Source: Streptomonospora nanhaiensis
Lineage (GTDB): Bacteria > Actinomycetota > Actinomycetes > Streptosporangiales > Streptosporangiaceae
Reading direction: 5' to 3'
Length of the DNA: 64,000 bases
Assembly (NCBI RefSeq): GCF_013410565.1
Contig: NZ_JACCFO010000001.1
Location: 1,426,001-1,490,000, forward strand
Below, in pieces: positions 1 through 64,000 of this stretch (the stretch's first letter is position 1; the number at the start of each line of letters is the position of its first letter). The position numbers were made by a program, and so were the translations under genes. The notes beneath the pieces were generated by a model, which ran no database searches, was not told the origin of the DNA, and was given only the letters and a program-made list of their open reading frames with translations.

Positions 1-97
1 TGCCGGGCACCGACCCGGGGCCGTGCTCGGGCATGCCCAGCCGGTTGCCGCGGTAGCGGAACGGCGTCTCCTCGGATGCGCCTGTCGTGTCACCCAT
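1..97 (-). CDS. RDD family membrane protein, N-terminal fragment
   Basis: Only the first 32 codons are in the window; the gene continues off the left edge. The leftward reading from ATG at 97 gives MGDTTGASEETPFRYRGNRL, followed by GMPEHGPGSVPG. The segment TPFRYRGNRLG..EHGPGSV is the characteristic start of the RDD-domain membrane protein that sits next to glnA in Streptomyces and relatives. RDD proteins are small multi-pass membrane proteins of unsettled function. The membrane segments themselves lie outside the window. It is divergent from glnA and shares a roughly 290-base spacer with it. No clear ribosome-binding site is seen before the ATG. The family call rests on the short N-terminus plus gene position. 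Confidence 0.7.
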   Translation of the reverse strand, partial: MGDTTGASEETPFRYRGNRLGMPEHGPGSVPG

Positions 98-238
98 GGT
101 CACAACCGTATCGGTGCGGTAGGCGGGTTACGGTCGGGGTAGCGCTCTCGCACATGGCGTCCGCACCGCCGCCCGTGTGTCCGGTTTCACCGCCAAGCGT
201 GCGCGCATGCGCTGTAGGCAGGGAAAACACCGGTCTCC

Positions 239-254
239 GTAACGCCCAAGAAAC
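239..254 (+). promoter_or_regulatory. GlnR-type box upstream of glnA
   Basis: GTAAC, six bases, then GAAAC is an exact match to the gTnAC-n6-GaAAC unit bound by the nitrogen regulator GlnR in Streptomyces. It lies about 130 bases before the glnA start, where GlnR boxes are found in relatives. A weaker partner (GTAGG at 214, GAAAA at 223) precedes it with imperfect spacing. A possible -10 (TAGCGT, 287–292) lies downstream. The rest of 98–386 holds no gene I can support. Confidence 0.65.
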
Positions 255-386
255 ATATGAGACATGGTCCGGAAATCGCCCGCTCCTAGCGTCGTTGCCG
301 TAGCCGGGAGGTTGCGATGTTTAGGTAGGGTTCCGCGACGATGCGGGCAACCGGCCGCGCCTCTTTCACCTGCACGGAGGTAAGTC

Positions 387-1811
387 TTGTTCAGCAGTGC
401 CGAAGAGCTTTTGGCCTTCGCCCGCAACGAGGGCATCAAGTTTCTCGATGTCCGATTCACCGACCTGTTCGGGGCCACGCACCACTTCACGCTCCCCATC
501 GAGCACGTCGACGAGGGGACCTTCGACGAGGGCCTGATGTTCGACGGCTCGTCGATCCGCGGGTTCCAGGCCATCCACGAGTCCGACATGCTCCTGCTGC
601 CGGACGTCACCTCGGCCGTCGTGGACCGGTTCCGCGAGCACCCCACGCTGAACGTCACGTTCTTCGTGCACGACCCCTTCACCCGGGAGTCCTACAGCCG
701 CGACCCGCGCAACGTCGCCCGCAAGGCCGAGGCGTACCTGACCTCGACCGGGATCGCCGACACCGTGTTCTTCGGCCCCGAGGCCGAGTTCTACATCTTC
801 GACGACGTCCGGTTCCAGACCTCGGAGAACGCGAGCTTCTACTACATCGACTCCGTCGAGGGCGCCTGGAACACCGGCACCCGCAACGGCGAGTCGAACC
901 TGGGCTACCGGCCGCGCTACAAGGGCGGCTACTTCCCGGTGGAGCCGGTCGACCACTACAGCGACCTGCGCTCGACCATGGTGCGCAACCTGATCGAGGC
1001 CGGCATCGAGGTCGAGATCCAGCACCACGAGGTCGGCACCGCCGGCCAGGCCGAGATCGACTTCAAGTTCGGCACCCTGCTGAAGTCCGCCGACAACGTG
1101 CAGCTCTACAAGTACATCGTGAAGAACACGGCGTACCAGGCGGGCAAGTCGGTCACCTTCATGCCCAAGCCGGTCTTCGGCGACAACGGCTCGGGCATGC
1201 ACTGCCACCAGAGCCTGTGGAAGGACGGCGCACCGCTGTTCTTCGACGAGTCGGGCTACGCCCAGCTCTCCGACACCGCGCGCTACTACATCGGCGGCCT
1301 GCTCAAGCACGCCCCGGCGCTGCTGGCGTTCACCAACCCGACCATCAACTCCTACCACCGCCTGGTGCCCGGCTTCGAGGCCCCCGTCAACCTCGTGTAC
1401 TCCCAGCGCAACCGCTCGGCGTGCATCCGCATCCCGCTGACCGGGTCCAACCCCAAGGCCAAGCGCCTGGAGTTCCGCGTGCCCGACCCCTCGGCCAACC
1501 CCTACCTCGCGTTCTCCGCGATGCTGATGGCCGGGATCGACGGCATCAAGAACAAGATCGAGCCGCCGGAGCCGGTCGACAAGGACCTCTACGAGCTGCC
1601 CCCGGCCGAGGCCGAGGCCATCGAGAAGGTCCCCGCGTCGCTGGACGCCACGCTGGACGCCCTGGAGGCCGACCACGAGTTCCTGCTCGAGGGCGGTGTC
1701 TTCACCCAGGACCTCATCGAGACCTACGTCGACTACAAGCGCACCGAGGAGATCGACTCCCTGCGGCTGCGCCCGCACCCGCGCGAGTTCGAGCTGTACT
1801 ACGACATCTAG
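387..1811 (+). CDS. glnA: Glutamine synthetase type I (GSI-beta)
   Basis: It condenses glutamate and ammonia to glutamine using ATP, as a cytoplasmic dodecamer. The 474 residues match the actinomycete GlnA length. The N-terminal beta-grasp runs from about residue 15 to 100. The catalytic domain has FDGSSIRG (about 52–59), the FGPEAEF metal/glutamate motif and the [15 protein letters not shown]-region signature near 265–277. The adenylylation site is intact: Tyr402 in DKDLYELPP, so the enzyme should be switched by the neighbouring GlnE. The TTG start at 387 follows GGAGG at 376–380 with normal spacing, and homologues also begin MFxxA. A GlnR box lies upstream, so nitrogen-dependent transcription is likely. 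A strong hairpin follows the stop. Confidence 0.97.
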
Positions 1812-1885
1812 GACAGCTGAGCGCCGCGAGCGCTCGGGCCGGCGCGCTCCCCCGCCTGGGGGCGGGGCGCGCGCCGGCGCGGTGG

Positions 1886-1921
1886 GAGGCCGCCGCCCGC
1901 GTGGACGCGGGCGGCGGCCTC
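1886..1921 (+). terminator. Hairpin terminator after glnA
   Basis: Two perfectly complementary 16-base arms (1886–1901 and 1906–1921) enclose a TGGA loop, 75 bases after the glnA stop. There is no T-run, as is usual in high-GC actinomycetes. The rest of 1812–2173 shows no gene, only the probable glnE promoter near its end. Confidence 0.7.
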
Positions 1922-2136
1922 TCGCGGTCGGCACGGGCGGCCGGCCGGTGCGGCCGGGCCGGCCGAAGGGGAGGAACACCGGACCGCGCCGCGCTGACGT
2001 TGGAGGACGGCCGCCGCGACACGTGCGCGCGGCCCCGCCGATGCCGTGCGGGCCGCCGGGCTCCACCGCGGCGGTGCCGCATAGGTGAACCGGCGGTACC
2101 GGCATTTCGCCCTATCCGGGCCTCCGCGCGGGCGGT

Positions 2137-2142
2137 TACGGT
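2137..2142 (+). promoter_or_regulatory. Possible -10 box for glnE
   Basis: TACGGT lies 7 bases before an in-frame GTG (2150). This is the spacing expected of a leaderless transcript and would give glnE eight extra N-terminal residues. The competing start is ATG 2174, which has its own GGGAG site. Confidence 0.35.
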
Positions 2143-2173
2143 GATCGGCGTGAGGACTCGGGAGACATCCACC

Positions 2174-5100
2174 ATGACGGCAGGGGGACTCGCGCGGCGC
2201 GGATTCGGCGACGCCTCGCGGGCGGTGCGGCTGATGGGCGAGTGCGGTCTGGACGCCGCGCGCCACGCCGCGGTCGTCGACGCGCTGGGCGCCGCACCCG
2301 ACCCCGACCAGGCCCTGCTGGGTCTGGTCCGGCTGCTGGAGACCGGGTCCGAGGCGGCCGAGCTGCTGGAGGCGCTCACCGCCGACCCCGACCTGCGCGC
2401 CCGCCTGGCGGGCGTGCTGGGCGCCAGCGTCGCCCTCACCGACCACCTGGTGCGCCACCCCGGCGACTGGCGGGAGCTGCGCGGTGCCGACGCCGCGCGC
2501 ACCCCCACCGCCGAGGAGCTGCGCGCCGGGCTGCTGCACATCGTCGGCGCCGACCCGCACGCCGCCGCCCCCGTGGCCGCGCCGGAGTGCGACGACCCCG
2601 AGGGGCCCGAGCACGCCCTGCGGGTGGCCTACCACCGGCGGGTGCTGCGCCTGGCCGGGCGCGACCTCACCGGCGCCGCCGACCTGGAGACCGTCGGGGC
2701 CGAGCTGGCCGACCTCGCCGCGGCCGTGCTGGAGGCCGCGCTGGCGATCGCGCGCTCCCGCGCGCCCGCCGAGGCCGCGCTGTGCCGCCTGGCGGTCATC
2801 GGCATGGGCAAGTGCGGCGGCCGGGAGCTCAACTACGTCAGCGACGTCGACGTGGTGTTCGTCGCCGAGCCCGCCGAGGGCGTCGAGGACGACCAGGCGG
2901 CGCAGCGGGCGGCGGCCAGGCTGGCGGCGGAGATGATGCGCATCCCCGCCGAGACCGACAGCGAGGGCACGCTGTGGCAGGTCGACGCCGCGCTGCGCCC
3001 CGAGGGCCGCAACGGCCCGCTGGTGCGCCCGCTGTCGGGCCACGTCGCCTACTACCAGCGCTGGGCCAAGACCTGGGAGTTCCAGGCGCTGCTCAAGGCC
3101 CGGCCCGTGGCCGGCGACCCCGAGCTGGGCGCCGCCTACCTGGCCGAGATCGAGCCGCTGGTGTGGAAGGCGGCCAGCCGGCCCAACTTCGTCGACGACG
3201 TGCAGGCGATGCGCCGGCGCGTGGTCGCCCACATCCCCGCCGCGGAGGCCGAGCGCGAGATCAAGCTGGGCCGCGGCGGGCTGCGCGACATCGAGTTCTC
3301 CGTGCAGCTGCTCCAGCTCGTCCACGGGCGCAGCGATCCCGCGCTGCGCTCGGGCAACACCCTGGAGGCGCTGGCGGCGCTCTCGGGCGGCGGCTACGTC
3401 GGCCGCGAGGACGCCGGCGGGCTGGCCGACGCCTACCGGTTCCTGCGGCGGGTGGAGCACCTGCTCCAGCTCAGCCGGCTGCGCCGCACCCACCTGCTGC
3501 CCGACCCCGCCGGCGCCGACGGGCCCGACCAGCTGCGCCGCCTGGGCCGGGCGCTGGGGTTCACCGCCAACCCGGTGACCGACCTGATGGCGGCGTGGCG
3601 GCGGGTGGCCGGCGAGGTCCGCCGGCTGCACGAGAAGCTGTTCTACCGGCCGCTGCTGCACGCGGTGGCGCGGCTGCCCGACAGCGAGGCCCGGCTGACC
3701 CTGGAGCAGGCGGGCGAGCGGCTCAGCGCGCTGGGGTTCGCCGACTCCGCCGGCGCCCTGCGCCACCTGGAGGCGCTGACCTCGGGGCTGTCGCGGCGGG
3801 CCGCCATCCAGCGGACGCTGCTGCCGGTGATGCTGGAGTGGTTCGCCGACGCCCCCGACCCCGACGCCGGCCTGCTGGGGTTCCGCCAGGTCAGCGAGGC
3901 GCTGGGCGGCACGCCGTGGTACCTGCGGCTGCTGCGCGACGACGTGCGGGTGGCCGAGCGCATGGCGTGGCTGCTGGGTACCAGCCGCTACGTCACCGAG
4001 CTGCTGCTGCGCGCGCCGGAGTCGGTGGCGGTGCTGGCCGACGACGCCGACCTCGCCGCGCGCCCGGTGGCGGCGCTGATGGCCGAGGCCGACGCCGCGC
4101 TTCGCCGGCACGACTCCGCCGAGAACGCGGTGGCGGCGGTGCGGGCGCTGCGCCGCCGCGAACTGCTGCGCACGGCGGTCGCCGACCTGCTGGACGTCGC
4201 GCCGGTGGACGCGGTGGGCGAGGCGCTGACCGACATCTCGGCGGTGACCATCGAGGCGGCGCTGCGCGCGGCATCGGACGTGGTGGCGGCCCAGCGCGGC
4301 GAGGAGCTGTGCACGCGGCTGTGCGTGGTGGCGATGGGCCGGTTCGGCGGCCGGGAGCTGTCCTACGCCAGCGACGCCGACGTGCTGTTCGTGCACGAGC
4401 CGCTGCCGGGCGCCGACCCGGTGGCCGCCACCGAGACCGCCGGCGCGCTGGTGCGCGAGCTGCGGCGGCTGCTGGAGATGCCGGCGGTGGACCCGCCGCT
4501 GCGGCTGGACGCCGACCTGCGGCCCGAGGGCAAGAGCGGGGCCATGGTGCGCACCCTGGACTCCTACGCGGCCTACTACCGGCGCTGGTCCTCGCCGTGG
4601 GAGAGCCAGGCGCTGCTGCGGGCCTTCCCGATCGCCGGGGACCCCGGGGTGGGGGCGCGCTTCACCGCGCTGGTCGACCCGCTGCGCTACCCCGAGGGCG
4701 GTGTGGACGAGCGCGCGGTGCGCGAGATCCGCACGCTGAAGGCGCGGATGGAGGCCGAGCGGCTGCCGCGCGGCGCCGACCCCGCCCTGCACACCAAGCT
4801 GGGCCGGGGCGGACTGTCGGACGTGGAGTGGGTGGCCCAGCTGCTCCAGCTGCGCCACGCGGCGCGGGTGCCCGCGCTGCGCACCACGGGCACGCTGAAG
4901 GCGCTGGACGCGGCGGTGGACCACGGGCTGCTCGACCCCGACGACGGGGCGGTGCTGGAGACGGCGTGGCGGCTGGCGGCCCGGGTGCGGGGCGCCGTCA
5001 TGCTGGTGCGCGGCCGCCCCTCGGACTCGGTGCCGACCTCGCTGCGCGACCAGACGACGCTGGCCGGGGCGCTGGGCTACCGCGAGGAGGACGACGAGGG

Positions 5101-5185
5101 CCCGGCCGGGCAGCTCCTCCAGGACTACCGCCAGGCCACCCGCCGCGCCCGCGCGGTGATGGAGCGGGTGTTCTACGACGACTGA
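2174..5185 (+). CDS. glnE: Bifunctional glutamine synthetase adenylyltransferase/deadenylase
   Basis: It adds AMP to, or removes AMP from, the glutamine synthetase tyrosine according to nitrogen status. The 1003 residues contain the expected duplicated nucleotidyltransferase folds. The N-terminal deadenylase motif GMGKCGGRELNYVSDVDVVF starts near residue 210. The C-terminal adenylylase motif AMGRFGGRELSYASDADVLF starts near residue 719. Both keep the G-G-R-E and D-x-D metal residues, so both activities should be present. ATG 2174 has GGGAG at 2160–2164 nine bases upstream and matches the family N-terminus; GTG 2150 is an alternative. It sits 362 bases after glnA with a terminator between, so it probably has its own promoter. 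Tyr402 of the adjacent GlnA is its expected substrate. Confidence 0.96.
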   Translation: MTAGGLARRGFGDASRAVRLMGECGLDAARHAAVVDALGAAPDPDQALLGLVRLLETGSEAAELLEALTADPDLRARLAGVLGASVALTDHLVRHPGDWRELRGADAARTPTAEELRAGLLHIVGADPHAAAPVAAPECDDPEGPEHALRVAYHRRVLRLAGRDLTGAADLETVGAELADLAAAVLEAALAIARSRAPAEAALCRLAVIGMGKCGGRELNYVSDVDVVFVAEPAEGVEDDQAAQRAAARLAAEMMRIPAETDSEGTLWQVDAALRPEGRNGPLVRPLSGHVAYYQRWAKTWEFQALLKARPVAGDPELGAAYLAEIEPLVWKAASRPNFVDDVQAMRRRVVAHIPAAEAEREIKLGRGGLRDIEFSVQLLQLVHGRSDPALRSGNTLEALAALSGGGYVGREDAGGLADAYRFLRRVEHLLQLSRLRRTHLLPDPAGADGPDQLRRLGRALGFTANPVTDLMAAWRRVAGEVRRLHEKLFYRPLLHAVARLPDSEARLTLEQAGERLSALGFADSAGALRHLEALTSGLSRRAAIQRTLLPVMLEWFADAPDPDAGLLGFRQVSEALGGTPWYLRLLRDDVRVAERMAWLLGTSRYVTELLLRAPESVAVLADDADLAARPVAALMAEADAALRRHDSAENAVAAVRALRRRELLRTAVADLLDVAPVDAVGEALTDISAVTIEAALRAASDVVAAQRGEELCTRLCVVAMGRFGGRELSYASDADVLFVHEPLPGADPVAATETAGALVRELRRLLEMPAVDPPLRLDADLRPEGKSGAMVRTLDSYAAYYRRWSSPWESQALLRAFPIAGDPGVGARFTALVDPLRYPEGGVDERAVREIRTLKARMEAERLPRGADPALHTKLGRGGLSDVEWVAQLLQLRHAARVPALRTTGTLKALDAAVDHGLLDPDDGAVLETAWRLAARVRGAVMLVRGRPSDSVPTSLRDQTTLAGALGYREEDDEGPAGQLLQDYRQATRRARAVMERVFYDD

Positions 5186-5209
5186 GTCGGCGGAGGGTGC
5201 CGGAGTATT

Positions 5210-5241
5210 GGGCCCGCCGGCCGCGGTGCGGCGGGCGGGCC
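5210..5241. terminator. Imperfect GC hairpin between convergent genes
   Basis: GGCCCGCCG (5211–5219) can pair with a CGGCGGG..GGCC arm ending at 5241, with a small bulge. It lies between the 3' ends of glnE and the leftward membrane gene and could serve both. Neither arm is perfect. Confidence 0.35.
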
Positions 5242-5301
5242 GGTCGGGGGACGAAGGGGTGGGCCGGGGGCGCCGGCCGGGGCGCGCCGGGGTGGAGGGG
5301 G

Positions 5302-5637
5302 TCAGACGAAGACGGCCACGGCGACGTTGACGACCGCCAGCGCCCCCGCGGCGATGGCCAGCCGGGTGCTGGGCCTGCGGACGTTCAGCACGGCGACGAC
5401 CACGACCGCCACGGCCACCACGAGCTTGACGGCGATCTTGACGTGGTTGACCGCGTCGTCGCCCATCTCGGCCACGCCCACCAGCAGCAGGCCGGTCACC
5501 AACTGCAGCAGCGAGCTGTGCAGGATCGCCTTGGGCGAGGCCTTGTGCCCCGTGATGAGCTGCATCAGGAAGCCGGCGATGATTCCGGCCATCCCGAGCA
5601 GGTGCAGGAAGACGAGCACCGAGTTGATGATTTCCAT
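5302..5637 (-). CDS. Small four-helix membrane protein
   Basis: The 111 residues form four hydrophobic segments (about 5–25, 42–60, 67–84 and 92–111) with a short basic loop (GHKASPK) between the first two. I recognise it as a conserved actinobacterial integral membrane protein of unknown function, with a typical start of MEIIxxVLxFLHLxG and an internal NHxKIAVKL. No enzymatic motif is visible. The ATG at 5637 is preceded by GGGGG a few bases upstream. The most informative feature is a perfect 17-base palindrome (5650–5666) 13 bases before the start codon, which looks like a repressor operator. A degenerate copy lies before the CopD–CtaG locus at 45 kb, so the two may share a regulator. Confidence 0.85.
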   Translation of the reverse strand: MEIINSVLVFLHLLGMAGIIAGFLMQLITGHKASPKAILHSSLLQLVTGLLLVGVAEMGDDAVNHVKIAVKLVVAVAVVVVAVLNVRRPSTRLAIAAGALAVVNVAVAVFV

Positions 5638-5649
5638 GGCCCCCGAGCC

Positions 5650-5666
5650 TACTACAGGCTGTAGTA
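5650..5666 (-). promoter_or_regulatory. Palindromic operator, TACTACA-N3-TGTAGTA
   Basis: The site is a perfect palindrome of 8 + 1 + 8 bases, 13 bases upstream of the leftward membrane-protein start. The TACA...TGTA core resembles operators of BlaI/MecI/CopY-type winged-helix repressors. A related site is at 45146–45162. The regulator is not in the window. Confidence 0.6.
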
Positions 5667-5767
5667 ATCCATTTCCCGGGTGACGCGGAGGCGGTCCGGG
5701 CGTATTCCGGTGAGCCGGGTCCCCACGGGTCGTCTCGCTACGTAGTGGGCCAGGAGTTGGAGAAGTG

Positions 5768-5927
5768 ATGGGTGAGCCGCTCTGCGGATACGCCGAAGCC
5801 CCGCTGATCCCCCGTGCGCGCCCACGCCGGCCGGGCTGAGAGCCGCCGTCGCCAAGCTCGCCCCCTCCCGGCTCTGAAGGAGATCGGCAGGATCATCCGC
5901 AAGGTCGAAGCGGAGCTGCGTGGTTGA
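5768..5927 (+). pseudogene. Decayed antitoxin-like gene
   Basis: ATG 5768 follows GGAG/GGAGA and opens MGEPLCGYAEAPLIPRARP, then stops at a frameshift. In the next frame GLRAAVAKLAPSRL follows, and directly after it, in a further frame, LKEIGRIIRKVEAELRG up to a TGA at 5925–5927. The pieces look like the beginning and end of a short actinobacterial protein that I recall as the first member of a toxin-antitoxin-like pair, with the middle (tens of residues) deleted. It overlaps the next decayed gene by four bases (TTGA), the typical coupling of such pairs. The family assignment is from memory of the LRAAVA.LAPSRL motif, so it is tentative. The frame breaks are directly visible. Confidence 0.5.
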
Positions 5928-6177
5928 CCGGGTGGACATGGGTCTACGACCCGGCTGACATCGCCCGCGGACTTCCCCCGGCGCTCTTGCCGAGGTCGAG
6001 CGCATAGCGGCCGAACTCGCGTTCCCGGGCGCGGACGCCGACCATGTCGGCGCCCCGGAGCACCGCAGCGGCGGCCTGCGGGAGTCCCCCCTGATCGGCG
6101 GGCGGAGACATGTCTACTTCACCCTCGCCCATCACCGCGATGAGACCGTGATCGCCAACATCGTCTTCCTGGACTGA
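5924..6177 (+). pseudogene. Frameshifted toxin-like gene
   Basis: From TTG 5924 the reading is MTGWTWVYDPADIARGLPPAL and then fails. Shifting the frame near 5993 restores AEVERIAAELAFPGADADHV, and later GGRRHVYFTLAHHRDETVIA, up to TGA at 6175–6177. The two halves join into one about 85-residue protein of the small basic type that pairs with the gene above (WTWVYDPAD start, aromatic and basic C-terminus). One missing base in the run CTCTTGCCGAG explains the break. It is probably inactive. A sequencing error is the alternative explanation, but the partner gene is damaged too. Confidence 0.55.
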
Positions 6178-6234
6178 CCCCCTTGGTCTCCCACGACCGA
6201 CGGCATGGTCCTTCGTGGCCGCAAGCCGGCGCAC

Positions 6235-6309
6235 CGCCTTATCCGCGGACCGCCCCGTCGGAGGCGGTCTTAGCCCCGCGTCCGAAGCCTCGGGGCCTTG
6301 GATAAGGCG
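6235..6309 (+). ncRNA. Possible three-way-junction RNA element
   Basis: A 10-base outer stem (6235–6244 with 6300–6309) encloses two perfect hairpins: 6248–6254 with 6263–6269 (7 pairs, 8-base loop) and 6273–6278 with 6291–6296 (6 pairs). Junction strands are only 3 bases each. It lies 95 bases before a small gene and could be a leader RNA. It matches no riboswitch class I can recall. In a GC-rich genome such pairing can arise by chance. Confidence 0.3.
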
Positions 6310-6403
6310 TTCGCCCGATGCCGGCGGCCCGGTCTTACGGCGAGTCTGGGACCACTGAGGCCGCGGCGGTCCACGACCGCGGCCGGACGTGGAGGGACAC
6401 ACC

Positions 6404-6688
6404 ATGTACGGCATCCACCCGGACTTCCAGCGGGCCGTGGTCGAGGACCGGGCGGCGCGCCTCCAGCGCGAGGCGCACCTGAGCGCGCTGGTCCGCACCA
6501 CCCGGGCCGCCGCCAAGGCGGCGCGGGCCCTGCGGCGCGGCGAGGACGGGCCCGAGGGCGGCCAGGCCCGCCGGCGCCCGGCCACCCCGCCCGCGGCGCC
6601 CGAGGCGGTGCCCGCCCGGCCCGCCGCCGCCCGCGAGGCCGGCACCGTCCCCGCCGGCGGCGCGGCCAAGGTCCCCGCCGGGTGCTGA
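6404..6688 (+). CDS. Small hypothetical protein, Ala/Pro/Arg-rich tail
   Basis: The 94-residue product begins MYGIHPDFQRAVVEDRAARL and continues as a charged helix (REAHLSALVRTTRAAAKAAR). After that comes a low-complexity tail rich in Ala, Pro and Arg, with a terminal Cys. The HPDFxRAVVxDRxxRLxREA N-terminus resembles short actinobacterial proteins of unknown function. No signal peptide or membrane segment is visible. ATG 6404 has an excellent GGAGGG (6391–6396) 7 bases upstream, better than the in-frame GTG at 6389. It lies between the possible folded RNA and the LuxR-type regulator, in the same direction as the regulator. A link with either is only positional. Confidence 0.7.
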   Translation: MYGIHPDFQRAVVEDRAARLQREAHLSALVRTTRAAAKAARALRRGEDGPEGGQARRRPATPPAAPEAVPARPAAAREAGTVPAGGAAKVPAGC

Positions 6689-6852
6689 GCCGCGGCCCGC
6701 GCCCGGCCGGGGCCGTCCGGTCCCGGCCGCCCGCACCGGCCGCCGCTCCCGACCCGGTCCACCTCACCACCTGCGCCCGGCCCCGTGCGGCGAGGCGGCC
6801 GAGCGCCGGTGCGCTCCGCAGAATGAAATAGCAAAAAGTCCGCACCGGACTG

Positions 6853-6858
6853 CATACT
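6853..6858 (+). promoter_or_regulatory. -10 box for the LuxR regulator, probably leaderless
   Basis: The hexamer CATACT, preceded by TG, ends 7 bases before ATG 6866. There is no ribosome-binding site, and an unusually A-rich stretch (about 6821–6838) lies upstream. Confidence 0.45.
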
Positions 6859-6865
6859 GGACAGC

Positions 6866-9800
6866 ATGATCCCCACTCCCGTCGGCTCGCGGTCCGTGTT
6901 CGTGGGACGCCGGCAGGAACTCCGCCTCCTCCTCGACCACGCGCACGCCGCGCGCTCGGGCCCGGCGGCGACCCTGCTGTTCGGCGGAGAGGCCGGAGTG
7001 GGCAAATCCCGGCTGCTGGCGGAGTTCGCCGACCACCTGCCCGACGGCCGGGTCCTCACCGGCGGGTGCCTGGAGCTGGGCGTGGACGGCCTGCCCTTCG
7101 CCCCCTTCGTCACCGTGCTGCGGCAGGTGCTGCGCGACCACGGCCGCGGCGTCTTCGACGCCCTGGCCCCCGGCGGCAGCCAGGAACTCGCCCGCCTGCT
7201 GCCCGAGCTGGGCACCCCGCCCGACGACCGGCGCGAGGCCCGGGGGCTGCTGTTCGAGCAGGTGCTGCGGCTGCTGACCGCCGTGGCCGGCGCCGAGGGC
7301 GTCACCGTCATCATCGAGGACCTGCACTGGGCCGACTCCGCCACGCGCGACCTGCTCGTGTTCCTGCTGCGCAACCTCGACACCGCCCCCGTGCAGATCG
7401 TGGCCACCTACCGCAGCGACGACCTCCACCGCGGCCACCCGCTGCGCCGGCTGCTGCTGGAGCTGGAACGCCTGCCCACCGTCCTGCGCCACGAACTGGC
7501 CCCCCTCACGTGCCAGGAGACCGCGCAGGTGGCCGCCGCCGTGCGGGGCAGCGAACTGTCGCCCGACGAGGCCGCCGCCCTCTTCGAGCGCACCGGCGGC
7601 AACCCGCTGTTCGTGGAGTCCCTGGCCGCCCAGGGCCAGTTCGTCGGCGGCGACATCCCCGACCGCCCGCGCGAGCTGCTGCTGGCCTCGCTGGAGGGCC
7701 TCGACGACACCGCCCGCCACGTGCTGCGCGTGGCGTCCGTGGGCGCCGTCAGCGCCGCCCAGATCGAGCACGACCTGCTCGCCCACGTGGCCGAGGTCCC
7801 CGAGGACACCCTGAACACCGCGCTGCGCGCCCTCATCGACGCCAACGTGCTGCGGGTCGACGGCACCGGCTACACCTTCCGGCACGCCCTGCTGCGCGAG
7901 GCCGTCCACGACGAACTCCTGCCCGGCCAGCACACCCGGCTCCACCTGCACTTCGCCGAGGCCCTGGACGCGCTGCCCGGCGTGGTGCCCTTCCACCGGC
8001 TCGCGGCCGAGCAGGCCCACCACTACTTCTACGGCCACGACCTGCCGCGCGCGCTCAGCGCCGCCTGGTGGGCGGCCGTGCGCGCCGCCGACACCCTCGC
8101 CTTCGCCGAGGAGCTCCAGATGCTGGAGCGCGTCCTGGAGTACTGGGACCGCGTGCCCGACGCGGTGGAGCGGGTGCAGGGCAACTCCCACGTGCGCGTG
8201 GTGGCCCGCGCCGCCGCGGCGGCCCTGGAGAGCGGCGACTTCTTCCGCGCGCGGGCGCTGTGCGACTCCGGCCTGGCCGAGATCCCCGCCGACGCCGCCG
8301 ACGAGGCCAGCCTGACCGACCGCGCGGTGCTGCTGCGCCGCCGCGGCCAGGCGCGCACCCAGATCCGCGACGGCGACGGCATCGGCGACCTGATCACCGC
8401 CATGGCCACCCACCCGCCGCACGTGCCCGGCTACGGCTTCGTGCTGTCGCTGCTGGCCCGCGAGGCCATGCTGCACCAGCAGGACCTCACCCTCAGCCGC
8501 GAAGGCGCCGAGCGGCTGCGCGCCATGGGCCACGAGACCCTGTCGGCCACCGCGCTGGCGACCGAGGCCATCCGCTGCTCCAACGAGGGCGACGACCGCT
8601 GCGCCGAGGCCGACGCGCTCATCACGCTGGGCACCAGCCTGCTCAACGAGGGCGACTTCGGCGAGGGGCGGACCGTCCTGGAGCGGGGGCTGGCCCTCGC
8701 CCGCGAGCTGGGCGACCCCTCCCTGGAGACCCGCGGCATGGCCAACCTCGCCCACTACCTGCGCGAGCACGGCGACCACGAGGAGGCCCTGGCCCTGCTG
8801 GACACCGCCATGGCCCGGCTGCGCGACATCGGCCTGATGAGCGCCAGCGGCCCGTTCGTGGCCCTCAACATCGCCGAGGCGCGGCTGGACATGGGCGACC
8901 TCGCCGGCTGCCGGGAGCAGGTGCGCCGCAGCCTTTCGTGGTCGCCCTCCCCCGCGCACCGGGTCTACCTGGCAACGGCCGACGTGCGGGCGGCGGTGGC
9001 CCAGGGAGACATCGAGGGCGCCCGGCGCAGCGCGGCGCTCATCGACCCCCGCACCTGCACCTCGGGCAGCACCCGGATCCACACCGTGCAGCTCAGCGTG
9101 GCCGCGATGCTCGACCTGCGCCTGGGCGAGCAGGACCTCGCCGGGGCCCTGGAGCTGTCCCGCGAGGTGCTGGAGCGCGTGGTGCTGACCAAGTCGCCCG
9201 GCTACGGCTGGGTGGTGCTCGACCGCATCGCCGAGGGCGTGCGCCGCGCGGCGCTCGCGGGCGCCCAGGCCTCCGCCGGGGCCGCCGGGATCGCGGCGAT
9301 GGTGGCGTCGGCGGCGGCCGAACTGCGGCGCGTGGGCCCGGTGCAGGAGGCGTTCGCCGCCACGGTCGCCGCGCGGCTGACCGCCGCCGAGGGCTCCGCC
9401 TCGGGCGAGGACACCGAGGCCGCGTGGGAGTCGGCGGTGCGCGGCTGGGAGCGGCTGCTCATGCCGCTGCACCGCGCCGAGGCGATGGCGCTGGGCGCCG
9501 AGGCCGCGCTGGCCGCCGACCGGGGCGCGGCCGTGGGCGACCGCCTGCGCGAGGCCGCCAAGGTCGCCGCCGAATGCGGCGCGGCGCCGCTTGCGGCCCG
9601 GGCGCGGGAGCTGGCGCGGCGCGCGGGCGTGGCGCTGGAGGCCGACGCCGACGGCGAGCCGGTGCCGGCGGGCCCGCCCGCCGGGCTCACCCCGCGCGAG
9701 GCCGAGGTGCTGCGGCTGCTGGGCCGGGGCTACACCAACGCCCAGATCGCCGAGGAGCTGTTCATCTCGGCCAAGACCGCCAGCGTGCACGTGTCGCACA

Positions 9801-9871
9801 TCCTGGCCAAGCTGGAGCTGCCCAACCGGGCGGCGGCCGGCGCCCGCGCCGCGGCCATGGGCCTGGTCTAG
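6866..9871 (+). CDS. Large ATP-binding LuxR-family transcriptional regulator (LAL)
   Basis: The 1001-residue product has the classic LAL layout. An N-terminal AAA/STAND ATPase carries Walker A GGEAGVGKS (about 41–49) and Walker B VTVIIEDLHWAD (about 145–157). A long helical, TPR-like middle follows. The C-terminal LuxR helix-turn-helix (about 938–1001) begins LTPREAEVLRLLGRGYTNAQ. Such proteins are ATP-dependent transcription activators of secondary metabolism or sugar-use genes. No biosynthetic cluster adjoins it, so the target is unknown. The start is supported by a -10 hexamer at leaderless spacing. The gene is convergent with nadE, with a strong hairpin between. Confidence 0.93.
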   Translation: MIPTPVGSRSVFVGRRQELRLLLDHAHAARSGPAATLLFGGEAGVGKSRLLAEFADHLPDGRVLTGGCLELGVDGLPFAPFVTVLRQVLRDHGRGVFDALAPGGSQELARLLPELGTPPDDRREARGLLFEQVLRLLTAVAGAEGVTVIIEDLHWADSATRDLLVFLLRNLDTAPVQIVATYRSDDLHRGHPLRRLLLELERLPTVLRHELAPLTCQETAQVAAAVRGSELSPDEAAALFERTGGNPLFVESLAAQGQFVGGDIPDRPRELLLASLEGLDDTARHVLRVASVGAVSAAQIEHDLLAHVAEVPEDTLNTALRALIDANVLRVDGTGYTFRHALLREAVHDELLPGQHTRLHLHFAEALDALPGVVPFHRLAAEQAHHYFYGHDLPRALSAAWWAAVRAADTLAFAEELQMLERVLEYWDRVPDAVERVQGNSHVRVVARAAAAALESGDFFRARALCDSGLAEIPADAADEASLTDRAVLLRRRGQARTQIRDGDGIGDLITAMATHPPHVPGYGFVLSLLAREAMLHQQDLTLSREGAERLRAMGHETLSATALATEAIRCSNEGDDRCAEADALITLGTSLLNEGDFGEGRTVLERGLALARELGDPSLETRGMANLAHYLREHGDHEEALALLDTAMARLRDIGLMSASGPFVALNIAEARLDMGDLAGCREQVRRSLSWSPSPAHRVYLATADVRAAVAQGDIEGARRSAALIDPRTCTSGSTRIHTVQLSVAAMLDLRLGEQDLAGALELSREVLERVVLTKSPGYGWVVLDRIAEGVRRAALAGAQASAGAAGIAAMVASAAAELRRVGPVQEAFAATVAARLTAAEGSASGEDTEAAWESAVRGWERLLMPLHRAEAMALGAEAALAADRGAAVGDRLREAAKVAAECGAAPLAARARELARRAGVALEADADGEPVPAGPPAGLTPREAEVLRLLGRGYTNAQIAEELFISAKTASVHVSHILAKLELPNRAAAGARAAAMGLV

Positions 9872-9925
9872 ACACCGTGCCGGGCGCGGACGGGCGCACA
9901 GCGCCAACCGGGACCGACGGCTGAA

Positions 9926-9950
9926 GGCGGGGCGCGCCGCGCGCCCCGCC
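9926..9950. terminator. Bidirectional hairpin terminator
   Basis: Perfect 11-base arms (9926–9936 and 9940–9950) with a CCG loop lie between the convergent LuxR-regulator and nadE stops. Confidence 0.7.
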
Positions 9951-9970
9951 CTCGGCTCGTGCCCGGCTCG

Positions 9971-11731
9971 CTAGCCCTGCGGGGTCCAGCGGTTGGTGAT
10001 GGGCAGCCGGCGGTCGCGGCTGAGGTTGCGGGAGCTGATCTTGGGGCCGGGCGGGTACTGGCGGCGCTTGTACTCGGCGCGGTCGACCATGCGGATCACC
10101 CGCTGCACCAGCTCGGGCTCGTACCCGGCGATGGTGAGCTCGCGCAGGCCCTTGTCGGTGCCGATGTAGGCGTCCAGGAGGGCGTCCAGCACCGTGTAGT
10201 CGGGCAGGGAGTCGGTGTCGAGCTGGCCGGGCCGCAGCTCGGCGCTGGGCGGCTTGCTGATGGAGTTCTCGGGGATCGGCGGTACCTCCCCGGCCCGCTC
10301 GGCCTCGGCGTTGCGCCAGCGCGCCAGCTCCCACACCAGGGTCTTCCAGCAGTCCTTGATGGGGGCGTAGCCGCCGACCGAGTCGCCGTAGAGGGTGGAG
10401 TAGCCCGCCGCCAGCTCGCTCTTGTTGCCGGTGGCCAGCACCAGGTGGCCCTCCTGGTTGGACAGGCCCATCAGCAGGGTGCCGCGCACCCGCGCCTGGA
10501 GGTTCTCGGCGGCCAGGCCGTCCAGGTGCACCGCCGCCTCGAACGCCGCCACCACGGGGGCGATCTCGACGGTGCGCGCGCGGATGCCCTGGCGCTTGGC
10601 CAGTTCCTCGGCGTCGGCGACGGAGTGGTCGCTGGAGTACTTGCTGGGCAGCAGCAGGCCGTAGACCCGGTCGCCGCCCAGGGCGTCCACGGCGATGGTG
10701 GCGGTGAGCGCGGAGTCGATCCCGCCCGACAGCGCGATGATGGCCGAGGCGAACCCGTTCTTGACGGCGTAGTCGCGCACGCCCACCACGAGCGCGCGGT
10801 AGACCTCGCCGACGTCGGAGGCGGGGTCGGGGCGCGGGGTGAGGACCGGCGGCTGCGGCGCGTAGGCCGGGACGGGGTCGGTCGACAGGGTGTGGCGGAC
10901 CACGGTGACGCCGTCGACCGGGCCCTCGGGGCCCTCGACCGCGCCGGCCTCGGGCAGGGCGAGGTCGGTGACGAACAGGTTCTCCTCGAACTTGGGCGCG
11001 CGGGCCACCAGTTCGCCCTCGGCGTCCACGATGAGGGAGTCGCCGTCGAAGATCAGCTCGTCCTGGCCGCCGCACATGTTGACGTAGCCCACGGTGGCGC
11101 CGATCTCGCGGGCGCGGCGCTGGCACAGCTCCAGCCGGACGTTGTCCTTGTCGCGCTCATACGGCGAGGCGTTGATGGTGATCAGCGCGCCGACGCGGGC
11201 CGCGCGGGCGGCCGCCACGGGGCCGCCGCCCTGCCACAGGTCCTCGCACACCGCGAAGGCGAGGTCGACGCCGTGCAGCCGCACCACCGGCAGGGTCTCG
11301 CCGGGCACGAAGTTGCGGAACTCGTCGAAGACGCCGTAGTTGGGCAGGTGGTGCTTTGCCGAGGTGACCTCGACGCGGCCGCGGTACAGCAGCGCGAACG
11401 CGTTCTGCGGGGAGCCCGCCGGCTGGCCGAACCGCTCCCCCACGCCGGTGCGGCGGCTGAGGAAGCCCACCGCCACCGGCAGCTCGCCCAGGCCCTCCTC
11501 GGCCAGGGCGGCGGCCAGCGCGTGGGTGGCCTTGATGGAGGCGGAGACGAAGGAGTTGCGCAGCGCGAGGTCCTCGACCGGGTAGCCGGTGACGACGAGT
11601 TCGGGGAACACCGCCAGGTGCGCGCCCGCCTCGGCCGCGCGCCGGGCGTGGTCGAGGACGATCCGGCCGTTGCCGTCGAGGTCGCCGACGGTCGGGTTCA
11701 CTTGCGCCATCGCGATTCTGAGCTGGGCCAC
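9971..11731 (-). CDS. nadE: Glutamine-dependent NAD+ synthetase
   Basis: It makes NAD+ from nicotinic acid adenine dinucleotide with ATP and glutamine-derived ammonia. The 586 residues hold two domains. The N-terminal nitrilase-type glutaminase has the triad Glu (FPELVV, about 44), Lys (SAKHHLPNYG, about 125) and Cys (FAVCEDLW, about 158). The C-terminal synthetase has the PP-loop SGGIDS near 335. The protein is thus the glutamine-using form, not the short ammonia-dependent one. GTG 11731 is supported by TAGGCT six bases upstream, a leaderless arrangement, and by the expected N-terminus. It is divergent from the second glutamine synthetase and near other glutamine genes. Confidence 0.97.
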   Translation of the reverse strand: MAQLRIAMAQVNPTVGDLDGNGRIVLDHARRAAEAGAHLAVFPELVVTGYPVEDLALRNSFVSASIKATHALAAALAEEGLGELPVAVGFLSRRTGVGERFGQPAGSPQNAFALLYRGRVEVTSAKHHLPNYGVFDEFRNFVPGETLPVVRLHGVDLAFAVCEDLWQGGGPVAAARAARVGALITINASPYERDKDNVRLELCQRRAREIGATVGYVNMCGGQDELIFDGDSLIVDAEGELVARAPKFEENLFVTDLALPEAGAVEGPEGPVDGVTVVRHTLSTDPVPAYAPQPPVLTPRPDPASDVGEVYRALVVGVRDYAVKNGFASAIIALSGGIDSALTATIAVDALGGDRVYGLLLPSKYSSDHSVADAEELAKRQGIRARTVEIAPVVAAFEAAVHLDGLAAENLQARVRGTLLMGLSNQEGHLVLATGNKSELAAGYSTLYGDSVGGYAPIKDCWKTLVWELARWRNAEAERAGEVPPIPENSISKPPSAELRPGQLDTDSLPDYTVLDALLDAYIGTDKGLRELTIAGYEPELVQRVIRMVDRAEYKRRQYPPGPKISSRNLSRDRRLPITNRWTPQG

Positions 11732-11737
11732 GTGCCG

Positions 11738-11743
11738 AGCCTA
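11738..11743 (-). promoter_or_regulatory. -10 box for leaderless nadE
   Basis: On the minus strand TAGGCT ends six bases before GTG 11731, and no ribosome-binding site intervenes. Confidence 0.5.
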
Positions 11744-11811
11744 GTCGGCGCGGGTGCGCGGGCCGTGCGCGCCCCGGGTGTTGGGCGGCGGTGGGCGGCT
11801 GTGAGAATGCG

Positions 11812-11817
11812 TACACT
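11812..11817 (+). promoter_or_regulatory. Possible -10 box for glnA2
   Basis: TACACT, with a TG two bases before it, lies 157 bases upstream of the GTG start in the nadE/glnA2 divergent spacer. No convincing -35 is seen. Confidence 0.35.
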
Positions 11818-11974
11818 GGCGGCGCGGCCGGTCGCCGCACGCTGCGTTAATGCGCCGGAAACCTGCGGCGGGCACACTGGGAGCCGCGGCCGTCCAGGAC
11901 ACTCGACCCCGGGGAGGGGCGCGGTGCCGGCGCCCGCTCCAGGCGCCGCACGCACGACACGAGGAAGGTGAACC

Positions 11975-13336
11975 GTGAACCGACAGCAGGAGTTCGTGCT
12001 CCGCACTCTGGAGGAGCGCGACATCCGGTTCGTCCGACTGTGGTTCACCGATGTACTCGGGTACCTCAAGTCGGTGGCCGTGGCCCCCGCCGAACTGGAG
12101 GCCGCGTTCGCCGAGGGCATCGGGTTCGACGGCTCGGCGATCGAGGGGTTCGCCCGGGTCTACGAGGCCGACATGCTGGCCCAGCCCGACCCCGCCACCT
12201 TCCAGGTGCTGCCGTGGCGCAACGAGCCGCACGGCACCGCCCGGATGTACTGCGACATCCTGATGCCCGACGGCAGCCCCAGCTACGCCGACCCCCGCCA
12301 CGTGCTCAAGCGCCAGCTCGGCAAGGCGTCCGACCTCGGGTTCACCTTCTACACCCACCCCGAGATCGAGTTCTACCTGCTGAAGAAGAAGCCCGAGCAC
12401 GGCGAACTGCCCGAGCCCAACGACTCCGGCGGGTACTTCGACCACACTCCGCACAACAGCGCCCACGACTTCCGCCGCAACGCGATCAACATGCTGGAGG
12501 CCATGGGCATCTCGGTGGAGTTCAGCCACCACGAGGGCGGCCCCGGCCAGCAGGAGATCGACCTGCGCTACGCCGACGCGCTCACCACCGCCGACAACAT
12601 CATGACGTTCCGCCTGGTCATGAAGGAGGTGGCGCTGGAGCAGGGCGTCTACGCCACCTTCATGCCCAAGCCGTTCACCGAGTACCCCGGCTCGGGCATG
12701 CACACCCACATGTCGCTGTTCGAGGGCGAGCGCAACGCGTTCTACGAGCCCGGCGCCGAGTACCAGATGTCCAAGGTGGGCCGGCAGTTCATCGCCGGGC
12801 TGCTGCGCCACGCCGCCGAGATCACGGCGGTCTGCAACCAGTGGGTGAACTCCTACAAGCGGCTGTGGGACAACGCCGCGGCCTCGGCCGGCGCCGGCGG
12901 CGAGGCCCCCGCCTACGTCTGCTGGGGGCACAACAACCGCTCGGCCCTGGTCCGGGTGCCGATGTACAAGCCCACCAAGAGCAACTCCAGCCGGATCGAG
13001 TTCCGCTCGGTCGACACCGCCTGCAACCCCTACCTCGCCTACGCGGTGATCCTGGCCGCCGGGCTGAAGGGGATCGAGGAGGGCTACGAGCTGCCGCCGG
13101 GCGCCGAGGACGACGTGTGGGCGCTCACCGACGCCGAGCGCCGCGCGCTGGGCATCGCGCCGCTGCCGCAGAGCCTGGACGAGGCCATCCGCGCCATGGA
13201 GGGCAGCGAACTGGTCGCCGAGACCCTCGGCGAGCACGTGTTCGACTTCTTCCTGCGCAACAAGAAGGGCGAGTGGGAGTCCTACCGCCGCCAGGTGACC
13301 CCCTACGAGCTGCAGCGCTACCTGCCCACGCTCTGA
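11975..13336 (+). CDS. glnA2: Glutamine synthetase-like ligase, GlnA2 type
   Basis: The 453-residue product is a glutamine synthetase-fold ligase with both GS domains (FDGSAIEG near 50, EIEFYLLK, GSGMHTHMS near 245). It lacks the adenylylation tyrosine: the loop that reads DLYELPP in GlnA is DDVWALTD here, with Trp382 at the tyrosine position. It should therefore escape GlnE control. Its place between nadE and panB matches GlnA2 of Streptomyces, reported there as a gamma-glutamylpolyamine synthetase. That substrate is inferred for this protein. The GTG start has GAGGAAGG (11961–11968) upstream. A strong terminator follows, so it is probably monocistronic. Confidence 0.93.
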   Translation: MNRQQEFVLRTLEERDIRFVRLWFTDVLGYLKSVAVAPAELEAAFAEGIGFDGSAIEGFARVYEADMLAQPDPATFQVLPWRNEPHGTARMYCDILMPDGSPSYADPRHVLKRQLGKASDLGFTFYTHPEIEFYLLKKKPEHGELPEPNDSGGYFDHTPHNSAHDFRRNAINMLEAMGISVEFSHHEGGPGQQEIDLRYADALTTADNIMTFRLVMKEVALEQGVYATFMPKPFTEYPGSGMHTHMSLFEGERNAFYEPGAEYQMSKVGRQFIAGLLRHAAEITAVCNQWVNSYKRLWDNAAASAGAGGEAPAYVCWGHNNRSALVRVPMYKPTKSNSSRIEFRSVDTACNPYLAYAVILAAGLKGIEEGYELPPGAEDDVWALTDAERRALGIAPLPQSLDEAIRAMEGSELVAETLGEHVFDFFLRNKKGEWESYRRQVTPYELQRYLPTL

Positions 13337-13357
13337 AGACCCGGGGCTGCCGCCCGC

Positions 13358-13386
13358 CGGCCGGTCCCCTCGCGGGGGACCGGCCG
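13358..13386. terminator. Hairpin terminator after glnA2
   Basis: Twelve-base arms (13358–13369 and 13375–13386) flank a five-base loop. The hairpin sits between glnA2 and the convergent response-regulator gene. Confidence 0.7.
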
Positions 13387-13428
13387 CGCGCGTCCGCGGG
13401 CCCGCCGCGGGTCGGTCAGGCGCCGTCG

Positions 13429-14151
13429 TCAGGCGTCGTCGAGGAACTTCTCGCGCACGGCGTAGACCGCCGCCTCGGTGCGCGAGTGCAGCTGGAGCTT
13501 CTCCAGGATGTTGCGGACGTGGTTCTTCACCGTGTGCTCGGAGATGAACAGCTCGTCGGCGATCTCCTTGTTGTTCAGGCAGCGCGCCACGCGCACCAGG
13601 ACCTCGGTCTCGCGCTCGGTGAGGTGGGGCACGGGGGCGCGGCGGCTGCGCGCGCCGTCCTTCTTGGCCAGCGCGGTGAACTCGCTGATGAGCTTGGTGG
13701 CCATGGAGGGCGTGATGAACGACTGGCCGCTGGCGATGGCGCGCACCGCGCCGGGCAGCTCGTCGACGGAGATCTCCTTGAGCAGGTAGCCGGTGGCACC
13801 CGCCTTGAGCGCCTCGAAGAGGTCGTCCTCCTCGTCGCTCATGGTGAGCATGACGATCTTGGCGCTGGGGACGGTGTCCTTGATGGCGGTGCAGGCCTCG
13901 ATGCCGCTGCGGCCGGGCATCCAGACGTCCATCAGCACGACGTCGGGCACGAGGTCGGCGGCGGTGCGCACGGCGTGGTCGGCGTCGCCGGACTCCCCGA
14001 CGACGTCGATGTCGGGCTCCTCCTCGAGCACCGAGACCAGGCCGCGCCGGAAGAACGCGTGGTCGTCGACGACGAGGACCTTGATGGGCGGGGCCTGGGT
14101 GCCGCTGCGGGCGGGTGACGCTGCTTCCGGGGCGGGGGGCTGCCCTCTCAC
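13429..14151 (-). CDS. NarL/FixJ-family response regulator
   Basis: It is a two-component transcription factor of 240 residues. The receiver domain (about 22–140) has the acidic pair in VLVVDDH and phospho-acceptor Asp75 in VVLMDVWMPG. A LuxR-type helix-turn-helix follows (about 175–235, LTERETEVLVRVARCLNNKE). GTG 14151 is chosen because AGGAAGGAA lies just upstream; the open frame continues 29 codons further but without a plausible start site. No histidine kinase is adjacent, so it is an orphan in this window and its signal is unknown. It is convergent with glnA2. Confidence 0.92.
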   Translation of the reverse strand: MRGQPPAPEAASPARSGTQAPPIKVLVVDDHAFFRRGLVSVLEEEPDIDVVGESGDADHAVRTAADLVPDVVLMDVWMPGRSGIEACTAIKDTVPSAKIVMLTMSDEEDDLFEALKAGATGYLLKEISVDELPGAVRAIASGQSFITPSMATKLISEFTALAKKDGARSRRAPVPHLTERETEVLVRVARCLNNKEIADELFISEHTVKNHVRNILEKLQLHSRTEAAVYAVREKFLDDA

Positions 14152-14779
14152 AACGGAATTCCTTCCTGGCGCGAGGTGGCTTGGTATCGGATTTATCGGG
14201 TTCGGCGCTAGGGGAACCCGCAGAGTGCACCGCCGCACGACCGAGAGGCGGGATGCGCGCTTCGGGAGGCCGTTGCTCCGGACAGTTTATTCCATTGATG
14301 CGCGCGTCGACAGTGGCGCGGCGCGGCGGCCGGCAGGGCGCGCGCGCCCCCTCCAGGCCCTGCAGTTCGGGCTCTGCCGACAATATATCCAGCCCCGGGC
14401 GCACATCAGTCCAATTCGCCGGATTTCACCGCTGTTTTCCGCGGGTTCCGGCAATTCTTTCCCACCGCGCATACCCGTCTCCGGCGCGCGGCCATTGCGC
14501 TTTCTTACGTTGATCTCCGCGGGGGTGACGGAAAAGTGCGCCGCGGGTTCCGGTTCCGCGCCGCGCGGCCGGGCGCGCGGCGCTCACCCGCGCGGTGCGC
14601 AACCCGCGCTCCCCGGCCGCACGGGATGATCCGGGGCCGCCGGGGGGTTGGCAGGCAGAGGAAGTCCGTGAATCCTGCTATGCGATGATGAGTCCACCCG
14701 CGGCGGCGCGCCGCGGGGACCGACCGACACCGTCCGGAGACGCCGTCCGCGCGCTTCGAGACAACGGAGGAAGGCAGCC
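14152..14779. other. Intergenic region between response regulator and panB
   Basis: About 630 bases hold no credible gene. The stretch 14380–14520 is richer in A and T than its surroundings (for example CAATATATCC near 14380). It probably contains the promoters of the two divergent genes. TATGCGATGATGAG near 14681–14694 is a candidate -10 region for panB. I see no riboswitch. Confidence 0.4.
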
Positions 14780-15622
14780 ATGAGCAGTACCCCATCCGCC
14801 CCCGCCCTCTACGGGGGAACGGCCAACCGAAGGGTCACCGTCCGCGACATCCTCTCCGCCAAGGAGCGCGGCGAGCGCTGGCCCATGCTGACCGCCTACG
14901 ACGCCCTCACCGCGCGCGTCTTCGACGAGGCAGGCATCCCCGTCCTGCTGGTCGGCGACTCCGCGGCGATGGTGGTCTACGGCTACGACTCCACCCTGCC
15001 CGTCACCGTCGAGGACCTGCTCCCGCTGACCGCCGCCGTCGCGCGCGCCACCCGCCGCGCCATGGTGGTGGCCGACCTGCCGTTCGGCTCCTACCAGGGC
15101 TCGCCCGAGCAGGCGCTGGCGGCGGCCGCCCGGTTCATGAAGGAGGGCCACGCCCAGGCCGTCAAGCTCGAGGGCGGGCACCGGGTGGCCGCCCACGTCG
15201 AGGCCCTGGTCGCGGCGGGCGTCCCGGTCATGGGCCACGTCGGCCTCACCCCGCAGTCGGTCAACACCCTGGGCGGCTACCGGGTGCAGGGCCGGGGCGA
15301 GGAGGCCGGCGCGGCACTGCTGGCCGACGCCAAGGAGCTGGAGCGGGCGGGCGCCTTCGCCGTCGTGCTGGAGTGCGTGCCGGCCGACCTTGCCGCGCAC
15401 GTCACCGCGCAGCTCAGCATCCCCACCATCGGGATCGGCGCCGGGCCGGGCACCGACGCCCAGGTGCTGGTCTGGCAGGACATGGCCGGGCTCAGCCCGC
15501 GGACCGCCAAGTTCGTCAAGACCTACGCCGACCTCAACGACACCCTGACCGGTGCGGCCAAGTCCTTCGCCGACGAGGTCGTCAACGGCGCCTTCCCCGA
15601 CGCCGCGCACTCCTACTCCTGA
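14780..15622 (+). CDS. panB: 3-methyl-2-oxobutanoate hydroxymethyltransferase
   Basis: It is the first committed step of pantothenate and coenzyme A synthesis: it transfers a hydroxymethyl group from methylene-tetrahydrofolate to ketoisovalerate. The 280 residues carry the expected metal and catalytic residues: Asp in VGDSAAM, Asp in VADLPFGSY, Glu in KLEGG and Glu in VLECVP. The family sequences GHVGLTPQS and [15 protein letters not shown] are also intact. ATG 14780 follows GGAGGAAGG. panC and panD are not in the window. Confidence 0.97.
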
Positions 15623-15760
15623 CCCTCCCCGCGCGGGGCGCTCCCTGACCTCCCGGGCGCTCCGCTTGAGGCTCCCCGGCCCTCGCGCGGCGCGACGGGC
15701 GCGGCGCGCCCAGCGACCGGCTGACGCCGACCCGCCCCCGCGGCCAGCGGCGTCCGCCCC

Positions 15761-15790
15761 GGTCGCGGCGCCGGGGGCGCGCCCGCGACC
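15761..15790 (+). terminator. Possible terminator after panB
   Basis: GGTCGCG (15761–15767) can pair with CGCGACC (15784–15790) around a GC-rich interior that can fold further. It sits between panB and the F420 oxidoreductase. Confidence 0.35.
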
Positions 15791-15858
15791 GAACGTTACT
15801 CGGTAGTAGAGTTTGCCGCATCCGGGCGCGGCCCGCCGCGCGAGACAAGGGAGGCACG

Positions 15859-16896
15859 ATGCGCATCTCCATGCCGCTGCAGTACGCCGGCGAGCCCAAA
15901 CCGGTCGTCGACCAGGTCGCCGAACTGGAGAAGGTGGGCCTGGACACCGTGTGGGTGGCCGAGGCCTACGGCTACGACAGCCCCACCCTGATGGGCTACA
16001 TCGCCGCCCGCACCGAGCGCGTCAACATCGGCTCGGCCATCCTGCCGCTGTACACCCGCACCCCCGCCCTCATCGCCCAGACCGCCGCCGGCCTGGACTA
16101 CCTCTCCGACGGCCGCGCCGTGCTGGGGCTGGGCGCCAGCGGCCCGCAGGTCATCGAGGGCTGGCACGGCGTGCCCTACACCAAGCCGCTGGCCCGCACC
16201 CGCGAGATCATCGAGATCTGCCGCAAGATCTGGGCGCGCGAGGAGCGCGTGGTGCACGAGGGCAGCGTCTACACCCTGCCGCTGCCGCCCGAGCAGGGCA
16301 CCGGGCTGGGCAAGCCGCTCAAGATCATCAACCACCCCGTGCGCAGCGCCGTCCCGGTGTTCGTGGCCGCCCTGGGCGAGAAGAACGTCGAACTGACCGC
16401 CGAGGTCGCCGACGGCTGGCTGCCGCACCTGTTCATCCCCGAGAAGGCCGACGCCGTGTGGGGCCCGGCCCTGGCCCGGGGCAGGGCCAAGCGCGACCCC
16501 GCCCTGGGCGAGCTGGCGATCTCGGCCGGCGGGCTGCTGGCCATCGGCGAGGGCGAGGAGACCCGCAAGCTCGCCGACCTCACCCGCCCGATGATCGCCC
16601 TCTACGTCGGCGGCATGGGCGCCAAGGGCAGGAACTTCTACAACGACGTCGCCCGCCGCTACGGATTCGAGGACGCCGCCGAGCGGATCCAGGACCTCTA
16701 CCTGGCCGGCCGCAAGGACGAGGCCGCCGCCGCGGTGCCCGACGAGTTCGTGGAGCTGACCAACCTCGTGGGCCCGGAGTCCTACGTGCGCGAGCGCGTC
16801 GCGGCCTTCCGCGCCGCCGGGGTCACCCACCTCAACGTCACCCCCGTGGGCGACGACCCGGTCAGGCTCGTGGAGAAGCTGCACTCCTGGCTGTAG
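15859..16896 (+). CDS. Luciferase-like F420-dependent oxidoreductase
   Basis: The 345 residues form one luciferase-like monooxygenase TIM barrel of the F420-dependent class: start MRISMPLQYAGEPKPVVDQV, EKVGLDTVWVAEAYGYDSPT, the INIGSAILPLYTRTP-like second strand, and a GRAVLGLGASGPQVIEGW segment typical of F420 enzymes. The substrate cannot be told from sequence. ATG 15859 follows GGGAGG. Its 3' end faces an F420:NADP oxidoreductase gene across a 50-base spacer, so supply and use of reduced F420 are adjacent. A TTACTC..GTAGAGT stretch at about 15796–15811 may be its promoter. Confidence 0.9.
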   Translation: MRISMPLQYAGEPKPVVDQVAELEKVGLDTVWVAEAYGYDSPTLMGYIAARTERVNIGSAILPLYTRTPALIAQTAAGLDYLSDGRAVLGLGASGPQVIEGWHGVPYTKPLARTREIIEICRKIWAREERVVHEGSVYTLPLPPEQGTGLGKPLKIINHPVRSAVPVFVAALGEKNVELTAEVADGWLPHLFIPEKADAVWGPALARGRAKRDPALGELAISAGGLLAIGEGEETRKLADLTRPMIALYVGGMGAKGRNFYNDVARRYGFEDAAERIQDLYLAGRKDEAAAAVPDEFVELTNLVGPESYVRERVAAFRAAGVTHLNVTPVGDDPVRLVEKLHSWL

Positions 16897-16901
16897 CCGC
16901 C

Positions 16902-16942
16902 CGGGCCCCGGCACCGCCCGCGACGGGCGCCGCCGGGGCCCG
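16902..16942. terminator. Bidirectional nested hairpin terminator
   Basis: Perfect 11-base outer arms (16902–16912 and 16932–16942) enclose an inner five-pair hairpin (16916–16920 with 16924–16928). They fill the gap between two convergent F420-related genes. Confidence 0.7.
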
Positions 16943-16946
16943 GCGC

Positions 16947-17633
16947 TCACACGTCGGTGATGCGCAGTCCGGCGTGCGCCTTGTAGCGGCGGTTGACCGC
17001 GATCAGGTTGGCGGTGAACGCCTCGACCTGGTGGGCGTTGCGCAGCCGGCCCCCGTAGACGCCGCGCACGCCTCCGATCCGGGCGGCCAGCGCCCGCACG
17101 ATGTCGGTTGCCTCGCGGTCGTCGCCCAGCACCAGCACGTCCAGGTCGACCTCGTCGACCTCGGGGTCCAGCAGGACCACCGCCGAGACGTGGTGGAAGG
17201 CCGCCACCACCCGGCTGTCGGGCAGCACGGCCTCGGCCTGCTGCGCGGCGCTGCCCTCCTCGACCGGCAGGGCGTAGGGGCCCTTGGCGTCGAACCCGAG
17301 CGGGTTGACGCAGTCCACGACGATCTTGCCGGCGAGTTCGGCGCGCAGGCTCTCCAGCAGCGCGCGGTGGCCGTCCCAGGGCACCGCGACGATCACGATG
17401 TCGCCGCGGCGGGCGGCCTCGGCGTTGTCGGCGCCGGCCACGCCGAGGTCGGCGCCCAGCTCCGCCGCCGCCGCGGCGGCGCGCTCGGCGCTGCGCGAGC
17501 CGATGACCACGGAGTGGCCCGCGAGCGCGAACCGGCGGGCCAGGCCGCGCCCCTGGTCGCCGGTGCCGCCCAGCACCGCGACGGTGAGCCCCGAGACGTC
17601 GGGAAGGTCGTGTGGAGTCCTCTGCTCTGCCAT
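16947..17633 (-). CDS. npdG: NADPH-dependent F420 reductase (F420:NADP oxidoreductase)
   Basis: It moves hydride between NADP(H) and coenzyme F420, providing reduced F420. The 228 residues start with a Rossmann motif VAVLGGTGDQGRG (about 18–30). They then show the NADP-type IGSRSAERA, VIVAVPWDGH, the family signature VVDCVNPLGFDAKGPYA, and a conserved FHHVSAVVLLDPE region. Length and motifs match the Fno/NpdG family. The ATG lies after an acceptable purine run. It is convergent with an F420-dependent oxidoreductase, its probable partner in cofactor use. Confidence 0.93.
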   Translation of the reverse strand: MAEQRTPHDLPDVSGLTVAVLGGTGDQGRGLARRFALAGHSVVIGSRSAERAAAAAAELGADLGVAGADNAEAARRGDIVIVAVPWDGHRALLESLRAELAGKIVVDCVNPLGFDAKGPYALPVEEGSAAQQAEAVLPDSRVVAAFHHVSAVVLLDPEVDEVDLDVLVLGDDREATDIVRALAARIGGVRGVYGGRLRNAHQVEAFTANLIAVNRRYKAHAGLRITDV

Positions 17634-17690
17634 GCAGCGATCATGCCAGGCGGGGCCGGGGTGGCGCAGCGCGCGGGGGTGTCCGACCGG

Positions 17691-18107
17691 TCACCCCCCA
17701 CGGCCCGCGGCGCGCGGGCGCGGCGCGGGCGTGTCGGGCAGGCCCAGCGCCCGCAGCTCGCGGCGGCGCCGCCAGGCGCGGGACAGCGCCGAGACGGTGC
17801 GGCCGTCGGCCACGCCGTCGGCGGGCAGGCCGTGGGCGCGCTGGAACGCCGCCAGGGCCGCGCGGCGGGCCTGGGGCGGGGCGGCGGGGTCGAGCCGGCC
17901 GACCTCGACGAGCATGGCCCGCACGCGCGCGGGGTCGGGTTCGCAGACCAGGCCCCGGGCGTCGAGCAGGGCGCGCGCGGCGGGCAGCAGCGCCGCCAGG
18001 AGGCGGCGCGGCGCCGACCGGCCCGCGCCGAAGGCGCCGGGCGCGCCGGACACGTCGGGCGCCGCCTCGGCGGGGCGGGCGCGGCGGCGCGCGGTGATCG
18101 AGACCAT
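17691..18107 (-). CDS. Small protein with peptidoglycan-binding-like segment
   Basis: The 138 residues begin MVSITARRRARPAEAAPD. A helical Arg/Ala-rich part (about 30–90) follows, then FQRAHGLPADGVADGRTVSAL (about 88–108). That segment reads like the core of a PG_binding_1 repeat, in which FQ..hGL.aDGv.g..T...L is typical. No signal peptide or membrane segment is visible, so a cell-wall role is not assured. ATG 18107 has a strong GGAGG upstream. It ends 57 bases before npdG starts, in the same direction, so the two may be co-transcribed. The domain call rests on the short motif only. Confidence 0.7.
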   Translation of the reverse strand: MVSITARRRARPAEAAPDVSGAPGAFGAGRSAPRRLLAALLPAARALLDARGLVCEPDPARVRAMLVEVGRLDPAAPPQARRAALAAFQRAHGLPADGVADGRTVSALSRAWRRRRELRALGLPDTPAPRPRAAGRGG

Positions 18108-18236
18108 GCCGACCTCCTTGCCCCGGGGGTTCCCGGGTGCGTGGGTGCTTCCCGTCCCGAGTATCGGCCGCCGCGCCTAAAAGCGCCTCCGGCGCGAGGT
18201 TGGAGTTCGGTTGGTCCTTCGGGGGCACCCGGGCCG

Positions 18237-18290
18237 CCTGCCCTCCCTCCTTCGTCGGGGGCCCGCCCCCGACGAAGGAGGGAGGGCAGG
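18237..18290. terminator. Very long perfect hairpin, 26-base arms
   Basis: The arms 18237–18262 and 18265–18290 are perfectly complementary with a two-base loop. An outer GCACCCGGG/CCCGGGTGC pair (18225–18233 and 18305–18313) extends the symmetry with an uneven interior. It follows the LD-carboxypeptidase stop and probably ends the leftward peptidase operon. Its length is unusual for a simple terminator, and a mobile palindromic repeat is possible. Confidence 0.6.
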
Positions 18291-18320
18291 GGCGGCAGGG
18301 CCGACCCGGGTGCGCGGCCC

Positions 18321-19259
18321 TCAGACGAGCGCGGGGACCTGGAGGGTGAGCGTGGCGGTGTCGGCGTCGAGGACGGCGGGCACGCCCAGCGGAACCGTGA
18401 GCTGGCCGGGCCGGTGGCCGAACCCGAACTCCGCCACCACCGGGACCCCCAGCGGGGCCAGCCGCTCCTCCAGCATGGCGTGCACGGTGGCGAGGTCGGG
18501 GCCGCAGTCGGACCACGAGCCCAGCAGCACCCCGGCCACCCCCTCCAGCCACCCGCCGCGCAGCAGGTGGGTGAGCATCCGGTCCAGGCGCGTGACGTGC
18601 TCGTTGACGTCCTCCAGCAGCAGCAGGCCGCCGCGCGCCGAGGGGCGGCTGTGCGGGGTGGCCAGGCCGTCGCTGAGCACGCTGAGGGTGCCGCCGATGG
18701 TGACGCCCCGCGCCCGGCCGCCCACGAGGGGGCGGGCGCCCGGCGGGCGCAGCACCGTCCGCGTCTCCGGCTCGAACAGGGTGGCCCGCAGGTGCCCGGC
18801 GGCCTCGGCGTCGCCCACGAAGGAGTCCAGCGCCACCACGGGCCCGTGCACGGTGGCCACGCCCAACTCCACGGCGAAAGCCTCGTGGAGCGCGGTGATG
18901 TCGCTGAAGCCGACGAACGCCTTCGCGGGGGCCCGGCGCAGCTCCGCGAAGTCGAGGTGGTCCAGCAGCCGGTGCGCGCCGTCGCCGCCGCGCGCGCACA
19001 GCACGGCGGCGGTACCGGGGTCCAGCCACGCCGCGCGCAGGTCGGCGGCGCGCTGGGTGTCGGTGCCGGCGAGGTAGGACAGCGAGGGGTGGCGGGCGAG
19101 CACGTGCTCGCCGGGCACCGCCTCCAGTCCCCACTCCCCCAGCAGGGCGATCGCGGCCCGCAGGTCCTCCTCGCGCACCGGGCTGCACGGGGCCACCACC
19201 GACACCCGGTCGCCGGGGCGCAGCCGGCGCGGGCGCGCTCCGGGCGCCGCCGCCCTCAC
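18321..19259 (-). CDS. LD-carboxypeptidase, peptidase family S66
   Basis: S66 enzymes remove the terminal D-alanine from cytoplasmic murein tetrapeptides, or act as microcin/peptide amidases. The 312 residues show DRVSVVAPCSP near the start, CARGGDGAHRLLDHLDF, and the nucleophile in FVGFSDITALH (Ser about 115). The Glu in LLLLEDVNEH and the His in FGFGHRPGQLT complete the Ser-Glu-His triad. The GTG start at 19259 overlaps the stop of the S9 peptidase gene by four bases (GTGA), so translation is coupled. No signal peptide is seen, so it is cytoplasmic. With the M55 D-aminopeptidase in the same run it fits murein-peptide recycling. Confidence 0.93.
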   Translation of the reverse strand: MRAAAPGARPRRLRPGDRVSVVAPCSPVREEDLRAAIALLGEWGLEAVPGEHVLARHPSLSYLAGTDTQRAADLRAAWLDPGTAAVLCARGGDGAHRLLDHLDFAELRRAPAKAFVGFSDITALHEAFAVELGVATVHGPVVALDSFVGDAEAAGHLRATLFEPETRTVLRPPGARPLVGGRARGVTIGGTLSVLSDGLATPHSRPSARGGLLLLEDVNEHVTRLDRMLTHLLRGGWLEGVAGVLLGSWSDCGPDLATVHAMLEERLAPLGVPVVAEFGFGHRPGQLTVPLGVPAVLDADTATLTLQVPALV

Positions 19260-21250
19260 CGGTGCAGCTCCAGCTTGGGCGCGTCGGAGGCGAACCCGAA
19301 CACCTGGGCGTACAGCGACAGCTCGGCGTGCAGGGCCGCGGTGATGGTCTCGGCGCGGCGGAACCCGTGCTGCTCGCCCTCGAAGGCGAGGTAGGCGTGG
19401 GGCACGTCGCGCACCTGGGCCAGCAGCCGCTCGCACTGCACCGGCGGGCAGATCTCGTCCTCCAGGCCCTGCATCAGCACGAAGGGGGCGCTGATGCGGT
19501 CGGCGGCGTTGACCGGGGAGCGCTCGGTGTAGCGCCGCCGCTCCCGCGGCCAGGGGCCCACCAGGCTCTCCAGGTACTGGGACTCGAAATCGTGGGTCTC
19601 GCCGGTGCGCCAGCCCACCAGGTCCACGATGGGGAACAGGATGGCGGCGCAGCGGAAGGTGTCGGTGAACGCGAGCGCGGCCACGCTGGTCCAGCCGCCG
19701 GCGCTGCCGCCCCGGATCGCCAGCCGGCGGGGGTCGGCCAGGCCGCGGGCGACGAGCCCCTCGGCGGCGGCCACGCAGTCGGCCACGTCCACCACGCCCC
19801 AGTTGCCGCGCAGCCGCTCGCGGTAGGCCCGGCCGAACCCGGTGGAGCCGCCGTAGTTGACCTCCACGACCCCGATCCCCCGGCTGGTGAAGTAGGCGAT
19901 CTCGGTGTCGAGCACCATGGGCGCGCGGCTGGTGGGCCCGCCGTGGGCCCACACGACGTAGGGCGGCAGCTCGCCGGGCAGCGGCTCGGCGGCAGGGTTG
20001 TGCGGCGGGTAGAGCACGGCGTGCACCTCGCGGCCGTCCGGACCGCTGAACTCCACGGTGCGGGGCCGGGGCAGGTAGGCGGCGCGCCCGTCGGCGGCGG
20101 GCGCGCCGGCGGGGCGCGGCCGGCTCAGTGAGCGCCAACTGCCGTCGGGGGCCACCGCCACGACCTCGGGGGCCAGGTCCGCCGCGGCGGCCACGCCCAG
20201 GACGGTGCGGCCGTCGCGCCCGGCGGCGGCCAGCCGGCCCAGCCACTCGGTGTGGGGGGTGGCGGCGTCCTCAAGGGCGCCGGTGGCGGTGTCGAGGACG
20301 CCCAGGGAGGTCAGCGCCCGCCCGTGCACGGCGGCGAGCCGCCCTCCGGGCAGCGGCAGCAGCCAGGTGTAGCCCAGCTGCCACAGGGGGCCGCCGAACT
20401 CCTCCTCGCACCGGACCAGGGCCTCGGGCCGGCCCCACCCGCCGCCGGGGGCGGCGCTGACGCGGTAGGGGTTCCACCAGCCCTCGGGGTCGGCGACGCA
20501 GTACAGGGTGGTGTCGTCGGCCCACTCGGCCTGCACGACCGACACGCCGGGGCCCCCGGCCACCTCCTCGGGTCGCGCGGCGCGCCCGTCGGGGCCGATG
20601 CCGGCCACCAGCAGCCGGGTGCTGTCCCAGGGCATGTCGGGGTGGTCCCAGCCGATCCAGGACAGGTGCGCGCCGTCGGGCGAGACGCGGGGGCAGGCCA
20701 GGAAGCGGTGCCCGGCGGCGACCTCGCGCACGTCGTCGGGGCCGGAGCACCCGGCCAGCGGCACGGCCACGATCGAGCGGCGCACGTCGGTGGGCAGGGG
20801 GCCGGTGCGGCGCTCGCACACGCACCACACCTCGGTGCCGCCCGGCGCCAGGACGGGCTCGACGTAGCGCACGGCGGCGGGCTCGGCCGGCTCGGGGGTG
20901 AGGGGCCGGGGCTCGCCGCCGGGCTCGAAGAGGTAGAGCCGCTGGTCGGTGAACTCGGTGAAGACCACGGCGGCACCCGCAGCGCCCGGCACCAGCACGA
21001 AGGGCCGGCCGCCGTACTCGTGCACCCGGCTGCGGGCGTTCCACGGGGCCGGCAGCACGGTCTGCGGGGCGGCGGCGGGGTCGTCCAGGCGGGTGCGGCA
21101 CAGCGCCACCCGGCCGCCCTCGCGCGGGCGCGGCTCGGTCCACCACACCTCCTCACCCAGGGCCGCCGGCCAATTGGGGGCGCCGTCGTGGCGGGCGGCG
21201 TCGGCGGCACTGATCGGCGAGGGCCAGGAACCGCAGGGCAGGGCGCTCAT
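19256..21250 (-). CDS. S9 family prolyl-oligopeptidase-like peptidase
   Basis: The 664-residue product has an N-terminal beta-propeller (about 1–390) and a C-terminal alpha/beta hydrolase. The triad is complete: Ser in GGSAGGW (about 515), Asp in QGLEDEICPP (about 598) and His in EGEQHGFR (about 627). The S9C-type start MSALPCGSWPSPISAAD agrees with homologues and supports ATG 21250. It cleaves short peptides, probably in the cytoplasm, as no signal peptide is present. It overlaps the LD-carboxypeptidase gene downstream and follows the M20 gene by 71 bases in a five-gene peptidase run. Confidence 0.94.
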   Translation of the reverse strand: MSALPCGSWPSPISAADAARHDGAPNWPAALGEEVWWTEPRPREGGRVALCRTRLDDPAAAPQTVLPAPWNARSRVHEYGGRPFVLVPGAAGAAVVFTEFTDQRLYLFEPGGEPRPLTPEPAEPAAVRYVEPVLAPGGTEVWCVCERRTGPLPTDVRRSIVAVPLAGCSGPDDVREVAAGHRFLACPRVSPDGAHLSWIGWDHPDMPWDSTRLLVAGIGPDGRAARPEEVAGGPGVSVVQAEWADDTTLYCVADPEGWWNPYRVSAAPGGGWGRPEALVRCEEEFGGPLWQLGYTWLLPLPGGRLAAVHGRALTSLGVLDTATGALEDAATPHTEWLGRLAAAGRDGRTVLGVAAAADLAPEVVAVAPDGSWRSLSRPRPAGAPAADGRAAYLPRPRTVEFSGPDGREVHAVLYPPHNPAAEPLPGELPPYVVWAHGGPTSRAPMVLDTEIAYFTSRGIGVVEVNYGGSTGFGRAYRERLRGNWGVVDVADCVAAAEGLVARGLADPRRLAIRGGSAGGWTSVAALAFTDTFRCAAILFPIVDLVGWRTGETHDFESQYLESLVGPWPRERRRYTERSPVNAADRISAPFVLMQGLEDEICPPVQCERLLAQVRDVPHAYLAFEGEQHGFRRAETITAALHAELSLYAQVFGFASDAPKLELHR

Positions 21251-21321
21251 CGGGGGCAACCGCCTTCCATGGGGTGGTGGGGGTGGGACGCGGCCTCGGG
21301 CGGCGGGCGGGGGCGGCGCTG

Positions 21322-22713
21322 TCAGGCGGCGCGCAGGAACCGGTCCAGGACGCGCGCGCCGAAGTGCAGGCCGGCCACGGGCACGCGCTCGTCCACGCCG
21401 TGGAACAGCGCGTCGTAGTCCAGACCGGGGGGCATGTGCAGCGGGGCGAACCCGTAGCCGGTGATCCCCAGATCGGCGAACTGCTTGGCGTCGGTGCCGC
21501 CCGACAGGCACACCGGCACCACGTGGGCGCCGGGGTCGAACTCCAGCAGGGCGGCGCGCATCTCGGCGAAGACGGGGGTGTCCACGGCCGCCAGCAGCGG
21601 GCGCGAGCGGTGCCGGTAGTCCCAGGAGACCCGCGGGCCGGTCAGCGCGTCGAGGGCGGCGCGGAACTCCTCCTCGGCGCCGGGCAGCACGCGGCCGTCG
21701 ATCCCGGCGGTGGCGGTGCCGGGCACCACGTTGACCTTGTAGCCGGCGGCGAGCATGGTCGGCACGGAGCTGTTGCGCACGGTGGGCCGCACCAGTTCGG
21801 CGGCGGCGCCCAGGCGCGCCACGAGGGCGTCGACGTCGCGCTCGGGGTCGAAGCCGGGGCCGTCGAGGTCGGCGGGCACGCCCACGGCCGCGGCCAGGCC
21901 CGACAGCGCGGCCCGGGTGACCGGGGTGAGGCGCACCGGCCAGCGGTGGGCGTGGATCCGGGCGACGGCCTCGGCGAGCGCGGCCACGGCGTTGTCGGGG
22001 TTGGTCTTGGAGCCGTGCCCGGCGGTGCCGGCGGCCGTCAACTCCAGCCAGGCGGTGCCGCGCTCGCCGGCGCCCACGGGGTAGATCCGCACGGGTTCGC
22101 CCTCGGCCGTGCGGGCGTGCACGGTGTAGGCGCCCGACTCCCCCACGGCCTCGGTGCAGCCCTCGAACAGCTCGGGGCGGGTGTCGACCAGCCACTGGGC
22201 GCCGTAGGCGGCGCTGTCCTCCTCGTCGGCGGTGAAGGCGAGCACGATGTCGCGGCGGGGGCGCAGGCCGGTGCGGGCCCAGTGCCGCACCACCGCCAGC
22301 ACCATGGCGTCGGTGCCCTTCATGTCGACCGCGCCGCGGCCCCACACCATGCCCTCGGCGACCTCGCCGGAGAACGGCGGCAGCCGCCACTGGGCGGGGT
22401 CGGCGGGGACCACGTCGAGGTGGCCGTGCACGAGCAGGCCGGGGGCGGCGGGGTCGGTTCCGGGCACCCGCGCCACCACGTTGGCGCGGCCCGGCGCCGA
22501 CTCCAGCAGCAGCGGGCGCAGGCCGGCGGCAGAGAGGCGCTCGGCCACGTACTCGGCCGCGGGGCGCTCGGCGCCCTCGCCGCCGCCCCGGTTGGTGGTG
22601 TCGATGCGGATCAGCTCGGAGGTGAACCGCACGGCCTCCTCGTCCAGCCGGGCGAGCGCGCCCGCCGCGTCGGCCGCCGCCGCGGCCCGAATCCCCTGGT
22701 CAGCGTGTGCCAC
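21322..22713 (-). CDS. M20-family metallopeptidase/deacylase
   Basis: The 463 residues contain the M20 zinc and catalytic residues: His-x-Asp in VHGHLDVVPAD, the bridging Asp in WGRGAVDMKGTD, the general-base Glu pair in ADEEDSA, and a C-terminal His region. The lid domain begins at the AAGTAGHGSKTNPDNAV segment. It is probably a dipeptidase or amidohydrolase on peptide-like substrates; the exact substrate is unclear. GTG 22713 follows GGAGGAG. It lies between the M55 and S9 peptidase genes with gaps of 50 and 71 bases, so co-transcription is likely. Confidence 0.94.
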   Translation of the reverse strand: MAHADQGIRAAAAADAAGALARLDEEAVRFTSELIRIDTTNRGGGEGAERPAAEYVAERLSAAGLRPLLLESAPGRANVVARVPGTDPAAPGLLVHGHLDVVPADPAQWRLPPFSGEVAEGMVWGRGAVDMKGTDAMVLAVVRHWARTGLRPRRDIVLAFTADEEDSAAYGAQWLVDTRPELFEGCTEAVGESGAYTVHARTAEGEPVRIYPVGAGERGTAWLELTAAGTAGHGSKTNPDNAVAALAEAVARIHAHRWPVRLTPVTRAALSGLAAAVGVPADLDGPGFDPERDVDALVARLGAAAELVRPTVRNSSVPTMLAAGYKVNVVPGTATAGIDGRVLPGAEEEFRAALDALTGPRVSWDYRHRSRPLLAAVDTPVFAEMRAALLEFDPGAHVVPVCLSGGTDAKQFADLGITGYGFAPLHMPPGLDYDALFHGVDERVPVAGLHFGARVLDRFLRAA

Positions 22714-22763
22714 GCGCTCCTCCGCCCTCTCGTCGCCGCGTCGTGCGGCCGTGCCGGCCCGGC

Positions 22764-23597
22764 TCAGCCGTACAGCGCCTCCACCGCGTTGGCGATGAGC
22801 GTGGTCACGACCTTGAAGCAGCGGATCATCTCAAAGGCCGTGGGCGAGGTGTAGCGGACACGCCGTTCGCTCACGAGGTCGACACCGGGGACCAGGGCGG
22901 CGGCGCCCGCCAGGTGGGCGGCGTCGACCTCCACCTCGACCGTGAACGGTCCGCGGCGCGCGGGCTCGGTGCGCGCCGCGCCCGCGGCGGCGGCCTCGGC
23001 GGCCTCGGCGATCGCGGCGGCGGTGACGGCGGGCGGGCGGCACACGGCGGCGTAGCGCGACACGTAGGTCTTGACGGCGACCGTGCGGGCGGCCGGGGCG
23101 TAGCCGGCGGCGTCCAGGCAGGTGCGGTCGTCGCCGGTGACCAGCACGACGGGGCTGCCGTACTCGGCGACGACGGCGGCGTTGAGGCGGCCCTCGCTCG
23201 CGGGCTCGCCGTCCAGCCACACCCCGGTGACGGAGTTGGGCAGGTAGGTGTGGGCCAGCACGCCCTCGGTCCCGGCGCCGGTGTGGTAGCCGAGGAAGGC
23301 CACGCCGTCGACGTCGCCGCGCTGCACGCCCTCGACCATCGAGAGCTCCTTGTGCCGGCCGGTGAGCATGGCCGCGCGCGGGTCCAGCCGCTCCAGCAGC
23401 AGGTTGCGCATGGTGGAGTGGGCCTCGTTGACCAGCACCTCGGTGGCGCCGCCGGCGAAGAACCCGGACACGGCGGCGTTGACGTCGGAGGTGAACATGG
23501 CCCGGCAGCGCTGCCACTGCTCGGTGCCGGGCTCGACGTCGGCCGGCCAGGTCACGCCGGTGGCGCCCTCCATATCGGCGGAGATCAGGATCCGCAC
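22764..23597 (-). CDS. M55 family D-aminopeptidase (DppA-like)
   Basis: DppA-type zinc enzymes release N-terminal D-amino acids, notably D-alanine from D-Ala peptides. The 277 residues start MRILISADMEGATGV, giving the SxDxEG zinc motif. They continue with VNEAHSTMRN and FLGYHTGAG, also metal and active-site regions of the family. GTG 23597 has AGGAGGAG upstream. In Bacillus subtilis dppA sits with a dipeptide transporter and the LD-carboxypeptidase ykfA. Here an S66 enzyme lies in the same run and a peptide transporter follows 3.5 kb away, so D-amino-acid peptide salvage is the likely role. Confidence 0.92.
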   Translation of the reverse strand: MRILISADMEGATGVTWPADVEPGTEQWQRCRAMFTSDVNAAVSGFFAGGATEVLVNEAHSTMRNLLLERLDPRAAMLTGRHKELSMVEGVQRGDVDGVAFLGYHTGAGTEGVLAHTYLPNSVTGVWLDGEPASEGRLNAAVVAEYGSPVVLVTGDDRTCLDAAGYAPAARTVAVKTYVSRYAAVCRPPAVTAAAIAEAAEAAAAGAARTEPARRGPFTVEVEVDAAHLAGAAALVPGVDLVSERRVRYTSPTAFEMIRCFKVVTTLIANAVEALYG

Positions 23598-23666
23598 CGC
23601 TCCTCCTCGTCTGGGTCGCCGGGCGCGGCGGGCCGCCCCGTGCCCGGGCGGCCCGCCGTGGGAAGG

Positions 23667-24518
23667 TCAGGGGAGGGTGAGGATCTCGGCGCCGTCCTCG
23701 GTGATGACGAGGGTGTGCTCGAACTGGGCGGTGCGGCGGCGGTCGGCGGTCACGGCGGTCCAGCCGTCGTCCCAGACCTCGTAGTCGACGGTGCCCAGGG
23801 TGATCATCGGCTCGATGGTGAAGGTCATGCCGGGTTCCATGACCGTGGTGGCGCGCGGGTCGTCGTAGTGCGGCACGGCCAGGCCGGAGTGGAACTCCGG
23901 TCCGACGCCGTGGCCGGTGAAGTCGCGCACCACGCCGTAGCCGAACCGCTTGGCGTAGGACTCGATGACGCGCCCGATGACGTTGAGCCGGCGGCCGGGG
24001 CGGCACGCCTTGATGCCGCGCATGGTGGCCTCGTGGGTGCGCTCGACCAGCAGCCGGGACTCCTCGTCGACGTCGCCTGCCAGGAAGGTGGCGTTGGTGT
24101 CGCCGTGGACGCCGTGGATGTAGGCGGTGATGTCGATGTTGACGATGTCGCCGTCGGCGATCACGGTGTCGTCGGGGATGCCGTGGCAGATGACCTCGTT
24201 GAGCGAGGAGCACAGCGACTTGGGGTAGCCCTTGTAGCCCAGGGTGCTGGGGTAGGCGCCGTGGTCGCAGAGGAACTCGTGGCCGATGCGGTCGAGTTCG
24301 TCGGTGGTGACGCCGGGCCGCACGTGCTTGCCGACCTCCTGCAGCGCCTGCGCGGCGATCCGGCCCGCGATCCGCATGGCCTCGATGGTCTCGGGGGTCT
24401 GGATGTCGCCGAGCACGCCCTCGACCGGGCGCTTCTTGCCGACGTACTCCGGACGCTCGATACCGGCGGGGACCGAACGGGGCGGCGAGATGCGCCCGGG
24501 AACAAGCGGCGTAGTCAT
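23667..24518 (-). CDS. map: Type I methionine aminopeptidase
   Basis: It removes the initiator methionine from new proteins. The 283 residues carry the five metal ligands: two Asp in [12 protein letters not shown] and [10 protein letters not shown], His in GHGVGPEFH, Glu in FTIEPMI and Glu in AQFEHTL. The N-terminal extension of about 40 residues ([20 protein letters not shown]) is the SH3-ligand-like type common in actinomycete MetAPs. ATG 24518 is preceded by TAGAAT at 8 bases, a leaderless arrangement. It heads the leftward peptidase run, 69 bases before the M55 gene. Confidence 0.96.
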
Positions 24519-24526
24519 GTCTGCGG

Positions 24527-24532
24527 ATTCTA
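24527..24532 (-). promoter_or_regulatory. -10 box for leaderless map
   Basis: On the minus strand TAGAAT ends 8 bases before ATG 24518, and no ribosome-binding site intervenes. It may drive the whole peptidase run. Confidence 0.5.
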
Positions 24533-24632
24533 GTTCCCAGCCGTGACCGGCCGATCCGCGTCGATACGCCGACACGCGGGTAAGAGCCCGGAAGTAGGCA
24601 GGCGAAGCCGGACGAACCCGCAGGAGCCGACC

Positions 24633-24836
24633 ATGAGCGACCGGGACCACGCCGCCACGCCGGACGAGGACCGGCAATGGTGGTATTGCCTTCGACACAG
24701 CAGGCCCGAGCAGGGCCCGGGATGCCCCGGCAAGTACCGGCTGGGCCCCTATCCCGACGAGGCCACCGCGGCGTCGGCGCTGAACATCGTCTCCGAGCGC
24801 AACGAGGCGTGGGACGAGCAGGAGGACCGCGACTGA
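24633..24836 (+). CDS. Small conserved Cys/His-containing protein
   Basis: The 67-residue product is acidic. It has a [19 protein letters not shown] core (Cys19, His22, Cys31) followed by [20 protein letters not shown] and [12 protein letters not shown] recognise the pattern WYCL.H...E...GC...RLGPYPs..EA..AL...ERN..W from many actinomycete genomes, where it is a hypothetical protein. The Cys/His set could bind a metal, but a fourth ligand is not evident. ATG 24633 has GGAG 8 bases upstream. It is divergent from map with about 115 bases between. Confidence 0.8.
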
Positions 24837-24905
24837 CCCCCGCGCCCGCGGCGCCCGCGGCGCTCCCCCGGCCGCGGCGCCGCGCGGCGCGGTGGCCGGA
24901 GGTCC

Positions 24906-25514
24906 TCAGTCGGCGATCCGCGGGCCGCTCACCACGTCCAGGAACCGCGACAGCCGCTCCCTGAACCCGGGCTTGCGGTCGGGGTCGGCCTGGCCGGCGG
25001 CCGTGCTCACCAGGTGCTGCAGCCCCTCGAAGGTCAGCGGGGCCGCCTGCGGGCGCAGGCTGATGGAGTCGTGCGCCAGCGAGGTCAGCTCGGGGTCGCC
25101 CTGGTCCAGCGACAGGATGGTGGCGCCGGTGCGGCGGGCGTCGTCGACCCGCTCCAGCAGCGGCACGGGGGCCTCCTCGGCGGCGTTGACCACGAACAGG
25201 GTCTCGCCCCGGCGCGCCTCGGCCAGGCGGTCCAGGCCCACCCGCAGGTGGGCGGGGGCGTCGGGCGGCGGCTGCCAGCGCACCAGCGTGGGCGAGAGCA
25301 CCGGCAGGCCGCTGTAGCGCGCCTCGTCGTCGAGGTGGGCGGCCAGGTGCCAGGGCTCGTCGTCGGGCGTGCCGAGCAGCATCAGCCCGCCGGGGCTGCG
25401 GGTGCGGCGCAGCGCACGGGCGAAGTCCTCGCTGCGCTCCACCCACGGGGTCGAGGCCAGCAGTTCACGCAGCAGCATCACGTGTTGGGCGTCCACGTCC
25501 TCATGGTGCCTCAT
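24906..25514 (-). CDS. Conserved actinobacterial hypothetical protein
   Basis: Up to 202 residues, cytoplasmic, with no signal peptide or membrane segment. Conserved-looking stretches are LLRELLASTPWVERSEDFAR, GGLMLLGTPDDEPWHLAAHL, and a later ARRGETLFVVNAAEE / RRTGATILSLDQGD part that has the alternating hydrophobic pattern of a SIS-like or Rossmann fold. I recall close homologues of unknown function in Streptomyces. These begin at the M/VDAQHVMLLREL position, so GTG 25496 may be the true start and ATG 25514 six codons too long. It is divergent from the P450 gene. Confidence 0.8.
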   Translation of the reverse strand: MRHHEDVDAQHVMLLRELLASTPWVERSEDFARALRRTRSPGGLMLLGTPDDEPWHLAAHLDDEARYSGLPVLSPTLVRWQPPPDAPAHLRVGLDRLAEARRGETLFVVNAAEEAPVPLLERVDDARRTGATILSLDQGDPELTSLAHDSISLRPQAAPLTFEGLQHLVSTAAGQADPDRKPGFRERLSRFLDVVSGPRIAD

Positions 25515-25643
25515 CTCGGCCCCGCCCCGCAGCGGTTCGGCCCGGACGGCCCGGAGTTACCCCGCTTCGGGCGGGGGTAGGGGCGGCCGGTGGGCGCCCC
25601 GGGGCAGTCGGCGCCCACCAGGCGCGACGGAAGGCTCACGACG

Positions 25644-26918
25644 ATGGAACCCACACCCGGCGGGACGGCGCTGGACCGCACCCTGGCCGCGCTGCGCGAC
25701 CCCTACCGGTTCATCGGGCGCGCCGTGCGGCGCCACGGCTCCCCGGTGGTCGCCACCCGGCTGCTGCTGGCCCCGGCGGTGTGCGTGACCGGCCCCGCCG
25801 CGGCGGCGGAGTTCCAGGACGACACCCACTTCACCCGGCACCGGGCGGTGCCGCCGCGGGTGGTGCGGACGCTGTTCGGCAAGGGCGGGGTGCAGGGGCT
25901 CGACGGCGCCGAGCACCGGCACCGCAAGGCGCTGTTCGTGGACCTCATGGGCGCCGACCGGGTCGCCGAACTTGCCGCGCTGGTGGACCGCGAACTGGTG
26001 CGCGCGGCCCGCTCCTGGCCTGTGGGCGAGCCGGTGGTGCTCTACGACGCCTTCCGCGCGGTGCTGACCCGCGCGGTGTGCGCGTGGGCGGGCGTGCCGC
26101 TGCCCACCGTGGACGCCGAGCGGCGCACCCGCGAGCTGACCGCCCTGTTCGACGGCGCGGGCGCCGTGGGGCCGCGCCACTGGCGGGCCCGGCTGGCGCG
26201 GCGCGCGGCCGACCGCTGGGCCGCCGACGTCGTCCGCCGCGTCCGCGCCGGGCGCATCACCCCGCCCGAGGACACCGCCGCGCACGCCGCCGCCTGGCAC
26301 CGCGCACCCGACGGCGCGCTGCTGCCGCCCCACACCGCCGGGGTGGAGCTGCTCAACGTGCTGCGGCCCACCGTGGCGGTGGCGGTCTACCTCGCCTTCG
26401 CCGCCCACGCCCTGCACCACCACCCGCGCTGCGCCCGCGCCGTGGGCGACGAGGCGGCCGCCGATGGCGGGAACGGGACCGGCGGCTACACCGAACTGTT
26501 CGCCCAGGAGGTGCGGCGCCACTACCCGTTCTTCCCCGCGGTGGCCGCGCGCGCCCGCTTCGACCTGCTGTTCCAGGGCCACCCCGTCAAGCGCGGCAGG
26601 CGGGTGCTGCTGGACCTCTACGGCATCAACCACGACCCCCGGCGCTGGGGCGACCCCGAGGAGTTCCGCCCGGAGCGGTTCGCCGAGGCCGGCTGGGACC
26701 TTTACGGGTTCGTGCCCCAGGGCGCCGGCGATCCCAGCACCGGCCACCGCTGCCCGGGCGAGCCCATCACCGTGGCGCTCATCGCCGCCGTGGCGCGCCG
26801 CCTGGTGCGGATGCGCTACGAGGTGCCCGAGCAGGACGACACGGTGGACATGGCGCGGCTGCCCGCGCTGCCGCGCAGCGGCTGCGTCATTCGCCCGCTC
26901 GGCCCGCCGCCGGAGTAG
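25644..26918 (+). CDS. CYP152-type fatty-acid peroxygenase P450
   Basis: The 424 residues form a P450 whose heme ligand is Cys370 in GHRCPGEPIT. Three features place it in CYP152. The I-helix acid-alcohol pair is replaced by Arg241-Pro242 in VLRPTVAVAVY. The heme loop reads FVPQGAGDPSTGHRCPGE. The FGKGGVQGLDG stretch aligns with FG..AIQG of P450-BSbeta. CYP152 enzymes use hydrogen peroxide to hydroxylate fatty acids at the alpha or beta carbon. Gln84 occupies the position that is His in the decarboxylase OleT, so hydroxylation rather than alkene formation is expected. ATG 25644 has GGAAGG upstream. A catalase remnant lies just downstream. Confidence 0.93.
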   Translation: MEPTPGGTALDRTLAALRDPYRFIGRAVRRHGSPVVATRLLLAPAVCVTGPAAAAEFQDDTHFTRHRAVPPRVVRTLFGKGGVQGLDGAEHRHRKALFVDLMGADRVAELAALVDRELVRAARSWPVGEPVVLYDAFRAVLTRAVCAWAGVPLPTVDAERRTRELTALFDGAGAVGPRHWRARLARRAADRWAADVVRRVRAGRITPPEDTAAHAAAWHRAPDGALLPPHTAGVELLNVLRPTVAVAVYLAFAAHALHHHPRCARAVGDEAAADGGNGTGGYTELFAQEVRRHYPFFPAVAARARFDLLFQGHPVKRGRRVLLDLYGINHDPRRWGDPEEFRPERFAEAGWDLYGFVPQGAGDPSTGHRCPGEPITVALIAAVARRLVRMRYEVPEQDDTVDMARLPALPRSGCVIRPLGPPPE

Positions 26919-26933
26919 CCCGCCGCGGCGGGC
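26918..26933. terminator. GC palindrome after the P450 gene
   Basis: A 16-base perfect palindrome (GCCCGCCG/CGGCGGGC) starts at the last base of the P450 stop. It has no loop, so it would have to open at the centre to act as a terminator. Confidence 0.3.
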
Positions 26934-26966
26934 CGGGGACCTCGGCGGCCGGCTCGCGCGGCTCGG

Positions 26967-27110
26967 TCGACGCCCTGACCGGCGTGCCCGGGGACCGTCC
27001 TCCCCAGGAGAACGCGGCCGGTAACCCGGTCGACGGCAGGATGCCGGTGTTCTTCGTCCCGGATGGCATCACGTTCCCCGACTTCGCGGTCGGCGCGTGG
27101 CGGCCTGTCA
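26967..27110 (+). pseudogene. Catalase relic
   Basis: An open stretch with no start of its own contains AAGNPVDGRMPVFFVPDGIT followed by FPDF. This closely resembles the heme-catalase motif GN.DLVGNN.PVFF..D.IKFPDF. The catalase frame ends there and runs into the 3' end of the leftward ABC-transporter gene. No further catalase sequence follows. Only about 25 residues of a roughly 480-residue enzyme are recognisable, so this is a remnant if real. The neighbouring P450 uses peroxide, which makes a lost catalase here biologically sensible. Confidence 0.45.
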
Positions 27111-27117
27111 GCGGGGC

Positions 27118-28149
27118 TCAGCCGCCCCGCGTGGCACGCGCCCAGTGGCAGGCGGCGCGGGCCGCGCCGTCGGCGGGCAGCGGGCCCGGGTCCTCGGTGC
27201 GGCAGCGCTCGGCCACCCCGGCCGCCTCGGCCTCGCCCGAGGCCAGCACCGGGCAGCGCGCGTGGAACCGGCAGCCGCCGGGCACGCGCGTGGGGTCGGG
27301 CGGCTCCCCGGCGAGCACCTGCGGCTCGTGCCCGGCCTCGGGCAGCACCGACAGCAGCGCCCGGGTGTAGGGGTGGCGGGGCGCCGACAGCACCTCCTCG
27401 ACCGTGCCGGTCTCCACCACCCGGCCCAGGTACATCACGGCGATGCGGTCGGCGATGTTCCAGGCCAGGCCGAGGTCGTGGGTGACCACCAGCGCCGCCA
27501 GGCCGAAGTCGTCGCGCAGCCGCATCAGCAGCCCCAGGATCTCGCCGCGCACCGAGGCGTCCAGGGAGGCCACCGGCTCGTCGGCGACGATCACCTCGGG
27601 GTCGAGGATCAGCGCGCCCGCGATGACGACCCGCTGGCGCTGCCCGCCCGACAGCTCGTGGGGGTAGCGCAGGAAGAACCGCTCGGGCGGGCGCAGCCCC
27701 GCGCGGGCCAGCGCCTCGGCCACGCGCTCCTGCTCGTCGGCAGTGGCCCCGCTGTGGATGCGCCGCCCCTCGGCCACGGCGTCGTAGACGGTGTGGCGGG
27801 GGTTGAGCGAGCCGCTGGGGTCCTGCAGCACCAGCTGGGCGCGCTCGCGGAACCGCTTGAGCGCCCGGGGGCGGTAGTCCAGCGGGCGGCCGTGGTAGGC
27901 CACCTGGCCGGAGGTGGGCCGCACCAGGCCCAGCAGGGCGCGCGCCAGGGTGGACTTGCCGCAGCCCGACTCCCCCACCAGTGCGACGATCTCGCCGGGG
28001 CGGACCTCCAGGTCCACGCCGTCGACCGCGCGGGCGGCCCGGCCGCCGCGCCCGGTGAAGGTGACGTGCAGGCCGGCGGCGCGCAGCACCGGATCGGCCG
28101 GGGCGGGCGCCGGCTGGTCGGGGGCCGCGGGCGCGGCGGGCACCGTCAT
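27118..28149 (-). CDS. Oligopeptide/dipeptide ABC transporter ATP-binding subunit (OppF/DppF type)
   Basis: It powers peptide import at the inner face of the membrane. The 343 residues show Walker A GESGCGKST (about 59–67), a Q-loop in LVLQDPSGSLNP, signature LSGGQRQRV, Walker B VIVADEPVASLD and the H-loop THDLGLA. The C-terminal oligo_HPY domain has the Cys motif GGCRFHARCP that characterises Opp/Dpp ATPases. ATG 28149 overlaps the stop of the preceding ATPase (ATGA). It is the last gene of a five-gene leftward operon with two permeases, a paired ATPase and a binding protein. Confidence 0.95.
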   Translation of the reverse strand: MTVPAAPAAPDQPAPAPADPVLRAAGLHVTFTGRGGRAARAVDGVDLEVRPGEIVALVGESGCGKSTLARALLGLVRPTSGQVAYHGRPLDYRPRALKRFRERAQLVLQDPSGSLNPRHTVYDAVAEGRRIHSGATADEQERVAEALARAGLRPPERFFLRYPHELSGGQRQRVVIAGALILDPEVIVADEPVASLDASVRGEILGLLMRLRDDFGLAALVVTHDLGLAWNIADRIAVMYLGRVVETGTVEEVLSAPRHPYTRALLSVLPEAGHEPQVLAGEPPDPTRVPGGCRFHARCPVLASGEAEAAGVAERCRTEDPGPLPADGAARAACHWARATRGG

Positions 28150-29261
28150 CGGGTCTCCTCGGGCTCGGGGGCGCGGTCGCCGCCGGGGTCGTCGGCGCCG
28201 CCGGTCCGCTCGGCGGGCGCGGCGGCCTGGGCGGCGGCGGGGGCCGCCCCGCCCTCCCCGGACTCGCCGGGCGGCGGCACCCCGCGGGCGCGGGCGTCCT
28301 CGGCCGAGAGCACCCGCACGCAGGCGGCCGTGCGGTCGGGTCCGGCCGGCCACAGCACGGGGGCGACCTCGGCGCAGCGGTCCTGGGCCTGCGGGCACCG
28401 CGGCCGGAACGCGCAGCCGGCGGGCAGGTCGGCGGGGTCGGGCGGATCGCCGGGCAGGCCGCGCGGCGCCCGCCGCGATGCGGGGTCGCCCACGCGGGGG
28501 AACGCGGCGCTCAGCGCGGCGCCGTAGGGGTGGCGGGCGCCGGCGAACACGGCGCGGGCCGGTCCCTCCTCGACGACGCGTCCGGCGTACATCACCGCCA
28601 GCCGGTCGCAGGTGTCGGCCAGCACCGACAGGTCGTGGCTGATCATCAGCATGCTGATCCCGCTGCCGGTGACCAGGTCGTCGATCAGCCGCAGGATCTG
28701 CGCCTGGATCATGACGTCGAGCGCGGTGGTGGGCTCGTCGGCGATGACCAGCCGCGGCCGGCAGGCCAGCGCCATCGCGATCATGGCGCGCTGGCGCTGC
28801 CCGCCCGACAGTTCGTGGGGGTAGGAGCGCGCCCGCCACGCGGGCAGCCCCACCTGCTCCAGCAGCTCGCCCACGCGCCGCCGCGCCTGGGCGGGGGTGG
28901 CCTGGCCGTGCACGAGGACGGGTTCGGCGATCTGGTCGCCGACGCGGTGCACGGCGTTGAGCGAGTGCATGGCGCCCTGGAACACGATGGAGGCCCCGGC
29001 CCAGCGCACCGCGCGCAGCCGGCCCCAGCGCATGCCCAGCACGTCCTCGCCGTCGAGCAGCACCTGGCCGCTGACGCGCGCGGTGGCCGGCAGCAGCCGC
29101 AGCAGGGCCAGCGCCACGGTGGACTTCCCGCAGCCCGACTCCCCGGCCACGCCGAGCTTGCTTCCGGGGGCGATGCCGAAGGAGACCCCGCGCACGGCGG
29201 GGACCTCGCCCGCGGCGGTGCGGTAGGCCACGTGCAGGTCGCGGACGTCGAGGTGGTTCAC
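28146..29261 (-). CDS. Oligopeptide/dipeptide ABC transporter ATP-binding subunit (OppD/DppD type)
   Basis: It is the partner ATPase of the gene above, 371 residues long. Walker A is GESGCGKST (about 40–48), the signature is ELSGGQRQRAM, Walker B is LVIADEPTTALD and the switch is SHDLSVL. The Opp-type Cys-containing C-terminal domain (GCAFRPRCPQAQDRC) is followed by an unusual roughly 50-residue tail rich in Ala, Pro, Glu and Gly. The GTG start at 29261 overlaps the upstream permease stop (GTGA), so the operon is translationally coupled. The low-complexity tail is not part of the fold and is probably disordered. Confidence 0.94.
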   Translation of the reverse strand: MNHLDVRDLHVAYRTAAGEVPAVRGVSFGIAPGSKLGVAGESGCGKSTVALALLRLLPATARVSGQVLLDGEDVLGMRWGRLRAVRWAGASIVFQGAMHSLNAVHRVGDQIAEPVLVHGQATPAQARRRVGELLEQVGLPAWRARSYPHELSGGQRQRAMIAMALACRPRLVIADEPTTALDVMIQAQILRLIDDLVTGSGISMLMISHDLSVLADTCDRLAVMYAGRVVEEGPARAVFAGARHPYGAALSAAFPRVGDPASRRAPRGLPGDPPDPADLPAGCAFRPRCPQAQDRCAEVAPVLWPAGPDRTAACVRVLSAEDARARGVPPPGESGEGGAAPAAAQAAAPAERTGGADDPGGDRAPEPEETR

Positions 29262-30190
29262 TGGCGCTCCCGCAGCCGGGGGTTGAGCACGCTCTCCAGC
29301 GTGCGCCCGCACATGGTGAAGGCAAGGGACACCGCGGCGATGGCCACGCCGGGCGGCACCATGTACCACCAGATGCCGGAGCTGATGGCGCCGGCGGTGC
29401 GGGCGTCCTGGATGATCCCGCCCCAGGAGACGGTGGCGGGGTCGCCCAGGCCGAGGAAGGCCAGGGTGGCCTCCATCATGATGGCCTCGGCGACCAGCAG
29501 GGTGGTCTGGGCGAGCACCACGGGCATGACGTTGGGCAGCACGTGGCGCAGCATGACGTGGGCGTGGCCACCGCCCAGCGCCCGCGCCCGCTCGATGAAC
29601 GGCCGGGCCTCCACCGCCAGGGTCTGGGCCCGCACCACGCGCGCGGTGGCCGGCCAGGCGGTGACCCCGATGGCGATGACGATGGTGAGCGTGCTGCGGG
29701 TCATGACCGCCGCCAGCGCCACCGCCATCACCAGGGCCGGCAGCACGGCGAACCAGTCGGTGACGCGCATCAGCACGTTGCCGGCCCATCCGCCGTAGTG
29801 GCCGGCGATGACGCCGACCAGCGTGCCCAGCGCCACCGACACGAACGCGGCGAGGAACCCCACCGTCAGCGAGATGCGGGCGCCCCACACCACCAGGTCC
29901 AGCACCGAGCGGCCGTAGGGGTCGGTGCCCAGGGGCGCGCCGGCGCCGGGCGGGTCGAAGCGGCCGCCCGCGGCGTCGGTGAGGGAGAGGTCGGCGGGGC
30001 TGACGAACAGCGGGGCGGCCAGGGCCGCCGCCGCGATCAGCAGCAGCGCGGCCAGGCCGGCCATGCCGCCCCGGTTGGCGGCGTAGGCGCGGGCGTAGCC
30101 GGCCAGGGCGCGGCGCCGGCGCGCCCAGGCCAGGCGGCGCCGGCTCGCCGGCGTGCCCGCGGGCGGGGCCGCGGCCGGGGCGGCGCTCAT
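29258..30190 (-). CDS. Peptide ABC transporter permease (OppC/DppC type)
   Basis: The 310 residues hold six membrane segments. The N-terminal one (about 43–61) is followed by the OppC-type extracellular PLGTDPYGRSVLD motif. The EAA-loop region is ERARALGGGHAHVMLRHVLPN. It forms the transmembrane channel together with the OppB subunit encoded just upstream. ATG 30190 overlaps the oppB-type stop (ATGA), and its own stop overlaps the OppD-type start. The Ala/Pro/Arg-rich cytoplasmic N-terminus (about 1–35) is longer than in Bacillus homologues. Confidence 0.95.
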   Translation of the reverse strand: MSAAPAAAPPAGTPASRRRLAWARRRRALAGYARAYAANRGGMAGLAALLLIAAAALAAPLFVSPADLSLTDAAGGRFDPPGAGAPLGTDPYGRSVLDLVVWGARISLTVGFLAAFVSVALGTLVGVIAGHYGGWAGNVLMRVTDWFAVLPALVMAVALAAVMTRSTLTIVIAIGVTAWPATARVVRAQTLAVEARPFIERARALGGGHAHVMLRHVLPNVMPVVLAQTTLLVAEAIMMEATLAFLGLGDPATVSWGGIIQDARTAGAISSGIWWYMVPPGVAIAAVSLAFTMCGRTLESVLNPRLRERQ

Positions 30191-31239
30191 GTGCGCACCC
30201 GCGGGTCCAGCAGGGGGTACACCAGGTCGGCCAGGAGGTTCATCAGGATCACCGAGCCCGCGAAGACGACGAAGAGGGCCTGGACGATGGGCAGGTCGGG
30301 CACGCGCAGCCCCGAGTAGAACAGCGAGCCCAGGCCGGGCCAGGCGAACACCGTCTCGATGAGGATGACGCCCGAGACCACCCGGCCCAGGTTGAGGAAG
30401 ATGAGCGTGACCGTGGGCAGCAGCGCGTTGGGCACGGCGTGGCGGCGCAGCACGAGCGCGTCGCGCAGGCCCTTGGCGCGGGCGGTGGTGAGGTAGTCCG
30501 AGCCCGCCTCGTCCACCAGCGAGGACCGCATGATCATCATGTACTGGGCGTAGACCACGGCGACCATGGTGGCCACCGGAAGCACCATGTGGTGGGCGAC
30601 GTCCAGGGCGACGTTGAGCGTGCCGGTGACCCCGGGCGTGGACATCCCGCTGGTGGGGAACAGCCCGGCGCCCGAGGCCAGCAGCACGATCAGCAGCAGG
30701 CCCAGCCAGAAGGACGGCACCGACCACAGGGTGAGCGCCACGCCGGTGTCGACCCGGTCCATGACCGAGCCGCGCCGCCACCCGGCGCGGGTGCCCAGCG
30801 CCAGGCCGAGCGCGGCGGCGATCACCGTGCCGGTGCCGGCCAGCAGCAGGGTGGGCCCCAGCCGCTCCACGATGAGGTCGGCCACCGGCACCCGGTACTG
30901 GTAGGAGGTGCCGAAGTCCAGGGTGAGCATGCCCAGGCAGTAGTCGAGGAACTGCTGGGGCAGCGGCTGGTCCAGGCCGAACTCCCGCCGCATGGCCTCC
31001 AGCTGCTCCACCGTGACGGCCCGGCCCTGGGTGAGCGCGGTGACCGGGTCGCCGGGCAGCACGCGGAACAGGAAGAAGCTGGTGACCATCACGGCGAGCA
31101 GCGACACCAGGGCGGTGAGGATGCGCCCGCCCAGGTAGCGCACGGTGGGCGGCAGGCCGCCCCGCCGCCCGCCCCGGCGCGGGGCGGGGGCGGGGGCGGC
31201 GCCGGTGGCGGGCGCTCCGGCGGCGGGTGGCGCGGTCAT
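30187..31239 (-). CDS. Peptide ABC transporter permease (OppB/DppB type)
   Basis: The 350 residues include the OppB hallmark FLFRVLPGDPV after the first membrane helix, FGLDQPLPQQFLDY, and the EAA loop DYLTTARAKGLRDALVLRRH (about 255–275). About six helices follow a basic Pro/Gly/Arg-rich N-terminus. It pairs with the OppC-type permease. ATG 31239 has GGGAG 8 bases upstream and begins only four bases after the substrate-binding-protein stop, so the operon is tight. Confidence 0.95.
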   Translation of the reverse strand: MTAPPAAGAPATGAAPAPAPRRGGRRGGLPPTVRYLGGRILTALVSLLAVMVTSFFLFRVLPGDPVTALTQGRAVTVEQLEAMRREFGLDQPLPQQFLDYCLGMLTLDFGTSYQYRVPVADLIVERLGPTLLLAGTGTVIAAALGLALGTRAGWRRGSVMDRVDTGVALTLWSVPSFWLGLLLIVLLASGAGLFPTSGMSTPGVTGTLNVALDVAHHMVLPVATMVAVVYAQYMMIMRSSLVDEAGSDYLTTARAKGLRDALVLRRHAVPNALLPTVTLIFLNLGRVVSGVILIETVFAWPGLGSLFYSGLRVPDLPIVQALFVVFAGSVILMNLLADLVYPLLDPRVRT

Positions 31240-31243
31240 GGGG

Positions 31244-33097
31244 CTACTCCCGGTCCTCGGCGGTGGCGGAGCGGCGGCGCAGCAGGACGACCCCGCCGAC
31301 CACCGCGACCAGGACGAGCACGCCCACGCCGGCCAGCGCCCAGGTGGGCACGCCGGGGCCGGCGGCGGCGGCCGGCTCGGCGGGGGTGGCCGAGGTCCAG
31401 GCCCAGTGCCCGTCCTGGCCCCAGATGTTGCCGCCGGGGTCGGGCTGGACCTGGATGTCGGAGATCTGGTCGGTGCGGTAGGCCTCCAGGACGTCGGCGT
31501 AGGTCAGGACGTTGACCACGGCCTCCTCGTAGAGGATCTCCTGCATCTGGCGGATCTGCTCGGCGCGGCCCTCGGGGTCGTCGTAGTTGGCCAACTGCTG
31601 CTCGTAGAGGCGGTCGTACTCCTCGTCGCAGAAGTAGGCGTCGGTGCGCATGGTGCCGCGCTCCACCGGCAGCGCGTCGCAGGTGTGGATGCCCAGGACG
31701 TAGTCGGGGTCGGGGTTGACCGACCACCCGGTGAAGATGAGGTCGTAGGTGCCGTTGTAGAGGGCGTCGCTGAGCACACCGGGGTCGACGGTCTGGTTGT
31801 CGATCTCGATGCCGATGTCGGCCAGGCGCTCGTCGATGAGGCGGCCCATGGCGACGTAGTCGGGGCGGTCGTTGTGGACGTGCAGGCGCAGTTCCAGGCG
31901 GTCGCCGTCGGGCGAGACGCGCACGCCGTCGTCGCCCCTCTCGTAGCCGGCCTCGTCCAGCATCTCGTTGGCGGCCTCGACGTCGAAGCCGAGCGGGTCG
32001 TCGTCGCCGGGCTCCCAGTGGTAGTCCTCGTAGCGCGCCGGGATGTAGCCGCCGGCGGGTTCGGCGTAGCCGCCGTAGACCGACTCCACGATCTCGTTCT
32101 TGTCGATCGCGCGCATGATGGCCTGGCGCAGCACGCGGTCGGTGAGGGCGGGGTGGCCGTCGCCGAACTCCTCGCCGTCCTGGGTGCGGGCGCCGGGGTT
32201 GACGGTGAACGCCTGGAACCGCTTGCCGGTGGCCTCGTTGACGGCGATGTTCTCGGTCTCGCCCAGGGCGTCGGCCTGGGCGGGCGTCAGGTCGGCGATG
32301 AAGGAGACCTCGCCGGCGCGCAGCGCCTCGACCTGGGCGTCCTTCTCCGGCATGTAGCGGAACACCAGCCGGTCGAACTTGGGCGGGTCGCGCCAGTAGT
32401 CCTCGTTGGCCTCCAGCGTGATCGACTGGTTGGGCCGGTGGTCGGTGATGACGAAGGGACCGCTGCCGACGATCGGGAAGTCCTCGTCGTTGTTGAACGC
32501 GCCGAAGTCCTCGACGTCCTCCCAGACGTGCTTGGGCACGATGGGGATGTCCAGGGCGAGCATGGTGGCCTGCGGCTCCGCCAGCTCGATGCGCAGGGTG
32601 GTGTCGTCGACCGCGGTGGCGCTCTCGAAGTTGGCGACGAAGTTGCCGTTGGCGGTGGCGGCGCCCTCGTCCTCCATCATCGTGGTGTAGGTCCAGGCGA
32701 TGTCCTCGGCGGTGAGGGGTTCGCCGTCGCTCCACTCGACGTCGTCGCGGATGGTGAAGGTCCAGGTGCGGCCCTCGTCGGTGGTCTCCCAGGACTCCGC
32801 GAGCGCGGGGATGGGCTCGTTGGTCTCGGGGTCGTAGTTGGTGAGGTAGTCGTAGGCCAGCCGGTGGATGTTCGTGCTGATCAGCCTCTGGGCGAGGAAC
32901 GGGCTCAGCGAGTCGACCGGTTGGGAGACCGCGATGGTGAGGGTGTCGCCCTCGCCGCCGCCGGCGCCGGGCGAGGCCGCGGCGGGGGCGGCGGGCAGGG
33001 CCGCGAGCGCGGCGGCCAGGACGGCGGCGGAGGAGGTCTTGAGCGCCGAGAGAGCGGCGGCGGCGCGCCGCCCGGGACGGTCCTGCGATCTGGCCAT
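31244..33097 (-). CDS. Peptide ABC transporter substrate-binding protein with C-terminal membrane anchor
   Basis: The 617-residue product is an SBP_bac_5 (cluster C) binding protein: FTIRDDVEWSDGEPLTAEDI, VEDFPIVGSGPF-like and DYVLGIHTCDALP regions are recognisable. It starts with a secretion signal (about 1–41) that has no lipobox cysteine. Instead it ends with a hydrophobic helix (PTWALAGVGVLVLVAVVGGV) and a basic RRR tail, so it is likely held by a C-terminal membrane anchor rather than a lipid. It is the first gene of the operon, with a good sigma-70-like promoter upstream. Substrates are probably di- or oligopeptides. Confidence 0.93.
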   Translation of the reverse strand: MARSQDRPGRRAAAALSALKTSSAAVLAAALAALPAAPAAASPGAGGGEGDTLTIAVSQPVDSLSPFLAQRLISTNIHRLAYDYLTNYDPETNEPIPALAESWETTDEGRTWTFTIRDDVEWSDGEPLTAEDIAWTYTTMMEDEGAATANGNFVANFESATAVDDTTLRIELAEPQATMLALDIPIVPKHVWEDVEDFGAFNNDEDFPIVGSGPFVITDHRPNQSITLEANEDYWRDPPKFDRLVFRYMPEKDAQVEALRAGEVSFIADLTPAQADALGETENIAVNEATGKRFQAFTVNPGARTQDGEEFGDGHPALTDRVLRQAIMRAIDKNEIVESVYGGYAEPAGGYIPARYEDYHWEPGDDDPLGFDVEAANEMLDEAGYERGDDGVRVSPDGDRLELRLHVHNDRPDYVAMGRLIDERLADIGIEIDNQTVDPGVLSDALYNGTYDLIFTGWSVNPDPDYVLGIHTCDALPVERGTMRTDAYFCDEEYDRLYEQQLANYDDPEGRAEQIRQMQEILYEEAVVNVLTYADVLEAYRTDQISDIQVQPDPGGNIWGQDGHWAWTSATPAEPAAAAGPGVPTWALAGVGVLVLVAVVGGVVLLRRRSATAEDRE

Positions 33098-33172
33098 GGG
33101 CTGGGCTACCCCTCTGTGGCGATGACGGGGGGACGGGGTGGTATTGCGGTGATCGCGACACGAACAGTTGGT

Positions 33173-33202
33173 TGTTTACCAGCGTGGACAGAATTGCGTC
33201 AA
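33173..33202 (-). promoter_or_regulatory. Promoter of the peptide-transporter operon
   Basis: On the minus strand TTGACG (33202–33197), 18 bases and TAAACA (33178–33173) form a good housekeeping-type promoter. The expected start near 33166 leaves a leader of about 70 bases before ATG 33097. Confidence 0.5.
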
Positions 33203-33374
33203 CGATTTACACCGCGCGCGTCACGCGTTGTTCACAATCGGGGCGCGGTGCCCGCGCCGCCCGAATCGGACGTGGGGCGCGCCGTGCCCACCCGGCGCGG
33301 TTGGATGCGCGCCGGCCTCCTTGTTCGCGCCCGCCGAAAACCCGTCCGGATTCGCCAGGAAACCCGACAACCGC

Positions 33375-33380
33375 TACGGT
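33375..33380 (+). promoter_or_regulatory. -10 box for the YdjM-like gene (leaderless)
   Basis: TACGGT ends 7 bases before ATG 33388. No ribosome-binding site is seen. Confidence 0.5.
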
Positions 33381-33387
33381 TCCCGCC

Positions 33388-34101
33388 ATGATGGGGCACT
33401 CTCACGCGCTCAGCGGCGTGGTCGGCTGGATGGCGATCGTTCCCTTCGTCCAGGGCCGGGAGTTCCTGGGCATCCAGTTCGACATCGGGCCCGGCGAGAT
33501 CGTGGCCGGCTCGCTGGTGTGCGCGGGGGCCGCCCTCATCCCCGACCTCGACTCCAAGAGCAGCACCATCAGCCAGACCTACGGCGCGGTCACCCGGTGG
33601 CTGAGCCTGGTCTTCGCCTGGATGTTCGGCGGGCACCGCAACGGCACCCACTCGCTGCTGTTCGCCGTGCTGCTGGGGGTGGTCACCCAGGTGCTGGCGC
33701 TGTGGTCCGACCTCGCCGTGCAGGTCTTCGTGTTCCTGCTCGTGGGCATCGCGTTCAACGGGCTGGGGTTCGGCTCGGAGAAGAACCGGGTGGCCTCGGA
33801 GGTCATCACCGCGATGGTCGTCGGCGGCATCACGCTGGCCCTCTACACCTCGGGCGTGGACTACACCTGGATCGGCCTGGCCGTGGCGTTCGGCTGCCTC
33901 CTGCACTTCATCGGCGACATGGCCACCGAGATGGGCGTCCCGCTGCTGTGGCCGTTCTGGAAGTACCGGTTCGGGCAGAACATCGGGTTCACCACCGACG
34001 GCAAGGTCGAGCGGCTGATCGTCACCCCGGCCCTGACGGTCGCCATCGTCCTGCTCACCTTCTACCTCTTCCCCTGGCCCGAACTGCTGCCGGAGGCGTG
34101 A
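33388..34101 (+). CDS. YdjM/DUF457-type membrane-bound metal-dependent hydrolase
   Basis: The 237-residue product has about six membrane helices. Histidine/aspartate clusters typical of the family are MMGHSHALSG at the start, ALIPDLDSKSSTIS (about 52–65), FGGHRNGTHSLL (about 75–86) and HFIGDMATEMG late in the protein. Escherichia coli YdjM is a DNA-damage-inducible relative, but the reaction is not known. ATG 33388 is chosen over upstream codons because a -10 hexamer sits 7 bases before it and the GHSHALSG motif is N-terminal in homologues. It stands alone between the transporter promoter and a methyltransferase gene. Confidence 0.9.
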   Translation: MMGHSHALSGVVGWMAIVPFVQGREFLGIQFDIGPGEIVAGSLVCAGAALIPDLDSKSSTISQTYGAVTRWLSLVFAWMFGGHRNGTHSLLFAVLLGVVTQVLALWSDLAVQVFVFLLVGIAFNGLGFGSEKNRVASEVITAMVVGGITLALYTSGVDYTWIGLAVAFGCLLHFIGDMATEMGVPLLWPFWKYRFGQNIGFTTDGKVERLIVTPALTVAIVLLTFYLFPWPELLPEA

Positions 34102-34121
34102 TCCGCCGGGGCGCGCGGGTC

Positions 34122-34127
34122 TAGAGT
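34122..34127 (+). promoter_or_regulatory. -10 box for the O-methyltransferase (leaderless)
   Basis: TAGAGT ends 7 bases before GTG 34135. It overlaps the in-frame GTG at 34126, which argues for 34135 as the true start. Confidence 0.5.
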
Positions 34128-34134
34128 GTCCGGT

Positions 34135-34797
34135 GTGACTCGCCACACCGAACCGCTCACCCCGGAACTCCTGGAGTACCTGGTCGCGCACGGCGCGCCG
34201 GTCGACGACGTGCTCGGCGACCTCGCCGAGGAGACCGCCCGGCGCTACCCCGACCTCACCACCATGCAGATCGGCCCCGAGCAGGGCACGTTCATGACGC
34301 TGCTGGCCCAGATCGCCGGGGCGCGCGACGTGGTGGAGGTCGGTACGTTCACCGGCTACTCCTCCATCTGCCTGGCGCGCGGCATCCCCGACGACGGCAC
34401 CCTGCTGGCCCTGGACCTCAGCGAGGAGTGGACCTCGGTGGCGCGCCGCTACTGGGAGCGCGCCGGCGTGGCGCACAAGGTCGACCTGCGGCTGGGCCCG
34501 GCCCTGGAGACCCTGCGCGCCCTGCCGCCCGGCCCCGCCTTCGACCTCGCCTTCATCGACGCCGACAAGACCGGCTACATCGGCTACTGGGACGAACTCG
34601 TGCCGCGCATGCGCCCGGGCGGGGTGCTGCTGGTCGACAACACGCTCTCCCACGGCCGCGTGGTCGACCCCGCCCAGGACTCCCCCGAGGTCCAGGCCAT
34701 CCGCGACTTCAACGACCACGCCCTGGCCGACGACCGCACCCGCCTGGTGCTGCTGCCCATCGGCGACGGCCTCACCATGGCGCGCCGGCTGCCCTAG
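34135..34797 (+). CDS. SAM-dependent O-methyltransferase (catechol-OMT-like)
   Basis: The 220 residues match the Methyltransf_3/CCoAOMT family. The SAM-binding strand is VVEVGTFTGYSSICLARGIP (about 65–84). The metal and catalytic Asp lie in FDLAFIDADKTGYIGYWDEL (about 138–157). GGVLLVDNTLSHGRV completes the divalent-cation site, and the N-terminus has the family MQIGPEQGTFMTLL. It is a soluble small-molecule methyltransferase; the acceptor is unknown. GTG 34135 is preferred over 34126 because of the overlapping -10 box. It may end the transcript before sbcD, which has its own -10. Confidence 0.93.
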   Translation: MTRHTEPLTPELLEYLVAHGAPVDDVLGDLAEETARRYPDLTTMQIGPEQGTFMTLLAQIAGARDVVEVGTFTGYSSICLARGIPDDGTLLALDLSEEWTSVARRYWERAGVAHKVDLRLGPALETLRALPPGPAFDLAFIDADKTGYIGYWDELVPRMRPGGVLLVDNTLSHGRVVDPAQDSPEVQAIRDFNDHALADDRTRLVLLPIGDGLTMARRLP

Positions 34798-34864
34798 CAC
34801 CCCCGCCCGGCGGTCCGGGGCCGCGCCCTCACCTGCGCCGCTGCGGTCCCGGCCCGCCCTGCAC

Positions 34865-34870
34865 TACGCT
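34865..34870 (+). promoter_or_regulatory. -10 box for sbcD (leaderless)
   Basis: TACGCT ends 8 bases before ATG 34879. No ribosome-binding site is seen. Confidence 0.45.
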
Positions 34871-34878
34871 GCCGGAAC

Positions 34879-36030
34879 ATGCGCCTCTTGCACACCTCCG
34901 ACTGGCATCTGGGCCGCTCGTTCCACCGCGAGAACCTGATCGACGCGCAGGCGGCGTTCGTCGACCACCTGGTCGATACGGTCCGCGCCGAGGCGGTGGA
35001 CGTGGTGGTGGTCTCCGGCGACCTCTACGACCGCGCCCTGCCGCCGGTGGAGGCGGTCCGGCTGTTCGGCGAGGCGCTGCGCCGCATCCGCGCCACGGGC
35101 GCCCGTGCGGTGCTGATCGCGGGCAACCACGACTCCATGGCGCGGCTGGCCTACGCCGCCGACCTCATCGACGCCTCCGGCGTGCACGTGCGCGCGGCGC
35201 TGGAGCAGGTCGGCACGCCGGTGGTGGTCGAGGACCGCCACGGGCCGGTCGCCTTCTACGGGATCCCCTACCTGGAGCCCGAGATCGCCCGGCCGCACTG
35301 GGGGCTGGCCGGACGCGGGCACCCCGCCGTGCTGGGCCACGCCATGGACCTGGTCCGCGCCGACCTCGCCGCGCGCCCGGCGGGCACCCGCTCGGTGGTG
35401 CTCTCCCACGCCTTCGTCACCGGCGGGGCGCCCTCCGACAGCGAGCGCGACATCGCCGTGGGCGGCGCCGCCCATGTGCCCGTCTCGCTCTACGCGGGCG
35501 TGGACTATGTGGCGCTGGGCCACCTGCACGGCCGCCAGACCATGGCCGGGTCGGTGCGCTACTCCGGCTCCCCGCTGGCCTACTCCTTCTCCGAGGAGCA
35601 CCACGTCAAGGGCTCGTGGCTGGTGGAACTGGACGCATCGGGGTTCGTCGGCGCGCACTTCGTCGAGGCGCCGGTGCCCCGGCCGCTGGCCCGCCTCCGC
35701 GGCCGGCTCGAGGACCTACTCTCCGGCCCGGAGTGGGAGCGCTACACCGGCCACTGGCTGCAGGTCACCCTGACCGACCCGCTGCGCCCGGCCCTGCCCA
35801 TGGACCGGCTGCGCGAGCGCTTCCCGCACACGCTGGTGCTGGACTTCGCGCCCGAGGGCGGGCGGGCCGAGGAGGACCGCGCGTGGGCGCGGCGCACCGC
35901 CGACCGCAGCGAGCCCGAACTGGTGCTGGACTTCGTGGACTGGGCGCGCGGCGCGCCCGCCACCGACGAGGAGCGGCGCCTGGTGCGCGCCGCGTTCGAG
36001 GACATCCGGCACCGGGAGGCCGCGCGCTGA
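34879..36030 (+). CDS. sbcD: SbcCD nuclease, subunit SbcD
   Basis: It is the Mre11-type nuclease of the SbcCD (Rad50/Mre11) complex, which cuts hairpins and processes double-strand ends. The 383 residues contain the calcineurin-like metallophosphoesterase motifs: HTSDWHLGRSFH (about 5–16), VVSGDLYDRALPP, IAGNHDS and VALGHLHGRQ. The C-terminal capping domain follows (about 265–383). It overlaps sbcC by one base (TGATG), so the two are translated as a unit. Confidence 0.97.
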   Translation: MRLLHTSDWHLGRSFHRENLIDAQAAFVDHLVDTVRAEAVDVVVVSGDLYDRALPPVEAVRLFGEALRRIRATGARAVLIAGNHDSMARLAYAADLIDASGVHVRAALEQVGTPVVVEDRHGPVAFYGIPYLEPEIARPHWGLAGRGHPAVLGHAMDLVRADLAARPAGTRSVVLSHAFVTGGAPSDSERDIAVGGAAHVPVSLYAGVDYVALGHLHGRQTMAGSVRYSGSPLAYSFSEEHHVKGSWLVELDASGFVGAHFVEAPVPRPLARLRGRLEDLLSGPEWERYTGHWLQVTLTDPLRPALPMDRLRERFPHTLVLDFAPEGGRAEEDRAWARRTADRSEPELVLDFVDWARGAPATDEERRLVRAAFEDIRHREAAR

Positions 36031-39000
36031 TGCGACTGCACACCCTGACCGTCCAGGCGTTCGGGCCGTTCGCCGGGACCGAGACCGTGGACTTCGACCG
36101 GCTGGGCGACGGCGGGCTGTTCCTCATCCACGGCCCCACGGGCGCCGGCAAGACCTCGGTGCTGGACGCCGTGTGCTTCGCGCTCTACGGGCGGGTGCCT
36201 GGCGTGCGCGAGGCCGCGAAGTCCCCGCGCAGCAACCACGCCGCCCCCGGGGTGGCGCCCCGGGTGGAGCTGGAGCTGACCGTGCGCGGGCGGCGGCTGT
36301 CCATCAGCCGCTCCCCCGCCTGGCGGCGGCCCAAGAAGCGAGGCACGGGCACCACCGAGGAGAAGGCCAAGGTGGTGGTCAGCGAACTGGTCGAGGGGCG
36401 CTGGCGCGGGCTGACCAACCGCCCCGACGAGGCCGGGCAGATCGTCGACGACCTGCTGGGGCTGTCCCTGGCGCAGTTCTGCCAGATCGTGCTGCTGCCC
36501 CAGGGGGAGTTCGCCCGGTTCCTGCGCGCCGACGCCAAGGAGCGGCGGGCCAGCCTGGAGCGGATCTTCGCCACCGGCGTGTTCGCGCGCGTGGAGGACT
36601 GGCTGGCCGACCGCGCCCGCTCCCTGGGCCAGGCCGCCGCCCGCGCCGAGGAGGCGGTTTTGCGCAAGGCCGACGCGATCGCCGAGGTCGGCCGGGCGCC
36701 GCGCCCCGAGGCCGGCGACCTGGACGCGCTGGCGCCCTGGGCCGCCGAGCTGGCCTCGGTCACCGCCGCCACCGCCCGCGACACCCGGCCGGTGGTCGAT
36801 GCGGCGCTGGCCGAGCGCGATAGCGCCCGCCTGGCCGTGGAGGAGGCCCGCGCCCTGGCGGACCGGCGCCGCCGCCACGCCGAGGCGCTGGTCCGCCGGG
36901 CGGCCCTGGCCGAGCGGGAGCCCGCCTGCGCCGCTGCCCGCGCCGAACTGGCCGCGGCCGAACGCGCCGCCGCGGCCGTCCTCCTGCTGCGCACCGAGGA
37001 GCACCGCAGGACCCAGCTGGACAAGGCCGACCTGGACGCCGCCGAGCGCCTGGCCCTGGTGCGCGAGCTCGCCGGCGGGCCGCCGCCCGGCGCCGGCTCC
37101 GATACCGAGGACCCCCAGGAGGCGGCGCGCCGGCGGGCGGCGCTGGCCGAGGCCGAGCGCGAGCGGCGGGCCGAGGTGGCGCGGCTGGAGCAGCTGCGCG
37201 GCGAGGCCGACCGGCTCGGCGCGGTGGACGCCGACATCGCCGGCATCGACGCGCGCGCCCGCGCGGCCGAGCGCGAACTGGAGGAGTGCCGGGCCGGCGC
37301 CGCCGACCTGCCCGGGCAGCGCGAGCACACCGCCGCCGAACTGGAGGAGGCCCGCCGGCGCACCGGTTCGCGCGAGGCCGCCGAAGCCGCGCTGCTGCTG
37401 GCCCGGCGCCGGCGCGAGGCGGCCGAGGCGGTGGTGCGCCTGGGCGCCGACCTCGCGCGCGCCGAGGCCGAGCGCGTCGCGGCGGTGGACGCGGCGCAGG
37501 CGGCGGCCGACCGCCTGCTCGACATCCGGCGGCGGCGGATCGAGGGCATGGCCGCCGAACTCGCCGACGCGCTCGCCCCGGGGCGGCCGTGCCCGGTGTG
37601 CGGTTCGGCCGAGCACCCCGCGCCCGCGCGGGGTGCGGCCGACCGCCCCTCCCCCGAGGACGAGGAGCGGGCCCAGGCCCGGGCCGACACCGCGGCGGCC
37701 GGACGCAGCCGCGCCGAGAGCGCGGCGGCCTCGCTGAAGGACCGGCTGGAGGCCGCCCGGGCCGATGCGGGCGGGGCGGACGAGGCCGAGGCCCGCGGCC
37801 TGGAGGAGCGGCGGCGCGCCGAACTGGCGCGGCTGGACGCCGCGGCCGCCGAGGTGGAGCGCCTGACCGGGCGCCTGGCCCGGATCGACTCCGCCGTGGA
37901 GGCGGCGCGGACGCGCGAGTCCGCGCTCCGCGCCGACCTCGCGGCCCTGGCCGAGCGGCGCGCCGGGCGCGCCGAGGAGCGCGAGCGGCTGGCGGCGCTG
38001 CTCGACGCGGCGCGGGGCGCCGACCCCGACCTGGCCGCGCGGATCGGGCGGCTGACCGGCGAGGCCGACCTGCTCGCCGACGCCGTTGCGGCACTGGATA
38101 GGCGCGCGGCGGCGGCCGAGGAGCTGGCCGGTGCCGCGCGCGAGGCGCGGCGGGCCGTGGCCGAGGCCGGGTTCGCCGACGCCGAGGCGGTGTGGGCGGC
38201 CGAGCGCGGCGAGGAGGAGCGCGCCCGGCTGCGCGCCGACATCCGCGCGCACGAGGACCGGGTCGCGGCCGTCGAGGCCGTGCTGGCCGACCCCGAGGTC
38301 GCCGAGGCCGCCGCGCGCCCCGAGCCCGACCTCGCCGCGCTGGCAGACCTCGCCCGGCGGGCGGAGGCCGCGGCCGAGGCCGCGCTGACCTGGCGCGACC
38401 GCTTCGAGCAGCGGGCGCGCCGGCTCGCCGACCTGCGGGCCGACCTCGACCGCCTGCTCGCTGACTCCCGGCCGGCCCGGCGCCGCCACACCGTCGCCGA
38501 CGGCCTGGCCCGCCTGGTCGCCGGGACCTCCGCCGACAACCGGGAGAGCGTGCGGCTGTCGGCCTACGTGCTGGCGGCGCGCCTGGAGCAGGTGGTGGCC
38601 GCGGCCAACGACCGGCTGCGGACCATGCACAACGGCCGCTACGAACTGCGGCACACCGTGGACAGGGCCGCGGGCGACCGGTCGCGCTCGGGCGGCGGGC
38701 TGGGCCTGCGCGTGCTGGACGCCTGGACCGGCCAGGAGCGCGACCCCGCCACCCTGTCGGGCGGTGAGACCTTCGTGGGCTCGCTGGCGCTGGCGCTGGG
38801 GCTGGGCGACGTGGCGGCCCAAGAGGCGGGCGGCGGCGACATCGGCACCCTGTTCGTGGACGAGGGGTTCGGCACCCTGGACGAGGAAACCCTGGAGGAG
38901 GTGATGGGGGTGCTGGACGGCCTGCGGGACGGCGGGCGCGCCGTCGGCGTGGTCAGCCACGTGGCCGACCTGCGCACCCGGATCACCACGCGGCTGCAGG

Positions 39001-39041
39001 TGGTCAAGACGCCGACGGGGTCGCGGCTGCGCCAGACGTGA
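36030..39041 (+). CDS. sbcC: SbcCD nuclease, ATPase subunit SbcC
   Basis: It is the Rad50-like SMC ATPase partner of SbcD. The 1003 residues have Walker A HGPTGAGKTS near 33–42. Two long Ala/Glu/Arg-rich coiled-coil arms (about 180–510 and 535–840) flank a zinc hook RPCPVCGSAEHP with Cys521 and Cys524. The C-terminal ATPase half carries signature TLSGGETFVGSLALALGL and Walker B LFVDEGFGTLDEE. ATG 36030 overlaps the sbcD stop. The gene should not be confused with the SMC subunit of the probable Wadjet system expected beyond the right edge. Confidence 0.97.
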   Translation: MRLHTLTVQAFGPFAGTETVDFDRLGDGGLFLIHGPTGAGKTSVLDAVCFALYGRVPGVREAAKSPRSNHAAPGVAPRVELELTVRGRRLSISRSPAWRRPKKRGTGTTEEKAKVVVSELVEGRWRGLTNRPDEAGQIVDDLLGLSLAQFCQIVLLPQGEFARFLRADAKERRASLERIFATGVFARVEDWLADRARSLGQAAARAEEAVLRKADAIAEVGRAPRPEAGDLDALAPWAAELASVTAATARDTRPVVDAALAERDSARLAVEEARALADRRRRHAEALVRRAALAEREPACAAARAELAAAERAAAAVLLLRTEEHRRTQLDKADLDAAERLALVRELAGGPPPGAGSDTEDPQEAARRRAALAEAERERRAEVARLEQLRGEADRLGAVDADIAGIDARARAAERELEECRAGAADLPGQREHTAAELEEARRRTGSREAAEAALLLARRRREAAEAVVRLGADLARAEAERVAAVDAAQAAADRLLDIRRRRIEGMAAELADALAPGRPCPVCGSAEHPAPARGAADRPSPEDEERAQARADTAAAGRSRAESAAASLKDRLEAARADAGGADEAEARGLEERRRAELARLDAAAAEVERLTGRLARIDSAVEAARTRESALRADLAALAERRAGRAEERERLAALLDAARGADPDLAARIGRLTGEADLLADAVAALDRRAAAAEELAGAAREARRAVAEAGFADAEAVWAAERGEEERARLRADIRAHEDRVAAVEAVLADPEVAEAAARPEPDLAALADLARRAEAAAEAALTWRDRFEQRARRLADLRADLDRLLADSRPARRRHTVADGLARLVAGTSADNRESVRLSAYVLAARLEQVVAAANDRLRTMHNGRYELRHTVDRAAGDRSRSGGGLGLRVLDAWTGQERDPATLSGGETFVGSLALALGLGDVAAQEAGGGDIGTLFVDEGFGTLDEETLEEVMGVLDGLRDGGRAVGVVSHVADLRTRITTRLQVVKTPTGSRLRQT

Positions 39042-39431
39042 GCGCGGCGGGCGCGCGTGCCGGGAACGGGCCCTTTGGGTGCGTGCCGGAACGGCCGATA
39101 TTCCCGCGAACCAATGAAAAACGCGTTTCCCTGAATCATCAACCGCCTGCGGCGACGCATAAGCGTCTCATAAAGTGGGCACACAATTATCGGTCACCGA
39201 AAACCGAGGAGCACCACCATGGCCGTTCGTGGAGTCGTCTGGGCATAAGGCGGAGAACCGACCGTCCGCGCATCTCAGCGGAGGTCTTAACACCCCCGCC
39301 GCCGTCTCCGCCCCAATACGGACACGGCGGCGGGAATCAGCCGCAAAACCGCCACCGGCCCCTATCCGCCCGCGGCGATTCCACACGGGAATTGCGCACG
39401 CCCGCAAGGCGGGCGCCGCCGATCCCCTCAA
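39042..39431. other. Intergenic region after sbcC
   Basis: About 390 bases carry no full gene. The left half is clearly less GC-rich (CATAAAG, CAATTAT and AACCAATGAAAAACG stretches). It contains one tiny open frame with a strong ribosome-binding site (next entry). The right half is GC-rich and featureless to me up to the aldo/keto reductase stop. Confidence 0.4.
39219..39248 (+). CDS. Nine-residue micro-ORF (leader peptide or gene remnant)
   Basis: ATG 39219 follows GAGGAG (39206–39211) at ideal spacing and encodes MAVRGVVWA before TAA. AT-rich promoter-like sequence lies upstream (39160–39195). No gene in the same direction follows for 1.3 kb, so a classic attenuator role is not supported. 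It could be the stump of a lost gene. Expression is unproven. Confidence 0.3.
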   Translation: MAVRGVVWA

Positions 39432-40298
39432 TCAGGACATCTCCAGGGGGCGGCTGCTTCGCGGCGGCGGGAACGCGGTGTCGAGGGCGGCGAGTTCGTC
39501 GGCGGTCAGGTCGAGGGTGAGCGCCTCGGCGTTCTGCCGGACGTGGTCGGGGTCGACCGCCTTGGGGATCGCCAGCACGTCGCCCTCGCGGACGGTCCAG
39601 GCAAGCGCCACCTGCGCGGGCGCCACCCCGCGCCCCGCCGCAACCTCGCGCACCGCCGGATTGGCGAGGATCTGCTCGCGCGCCCGGCCGCCCTGGGCCA
39701 GCGGCGAGTACGCCATGGTCGGCAGGGCGGGGGCGGTGTCGCGGCACCACGGCAGCAGGTCGTACTCGATCCCCCGGGCGGCGAGGTTGTAGAGCACCTG
39801 GTTGGTCACGCACGCCTGGCCGGAGGGCACCCGCCACAGCCGCTCCATGGTCTCCCGGTCGTAGTTGGAGACCCCCCAGTGCCGGATCTTGCCCTCGTCG
39901 CGCAGCTCCTCCATGACGGCCACGGTCTCCGACAGCGGCACCGGGCCCGGCCCGTGCACCAGGTAGACGTCGATCACGTCGGTGCCCAGCCGCGTGAGGC
40001 TCCTCTCACAGGCGGTCCGGGCACCGCGTCGTCCGGCGTTGCTCGGGTACACCTTCGACACGAGGACGACCTCCTCGCGCCGGCCCGCCACGGCCTCGCC
40101 GACCACCCGCTCCGCACCGCCGTCGCCGTACATCTCCGCCGTGTCGATCAGGGTCAGCCCCAGGTCGACGCCCTGACGCAGCGCCCGCACCTCCTCGGCG
40201 CGCCGGTCCTCGCGGACGCCCATCCGCCAGGTCCCCTGGCCGATGGCCGGCGCCCGCAGCTCCGGCCCGAGCGGGATCCCGCGGTCGCTACGTGCCAT
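39432..40298 (-). CDS. Aldo/keto reductase
   Basis: The 288 residues form an AKR TIM barrel. The tetrad is present: Asp and Tyr in LIDTAEMYGDGG, Lys in LVSKVYPSN and His in YLVHGPGP. WGVSNYDRETMERL and the C-terminal NADPH-binding AIPKAVDPDHVRQNAEAL are also typical. It is a soluble NADPH-dependent carbonyl reductase of unknown substrate. ATG 40298 has AGGGAG 9 bases upstream. The open frame reaches further upstream (to 40481), but without family similarity. It is divergent from the P-loop protein gene. Confidence 0.94.
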   Translation of the reverse strand: MARSDRGIPLGPELRAPAIGQGTWRMGVREDRRAEEVRALRQGVDLGLTLIDTAEMYGDGGAERVVGEAVAGRREEVVLVSKVYPSNAGRRGARTACERSLTRLGTDVIDVYLVHGPGPVPLSETVAVMEELRDEGKIRHWGVSNYDRETMERLWRVPSGQACVTNQVLYNLAARGIEYDLLPWCRDTAPALPTMAYSPLAQGGRAREQILANPAVREVAAGRGVAPAQVALAWTVREGDVLAIPKAVDPDHVRQNAEALTLDLTADELAALDTAFPPPRSSRPLEMS

Positions 40299-40512
40299 GT
40301 CACCGAACTCCCTGCACTCGTCGTCAACTCGGCCCGCCGGCCGGCACGCGGACGGCTCGGGCGGCGGGCACCCCGCGGGGCGCCGGAGCGTTCCGCAGAC
40401 GGCACGGCCCGCACTCCACGCGCATACCCCGCGTACCGAACATATGCCCATCCCATCCTCTTTAGCCGCCCATGAACGCACCCGCCCTTAGCCGCCGCTT
40501 ATCCGAAAGGCG

Positions 40513-40518
40513 CATAAC
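40513..40518 (+). promoter_or_regulatory. -10 box for the P-loop protein gene (leaderless)
   Basis: CATAAC ends 6 bases before ATG 40525, with no Shine-Dalgarno sequence. Confidence 0.35.
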
Positions 40519-40524
40519 CACCTC

Positions 40525-41232
40525 ATGTCCCCATCGACGCTTCCCGCCCCGGCACCCGGCGCGGCGTCGGGGTGCTCTCCGCAGACCCGGCGGATCTCCC
40601 CCGTGCCCCCCGTCCTGCGCTATCCCGCCAACTCGCTGGTCCTGGTCGCCGGAATCCCCGGCGCGGGAAAGAGCACCATGCTCAACCGCCTCTTCGGCAT
40701 GACCGGCCGCGAGCCCGCCACCGTGCGCACTCCGGCGGGCGTGCGGGTGGTCGACTCCCAGCAGTCGCGCAACCGGCTGCACCCCCTGCTGAGCGCCGTG
40801 CACTACCCCCTCTGGCGCCCCCTGATGCACCTGCTGCACTACCTGCGCATCCTCGCCGCGCTGCGGGGCGGCGGCCCCGTGGTGGTCCACGAGAGCGGCA
40901 CCCGCCGCGCCGTGCGCCGCCTGCTGGGCTGGTACTGCCGCCGGCGCGGGATCGAGGTGCACCTGCTGCTCATCGACAGCGACCCCGGCGACGCGCTGCG
41001 CGGCCAGATCCTGCGCGGCCGCCAGGTGGCGCCGCGCAGCCACCGCACCCACGTGCGCCGGTGGCGGCGGCTGCTCGCCGACTGCCCCGCCGGCCCCGGC
41101 GCGGTGGTGCCGGGCGCGCGCTCGCTGCTGCTGCTCGACCGCCGCCGGGCCGACGACCTCGCCGAGATCCGGTTCACACCCGGGCCCGCGCTGCCCGCTC
41201 CCGGCGGGGCCGTCGCGGGGGCGGTGCCATAA
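40525..41232 (+). CDS. P-loop NTP-binding protein (AAA/kinase-like)
   Basis: The 235-residue product has Walker A in LVLVAGIPGAGKSTMLNRLF (about 40–58). A basic segment with VVVHESGTRRAVRRL follows, then VHLLLIDSDPGDALRGQILR, which resembles the lid region of small kinases and zeta-toxin-like ATPases. The middle RSHRTHVRRWRRLLADC is also typical of these. It is probably cytoplasmic. Homologues in actinomycetes are annotated only as ATP-binding proteins, and I cannot assign a substrate. ATG 40525 is supported by a nearby -10 hexamer. A membrane-protein gene begins 8 bases after its stop. Confidence 0.82.
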   Translation: MSPSTLPAPAPGAASGCSPQTRRISPVPPVLRYPANSLVLVAGIPGAGKSTMLNRLFGMTGREPATVRTPAGVRVVDSQQSRNRLHPLLSAVHYPLWRPLMHLLHYLRILAALRGGGPVVVHESGTRRAVRRLLGWYCRRRGIEVHLLLIDSDPGDALRGQILRGRQVAPRSHRTHVRRWRRLLADCPAGPGAVVPGARSLLLLDRRRADDLAEIRFTPGPALPAPGGAVAGAVP

Positions 41233-41233
41233 T
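41228..41233 (+). promoter_or_regulatory. -10 box for the membrane-protein gene (leaderless)
   Basis: CATAAT, the best -10 match among these sites, ends 6 bases before GTG 41240. It overlaps the stop codon of the upstream gene. Confidence 0.5.
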
Positions 41234-41239
41234 GACGGG

Positions 41240-41671
41240 GTGGATTCCCTGGTCAACATCGCTGTGTTCGGAGTCGTCGGCGCCGTCATGATGGCGGCCC
41301 TGGTGGGCCTGCTGCTGGTGGTGCGCCGACGCGGCACCGCGCCGGTGGCCTCCGCCCTGCTGGGTGCGGCGTGCGTGGCGCTGCTGCTGGCCGTGCCCGC
41401 CCTGGCGGCGGCCGGGCTGTGGGGCGCGCGCCCGGGCGCGGGGATCGGCCAGGCGTTCCTGGTGGCGTCGGCGGCCGTGGTGGTGGTCTACGCCGCCGGG
41501 GTGGCGCTGCTGCCGCTGGTGGCCCGCCAGGCGGCGGCCGCGCGCGGCCAGGCCGCGCCGCGCCTGGCCGGCCTGGGGCTGCGGCTTTCGGCGGGGGTGG
41601 CCCTGGGCGGACTGGCCGTGTGCGCCGCCCTGGGCGCCGCGGGCACCGGGATCGCCGCCGCCCTGTCCTAA
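41240..41671 (+). CDS. Four-helix membrane protein of unknown function
   Basis: The 143 residues contain four hydrophobic segments (about 5–27, 37–60, 70–92 and 112–140). These are separated by short basic loops (RRRGTAP, RQAAAARGQAAPR). No catalytic motif or recognisable family is visible. The GTG start lies 6 bases after a CATAAT hexamer and lacks a ribosome-binding site, so a leaderless transcript is likely. It is convergent with a luciferase-like oxidoreductase gene 30 bases away. Confidence 0.8.
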   Translation: MDSLVNIAVFGVVGAVMMAALVGLLLVVRRRGTAPVASALLGAACVALLLAVPALAAAGLWGARPGAGIGQAFLVASAAVVVVYAAGVALLPLVARQAAAARGQAAPRLAGLGLRLSAGVALGGLAVCAALGAAGTGIAAALS

Positions 41672-41701
41672 CCCCGCCCCGCTCTCGGCGCGGCCCCCGG
41701 C

Positions 41702-42664
41702 TCAGACCCCGCCGGGAGGCGCCGGCTCCGCCGGAGCCGCGGCGGGCGGTGCCTCCAGCGCCTCCTCCCGGCGGCGCACCCGCGGGATGGCCTCGGCCAG
41801 GGCGTCGCGGTAGGCGCCGTGCGTGGTGACGTAGCTGAACCCGAACCGCCGCCGGTTGGCCACGAGTTCGTCGGCGATCTCCTCGGCCGTGCCCACGAGC
41901 ACGTAGGGGCTCGCCAGCACGGCCTCGGCGGTGTCCAGCCCGGGGGTGGAGTAGGCGGCCGCGAGTTCGGCGGCGGTCTTCTCGGCGTCGTCGGTGACCA
42001 CCACCGCCTGCACCAGCACGTTGAACTCCAGCGCCTCGGCGCGCGAGCCCGCGCGGGCGCGGACGAACTCGACCCGGCGCAGGGTCTCCGCGGAGTCGGC
42101 CACCCGGAAGGTGCCCATGCGGGCGCCCCGGACCTGGGTGAGCCCGGCGAACCCCACGATGTCGGCGTGCCGGGCGGCGAGGTCCAGGCCCCGCTCGCCG
42201 TGCGCGCCGATCAGCAGCGGCGGGCGCGGCACCTGCGTGGGCAGGGGCTGCTGGCCGTCCTCGGCGAAGAGCCGGTCCAGTTCGCCGATGCTGCGCTCCA
42301 GGTTGGCCACGCGTTCGGCGTGGGGGCGCCAGGGGATCTCGGCGGCCTCGAACTCCGACTTCATGTGGCCGGCGCCCAGCCCCAGCTCCAGCCGCCCGCC
42401 GGAGAGCCGGTCGACCGTGGCGGCCTCGCGGGCCAGCAGCGCGGGGTTCCAGAACTCGTTGTTGAGGACGAGGGTGCCCAGGCGGATCCGGGAGGTCACC
42501 GCCGCGGCGGCGGCCAGCATCGCGAACGGGGACGCCGAGCCCAGGTGGTCCGGCGCCTGGATGACGTCGTAGCCGAGCCGCTCGCTGCTCCGGCACGTCT
42601 GCGTCCAGTGGTCGATCTCCTGGTGGCGGCAGTTGATCCCGAACCGAAATCTCTTCATGGGCAC
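41702..42664 (-). CDS. Luciferase-like F420-dependent oxidoreductase
   Basis: It is the second luciferase-like enzyme of the window, 320 residues long. It begins MKRFRFGINCRHQEIDHWTQ and has SERLGYDVIQAPDHLGSASP, RLGTLVLNNEFWNPALLARE and GRLELGLGAGHMKSEFEAAE. This is the pattern of the F420-type family TIGR03621 as I recall it. The substrate is unknown. Translation may begin at GTG 42664 or at ATG 42658; the latter fits the family N-terminus. The Ala/Pro-rich last 25 residues are outside the barrel. It is not adjacent to other F420 genes. Confidence 0.9.
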   Translation of the reverse strand: MPMKRFRFGINCRHQEIDHWTQTCRSSERLGYDVIQAPDHLGSASPFAMLAAAAAVTSRIRLGTLVLNNEFWNPALLAREAATVDRLSGGRLELGLGAGHMKSEFEAAEIPWRPHAERVANLERSIGELDRLFAEDGQQPLPTQVPRPPLLIGAHGERGLDLAARHADIVGFAGLTQVRGARMGTFRVADSAETLRRVEFVRARAGSRAEALEFNVLVQAVVVTDDAEKTAAELAAAYSTPGLDTAEAVLASPYVLVGTAEEIADELVANRRRFGFSYVTTHGAYRDALAEAIPRVRRREEALEAPPAAAPAEPAPPGGV

Positions 42665-42777
42665 CGACCCAACCGGATCCGCCGGTGGCGCGCCACCCCA
42701 TTCCGCTATCGGCGCAGCAGCCTGGACACCGCCCCCGGCCGGGCCCTACGGTGGCCCCGGCCGGGGTGGCGCCGCTG

Positions 42778-44907
42778 TCAGGAGGGGGTCTCCTGGTCGG
42801 CGGCCGGCGCCTCGGGTGCCGGGCGCTCGGCCCGCGCCGGGCCCTCCTGCGCGCGGGCCCGCCGGTCCAGCTCCTGCAGGTAGGCGTTGTAGGCGTCCAT
42901 GTCCGCGTCGTCGGAGCCGCCCCGGCGGCTGTGCCGCTCGCGGCGGCGCTCCCGGCGCTCCTCGTCGCCCGCCCACTGCCGCAGCAGGGCGAGCATGACC
43001 AGCAGGGTGGGGATCTCGCCGATCGCCCAGGCGACCCCGCCGCCGGCGTACTGGTCCTCGCCCACGCTGTCGGCCCACGGGACGTCGAACTGCCCGTAGT
43101 AGGACATGGCCAGCGGCTCGGTCTGCATCATGATCGTGATGCCGAAGAACGCGTGCACGCCCATGGCCAGCAGCAGGAGCAGGATCCGCAGCAGGTGGTG
43201 CAGGCGGCGCGGACCGGGGTCGACGCCGACGATGGTCCAGTAGTAGAGGTAGCCGCTGAGCAGGAAGTGCACGTTCATGAAGACGTGCCCGCTGTGGTCG
43301 CTCATCAGCATGCCGAACAGCGGCGTGAAGTACAGCACGTAGGGGCTGAACACGAACAGCGGGGTGGCCACGCCCGGGTGGGTGACCACCTTGGAGAAGC
43401 GGCTGTTGAGGAAGGCGTTGAGCCACTCGCGCGGACCGCGGTCGCCGCGGCGGCGGGCCGGGCGCAGCGCGCGCAGCGCCAGGGTCACGGGGGCGCCCAG
43501 CACCAGCAGGACCGGCGCCATCATCGACAGCAGCATGTGCTGCACCATGTGCGTGCTGAACAGCACCATCGAGTAGGTGGCCACGCCGCTGAGCAGCACA
43601 GCGGTCATCAGCAGCAGCCCCGCCAGCCACGCCACCAGGCGGCCCGCGGGCCAGCTGTCGCCGCGGCGGCGCAGCCGCACCACCCCGGCGATGTAGAGGC
43701 CGCCCATGACGGCCACCAGCACGGCGAAGAACAGGTCGGGGCGCCACAGGGTGAGCAGGGTCTGGGCGCTGATGGGCGGCGGCATGGGGAAGCCCAGCAC
43801 CGACTCCGCCGGGGTGGGCACCCCGCCGTCGTCGGGCGGCGGCGGGGTGCGGCTGAGCGCGGCGCCCAGCGCCATGGCGGCCGCCATCACCACGATCTCG
43901 ACCCCGGCCAGGCGGGCGAACAGCCGCCGCCCGGCGGTCTCGGTGATGCGCGGGACCGTGGCGCGCCGGTGCACGTAGCCCACGGCGCCCAGGACGGCGA
44001 ACAGCGCGATCTTGACCAGGATCAGCAGGCCGTAGGAGGTGGTGAACAGCTGCGCGGGCTCGTACAGGCGGCTGACGGCGCTGGCCACCCCGCCCACGGC
44101 CACGCCGGCGTAGGCCCACAGCGCCATCCGGCTGAAGCGCTCGGCGGCCACGGGGGCGTCCTGGGCCCCGGCGCGCAGCCCGTGGAAGGTGACGGCGGCC
44201 AGCCCGCCCACCCACACGGCGATGGCCAGGACGTGCAGGGCCAGTCCGGCGACGGCGAGTTCGTGGGCGCCGGCCGAGGCGGAGTGGCCGGTGAGGACCG
44301 GCGGAACCATGCCGGCGGCGGCCAGGACCACCAGGACGGCGGCGGAGGAGGCCGACTCCGCGGTACGGCAGAACAGCGCCAGCGCGGTGGCCGCCAGGAT
44401 CATCAGCAGCAGGCTGATGCCCTGGGAGACCGACACGGCGTAGCTGGTGAGCTGGTTGCCCATGACCTCCTGGGGCGGCAGCCCGGAGATGTCGGAGAGC
44501 TGGAAGACCAGGGTGGCGGCGGCCGCGGCGGCCCAGCACAGCGCCGCCCAGGAGGCGGCGCGCACGTAGCCCAGGGCCTGGGCGCCCAGGGGGCGCGCCC
44601 CGCTCTTGTCCTCGGGCGCGGGCAGCGGCAGCAGGAAGACGGCGAGCACCAGCAGGCCCAGGGTGAGGGCGGAGGCGAGGTCGCGCGCCATGGTCGAGAC
44701 CGGCAGGCCCCATCGGGTGAGGGGGCCGGAGTCGGGCAGGCCGGGGATCACCTCGGCCGTGACCGCTCCCCCGGTGACCAGGGCGATGATCAGCGAGATG
44801 GCGCCACCGGCGATCGCGGCGACGCCGATGGTGACCGCGGTGTCGGCACCCGGGGCGGTGCCGCCGGGGGGCGCCGGGGTGGTGTCGCGGACTCCGGAGG
44901 AACTCAC
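42778..44907 (-). CDS. CopD–CtaG fusion membrane protein
   Basis: The 709-residue product joins two membrane modules. The N-terminal part (about 20–370) is CopD-like, with eight or so helices and the GLALHVLAIAVWVGGLAAVT copper-transport motif. The C-terminal part (about 385–650) is a caa3-type CtaG: FSTHMVQHMLLSMMAPVLLV, NVHFLLSGYLYYWTIVGVDP and MGVHAFFGITIM carry the conserved His residues. A charged cytoplasmic tail follows. It is thought to import or deliver copper for cytochrome c oxidase. The fusion is common in actinomycetes. GTG 44907 has GGAG upstream. A small membrane ORF and an operator-like site lie just upstream. Confidence 0.94.
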   Translation of the reverse strand: MSSSGVRDTTPAPPGGTAPGADTAVTIGVAAIAGGAISLIIALVTGGAVTAEVIPGLPDSGPLTRWGLPVSTMARDLASALTLGLLVLAVFLLPLPAPEDKSGARPLGAQALGYVRAASWAALCWAAAAAATLVFQLSDISGLPPQEVMGNQLTSYAVSVSQGISLLLMILAATALALFCRTAESASSAAVLVVLAAAGMVPPVLTGHSASAGAHELAVAGLALHVLAIAVWVGGLAAVTFHGLRAGAQDAPVAAERFSRMALWAYAGVAVGGVASAVSRLYEPAQLFTTSYGLLILVKIALFAVLGAVGYVHRRATVPRITETAGRRLFARLAGVEIVVMAAAMALGAALSRTPPPPDDGGVPTPAESVLGFPMPPPISAQTLLTLWRPDLFFAVLVAVMGGLYIAGVVRLRRRGDSWPAGRLVAWLAGLLLMTAVLLSGVATYSMVLFSTHMVQHMLLSMMAPVLLVLGAPVTLALRALRPARRRGDRGPREWLNAFLNSRFSKVVTHPGVATPLFVFSPYVLYFTPLFGMLMSDHSGHVFMNVHFLLSGYLYYWTIVGVDPGPRRLHHLLRILLLLLAMGVHAFFGITIMMQTEPLAMSYYGQFDVPWADSVGEDQYAGGGVAWAIGEIPTLLVMLALLRQWAGDEERRERRRERHSRRGGSDDADMDAYNAYLQELDRRARAQEGPARAERPAPEAPAADQETPS

Positions 44908-44934
44908 GCGTGCCGCTCCGTGGGGTAGGGGTCG

Positions 44935-45114
44935 CTACTGGCGGTAGCGGTGACGGATCACCGCCGCGGCGATGGCCGCACCCACGAGCACCCCCAGACC
45001 GCTCCAGAACCAGGCGGCCGTCTGCGCGGACACCTCCACCAGGACCGGCAGCACGAGGCCGGGCGGCGGGGGGCCGGGGACGGCGGGACCGACAAGCAGA
45101 GCTGCGACGTTCAA
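44935..45114 (-). CDS. Possible small single-helix membrane protein
   Basis: From TTG 45114 the 59 residues run MNVAALLVGPAVPGPPPPGL and then VLPVLVEVSAQTAAWFWSGL, ending in a hydrophobic helix (GVLVGAAIAAAVI) and basic RHRYRQ. It ends 27 bases before the CopD–CtaG start, in the same direction. No ribosome-binding site is present and the start is uncertain; a GTG further in would give 39 residues. It might be the remnant of a CopC-type protein, which often ends with such a helix, or a small accessory protein. Position downstream of the operator-like site suggests it is the first gene of the transcript. Confidence 0.45.
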   Translation of the reverse strand: MNVAALLVGPAVPGPPPPGLVLPVLVEVSAQTAAWFWSGLGVLVGAAIAAAVIRHRYRQ

Positions 45115-45145
45115 GCGCGAACACCACCACGAAACAGGATAAATC

Positions 45146-45162
45146 TACTACAGCGTGTCGGA
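45146..45162 (-). promoter_or_regulatory. Second operator-like site, TACTACA-N3-TGTCGGA
   Basis: The left half is identical to the palindrome at 5650–5666, and the right half keeps 5 of 7 bases at the same spacing. It sits just upstream of a TTATCC -10-like hexamer for the leftward copper/oxidase-assembly transcript. Confidence 0.45.
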
Positions 45163-45817
45163 GACGGGCGGCGGGGCGGCGCACCCGCCCCCGCCGGGGG
45201 GCGACCGCGCCCTGACCGGCCCGGCCGCGCCGCCGCGGGCGGCCCCGGGCCGTTCCGGCGCCCGGTGCGGCCCACCTCTGGTCCCAGGAGCACTCGTGCG
45301 TCCCTTCCGTCGCTGCGGCGCGCTCGGCGGCCGCGCCGCGCTCACCGTCGGGCCGCCGCGCGCGGCTCCCGCACCACTCCACCCCATGGCCGCCCCGGGC
45401 ACAAGCGCGACCCGCCCGGCGGTGCGGCCGGCCGCCCCCGCCCGGGCCGGAGGCCGCCGTGCAAACGGCCGCCGAGGCGCCCGGCCGCCTCCGGAACATC
45501 GGTCCCGCCCCCGCCCTTCGGCAAAAATACGGCGCGGAATCCCCTGTCCGCAATTGCAATTTCTTCGGTGCATGCCGATAACGGTTTTTGGACTCGGTGG
45601 AAAACTCCGACATTCCATGGGAAAAAACACCGATTGCCGACAACCGCGCACGCCACCCGGCGCGTTACTGGACAACGGGCACGATAGCCCTCCGCGAGCG
45701 CGATACGGTCGAACAATCGCCGCACGTGTTAGGAGTGCGACAACCACCCCCGGCACAGGCGGCACCATACGCCCCACCGCGCACGAATTTCGCCACAGAA
45801 CAACGAAGGGGATTCAG
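45163..45817. other. Long intergenic region with an AT-richer core
   Basis: The region has about 650 bases. The first 350 are GC-rich without a credible gene. About 45520–45720 is strikingly AT-rich for this genome (GCAAAAATACGG, CAATTGCAATTTC, GGTTTTTGG, GGGAAAAAACACC). The frame of the next gene stays open through it, but its codons are not biased as in real genes. It probably holds that gene's promoter and control sites. No known riboswitch is recognised. Confidence 0.4.
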
Positions 45818-47107
45818 ATGCCCCATATCGACACCGTGATCCGCTCGCGCCGCGTGGTCACGCCCGAAGGGGTGGCTCCTGCGGCGGTCGCCGTGCGCGC
45901 GGGCCGCATCACCACCGTCACGGCCTACGACCGCCCCCTGCCGGCCCGCACCCAGGTCGACCTCGGTGAGGTCGCGCTGCTGCCGGGCGCGATCGACCTG
46001 GACGCCGCCGTGCAGGCACCCGGCCGCACGCTGCGCGAGGGCTACACCGAGACCTCAGCCGCCGCCGCGCGGGCCGGTGTCACCACTGTCGTCGCCGCCG
46101 CCGCCCCCGCGTCCCCCCCGGTCACCGACGTCGCCGCGCTCACCGTCCACCTGGCCGCCGCCGCCGAGTCCGCCGTCAACGTCGCCTTCCTCGGCGGCAT
46201 CACCGCCTCCAGCACGCCCGCCGACCTCGCCGACCTGCGCGCCGCCGGAGTGGTGGCCTTCCACTGCTCCCTGTCCGACGGCGCCGGAGCCGGCACCCGC
46301 CCGCTCGACGACCACCGGCTGCGCAAGGCCATGGTGGAACTGGCCGCCATGGAGGTCCCGCTGCTGGTGCACGCCGAGGACGCCGCCGAACTGGCCCCGC
46401 CCGCCGGGCCGGGCAACGTCGCCCTGCTGGCGGCCCGCCCGCCGCGCGCCGAGCGGCGCGGCCTGGAGCGGGTGATCTCCGCGGCCCGCATGGCCGGCAC
46501 CCGCGCCCACATCTCCCCCTTCACCGCCGCCGAGTGCGCGGCGGTGCTGGCCGGCGCGCGCGCGATCGGGGTCGCGGTCAGCGCCCAGACCTGCCCGCAC
46601 TACCTGTGCCTGCCCGCCGAGCAGGTGCCCGACGACTCCGCGTCCCACGCCTGCCACCCGCCGCTGCGGGCCGGCACCAACCGCGAGGCCCTGTGGCGGG
46701 TGCTGCTGGAGCGCGGCGACTGCGCCATCACCAGCGTGGGCTCGGGCCACCGGCCCGGCACCGGGGTCTCGGGCATCTCCTGGACCCTTCCGGCGCTGTG
46801 GACCGCGGCCCGCCGCCGGGGCTGCGACCTCGCCGACATCGCCCGCTGGACCGCCACGGCGGCGGCCGACCTGGTGGGGATGCGGCACCGGGGCCGCCTG
46901 GCGCCCGACTGCGACGCCGACCTCGTCGCCTTCGACCCCGACGCCCGGCAGGCGGTGCCGCCGGACGACCCCGGCCCCTACGCGGGCCGCACCCTCACCG
47001 GGCGGGTGGAGCGCACCTGGGTCGCCGGGCGCCCGGTGTACGTCCGCGCCGGCGCGGCCGGCGGCCGGCGCCCCGCCGCCGAGGACTCCCCCGTCGCCGC
47101 GCCGTGA
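45818..47107 (+). CDS. Dihydroorotase/allantoinase-like protein lacking the metal site (probable pseudoenzyme)
   Basis: The 429 residues have the cyclic amidohydrolase fold throughout: LPGAIDLDAAVQAPGRTLRE, the GVTT strand, LLVHAEDA, QTCPHYL, PPLR..NREALW, GRLAPDCDADLVAFDPDARQ. Yet nearly every metal ligand is replaced. Asp62 and Ala64 stand where HxH is expected. His149 replaces the carboxylated Lys (FKCF to FHCS). Pro234 replaces the next His. The DHSP Asp is gone (SVGSGHRP). Only His185 is retained. Hydrolysis is therefore unlikely, and a structural or regulatory role is inferred. ATG 45818 has AAGGGG upstream. Alanine dehydrogenase follows 138 bases on. Confidence 0.9.
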   Translation: MPHIDTVIRSRRVVTPEGVAPAAVAVRAGRITTVTAYDRPLPARTQVDLGEVALLPGAIDLDAAVQAPGRTLREGYTETSAAAARAGVTTVVAAAAPASPPVTDVAALTVHLAAAAESAVNVAFLGGITASSTPADLADLRAAGVVAFHCSLSDGAGAGTRPLDDHRLRKAMVELAAMEVPLLVHAEDAAELAPPAGPGNVALLAARPPRAERRGLERVISAARMAGTRAHISPFTAAECAAVLAGARAIGVAVSAQTCPHYLCLPAEQVPDDSASHACHPPLRAGTNREALWRVLLERGDCAITSVGSGHRPGTGVSGISWTLPALWTAARRRGCDLADIARWTATAAADLVGMRHRGRLAPDCDADLVAFDPDARQAVPPDDPGPYAGRTLTGRVERTWVAGRPVYVRAGAAGGRRPAAEDSPVAAP

Positions 47108-47245
47108 CCGCGGGCCCCTGCCCCGGCCCGCCCGGATTACACCATGTCAACAAGACGTGAAATCGGCAGTCATGTTGGAGATGGCCGCCCCGGGGCGGGC
47201 ACGTCACAGTGAAGAGGTGTCAATGACGATACGAGGAGGAGCCCC

Positions 47246-48364
47246 GTGCGCGTCGGCGTGCCCCGAGAAGTGAAGAACCACGAATACCGGGTTGCCATCA
47301 CCCCCGCCGGAGTCCACGAAATGGTCACCCGCGGCCATTCGGTCGCCGTGGAGCGCGGCGCGGGCCTGGGCTCCTCGATCACCGACGAGGAGTTCGCCGC
47401 CGCCGGCGCCCGCATCCTCGACACCGCCGACGACGTCTGGGCCGAGGGCGACCTCGTCCTGAAGGTCAAGGAGCCGGTGGCCGAGGAGTACCACCGCATG
47501 CGCCGCGGCCAGACGCTGTTCACCTACCTGCACCTGGCCGCCTCCGAGGAGTGCACGCGGGCGCTGCTGGACCGCGGCGTCACCGGGATCGCCTACGAGA
47601 CCGTGCAGCTGCCCGACGGCTCGCTGCCGCTGCTGGCCCCGATGTCGGAGGTCGCCGGCCGGCTCGCCCCCCAGGTGGGCGCGGCCACCCTCCAGCGGCC
47701 CAACGGCGGCCGCGGCGTGCTGATGGGCGGCGTGCCCGGGGTCAGCCCGGCGCGCGTGACCGTGATCGGCGCGGGGGTCTCGGGCCTCAACGCCACCCGG
47801 ATCGCGGTGGGCATGGGCGCCGACGTCACCCTGCTGGACCTCAACGTCGCCAAGCTGCGCCACGCCGACGACCTCTACCAGGGGCGCGTGCGGACCGTGG
47901 TGTCCAACGCGCTGGAGCTGGAGCGCGCCGTCCTGGACGCCGATCTGGTGATCGGCGCGGTGCTGGTGCCCGGCGCCAAGGCGCCCAAGCTGGTGTCCAA
48001 CGAACTGGTCTCGCGCATGCGGCCGGGCGCGGTGCTGGTGGACATCGCCATCGACCAGGGCGGCTGCTTCGCCGACTCCCGCCCCACCACCCACGCCGAC
48101 CCCGTGTTCTCGGTGCACGACACCGTCTTTTACTGCGTGGCCAACATGCCGGGCGCCGTGCCCAACACCTCCACCCGCGCCCTCACCAAGGACACCCTGC
48201 GCTACGTGGTGGAACTGGCCGGCAAGGGCTGGCGGCGGGCCCTGGCCGACGACCCGGCGCTGGCGCTGGGCCTCAACACCTTCGACGGCGTGCTGACCAA
48301 CGAGGCCGTCGCCCAGGCGCACGGCCTGAAGTCCACGGCGCTCGCCGAGGTCCTGGCGGGCTGA
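47246..48364 (+). CDS. ald: Alanine dehydrogenase
   Basis: It reversibly deaminates L-alanine to pyruvate with NAD+. The 372 residues have the catalytic Lys in LVLKVKEPV (about 74) and His in FTYLHLAAS (about 95). They also have the family MSEVAGRLAPQVGA and a Rossmann motif VTVIGAGVSGLNA (about 171–183). VFYCVANMPGAVPNTST near the C-terminus is diagnostic. The GTG start at 47246 follows GAGGAGGA (47233–47240). A 16-codon open frame from ATG 47223 overlaps the start and could couple translation. It may consume alanine released by the peptidases elsewhere in the window. A strong hairpin follows. Confidence 0.96.
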   Translation: MRVGVPREVKNHEYRVAITPAGVHEMVTRGHSVAVERGAGLGSSITDEEFAAAGARILDTADDVWAEGDLVLKVKEPVAEEYHRMRRGQTLFTYLHLAASEECTRALLDRGVTGIAYETVQLPDGSLPLLAPMSEVAGRLAPQVGAATLQRPNGGRGVLMGGVPGVSPARVTVIGAGVSGLNATRIAVGMGADVTLLDLNVAKLRHADDLYQGRVRTVVSNALELERAVLDADLVIGAVLVPGAKAPKLVSNELVSRMRPGAVLVDIAIDQGGCFADSRPTTHADPVFSVHDTVFYCVANMPGAVPNTSTRALTKDTLRYVVELAGKGWRRALADDPALALGLNTFDGVLTNEAVAQAHGLKSTALAEVLAG

Positions 48365-48372
48365 GCCCGCGA

Positions 48373-48420
48373 CGCGGACGGCGCGGCCCGGCGCGGAGGG
48401 GTTGGGCCGCGCCGTCTGCG
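48373..48420 (+). terminator. Strong hairpin terminator after ald
   Basis: Arms 48373–48389 and 48404–48420 pair over 17 positions with a single G-U and a 14-base loop, directly after the ald stop. Confidence 0.7.
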
Positions 48421-48483
48421 GTAGCGTCTCCCCACGACCGGTGGTGTCCGACCGTTTGGACACCGGGCGGCGAGGAGGCGGCC

Positions 48484-49125
48484 ATGGCGGATCGCGAGTT
48501 GTGGACGGGCCGGCCGCCCGGGTCCAACCCCTTCGCCCTGCCCCGGGGGCCGCTGGGCCGTGCCGCGGGCTGGGTGCTGGCCTTCACCAACCGCGCGCAG
48601 AACGCCGAGGTGCTGCGCGCCTGCCGCGTGGCCGGGTGCCGGCGGGTCCTGGAGGTCGGCCACGGTCCCGGTGTCCTGGTGCGCATGCTCGCCGAGGTCC
48701 CCGGCGTGAACGTGACCGGTGTCGACCCCTCCCCCGAGATGGTCGCCATGGCGCGGCGGCGCAACGCCGCCGGGGTGCGGGCGGGCCGGGTGCGGCTGCA
48801 CCGGGGCACCGCCGCCGACACCGGCGAGCCCGACGCGGCGTTCGACCTGGTGCTGTCGGTGAACACCGTGGCCATGTGGCCCTACCTCGACCCCGGGATG
48901 GCGGAGTTCCACCGGGTCCTGCGCCCCGGCGGCCGGGCGGTGGTCACCTGGCACCGGTTCCCCGAGAGCTTCCGGCTGTCAGCCGCGCAGTTCGCGCTGG
49001 TCGAGGAGGCCATGGCCAAGCGGTTCGGAGCGGCCGAGCGGCGGCTGCTGCCGGGGTCGGTGGTCTTCGAGGCGGTCAAGGAGCCGGAGCCGGGCGGCGG
49101 CGCGCGGGCGGCTCAGGGGGCGTAG
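48484..49125 (+). CDS. Class I SAM-dependent methyltransferase
   Basis: The 213-residue product has the Rossmann SAM motif RRVLEVGHGPGVLVRML (about 55–71), the acidic VTGVDPSPEMVAMARRR, and AFDLVLSVNTVAMWPYLDPG with the following HRVLRPGGRAVVTWHRF. These are the Methyltransf_11 pattern. It is soluble and the substrate is unknown. ATG 48484 follows GAGGAGG. Its last 13 bases overlap the end of the convergent secreted-protein gene, so the two transcripts run into each other. Confidence 0.92.
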   Translation: MADRELWTGRPPGSNPFALPRGPLGRAAGWVLAFTNRAQNAEVLRACRVAGCRRVLEVGHGPGVLVRMLAEVPGVNVTGVDPSPEMVAMARRRNAAGVRAGRVRLHRGTAADTGEPDAAFDLVLSVNTVAMWPYLDPGMAEFHRVLRPGGRAVVTWHRFPESFRLSAAQFALVEEAMAKRFGAAERRLLPGSVVFEAVKEPEPGGGARAAQGA

Positions 49126-49412
49126 ACGGCGGCGCCCCGCACCGCGGGGTCGGCCTCGCCCGGCAGCAGCACCGCGGTGACCTCGCCGGTGCAGTCGGGT
49201 TCGGCCAGCACGAACACGGTCTGGTCGGTGCGGTTGTCCACGGCGGCCGGTGCGGCCTCCAGCGGCAGGCAGCCGCGGGGGTCGGTGTGCTCGGCGCCGT
49301 TGACGGCCAGGACGCCCGTGGCGGCGTGGGCCGGGGCGGCGCCGGCGGCCAGGACCGCGGCCGCCGCGAGGCAGCCGAGGGCCCGGGCCGCGCGGGCGGG
49401 ACGAGGGCGCAT
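49113..49412 (-). CDS. Small secreted protein
   Basis: The 99 residues start with a clear signal peptide: MRPRPARAARALG, then a hydrophobic CLAAAAVLAAGAAPAHA with an AxA cleavage site near 30. The mature part (about 70 residues) has one Cys pair (GCLPLE and PDCTGE) that could form a disulphide, and no recognisable domain. ATG 49412 has GGAG upstream. It is divergent from the enolase-like gene and overlaps the convergent methyltransferase end by 13 bases. Confidence 0.82.
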   Translation of the reverse strand: MRPRPARAARALGCLAAAAVLAAGAAPAHAATGVLAVNGAEHTDPRGCLPLEAAPAAVDNRTDQTVFVLAEPDCTGEVTAVLLPGEADPAVRGAAVYAP

Positions 49413-49704
49413 GGGACGCTCCTTGCGTATTGGCGGATGCACACTGCGTAGTCGCAGGTGAAACACTATCCAGACGCGCGCCGGCCCGCCACCGCTTCGG
49501 TCCGCGCGAACCGCGACGCCCGGCCGCACGACCCGCGCGGCGCGCACCGGCGTGGCGCGGAGCGCGGGAGACGTTCGCCGCACCCCGCGTGGCGGCACCG
49601 GTGGACTATTCGCGCGGTGCGGATAGTTTCGAGAGGGCGGGGCGCCCGCGGGCGCCGCGGGGCCGCCCCGCCCATCCACTCCCGCGCATCGAGACGGAGC
49701 ACGC

Positions 49705-50832
49705 GTGTCACGCACCGAACCGGCCATCCTCACCCGCGTCGCGGGAGTCGACGCCACCCTGGTCCGGCTGCCGCTGGCCCACCGCTCGCGCGGCGCGGTC
49801 CAGACCCGCCAGGAGTTCTCCCGGCACGCGCTGGTACGCGTCGTCGACGAGCGGGGCCGCACCGGCTGGGGCGAGGTCCCCCAGGCCGACCCCGAGCGGT
49901 GGCGGGCCCTGGTCGAGGACTACGCGCCCGCGCTGCTGGGCCACTCCTGGCACCGCCCCACCGAGACCGAGGCCGCCTGGGCCGGGCTGGCCTGGCAGCC
50001 GGCGGTGGCCGCCGCGCTCGACACCGCCTGCTGGGACCTGTGGAGCCGGCGGCGCGGCACGCCCCTGTCCCACGCGCTGGGCGGCGACCGCACGGCCTTC
50101 ACCGCCGGCACGACCGTCCGCCGCCAGCCCTCCGAGGAGTCCCTGGTGCGCGAGGTCAACCGCCAGGTGGGCGCCGGGTTCCGCCGGGTGCGCCTGGAGA
50201 TCGGCCCCGGCTGGGACATCGACGTGGTGCGCACCGTGCAGGAGAGCTTCCCGTTCCTGGTGCTGCAGGCCGACGCCGGGGGCCGCTACACCGAGGACCC
50301 CGCCCACCTGCGGGCGCTGCGGGCGCTGGACGACTACGGGCTGGCCGCCATCGAGGAGCCGTTCGGCGGCGGCGACCTCGCGGCCCACGCGCGGCTGCGC
50401 CGCGACCTGCGCACGCCGGTCGCGCTGAGCACGACGGTGGACTCGCTGGAGACCCTGGACCGCGCCATCGCGATGGAGGCGGCCGGCGCGCTGAGCCTGC
50501 GCCCGGCGCGCCTGGGCGGCCTCACCCCGGCGCGGCGCGCCCACGACCGCGCCGTCGACGCCGGCTGGGCGGTGTGGTGCGGCGCCGACGCGGAGTCGGG
50601 CCTGGGCAGCGCCGCGATCGCGGCGCTGGCGTCGCTGCCGGGGGTGACCCTCCCCAGCGAGATGCCGGGCGCGGGCGGCCGGTTCGCCCGCGACACCGTC
50701 CGCCCGTCGGTCCGCGCCCACGAGGGCATCACCCCCATCCCGCTCACCCGCCCCGGGCTGGGCTACGAGATCGACTGGAAGCAGCTGCGCGGCCTGACCG
50801 TGGAGTCGGTCGTGCTCGGCCCGGCCGGCTGA
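49705..50832 (+). CDS. Enolase-superfamily protein of the OSBS/NSAAR type lacking catalytic residues (probable pseudoenzyme)
   Basis: The 375 residues align throughout with o-succinylbenzoate synthase/N-acylamino acid racemase: GWGEVPQAD, the PGWDIDVVR strand, YGLAAIEEPF, and AVWCGADAESGLGSAAIAAL. The chemistry residues are replaced, however. The KxK of the second strand is Arg163-Leu-Glu165. The opposite Lys is Arg266 (SLRPARLGG for NIKPGRVGG). The CLDES motif is ALSTT, so the third metal ligand (Asp) is Ser242. Asp190 and Glu217 remain. Neither racemisation nor dehydration is expected, and a binding role is inferred. GTG 49705 has GGAG upstream. It is convergent with the 2OG-oxygenase-like gene. 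Confidence 0.88.
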   Translation: MSRTEPAILTRVAGVDATLVRLPLAHRSRGAVQTRQEFSRHALVRVVDERGRTGWGEVPQADPERWRALVEDYAPALLGHSWHRPTETEAAWAGLAWQPAVAAALDTACWDLWSRRRGTPLSHALGGDRTAFTAGTTVRRQPSEESLVREVNRQVGAGFRRVRLEIGPGWDIDVVRTVQESFPFLVLQADAGGRYTEDPAHLRALRALDDYGLAAIEEPFGGGDLAAHARLRRDLRTPVALSTTVDSLETLDRAIAMEAAGALSLRPARLGGLTPARRAHDRAVDAGWAVWCGADAESGLGSAAIAALASLPGVTLPSEMPGAGGRFARDTVRPSVRAHEGITPIPLTRPGLGYEIDWKQLRGLTVESVVLGPAG

Positions 50833-50886
50833 CCGGCGACCGCGGGCCGCGGGCCGCGAGGGCGGTGCCCCGGCGGACCGGCCGGC

Positions 50887-51888
50887 TCAGCCCTCGCGCG
50901 GGTCCCGGCCGCCGCGGGCTCCGGTGATCAGCCGCTGCCACCGGCCGCCGAGCTTGACCGCCATGTGGCGGGCCACGGTGACCGGCTCGTAGTAGTCGGG
51001 CCGGTCAGGGCCGACGCAGGTGGGCAGGGTGGTGACCAGCGCGTCGAAGTCGGCGCCGTGCGACAGGGCCGCCGCCCGCCAGCGCTGCCCGGTCCGCCCG
51101 GCCGGCGCCGGCGGGCGGACCGCGCGGAAGGGCGGCGCGAGCCAGCGGTCGTTGGTCCAGCGGGCCAGCAGGTCGCCCACGTGCACCACCAGGGCGTCGG
51201 GCCAGGGGGCGACCTCGCGCCACCGGCCGAGGTCGTCGGCGAACTGCAGCGGTGCGCCCTCCGCCCACACCACCCGCAGCAGCCCCGGCTCGGTGTACCC
51301 GGCGGCCTCCTCGCCGGAGGCCGCCGCCGGCGCGGTGCCGGCCGGCGCGGGCGGGCGGTGCTCCAGGCGGAGCACGTCGATGGAGTGGCCGGTGTAGGGC
51401 TCGAAGAACCCCTCGGGCACGTCCAGCGCCACGGCGAAGACGCGGGTGAGCCGCCGGGCCAGCCGCTGGGCGGCGTCGAACCAGGCCATCACCTGCGGCT
51501 GGAACTTCGGCAGGCCCACGGGCCAGATGTTGGCGGGGTAGATGTCCACCGGCAGCGCGCGGTCGGGGAAGTCCCGCGCCTGAGTGCCGATGCGGAAGGT
51601 CTCGGCCGCGCCCGGGGCCGCCGGGGCGCGGTACCCGCGCTCGGAGTCGGGCTCGGGCGGCGCGTAGCGCAGCTTGCCCGCCGCCGGGCGGTCGAAGAAC
51701 AGGTCGATCGCCTCGCGCACGCCGTCGTGGATCTGTCCGGGGATCCCATGTCCGACGACGCGCATGAACCCGGGGTCGGCTGCGGCCGCGCCCACGCGCG
51801 CGGCGATGCGCGCCTGGGCGTGCGGCCCGGAGTCCCAGCCCGAAATGTCGATGAGGGGCACCTCAACAGCGGTGGTCGACTCGCCCAT
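50887..51888 (-). CDS. Isopenicillin-N-synthase-like 2OG/Fe(II) oxygenase fold lacking iron ligands (probable pseudoenzyme)
   Basis: The 333 residues have the IPNS-family layout: N-terminal VPLIDISGWDSG, GFMRVVGHGIP, YTGHSIDVLRLEHRPP, VHVGDLLARWTNDRW and the C-terminal LPTCVGPDRPDYYEPVTVA. The double-stranded beta-helix has lost its iron triad. The HxD motif is Tyr198-Thr-Glu200, and the distal His is Phe254 (APPFRAV for STPHRVV). Of the RxS co-substrate motif only Arg269 remains (RWR). Dioxygenase activity is thus unlikely. ATG 51888 is preceded by GGAGGAC. Its 3' end faces the enolase-like gene 54 bases away. Confidence 0.9.
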   Translation of the reverse strand: MGESTTAVEVPLIDISGWDSGPHAQARIAARVGAAAADPGFMRVVGHGIPGQIHDGVREAIDLFFDRPAAGKLRYAPPEPDSERGYRAPAAPGAAETFRIGTQARDFPDRALPVDIYPANIWPVGLPKFQPQVMAWFDAAQRLARRLTRVFAVALDVPEGFFEPYTGHSIDVLRLEHRPPAPAGTAPAAASGEEAAGYTEPGLLRVVWAEGAPLQFADDLGRWREVAPWPDALVVHVGDLLARWTNDRWLAPPFRAVRPPAPAGRTGQRWRAAALSHGADFDALVTTLPTCVGPDRPDYYEPVTVARHMAVKLGGRWQRLITGARGGRDPREG

Positions 51889-52530
51889 GCGTCCTCCGTA
51901 GGTGGTCGGGCGGCCCGGACGGGGCCGGAGCGGCTCGTGCGCGCGCACCATCGGCGATGCGGCGGCGCTGCGGACGGGGCACGTCCCGGCCGCGCGCCGC
52001 GTCCGGTCAAGGGCGGCGGGCGCGGGGGTGCCGGCGGGTCCGGGCGGCCCGGTGCCCGCGGGGTGCCGCGACGCCGCCCGGGCGGCTTGGGGCCGATCGG
52101 AGGCGCGGCGGAGGCCCGGGAGGGGGCCGGCGGGGTCGAGGACGGCGCCAGGGCCGCGCCCCCGGTGCGGCGGGGGCGGAGGCGGTGCGGCGCAGGGAGT
52201 GGGGTGCCGGGGAGAGCGGCGGTCCCGCCTGGGGGGTTCGCGGCGTGGCGTGCGCATCACAGACTCCCGTCGGATGGCCGGGTCAGTGGGAGCCGGTCGC
52301 CGGTTCCGCAGGGGGTGACGGCGGGGCGATCAGCCGTGACTCTAGGCAGACCGTGTTGCCACGGGATCAACCCGCGATACACGGCCGTTAATCGGCGGTA
52401 GTTGGGCCACTACGGTGCGCGGCGCGCCCGGGCGAGCGTTGGCCGATACTCTACGCCGCCGTTGGATTACTTTGGGTTGCCATCCCGTTTCCGGTCTGTT
52501 TCGGCTGCGCGCTCTCGGAGGTATCCCGCC
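51889..52530. other. Intergenic region upstream of the phosphodiester glycosidase
   Basis: About 640 bases without a supported gene. The left 370 bases are extremely GC-rich, with purine-rich runs on the plus strand. The right part is more mixed (GTTAATCGG, GTTGGATTACTTTGGG) and probably holds the promoter of the exported glycosidase. I could not pick out a clear -35/-10 pair. Confidence 0.35.
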
Positions 52531-53640
52531 GTGTCCCGCCGTGCCGCCGCAGCGGCGCTCGCCCTCACCGTGTTCGTCCTGCTCACCGGCGCCGCCCCGG
52601 CCGCCCGCGCGGCCGAGCGGGCCGAGCCCGTCGCCCCCGGGGTGCACCTCTCCACCGCGTCCGTCCCCGCCGGCGACGGCACGCAGTACTTCACCACGCT
52701 GCGCGTCGACCTCACCGCGGGCGCCGAGGTGGACTACGTCGACCCCGGCAGCGTCGCCGCCCGGGCGCTCCTGCGCGAGATGGCCTCCGGGCCGGACGCC
52801 GTCGCCGCCGTCAACGGCGACTTCTTCGACTCGGGCGCCTCCTACGCGCCGCTGGGCGCGGCGGTGCGCGACGGCACCGTGCTGAAGTCGCCCTCGGGGG
52901 ACGACCGCGCCGTCGCCGTCGTCGACTCCGCGGGGCGCGGCCGCGTGGCCACCGCCGCCTTCACCGGCGCCGTCGGCCTCCCCGGCGGCGACCTCGCCGT
53001 CGACCGCCTCAACAGCCACGAGGTCCCCGCCGACGGCACCGGCGTGTTCACCGCCGACTGGGGCGACCACCCGCGCGAGCGGGCCGCGCCCAGCGGGCCG
53101 GTCACCGAGGTCGCGGTGGCCGGGGGGCGCGTGGCCGGCGTCACCTCGGGCGCCGGAGCGGGCGCGGTCGCCCCCGGCACCCGGGTGCTGCTGGGCCGCG
53201 GCGCGGCCGCCGACCGCCTCGCCTCGCTGCGGCGCGGCGACCCGGTCGCGCTGGACTACCGGCTCGCCGCCGGCGGCGGCCGGCCCCGCCTGGCGATCGG
53301 CGGGCGGCACGTGCTGCTGCGCGACGGCGCCTTCACCGGCGCCACCGACAACGCCCGCCACCCGCGCACCGCCATCGGGTTCTCCGCCGACGGTTCGCGG
53401 ATGGTCGTCGTGACCGCCGACGGCCGCGTGCCGGGCGCCACCGGCGCCTCACTGGGCGACATGGCCGAGCGGATGCTGCTGGCCGGCGCCCACGACGCGC
53501 TGGAGCTGGACGGCGGCGGATCGGCCACCCTGCTCACGCGCGACCCGGCGACCGGCGAGCTGGTGCGGCACAACCGCACCGGCGAAGACGAGCGCGCCAT
53601 CCCCAACGGCCTGGTGGTGCGCGCCGCGTCCGGCGGCTGA
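52531..53640 (+). CDS. Exported phosphodiester glycosidase (NAGPA domain)
   Basis: The 369 residues begin with a signal peptide: VSRRAAAAALALTVFVLLTG, cleaved near ARAAE (about 28–30). The NAGPA-type domain follows with its hallmarks VAAVNGDFFDSG (about 88–99), ARHPRTAIGFSADG and HDALELDGGGSATLL. Relatives hydrolyse phosphodiester-linked sugars. Bacterial ones are thought to act on cell-wall or extracellular glycans. GTG 52531 has GGAGG (52517–52521) at 9 bases. The longer open frame upstream (from 52402) lacks a sensible start. It stands as a single transcription unit. Confidence 0.92.
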   Translation: MSRRAAAAALALTVFVLLTGAAPAARAAERAEPVAPGVHLSTASVPAGDGTQYFTTLRVDLTAGAEVDYVDPGSVAARALLREMASGPDAVAAVNGDFFDSGASYAPLGAAVRDGTVLKSPSGDDRAVAVVDSAGRGRVATAAFTGAVGLPGGDLAVDRLNSHEVPADGTGVFTADWGDHPRERAAPSGPVTEVAVAGGRVAGVTSGAGAGAVAPGTRVLLGRGAAADRLASLRRGDPVALDYRLAAGGGRPRLAIGGRHVLLRDGAFTGATDNARHPRTAIGFSADGSRMVVVTADGRVPGATGASLGDMAERMLLAGAHDALELDGGGSATLLTRDPATGELVRHNRTGEDERAIPNGLVVRAASGG

Positions 53641-53721
53641 CCGGAGCAGGGGCGGCGCCGCAGGTACCCGCGGCGTCCCCACCGGCCGCGCCGCACCTGA
53701 CCGCCCGCGCCGACGGCCTCC

Positions 53722-53741
53722 GCCGCCGGGGTCTCGGCGGC
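53722..53741 (+). terminator. Possible terminator after the glycosidase
   Basis: GCCGCCG (53722–53728) and CGGCGGC (53735–53741) pair around a six-base loop about 80 bases after the stop. Confidence 0.4.
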
Positions 53742-53824
53742 CCGCTCCCCCATCGCCATACCGAATGGTCGGTTCGCTAGAGTCGGGGGCGTCCTCCGTT
53801 CGGGTCTAAGGAGCGCAGACGATC

Positions 53825-54280
53825 ATGCGGATTTTCACCGACCTCGCCGAGCTGGTCGCCGCCAAGGGCGAGCACCTGGGCTACAGCGACTGGCTGACCG
53901 TCACCCAGGACCGGATCGACCGGTTCGCCGACGCCACCGACGACCACCAGTGGATCCACGTCGACCGGGAGCGCGCCGCCAACGGCCCCTTCGGCGGCAC
54001 CATCGCGCACGGCTTCCTCACGCTGTCGCTGCTGTCCGCGTTCAGCCCGCAGGTGTGGACGCTGCGGCAGCGGCCCTCCATGGCCATCAACTACGGCCTC
54101 AACCGCGTGCGGTTCCTCCAGCCCGTGCGCACCGGTTCCCGGGTGCGCGACGGCATCGAACTGATCGACACCCGCGAGACCAAGAACGGCCTGCTTTTGA
54201 CCTTCGGGCACACCGTGGAGATCGAGGGCGAGGAGCGCGCCGCGCTCGTCGCCGAGGGCCTCAGCCTGATGGTGCCCTAG
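53825..54280 (+). CDS. MaoC-like (R)-hydratase/dehydratase
   Basis: The 151-residue hot-dog-fold protein has the hydratase-2 motif with catalytic Asp and His in FADATDDHQWIHVDRERA (about 38–55). GGTIAHGFLTLSLLS, conserved in the (R)-specific enoyl-CoA hydratase group, follows. The product size is that of the stand-alone enzyme, which adds water to trans-2-enoyl thioesters. ATG 53825 has AAGGAG 10 bases upstream. A TAGAGT hexamer near 53778 may be its -10. It is convergent with the glycosyltransferase operon across a hairpin. Confidence 0.93.
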   Translation: MRIFTDLAELVAAKGEHLGYSDWLTVTQDRIDRFADATDDHQWIHVDRERAANGPFGGTIAHGFLTLSLLSAFSPQVWTLRQRPSMAINYGLNRVRFLQPVRTGSRVRDGIELIDTRETKNGLLLTFGHTVEIEGEERAALVAEGLSLMVP

Positions 54281-54287
54281 CGGCCGC

Positions 54288-54325
54288 GCCGCCGGGCCGG
54301 GCCGTCGCGGCCGCGGCCCGGCGGC
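54288..54325. terminator. Bidirectional hairpin terminator
   Basis: Perfect 12-base arms (54288–54299 and 54314–54325) lie between the convergent maoC-like and glycosyltransferase stops. Confidence 0.65.
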
Positions 54326-54329
54326 TCCC

Positions 54330-55937
54330 TCAGCGGGCCAGGCGGCGCGCCAGGCGCGCGGGCAGCCCGCGGCTGAGCCAGACCAGCCGCCGCTCCAGGC
54401 GGTCGGCGCGCTCCCGCTGGGCGCGCGCCTCCTCCTCGGCCTGGCGCAGCCGGACCCGCCAGTCCTCCGGCGGCTCCTCGGCGGCGCCCTCGGCCAGGAC
54501 ACCGGGGCCGCGCACCCAGTGCAGGCCGAACAGCCGCTCCACCGCGCCGTCCAGGTCGTCCTCGGGCGTGCCCAGGTGGCGCGCCCGCGCGTAGGCCGCG
54601 GTGCGCTCCAGCCGGATGGATCCGGGGCCCGAGGCGGGCACGCCCGCCGCGGCCACCCGCACCAGACCGGCGTGCTCGCGCTCGGCCGCCTCGGTCAGCC
54701 GGGCCAGGCCGCGCGGCGCCGGGCGGCAGCCCGCCGGCAGGGTGAGCCGGAAGGGCACCAGCGGGTCGGCGGCGGGTGCGGTGTCGGCGAAGCGGACGCG
54801 CGCGTCGCCGCGGAAGGTCTCCCGGATCAGCCGCAGGTCCAGGCGGGGGTCCTCCAGCGGCGAGCGCCGGTCGTCGGTCAGCTCCGGCCACGGCCCCACC
54901 AGCCACACCCGGATGTCGGCGGTCTCGCCCGTCAGCAGCGCCGCCACCGTGGTGTCGGCGTCCTCCAGGGCGGCCTCGGCGACGTCGACGACCACGTCGA
55001 CGTAGGGCACGGCCCACTGCCGCGGGCCCTGCTTGCGCCGGTTGGCGAAGTTGGGCACCCGCGTGGCGACGTAGGGGTGGCGGAACCGGGTGCCGGCGTC
55101 GCGCTTGGCCTGCATCTGGCTGCGGCCCAGGTGCCAGCTGCTGGTGTCGGTGTCGGGCACGAACACCGCGCCGGTCTGGGCCACCCGGTAGGCGAACTCG
55201 GAGTCGCCGCCCAGGACCATGTCGCCGGCCATGCCCCCGGCCGCCTCGAACACCGCGCGGTGCAGCGATCCGGTGGCGCCGATGAACACCCGGTAGGCCA
55301 GCGGGTCGGGCGCGGTCAGCCGGTCGGTGCGGGCGATGACGCTCTCGATCCAGTGCGGTTCGGCGGAGGCGGCGTCGAACAGCCGGTCGGCCTCGCCGGC
55401 CGCCACCGCGCGCCGCACCTCGGCCGGCCGCACGGCGCCCGGCGTGAACGGCACGAACATCTTGTGGCCCAGCACCGCGAGGTAGTCGGCCTGGTGGTGC
55501 CAGCGCAGCTGCGACTCCACGTGCTCGCGGAAGACGAGCATGTCGGCGTCCAGCCGCAGCACCACGGCGCCCTCGGACGCGGCCACCCCGCAGTTGAGGG
55601 CGTGGCCCGACCCCCACGCGCCGGGCGCGGCGGTGATGAGGCGGGTGTGCTCGGGTCGGATCTCGGGCAGCCGCAGCGGCGGCGCGGACCCGTCGTCGAC
55701 CACCACCACCTCCATGAGGTGGGCGGGGTAGCTCTGCGCCGCCAGGGCCGCCAGCACGAGGTCGAGCTTCTCCTGGTGGCCGTGGGCGGGGATCACGACG
55801 CTGACCGCCAGGCTCGGGGTCCACTCGCCCAGCGCGGGGACGTCGAGCACCGTGTAGTCGTTCCGGGGGATCGGCGGGCGGGGTACCGCCTGTCCCGCCT
55901 GGTCCGTGGCCGCGCTGCGACCGCCGAGGATCGTCAC
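54330..55937 (-). CDS. Family 2 glycosyltransferase with C-terminal coiled coil
   Basis: The 535-residue product has a GT-A domain: AVSVVIPAHGHQEKLDLVLA (about 43–62), VVVVDDGSAPP, RLDADMLVF (the DxD metal motif) and GGDSEFAYRVAQTG, a GT2/galactosyltransferase-type acceptor region. A second half with less defined sequence ends in a charged coiled coil (RVRLRQAEEEARAQRERADR and on) and a basic WLSRGLPARLARRLAR tail. It is probably cytoplasmic and membrane-associated. The GTG start at 55937 overlaps the upstream gene stop (GTGA). It is last of a three-gene leftward operon for surface-polymer synthesis. Confidence 0.92.
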   Translation of the reverse strand: MTILGGRSAATDQAGQAVPRPPIPRNDYTVLDVPALGEWTPSLAVSVVIPAHGHQEKLDLVLAALAAQSYPAHLMEVVVVDDGSAPPLRLPEIRPEHTRLITAAPGAWGSGHALNCGVAASEGAVVLRLDADMLVFREHVESQLRWHHQADYLAVLGHKMFVPFTPGAVRPAEVRRAVAAGEADRLFDAASAEPHWIESVIARTDRLTAPDPLAYRVFIGATGSLHRAVFEAAGGMAGDMVLGGDSEFAYRVAQTGAVFVPDTDTSSWHLGRSQMQAKRDAGTRFRHPYVATRVPNFANRRKQGPRQWAVPYVDVVVDVAEAALEDADTTVAALLTGETADIRVWLVGPWPELTDDRRSPLEDPRLDLRLIRETFRGDARVRFADTAPAADPLVPFRLTLPAGCRPAPRGLARLTEAAEREHAGLVRVAAAGVPASGPGSIRLERTAAYARARHLGTPEDDLDGAVERLFGLHWVRGPGVLAEGAAEEPPEDWRVRLRQAEEEARAQRERADRLERRLVWLSRGLPARLARRLAR

Positions 55938-57988
55938 ACCGACTCGCTTTCCTGTTGGCGGGGGTGGCCGGCCCGGCCGGCCGGGTCGTCGTCGAGGAGC
56001 AGCCCGCCGGCCCGCCGCCCCGGCCACTGGCGTGCGGCGTCGCGCAGGAAGTAGCCGGGGTCCTCGCTCCAGGTGTGGCCCGAGGCGCGGCGGCGGACCA
56101 GGTAGTTGTGGCCGTGCGTGCGGTAGATGCGGCCGCCGCCGCCCGCAACGCCCAGCAGCAGCTGGGTGTCGATGGCGCGGGGCAGCGGCCGGAAGCCCCC
56201 GCACTCCTCCAGGACGGTGCGGTCCAGCAGGAGCGTGCCGCCGGCGACGAAGGGGTCGGTGCGCTCGGTCGCGGCCGGCCGCCACACGGTGCGGTCGATC
56301 TCCTCCAGGTAGATGAACTCCTGGGCGCAGCCCACGAGGTCGGCGGAGGCGTAGGTGCGGGCCAGCAGGAGGTCGCCCAGGTGGTGGGGGCCGTACCAGT
56401 CGTCGTCGTCCCACTTGGCGATCACGGTGCCCGACGCGCGCCCGGCGGCGTTGTTGAGCACGGTGCCGAAGACCTCGCCGGCCGGGGCCTCGTAGACGAC
56501 GGTCCCGCGGCCGGTGCGGGCGAAGGCGTCCAGCGCCCGGCGCACGCGCGGGTCCTCGGCGGTGAACCCGTGGAGGGCGAGCACGACCTCCAGTTCCACG
56601 TCGCGCTGGGCGGCCACCTGGGCGAGCGCGAAGTCCACCATGTCGGGCCGCCGGGTGCACAGCAGCACCGAGACGCGGGTCTCGGGCACCGGGCGCACGC
56701 CGGCCTGGCGGGCGAGCTCGCGCCAGCGGGCGGCGGTGCCGTGGGTGCGCAGCGCGGTGCGGCGCAGGCGGATGCTGTGCCGCTCGCGGGCCAGCCGGTC
56801 GTCGAGGTCGGCGGCGGTGACCGAGGTCAGCAGCGCGGTCAGCTCCGGTCCCAGCGGCTCGGCCCAGCCGGGGACCTCCTCGCAGAAGAGGGGGACCCCG
56901 CCCGCGGCCAGTCCGGCCACCGCGCGCGCGGCGGCCAGCGGGCCGGCGTGGCCGCGCCAGCCGACCTTCACGCCGCGCAGGTCGCGCAGGCGGGCGATGT
57001 CGGAGTCGGTGACGGCGCCGGTGGGCGGCAGCTCCAGGTAGACCCGGCGGCCGTAGGCGATGACCGCGCGGCCGTCGCGCACGCCGAACTCGGCGACGCG
57101 CGGGAGCGACTCCCCGGTGAACCCGATGGGGTTGACCACGCGCTCGTCCACGGGCGGCAGCCGGCTGGGGTCGAACCCGCCGGCGGTGCCCTCGCGCACC
57201 CGGTCCACGCCGTCGGCGGCGCCGATGCGCTCCCAGGTCAGGGAGCCGGCCGGGTAGCGGTCGAGGGCGGGCACGGCGTCGTCGCGCCAGTCGGGCAGCC
57301 GGCCCTCGCCCGTGCGCAGCGCGATGTCGGCCACGGGTGTGGAGCGGTGCCGCGCCACGGGCCCGCGCGGGGGCACTCCCCGGGCGCGCGGGACGGCCGG
57401 GCGCCAGGCGGGCGCCTCGGTCCCGCTGAGCGCGGTGGGGGGTGCGGTGGCGGGGCCGCGGCGGCGGCCGACGGCGCCGAAGGCGATCGCGTCGAGCGCG
57501 GGCGCGGTCTCGACGGGTTCCAGGAAGAACAGCTCGCAGGCCCAGCCGCCGCCGTCGAGGCGCGCCACCCGGGCCTCCTGCAGGTCGCGCCACTGGCCCA
57601 GGCCGGGCACGGCCGGCAGCGGGGGGTCGAGGTGGGCGGCGGGGCTGGTGATGACCGCGACGACCTGGTGGGTGCGGGGCAGGCGCGCGCCCAGGCTGAC
57701 GGCGCGGCGCAGGTCGGCGACGGTGGTGGCGACCACCGCGACCAGTCCGACGTGGTCGACGGGCTCCGGCGCGGGCCCGGCGCCCTCGCCCTGGGAGTCG
57801 GCACCGGTCTCGGCGGGCGCCAGCAGGGGGTCGCCGTTGGGCGGGGTGCGGTCGAGGTTGACCACGAGGTCGGCGGGCAGCAGCGGCAGGCCGCGCAGCG
57901 GGCCGTGGGAGCCCGTTCCGGTGTGGCCGAGCAGCGCGGGGCGCTCGCCGCGCAGCCGCAGCGCCCGCAGCAGGACCTGGTCGGTCAC
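55934..57988 (-). CDS. Two-part glycosyltransferase with an uncharacterised N-terminal half
   Basis: The 684 residues end in a family 2 glycosyltransferase domain (about 425–650): TRVSVLLCTRRPDMVDFALA, then the NNAAGRASGTVIAKWDDDDW stretch with its acidic metal motif, and LEECGGFRPLPRAID. The first 420 residues are unlike a standard glycosyltransferase. They contain LLPADLVVNLDRTP, a roughly 100-residue Rossmann-like stretch (VGLVAVVATTVADLRRAVSL) and KVGWRGHAGPLAAARAVAGL, which resembles the end of a GT-B enzyme. It may thus be a double glycosyltransferase. GTG 57988 overlaps the methyltransferase stop. Translation is coupled along the whole operon. Confidence 0.9.
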   Translation of the reverse strand: MTDQVLLRALRLRGERPALLGHTGTGSHGPLRGLPLLPADLVVNLDRTPPNGDPLLAPAETGADSQGEGAGPAPEPVDHVGLVAVVATTVADLRRAVSLGARLPRTHQVVAVITSPAAHLDPPLPAVPGLGQWRDLQEARVARLDGGGWACELFFLEPVETAPALDAIAFGAVGRRRGPATAPPTALSGTEAPAWRPAVPRARGVPPRGPVARHRSTPVADIALRTGEGRLPDWRDDAVPALDRYPAGSLTWERIGAADGVDRVREGTAGGFDPSRLPPVDERVVNPIGFTGESLPRVAEFGVRDGRAVIAYGRRVYLELPPTGAVTDSDIARLRDLRGVKVGWRGHAGPLAAARAVAGLAAGGVPLFCEEVPGWAEPLGPELTALLTSVTAADLDDRLARERHSIRLRRTALRTHGTAARWRELARQAGVRPVPETRVSVLLCTRRPDMVDFALAQVAAQRDVELEVVLALHGFTAEDPRVRRALDAFARTGRGTVVYEAPAGEVFGTVLNNAAGRASGTVIAKWDDDDWYGPHHLGDLLLARTYASADLVGCAQEFIYLEEIDRTVWRPAATERTDPFVAGGTLLLDRTVLEECGGFRPLPRAIDTQLLLGVAGGGGRIYRTHGHNYLVRRRASGHTWSEDPGYFLRDAARQWPGRRAGGLLLDDDPAGRAGHPRQQESESV

Positions 57989-59007
57989 AGCGCCGTCCGG
58001 GTGAAGACGCGGGCGCCCTTCTCGGCGGCCTCGTCGCGGGCGCTGAGCTCGGGGAAGTCGGCGACCCAGCGCTCACTGATGCTGCGCTCGTCGGGGCGGG
58101 CAGCGTCGTCGAGGACGAGCACGGCGTCGGGGGCGCAGCGCGGCATGAGCACCGGCACGGCCGGGTAGCGCGCCTCGGCGGCGGTGGCCTCGGGCGGGCC
58201 GTCGATGAACACCAGGCCGATGTCGTGCAGGTCCTCCACGGCGGTGGTGTCGTACCAGGGCTGGGTGCGGGCGGGTTCGTCGCCGCCGGCCGGGTGGGTC
58301 CACTCGGTCAGCGGCGCGTGGCGGACCTCGACGATGTCGTCCAGGCCGTGGTCGCGCACGAGTTGGCGGGACAGCTCGGCGTAGCGCTCGTCGTGCTCCA
58401 GGGCGATCAGCCGGCCGCCGCCGGAGCGGCGCAGCGCGTAGCCCAGCCAGACGCTGGAGGCGCCGCTGCCGCACTCGACCACGAGCTTGGGGCGGCGCTC
58501 GTCGATGAGGCGGACCAGCAGGCGCATGACGTCGGGCGAGGCGGCCCAGCCGCGCAGGGAGGGCATGAAGGGCGCGGGGCGCAGGAAGTCGCGCAGCTCG
58601 TTCCAGGCGACCTGCTGCTCGTAGTCGTTGCGGCCCTGGAGGTTGACGGCCTTGGCCATCTCGGCGGAGACCTTGGGGAGCGTCTGGGCGCGCACGCGCT
58701 TGAGCTCGTTGCGGGCGCCGTCCAGGGACTTGACGATCTCCATGCGGTCGGTGCCGATGGCCTCGGACACCGTGCGGGCGCTCGCGTCGATGCGGCGGTC
58801 CAGGGTGGAGACCCGGCGCGTCAGCCGCACGGTCAGCCAGGCGTTGCCGGCCACCGCGGCGCCCACGGCCCCCAGCCCGGCCAGCAGCACCGCGCCCTCC
58901 CAGCTCAGCACGCCGGTCGCCGCCAGCGCGGCCAGGACCGCGACGCCCGCGGCCGCGGCGGCGAGGACGGCTGCCACCTGCTTGAGCCGGGACCGTAGGA
59001 ACCGCAT
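57985..59007 (-). CDS. Membrane-anchored SAM-dependent methyltransferase
   Basis: The 340 residues begin with two hydrophobic segments (about 8–30 and 37–58). A helical linker follows (VSTLDRRIDASARTVSEAIG), then a methyltransferase domain: KLVVECGSGASSVWLGYALR (about 182–201), LIALEHDERYAELSR and IGLVFIDGPPEATAAEARYP. This pattern is typical of class I methyltransferases encoded in polysaccharide gene clusters. ATG 59007 has a good GGAGG upstream. It is the first gene of the three-gene operon with a well-formed promoter 80 bases upstream. Confidence 0.92.
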   Translation of the reverse strand: MRFLRSRLKQVAAVLAAAAAGVAVLAALAATGVLSWEGAVLLAGLGAVGAAVAGNAWLTVRLTRRVSTLDRRIDASARTVSEAIGTDRMEIVKSLDGARNELKRVRAQTLPKVSAEMAKAVNLQGRNDYEQQVAWNELRDFLRPAPFMPSLRGWAASPDVMRLLVRLIDERRPKLVVECGSGASSVWLGYALRRSGGGRLIALEHDERYAELSRQLVRDHGLDDIVEVRHAPLTEWTHPAGGDEPARTQPWYDTTAVEDLHDIGLVFIDGPPEATAAEARYPAVPVLMPRCAPDAVLVLDDAARPDERSISERWVADFPELSARDEAAEKGARVFTRTAL

Positions 59008-59083
59008 GGTGAGACCTCCAGGTTGGTCGGGCTGCGCCGCTGCGAGGGCGGAGCCGGGGGATTCCCGCGCCGGTGAACGGCGG

Positions 59084-59113
59084 ATCGTATCAGCGGGCTG
59101 TCGCGGGTGTCAG
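59084..59113 (-). promoter_or_regulatory. Promoter of the methyltransferase–glycosyltransferase operon
   Basis: On the minus strand CTGACA (59113–59108), 18 bases and TACGAT (59089–59084) form a good housekeeping promoter. The predicted start is near 59077. Confidence 0.5.
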
Positions 59114-59304
59114 GGGCGGCCGGAGCCGGGGTTCTGTGCGGAGACCCGCGCGAAAACCGCCGTAATGGCGGAATTCACCTGCGATACGGATGAAATCGAC
59201 AGTAACGCAAGGAAGGGATCCCGGCAGGGGAACGCCGCGACTTCGGAACACTTCGCCGACGTTGTTCTTCCAAAGTTCATGATCGAATAACCAGGGTGCC
59301 TTCG

Positions 59305-59321
59305 GCGGCGGGAACCGCCGC
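59305..59321 (-). terminator. Hairpin terminator after the acyltransferase
   Basis: GCGGCGG (59305–59311) and CCGCCGC (59315–59321) enclose a GAA loop, 19 bases beyond the leftward acyltransferase stop. Confidence 0.55.
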
Positions 59322-59339
59322 GCGCGGCCGGGCCGGCGG

Positions 59340-61406
59340 TCACCACCCGGTGGCCGACTTCAGGCGCGCCTCAAGCATAGGGGCCAGCGTGGCGCTGTAG
59401 GTGGCGGTCAGGTGGGAGTGGTCCCAGTAGACCAGCACATTGCCGATCACCGCGGGGCACCTGCCGGACGGGCACACGTATTCCGTGAGGTCGATGAGGT
59501 GCACATTGTCGGGAATTCCGCTGACCTGCGGCGCGGGGTCGCTCGGGGCGTGGCTGAAGGACTCCGGCGACACGCATTCGGCCGGCCCGTTCTCCTCGAC
59601 GCACTCGGCGCCGGAGTAATCCAGCCGGGGCAGGTCGCGGATGCCGACGACCTCGATACCCAGCGCGTCGAGCTGGCGCCAGCGCTCCACGAAACCCGGG
59701 TGCACCCGCTCCCCCGCGCTGGTGGCGCGCGTGGAGGAGGTGAGCACGGCGTCGGGGCGCAGCCGCTCAAGGTGGTCCATGGCGCCCTCGCGCCAGCGCT
59801 CGCACTCGGGGAAGGGCCGCCCGTCGCGCGTGGGCGGGTCGGTGCTGAACTGGCAGCCGCTCTTGGTGAGCGAGACGACCTTCCAGTCGTTGTTCTCGGC
59901 GGCGCCCATCAGAGCGGGGAACCAGTGGGCGGTGCGCGAGGCGCCCACCAGGGCGATGGTGCGGGCCGGCGAGGCGGAGCCGTACTCGCACACGATCGCC
60001 TCGACGTCGTCGAGCCCGGCGTGGCAGCCGTCCTGGAACGCCTGGTTCTGGTCGTCCTTGGCGTCGGCGGGCGCGGGCAGCACCGGCACATCGGGTTTGG
60101 CGGCGTCGATCCGGGGGTCCACCAGCGCCCGCGCGCCCGGGTAGGCGATCTGGTCGGTGGCCAGGTCCTGGCGGCGCTGGCGCTGCTCCTCCAGTCCGGC
60201 CGACCACATCGAGGCGGCCGCGAGCACCGGCACCAGGGCGGCCGCGGCGACGGCCAGGGGCCAGGCCCGCCCGCCGCGCACCCGCCCCAGCGCGGTGGTG
60301 CCGTCCTGGACCAGCGCCTTGGTGAGGGCGGCCAGCGCCGCCGACACCGCCAGCACCAGCAGGCCGCCGAGCACGCCGGGCAGTTCGCTCCCGGAGATCT
60401 CGCGGTAGCAGACCAGCACCGGCCAGTGCCACAGGTACAGGGCGTAGGCGTGGTCGCCGACCCAGGTCAGCACGCGGCCGCCCAGCAGGGCGTCGGCGCC
60501 CCAGGCGCGGCCCGAGCCGCCGCCCAGCACCACCAGCACGGCCGCCCCGGTGGGCCACAGCGCGATGTAGCCGGGGAACAGCGTCGAGACGTCGACCAGC
60601 GCGCCGCACAGCACGAGCCCGGCCAGGCCCGCCCAGCCCAGCGCCGCGCGCGGGCCGGCGGGCAGCCGCAGCAGCGGCAGGGCCAGCGCCAGCAGCCCGC
60701 CCAGCGCGAACTCCCACAGCCGCGCGCCGGTGTCGAAGTAGGCCCACGCCTGATCGGCGGCCGTGGCGTGGACGGAGTAGGCCAGGGATGCGGCGAACAC
60801 CGCCGCCAGCGCCGCCGCGGCCGCGGCGCGCACCGGCGCGCCCAGCAGGCGGGCCGCCGCCGCGGCCAGGGCGATGAGCACCGCCCACACCAGGTAGAAC
60901 TGGCCCTGGATCGACAGCGACCAGAAGTGCTGCAGCGGCGACACCGCGCCGTCGCGCTCCATGTAGTCGACCGCGTTCAGCGCCAGGTGCCAGTTCTCGT
61001 GGTACAGCGCCGCGGCGACCGTCTGGTCGGCGACCTCCTGCCACTGGGAGGCGGGCAGCCACACCGCGGAGGCGGCCAGCACGGCCCCCAGCACCACGGC
61101 CGCGGGCGGCACCAGCCGGCGCACCAGCCGGGTCAGGAACGGCACGAACCGCACCGCGCCGTCGCGCTCGGCGCCGCGCACCAGCGATCCGGTGATCAGG
61201 AAGCCGGTGAGCAGCAGGAACACGTCCACGCCGCCGGAGACCCGGCCGAACCAGATGTGGTAGGCCGCCACGAGCAGCACGGCGACGGCGCGCAGGCCCT
61301 GGATCTCGGGGCGGTAGCCCGCGGGCCGGGCGCCGGGTGCACCGGGCGCGGCGGGGGTGCCGTCGGCGGGCGGGGCGGCCGGAGCGGCGGAGGCAGGTGC
61401 GGACAT
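59340..61406 (-). CDS. OafA/YrhL-type acyltransferase with SGNH domain
   Basis: The 688-residue product has an Acyltransferase_3 membrane domain (about 30–390, roughly ten helices) beginning YRPEIQGLRAVAVLLVAAYH, with the catalytic His, and RLVPPAAVVLGAVL. A C-terminal extracytoplasmic SGNH domain (about 440–688) follows, with IALVGASRTAHW (Ser block) and the Asp/His pair in YWDHSHLTATYS. Such two-domain proteins O-acetylate lipopolysaccharide, teichoic acid or peptidoglycan sugars. ATG 61406 starts the family core after a Pro/Ala-rich lead; no ribosome-binding site precedes it. The glycosyltransferase operon downstream supports a surface-glycan role. Confidence 0.93.
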   Translation of the reverse strand: MSAPASAAPAAPPADGTPAAPGAPGARPAGYRPEIQGLRAVAVLLVAAYHIWFGRVSGGVDVFLLLTGFLITGSLVRGAERDGAVRFVPFLTRLVRRLVPPAAVVLGAVLAASAVWLPASQWQEVADQTVAAALYHENWHLALNAVDYMERDGAVSPLQHFWSLSIQGQFYLVWAVLIALAAAAARLLGAPVRAAAAAALAAVFAASLAYSVHATAADQAWAYFDTGARLWEFALGGLLALALPLLRLPAGPRAALGWAGLAGLVLCGALVDVSTLFPGYIALWPTGAAVLVVLGGGSGRAWGADALLGGRVLTWVGDHAYALYLWHWPVLVCYREISGSELPGVLGGLLVLAVSAALAALTKALVQDGTTALGRVRGGRAWPLAVAAAALVPVLAAASMWSAGLEEQRQRRQDLATDQIAYPGARALVDPRIDAAKPDVPVLPAPADAKDDQNQAFQDGCHAGLDDVEAIVCEYGSASPARTIALVGASRTAHWFPALMGAAENNDWKVVSLTKSGCQFSTDPPTRDGRPFPECERWREGAMDHLERLRPDAVLTSSTRATSAGERVHPGFVERWRQLDALGIEVVGIRDLPRLDYSGAECVEENGPAECVSPESFSHAPSDPAPQVSGIPDNVHLIDLTEYVCPSGRCPAVIGNVLVYWDHSHLTATYSATLAPMLEARLKSATGW

Positions 61407-61770
61407 GGAGGCAGCGGACCGCCTATCTGGGCAAGGGTCGTGGGGCGGGTCCGCGCCCGGGCCCCCGCGCGGGCGGGAGCGGGCACGGGCCGGGACGGGC
61501 CGCCGCTCCCTGAGCCTGTAAAGCTTCCGGCGGACGGTGTCCGGCGGGCGACGAGCGGCCCACGCGCCGCTGAACAGACTGGCACATGTCGGCGACGGGC
61601 GCGGGCGGACCGCCGTAACCGCCCGCACATCTGGGGACGATAGTCTCACCGCGGCACGATGGCCCCACAACTCCGCGAGGGGCACATCCGCGCGCGCCGC
61701 GGGATTCTTCGCCACCATGCCGACACGGCGTCCGCGTTCGGCACCGCCAGTACCGCCACGGGGGGACCGT
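61407..61770. other. Intergenic region between acyltransferase and sulfotransferase-like gene
   Basis: About 360 bases between divergent genes with no supported ORF. GATAGT near 61636 on the plus strand is a candidate -10 for the rightward gene. TAGGCG on the minus strand near 61420 may serve the acyltransferase. Neither has a clear -35. Confidence 0.35.
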
Positions 61771-62319
61771 ATGCGCGTCTTCGTCCTGAACACCGGCCGC
61801 TGCGGCTCGGTGACGCTCGCGCGCGCCTGCGAGCGGCTGACCAACTACACCGCCGGGCACGAGTCGCGGGCGCGGCGCATCGGCGACGACCGGCTGGACT
61901 ACCCCGACCAGCACGTCGAGGTCGACAACCGGCTGTCGTGGTTCCTGGGCGCTTTGGACGAGCGCTACGGCGACGAGCCCCTCTACGTCCACCTGCGGCG
62001 CGACCCCGTGCAGGTGGCCCAGAGCTTCGCCAAGCGCTGGGAGAACGGCAACCCCGCCGGGGTCATCACCGCCTTCGCCAAGGCGCTGGTCATCCGCCCC
62101 ACCCCCTGGCCCGACTCCCAGCGCATGGAGGTGTGCCGGTTCTACGTGCAGACCGTCACCGCCAACATCGAGGCGTTCCTGGCCGACAAGCCCCGCCAGA
62201 TGACCGTGTGGCTCGACGACGCCGCGACGTGGTTCCCCCAGCTGTGGGAGCGCATCGGCGGGGAGGGCGACTACGAGGCGGCGCTGGCGGAGTTCGCCAG
62301 CCGGCACAACGCGAGCTGA
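61771..62319 (+). CDS. Small sulfotransferase-like protein
   Basis: The 182-residue product begins MRVFVLNTGRCGSVTLARAC. The NTGRCGSVTL loop corresponds to the phosphate-binding loop that holds PAPS in sulfotransferases. A later LYVHLRRDPVQVAQSFAKRW matches the 3'-phosphate motif (R/hDPvxvxxSf). It is shorter than usual sulfotransferases (about 250 residues or more) and may be a minimal version. No signal peptide or membrane helix is visible. It may modify surface sugars made by the neighbouring genes. The ATG has a GGGGGG run a few bases upstream. Confidence 0.82.
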   Translation: MRVFVLNTGRCGSVTLARACERLTNYTAGHESRARRIGDDRLDYPDQHVEVDNRLSWFLGALDERYGDEPLYVHLRRDPVQVAQSFAKRWENGNPAGVITAFAKALVIRPTPWPDSQRMEVCRFYVQTVTANIEAFLADKPRQMTVWLDDAATWFPQLWERIGGEGDYEAALAEFASRHNAS

Positions 62320-62403
62320 CACCCGCCCGCGCCGCGCTCCTACGCAGGTCACGCGCTGGGGTGGCCGCGCCCGTCACCGCCACGCACTAAGTTGGTGCGG
62401 GTC

Positions 62404-64000
62404 ATGCCTAACCACGCCGACGACCACCCGCCGGGCGCCGCCGAGCAGCCGGCCGACCCCACCGGCGCCGCCGACCGGCTGCGGCTCTACAGCTACCTCA
62501 CCGCGCCCGAGCGGCGCACCTACCTGGCCGTCATGCGGCTGTTCACGTCCACGCTCATGGCCGACCTCGGCGCCGGCGAGGTCGCCGCGGCGCTGGCCGG
62601 CGCCGAGCGGCGCGGCGAGATCGACCCCGGCGAGTCCCGCCTTGAGGTCGTGGTGGACCGGCTGGAGCAGCTGGCCCGCTGGGGCAACCTCGTGCCCGGC
62701 CGCCGCGAACCCGCCGCCACCATCGCCGAGTTCACCCGCAGCCGGGTGCGCTACCAGGTCGCCAAGCTCGCCGTGCGGGTCCAGCGCGACGCCGAGGACG
62801 TCCTGGAGGTCGCCGAGGGCGCCCGCGAGGTCTCGCGCGAACTGCTGCCCGCCATCGAGCAGGGGCTGGCCGACGTCGAGCGCACCCTCGACCACCTCGC
62901 CGCGAGCGCCGCCGGGCGCGGCCCCCAGGCGGCGTCGGCGCGCGGCCTGCGCGAGCGGCTGGCCCAGCAGGTCACCACGCTGTTCCTGCAGCACGAGGAG
63001 TTCGCCGCCGCCGTGCGCGACTTCTACGCCTACCTCGGCTCGGTGATCGCCCGCTACGACCTCGCCCCCGCCGAGATGACCGGCTTCAAGCACATGCTGC
63101 TGGAGTACGTGGAGCTGATCGCCAAGGACGTGCTGCGCCACTCCGAGCCGATCGTGGTGCGCCTGGGCGCCCTCAACCGCCGCCGCGCCGAACTGCTGGG
63201 CCACCTGGGCGCCGGACCCGGCGACGACCTGGCGCCGCGGCCGGCCCGCCTGGGCCAGATGGAGCTGATGGAGCGCGCCCCGGGCCGCCGCGACGCCGAC
63301 TGGGACGGCCTGACCGGCTGGTTCATCGGGCTGCCCGGCCGGCCCTCCGAGGTCGACGCGCTGCGCGAGGCCACCAGCCGCGCCATCACCGCCCTGTTCG
63401 CCAACGTCAAACGGGTCACCGGCGCGGGCGGGGTCGACCCCGGGCGGCGCCGCGACCTGCTGCGGCTGGCCGCCTGGTTCGACTCCGCCGAGCCCGAGGC
63501 CGCCCACGACCTCTACGCGGCGGCGTTCGGCCTGTTCTCGGCGCGGCACCTGGCGCTGGCGCCCGAGGACGACTCCCCCGACCCCGCCCGCACGTGGGCG
63601 CGGGGCCGGCGCGTGGACGTCGAGGTCAACGTGCGCAGCCGCGGCGAGCGCGCGCCCGGCGGGCAGGTGCCGCGGGTGAGCGACGACCCGCTGGGCCGCG
63701 CCGCGCTGCTGGAGGAGGAGGACCGCCGCCACCGCCGCCGCGCGGCGGCGGTGGGCGAGCTGTCGGCGGCCGGGACCGACCTGGCGGGCGCGCGGCTGTC
63801 CGGCGACGCCCTGGAGGTGCTGTGCGAGCTGCTGACCCTGGCGGGGGCCACCCGCGACGGCCCCGCCGACCGGGGCACGGCCGCCGACGCGGTCACCGGC
63901 CTGACCGTGGAACTGGAGCCGCGGCCCGCCGGCCGGGTCACCCGCATCGGCTCGGTGCTGGGCGACCTGGAGCTGCACGGGGTGGAGGTCCGGCTGCGGG
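62404..64000 (+). CDS. jetA: TIGR02677/DUF2397 protein, probable Wadjet subunit JetA (3' end beyond window)
   Basis: The visible 532 codons match the TIGR02677 (DUF2397) family in order: LRLYSYLTAPERRTYLAVMR at the start, LEQLARWGNLVPG, AEFTRSRVRYQV, a long helical region, FKHMLLEYVELIAKDVLRHS, WFIGLPGRPSEVDALREATS and the closing AAFGLFSARHL. It is the first gene of the four-gene jetABCD set (DUF2397, DUF2398, a TIGR02680 SMC-like ATPase and DUF2399). I recall this set as type III Wadjet, a condensin-like system that destroys plasmids. The remaining genes should lie beyond 64000. ATG 62404 lacks a ribosome-binding site. TAAGTT (62388–62393) lies 10 bases before it, and in-frame GTG/TTG codons just upstream are alternatives. 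Confidence 0.85.
   Translation, partial: MPNHADDHPPGAAEQPADPTGAADRLRLYSYLTAPERRTYLAVMRLFTSTLMADLGAGEVAAALAGAERRGEIDPGESRLEVVVDRLEQLARWGNLVPGRREPAATIAEFTRSRVRYQVAKLAVRVQRDAEDVLEVAEGAREVSRELLPAIEQGLADVERTLDHLAASAAGRGPQAASARGLRERLAQQVTTLFLQHEEFAAAVRDFYAYLGSVIARYDLAPAEMTGFKHMLLEYVELIAKDVLRHSEPIVVRLGALNRRRAELLGHLGAGPGDDLAPRPARLGQMELMERAPGRRDADWDGLTGWFIGLPGRPSEVDALREATSRAITALFANVKRVTGAGGVDPGRRRDLLRLAAWFDSAEPEAAHDLYAAAFGLFSARHLALAPEDDSPDPARTWARGRRVDVEVNVRSRGERAPGGQVPRVSDDPLGRAALLEEEDRRHRRRAAAVGELSAAGTDLAGARLSGDALEVLCELLTLAGATRDGPADRGTAADAVTGLTVELEPRPAGRVTRIGSVLGDLELHGVEVRLR

Follow-up and report, generated by a model that had tools for sequence, protein, structure and literature searches.

Neighbouring allantoinase-like and OSBS/NSAAR-like proteins without catalytic residues are conserved across most of an actinomycete family

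Introduction

Three genes within about 6 kb of the Streptomonospora nanhaiensis genome raise the question of whether enzymes of unrelated folds have become non-enzymes at a single locus, and whether they now work together. A preliminary description of the window (the whole stretch of 64,000 nucleotides analysed here) read them as a dihydroorotase or allantoinase, an enolase-superfamily protein and an isopenicillin-N-synthase-like oxygenase, here called AMI, ENO and 2OG. It held that each was full length, not decaying and devoid of nearly all catalytic residues, and suggested that the three may form one substrate-binding or sensing system, chance clustering being allowed for. Our analysis partly supports this interpretation. 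The papers listed in a literature search included no description of the AMI, ENO or 2OG proteins. Two apparently dead, unrelated enzyme folds side by side across most of an actinomycete family would make a clean case of repurposing from enzyme to non-enzyme, for which the intact allantoinase paralogue in each of ten compared genomes serves as a control on the AMI side. The resemblance of AMI and ENO to allantoinase and o-succinylbenzoate synthase may also cause them to be annotated as enzymes, misleading metabolic models.

Results

Gene content of the locus

The genes of the locus, with positions in the window, are:

42,778–44,907, reverse strand: CtaG/CopD membrane protein (PF09678, E 3.8e-89; PF05425, E 1.1e-19), the conserved divergent upstream neighbour
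45,818–47,107, forward strand: AMI, 429 aa, putative pseudo-allantoinase of amidohydrolase fold
47,246–48,364, forward strand: ALD, apparently intact alanine dehydrogenase (TIGR00518, 561.5 bits, above cut-off)
48,484–49,125, forward strand: class I SAM methyltransferase (Methyltransf_25, E 2.9e-20)
49,113–49,412, reverse strand: lineage-specific small protein whose start resembles a signal peptide by eye, with no Pfam match
49,705–50,832, forward strand: ENO, 375 aa, putative pseudo-OSBS/NSAAR of enolase superfamily fold (MR_MLE_C, E 3.7e-35)
50,887–51,888, reverse strand: 2OG, 333 aa, degenerate isopenicillin-N-synthase-like 2OG/Fe(II) oxygenase (DIOX_N, E 1.1e-14)
52,531–53,640, forward strand: secreted NAGPA-domain protein (PF09992, E 5.6e-32), start uncertain, the reading frame opening at 52,402
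53,825–54,280, forward strand: MaoC-like hydratase (PF01575, E 3.1e-26), the next conserved member of the block

The coordinates of AMI, ENO and 2OG given in the preliminary description are right: all three reading frames are free of internal stops, and all three have lost catalytic motifs. Four residues that we take to be catalytic in ALD (R15, K75, H96 and D270) are all present in the window copy. Several of the intervening genes are patchy: with genes in relatives called by our own codon-score caller, whose starts may be wrong, homologues of the methyltransferase were called in 10 of 53 related loci and of the NAGPA-domain protein in 6 of 53, i.e. in some relatives only, and the small protein has homologues only in G080/L128, G107/L130 and G060. 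Intergenic gaps in the block are wide (medians 111–304 bases), so co-transcription is not established. A search for structured RNA between 42,000 and 55,000 gave a single match, below the threshold of its own family, and a domain search found no fused regulator or DNA-binding domain in the window proteins. AMI, ENO and 2OG matched none of the PADLOC defence models, and an anti-phage defence system was therefore rejected; the match of the window methyltransferase to mads_2 (E 2.6e-17) probably reflects generic methyltransferase similarity.

AMI lacks the allantoinase metal site

Throughout, the metal and catalytic roles of positions in AMI, ENO and 2OG follow background knowledge of the enzyme families, and their fixation in active relatives was computed here. 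The binuclear metal site of allantoinase presumably consists of HxH, a carboxylated Lys, two further His and an Asp. When AMI was aligned to E. coli allantoinase 3e74 and 25 intact relatives, positions 62 and 64 (HxH), 149 (Lys), 234 (third metal His) and 310 (Asp) were found to be D, A, H, P and G, leaving His185 as the sole metal-site residue. The same five of six residues are lost in 58/58 aligned AMI orthologues, a count from which L175 and L180 had been dropped, to which L142 and L179 yielded no AMI call, and from which G060 was kept apart; all six are kept in 25/25 active relatives, a chosen subset of the matches. With one of six metal-site residues and a best NCBIfam match, to TIGR03178 allantoinase, of 288 bits (below the cut-off of 357.85), AMI would not be classed as a functional allantoinase. 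This match and the residue alignment nevertheless make AMI, by sequence, an allantoinase derivative, which narrows the earlier assignment by removing dihydroorotase from it. Foldseek assigned an allantoinase fold to the AMI model (mean pLDDT 86), and among the 50 matches listed the closest solved structures were bacterial allantoinases, at 25–26% identity.

After the Asp position, AMI is 13–16 residues shorter than the aligned intact relatives. Its pocket side retains the invariant or nearly invariant residues H185, E187, D188, H261, Y262, C264, S309, G310 and H311, and the replaced stretch around S309–H311 is nearly fixed. Cys264 is present in 58/58 degenerate rows and in G060, as against 1/25 active rows. 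A pattern scan of viral contigs for the GSGHRPGTG stretch returned 14 loci, although the pattern is degenerate and these may be due to chance.

A prozyme-like role for AMI, paired with an active allantoinase of its own cell, is unsupported in the genus of the window: the sole other AMI match in the window genome is only 28% identical, and allantoicase is absent from 4/4 genomes of the genus searched. Second AMI matches in G030, G080 and G107, the other three of these four genomes, were likewise absent among the matches listed, which end near E 1e-19. Such pairing is possible in genomes having both proteins, such as G045, G054 and G007, which carry AMI and an active allantoinase.

ENO lacks most of the OSBS/NSAAR active site

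We take the OSBS/NSAAR site to comprise KxK, a second catalytic Lys and three Mg-binding acids. In the window ENO, KxK (163/165) has become R/E, the third acid (242) S and the second Lys (266) R, with the two metal acids D190 and E217 still present; lacking KxK, the second Lys and the third Mg acid, it would not pass as a functional OSBS/NSAAR. The earlier statement that nearly all catalytic residues had gone is confirmed, with the qualification that two metal acids survive in the window ENO and one His (His185) in AMI. KxK is kept in 0/60 Nocardiopsaceae rows having a residue there and the second Lys in 0/61 (L175 was dropped before counting and L142 gave no ENO call), while both are intact in 11/11 active relatives, again a chosen subset. 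D190 is replaced in 11/61 rows and D242 in 51/60 rows having a residue there; positions 165, 242, 243 and 266 vary widely, and R163 (60/60) and E217 (61/61) are fixed. These two, like the invariant pocket-side residues of AMI, leave room for a bound ligand or for a new reaction.

Within the enolase superfamily, ENO belongs by descent to the OSBS/NSAAR branch. Its closest NCBIfam family is TIGR01928 (166.7 bits, below the cut-off of 200.65), and the best Foldseek matches of its model (mean pLDDT 89.6) are N-acylamino acid racemases. Folds are thus kept in both AMI and ENO, in agreement with the preliminary description. Other genera of the family likewise carry degenerate relatives of ENO (16/16 inspected), in loci that hold neither AMI nor ALD within the 11–20 kb viewed and that share no gene cluster across all 16 besides ENO itself. 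Beyond the family, no degenerate ENO was found among the 12 best matches fetched, all of them intact (12/12). A further idea, that a futalosine menaquinone route had made OSBS dispensable, is unsupported, PF02621 being found in 0/12 genomes (controls matched 4/14).

AMI and ENO are kept under purifying selection

Among the 53 related loci, the order AMI, ALD, ENO occurs in 49, AMI with ENO in 51 and AMI-ALD-ENO-MaoC in 47, with CtaG on the opposite strand in 52. The AMI, ALD, ENO order is also present in the outlying genome G060, and the wider surroundings (CtaG and, further out, SbcCD) are syntenic too. ENO is kept in G063, where degenerate AMI was not found, and in G006 (L179), where AMI is frameshifted. 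G010 and G111 keep AMI and ENO as neighbours with no ALD match in the genome, which leaves ALD unsupported as an obligate partner. Frameshifts affect 3/53 loci: ENO in L153, AMI in L179, and both in L175, where ALD is split as well, indicating an assembly error there.

Median dN/dS over 26 pairs (L142, L153, L175, L179 and L180 excluded) was 0.29 for AMI, 0.26 for ENO, 0.20 for ALD, 0.25 for MaoC and 0.31 for CtaG; these Nei–Gojobori values are distorted by codon bias at high G+C, and only the comparison with neighbours counts. On that comparison, AMI and ENO are under purifying selection, with values like those of their neighbours, and dozens of columns are invariant in the 26- and 27-row alignments. 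Losses in 58/58 AMI rows and 60/60 ENO KxK rows, with dN/dS well below 1, are more than chance, and recent damage or sequencing error was rejected for both proteins since the losses recur across the family. A lost motif, a kept fold and purifying selection are here combined in AMI and ENO, as expected of pseudoenzymes recognised from sequence; for 2OG the motif is lost and dN/dS is 0.22 in one pair.

In trees, the 58 degenerate AMI rows and G060 were split from the 25 active rows (100/99), and 71 degenerate ENO rows from the 11 active ones (100/99). The alignments show that the metal-chemistry residues of allantoinase and OSBS/NSAAR have gone throughout each group in proteins of full length.

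Constraint has moved from active-site mouths to barrel helices

Relative to active relatives, the catalytic-face loops of AMI changed by +0.40 bits and its helices by −0.16 (p = 6e-5), and those of ENO by +0.49 and −0.33 (p = 6e-7; L214 and G060 excluded from the ENO entropy comparison), with loop and helix boundaries set by us from the secondary structure of the models and with small active sets (25 and 11 rows) of unequal depth. The sign of the contrast held in 200/200 row draws for each protein, and the AMI contrast was 0.39 within the same ten genomes. As controls, two active AMI groups differed by −0.06 and two degenerate AMI groups by 0.02; a comparison of two active ENO groups gave −0.32, so contrasts between groups can be sizeable, though here of opposite sign. 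Tightening of helices was not universal: AMI helix 1 is strongly relaxed, and helix 4 shows no tightening when the same genomes are compared. The most variable ENO elements were the 20s loop (2.17 bits) and the third-acid loop (1.90). As judged from these alignments, both proteins have lost constraint at the mouths of the old active sites and gained it in particular barrel helices. Conserved helices span residues 209–226 and 238–249 of AMI and 99–118 and 273–288 of ENO. Some conserved helices may merely serve homo-oligomer packing or folding.

The 2OG gene is a patchy neighbour

The sites of 2OG/Fe(II) oxygenases are presumably the HxD...H iron triad and the RxS 2OG site. In the window copy the triad positions hold Y198, E200 and F254 and the RxS Ser has been replaced by Ala, and this copy would not be classed as a functional member. 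2OG adjoins ENO in 6/53 related loci and in the window; HxD...H is retained in 2 of these 7 copies and broken in 5, and in relatives located elsewhere it is intact in 16/16. The losses among ENO-adjoining copies look independent, and 2OG appears to be a lineage-specific, later and separate arrival whose iron site was lost several times.

The expectation that orthologues carry the same losses was thus borne out for AMI and ENO and contradicted for 2OG, where the two intact copies are the outcome that the preliminary description had itself named as refuting. Its further claims divide in the same way. Genes that are not decaying, and a non-neutral dN/dS, were found for AMI and ENO; a conserved neighbourhood holds for AMI, ALD and ENO and fails for 2OG. 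A single system of three is not supported, given the patchiness of 2OG, the loci in other genera where ENO stands without AMI or ALD, the retention of ENO without an intact AMI in G063 and G006, and that of AMI and ENO without an ALD match in G010 and G111.

Discussion

Catalytic residues long lost from genes that most family members keep suggest that AMI and ENO probably do a new, non-enzymatic job. We propose, with about even confidence, that both are ancient, vertically inherited pseudoenzymes, not decaying, that now act through protein contacts. Each would have lost its site in a single event on the stem of its own group, a reading that hinges on roots placed among active rows and in which G060 is a long branch. 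By analogy with the inactive dihydroorotase chain of Pseudomonas, they may serve as structural or regulatory subunits. AMI most likely keeps an allantoinase-like oligomer, and its partner, which a conserved charged helix (around A211–R224) may contact, would in the window genome be something other than an active allantoinase, since no such enzyme was found there. The job of ENO would be separate from that of AMI and predate AMI's recruitment, and the neighbouring 2OG would be a later insertion. Should a partner come to light, the conserved helices would point to its binding site.

The shift of constraint favours such contacts over sensing, in which AMI and ENO would exert some regulation by still binding a ureide or an N-acyl amino acid at the former active site. 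That role, close to the one first suggested, is unlikely in our judgement: several pocket-side AMI residues are invariant, the catalytic-face loops of AMI continue to vary less than its N-face loops (0.78 versus 1.29 bits), R163 and E217 are fixed in ENO and a nitrogen-metabolism enzyme, ALD, adjoins the genes, but the pocket loops have relaxed while helices tightened, the two most variable ENO elements are active-site loops, no fused regulator or DNA-binding domain was found in the window proteins, and both proteins persist where ALD is absent. The same invariant residues could instead mark new catalysis by proteins only seemingly dead, with a non-metal site of Cys264, His185 and His261 in AMI. 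Pseudoenzymes with migrated catalytic residues are described in PMC10211241, and the near-exclusive Cys264 and the nearly fixed S309–H311 stretch agree with this reading; Cys264, however, sits in a loop, its closeness to the two His is putative, and in ENO, where four former site positions vary widely, no equivalent candidate site was noticed despite the fixed R163 and E217. We regard this as distinctly improbable.

It is harder still to credit that AMI and ENO are relics of no important function, held by inertia or weak structural reasons in a stable region. The surrounding synteny out to SbcCD, the AMI not found in G063 and broken in G006/L179 and the three frameshifted loci would suit relics, yet dN/dS resembles that of working neighbours, invariant columns number in the dozens, degenerate ENO persists across a wider clade and the L175 frameshifts point to assembly error. 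A quite plausible reading, though one we would sooner doubt than accept, is that AMI and ENO are independent and together by shared ancestry, with 2OG an unrelated insertion; it is not exclusive of the others. ENO without AMI, the wide gaps and the rarity of 2OG agree with it, against which stand the gene order shared by 49/53 loci and the outlying G060, and the adjacency of AMI and ENO after ALD is lost in G010 and G111. At the opposite pole, repeated conversion of unrelated folds at this locus, the dead proteins together forming one undescribed complex, seems very unlikely; it would have begun with the old pseudo-OSBS; the common ancestor of Nocardiopsaceae and G060 would have added the pseudo-allantoinase, and 2OG would have come afterwards, losing its iron site at least three times beside ENO (5/7 broken versus 16/16 intact elsewhere).

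Among known systems, AMI is closest in family and fold to allantoinase AllB (3e74, 8hfd, 3hm7), from which it differs in the absence of five of the six metal-site residues and in the shortened stretch after the Asp position. ENO is closest in fold to OSBS/NSAAR (2zc8, 1r0m, 1sjb), with TIGR01928 as the closest NCBIfam family, but is without KxK, the third acid and the second Lys. 2OG shares the DIOX_N domain and an overall sequence match with isopenicillin-N-synthase-like 2OG/Fe(II) oxygenases, and the window copy lacks their HxD...H and the Ser of RxS. The CRMP/DPYSL proteins, animal relatives of dihydropyrimidinase, lack enzyme activity and work by contacting other proteins; AMI has the same fold, many CRMPs being among the 50 Foldseek matches listed, but it is bacterial-allantoinase-like (25–26% identity) rather than derived from dihydropyrimidinase. 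In Pseudomonas aeruginosa, an inactive dihydroorotase chain (pDHO) is described as needed for aspartate transcarbamoylase activity (PMC7053772). AMI differs from it in coming from allantoinase and not dihydroorotase, with no ATCase gene noticed in the block, and resembles it as a chain of the amidohydrolase superfamily that appears inactive by its residues and has yet been kept.

Catalytic residues of AMI and ENO

The genes concerned lie in a genome of 6.28 Mb at these positions of the window:

45818–47107, full-length ORF, degenerate allantoinase-derived protein (AMI)
47246–48364, alanine dehydrogenase (ALD), between AMI and ENO
49705–50832, full-length ORF, degenerate OSBS/NSAAR-type enolase-superfamily protein (ENO)
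50887–51888, minus strand, full-length ORF, isopenicillin-N-synthase-like 2OG/Fe(II) oxygenase (2OG)

The preliminary description had presented AMI, ENO and 2OG as uninterrupted genes that lost nearly all catalytic residues, and all three are indeed full length. Comparison with 25 intact allantoinases confirmed the loss in AMI: positions 62, 64, 149, 234 and 310 are H, H, K, H and D in 25/25 active sequences and in 0/58 degenerate ones, while His185 is retained in 58/58 of the latter. Cys264 is present in 58/58 degenerate versus 1/25 active sequences. For ENO, set against 11 intact relatives, the loss was likewise confirmed, with a qualification. The KxK motif is retained in 0/60 Nocardiopsaceae sequences with a residue at the site, the second Lys in 0/61 and D242 in 9/61 (one gap), but E217 is kept in 61/61 and D190 in 50/61; position 163 is Arg in 60/60. 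The intervening ALD carries the residues expected of an alanine dehydrogenase. A small signal-peptide-like protein without a Pfam match (49113–49412, minus strand) was seen elsewhere only in two close relatives and in genome G060.

Distribution, gene order and selection

When named genomes were scanned with the AMI alignment, 54 loci matched, one of them distantly (Azospirillum, 26%). The 53 close relatives belong to Nocardiopsis, Streptomonospora, Thermobifida, Marinactinospora, Murinocardiopsis, Actinorugispora, Allosalinactinospora and Marinitenerispora, together with two records named to family or class level only and one titled Glycomyces fuscus, which groups within Nocardiopsis in trees. 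The closest named relative of the window is Streptomonospora mangrovi (L128; AMI identity 92%). With our own gene caller, full-length AMI (>380 aa) and ENO (>330 aa) were called in 47/53 loci. Outside these, Thermobifida fusca (L138) is full length by tblastn, the genes reach contig ends in L142 and L180, and frameshifts occur in L153 (ENO), L179 (AMI) and L175 (AMI and ENO, with ALD split too). The last is the complete genome of Nocardiopsis eucommiae, and the simultaneous breakage of AMI, ENO and ALD there suggests assembly errors.

As anticipated in the preliminary description, the neighbourhood of AMI and ENO proved to be conserved: AMI, ALD and ENO are consecutive on one strand in 49/53 loci (exceptions: L137 and L177, no ALD; L142 and L179, no AMI call), followed by a MaoC-like hydratase gene (MaoC) in 47/53 (no MaoC call in L140 and L175), with a CtaG/CopD membrane protein gene (CtaG) on the opposite strand in 52/53. 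Some loci contain inserted genes for a methyltransferase (10/53), 2OG (6/53) or a secreted NAGPA-domain protein (6/53). Since the median gaps are wide (AMI–ALD 137, ALD–ENO 304, ENO–MaoC 111), we count the block as a conserved gene order rather than a proven operon; and because the region beyond it is likewise syntenic, a shared function is only weakly supported by gene order taken by itself. A conserved small protein (L138:13533–13904, 123 aa), with a weak helix-turn-helix match under the cut-off and homologues in 13 of the genomes compared, is encoded downstream of ENO, usually directly before MaoC.

The expected departure from neutrality was likewise found, with median dN/dS values of 0.29 for AMI and 0.26 for ENO, against 0.20 for ALD, 0.25 for MaoC and 0.31 for CtaG (Nei–Gojobori, 26 non-overlapping genome pairs). 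Between the window and L128, values were 0.23 (AMI), 0.14 (ENO), 0.22 (2OG) and 0.52 (NAGPA).

Evolutionary history

The AMI tree splits, with 100/99 branch support, 25 active sequences from 58 degenerate ones plus G060, a long branch of unsure placement. In the ENO tree, 71 degenerate sequences (61 from Nocardiopsaceae, nine from other genera, and G060) stand apart from 11 active ones (100/99). ENO relatives from other genera, chosen from search matches and overlapping with the nine tree sequences, are degenerate in 16/16 cases, and their neighbourhoods (11–20 kb) contain neither AMI nor ALD. Among ENO matches outside the family, KxK and the other catalytic residues are kept in 12/12 of the best matches fetched; on this sampling, the degenerate form therefore seems confined to the family. 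Degenerate OSBS/NSAAR relatives from other genera of the family (L221–L236; L202, L203, L209–L211, L214–L217) share 42–54% identity with ENO and are found in two very dissimilar settings, one near an IMP-dehydrogenase-like gene (named by eye), the other near MoxR-like ATPase genes (by eye) and SbcCD (by BLAST).

Genome G026 (L119) has intact versions of both genes, the allantoinase followed by allantoicase and ALD and the OSBS-like gene ~11 kb away, an arrangement that looks like the ancestral state before the losses. With roots assumed among the active sequences, the trees suggest that catalysis disappeared from ENO before it disappeared from AMI. Ten Nocardiopsaceae genomes inspected (L182–L189, L191, L192) carry a second, intact allantoinase, 39–43% identical to AMI, several with allantoicase on the same contig; allantoicase was found in 0/4 genomes searched of the window's genus.

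Shift of constraint from loops to helices

Column entropy was compared between degenerate and active groups, using secondary structure from two predicted models with element boundaries drawn by us. From active to degenerate AMI, entropy rose from 0.10 to 1.31 bits in the loop after strand 1 and from 0.29 to 1.47 in helix 1, and fell from 1.26 to 0.49 in helix 5 and from 1.40 to 0.60 in helix 6. The ENO loops that follow strands 5 and 7 rose from 0.68 to 1.90 and from 0.40 to 1.38 bits, respectively, and helix 6 fell from 1.08 to 0.39. Loops differed from helices in both proteins (p = 6e-5 for AMI, 6e-7 for ENO), and the sign of the contrast was stable in 200/200 draws each (0.41 to 0.63 and 0.58 to 0.91, respectively). 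As controls, two active AMI groups gave a contrast of −0.06, two degenerate AMI groups 0.02, and two active ENO groups −0.32. Within the ten genomes holding both a degenerate and an active copy, the AMI contrast was 0.39, despite faster overall evolution of the degenerate copy (mean 0.97 vs 0.62 bits). That copy is far less conserved in helix 1 (1.25 vs 0.20) and more conserved in helices 3, 5, 6 and 7, but not in helix 4 (1.01 vs 0.96).

The 2OG gene

Loss of catalytic residues also holds for the window's 2OG, where Y/E/F replace H/D/H. The gene adjoins ENO in seven of the genomes examined (the window, L128, L129, L136, L137, L140 and L141). HxD...H survives in L136 and L140 but is broken in the other five; relatives located elsewhere (L069–L084) have it intact in 16/16. 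In L136 the Ser of RxS is replaced by Ala. L128 retains the first His of the triad but neither the Asp nor the last His, L129 has lost the first His only, and L137 and L141, sisters of the intact L140, share a first-His loss. On a small, quick tree, the simplest reading would be at least three independent losses of the iron site. At the 2OG position of Thermobifida fusca, between ENO and MaoC, there is instead a TnpB gene of the IS605 type (L138:12204–13310).

Interpretation

The single system of three clustered pseudoenzymes put forward earlier is unsupported, because the distributions of AMI, ENO and 2OG separate; a physical complex is possible where they co-occur. The best reading of AMI and ENO is that both are conserved pseudoenzymes with a putative non-catalytic role. 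Room is left for new chemistry or ligand binding, to which the invariant pocket-side residues, above all Cys264, may point in AMI, and the fixed Arg163 and Glu217 in ENO. We prefer a role in protein contacts mainly because constraint moved from loops to helices. The closest precedent seen for AMI and ENO is the inactive dihydroorotase chain of Pseudomonas ATCase (PMC7053772).
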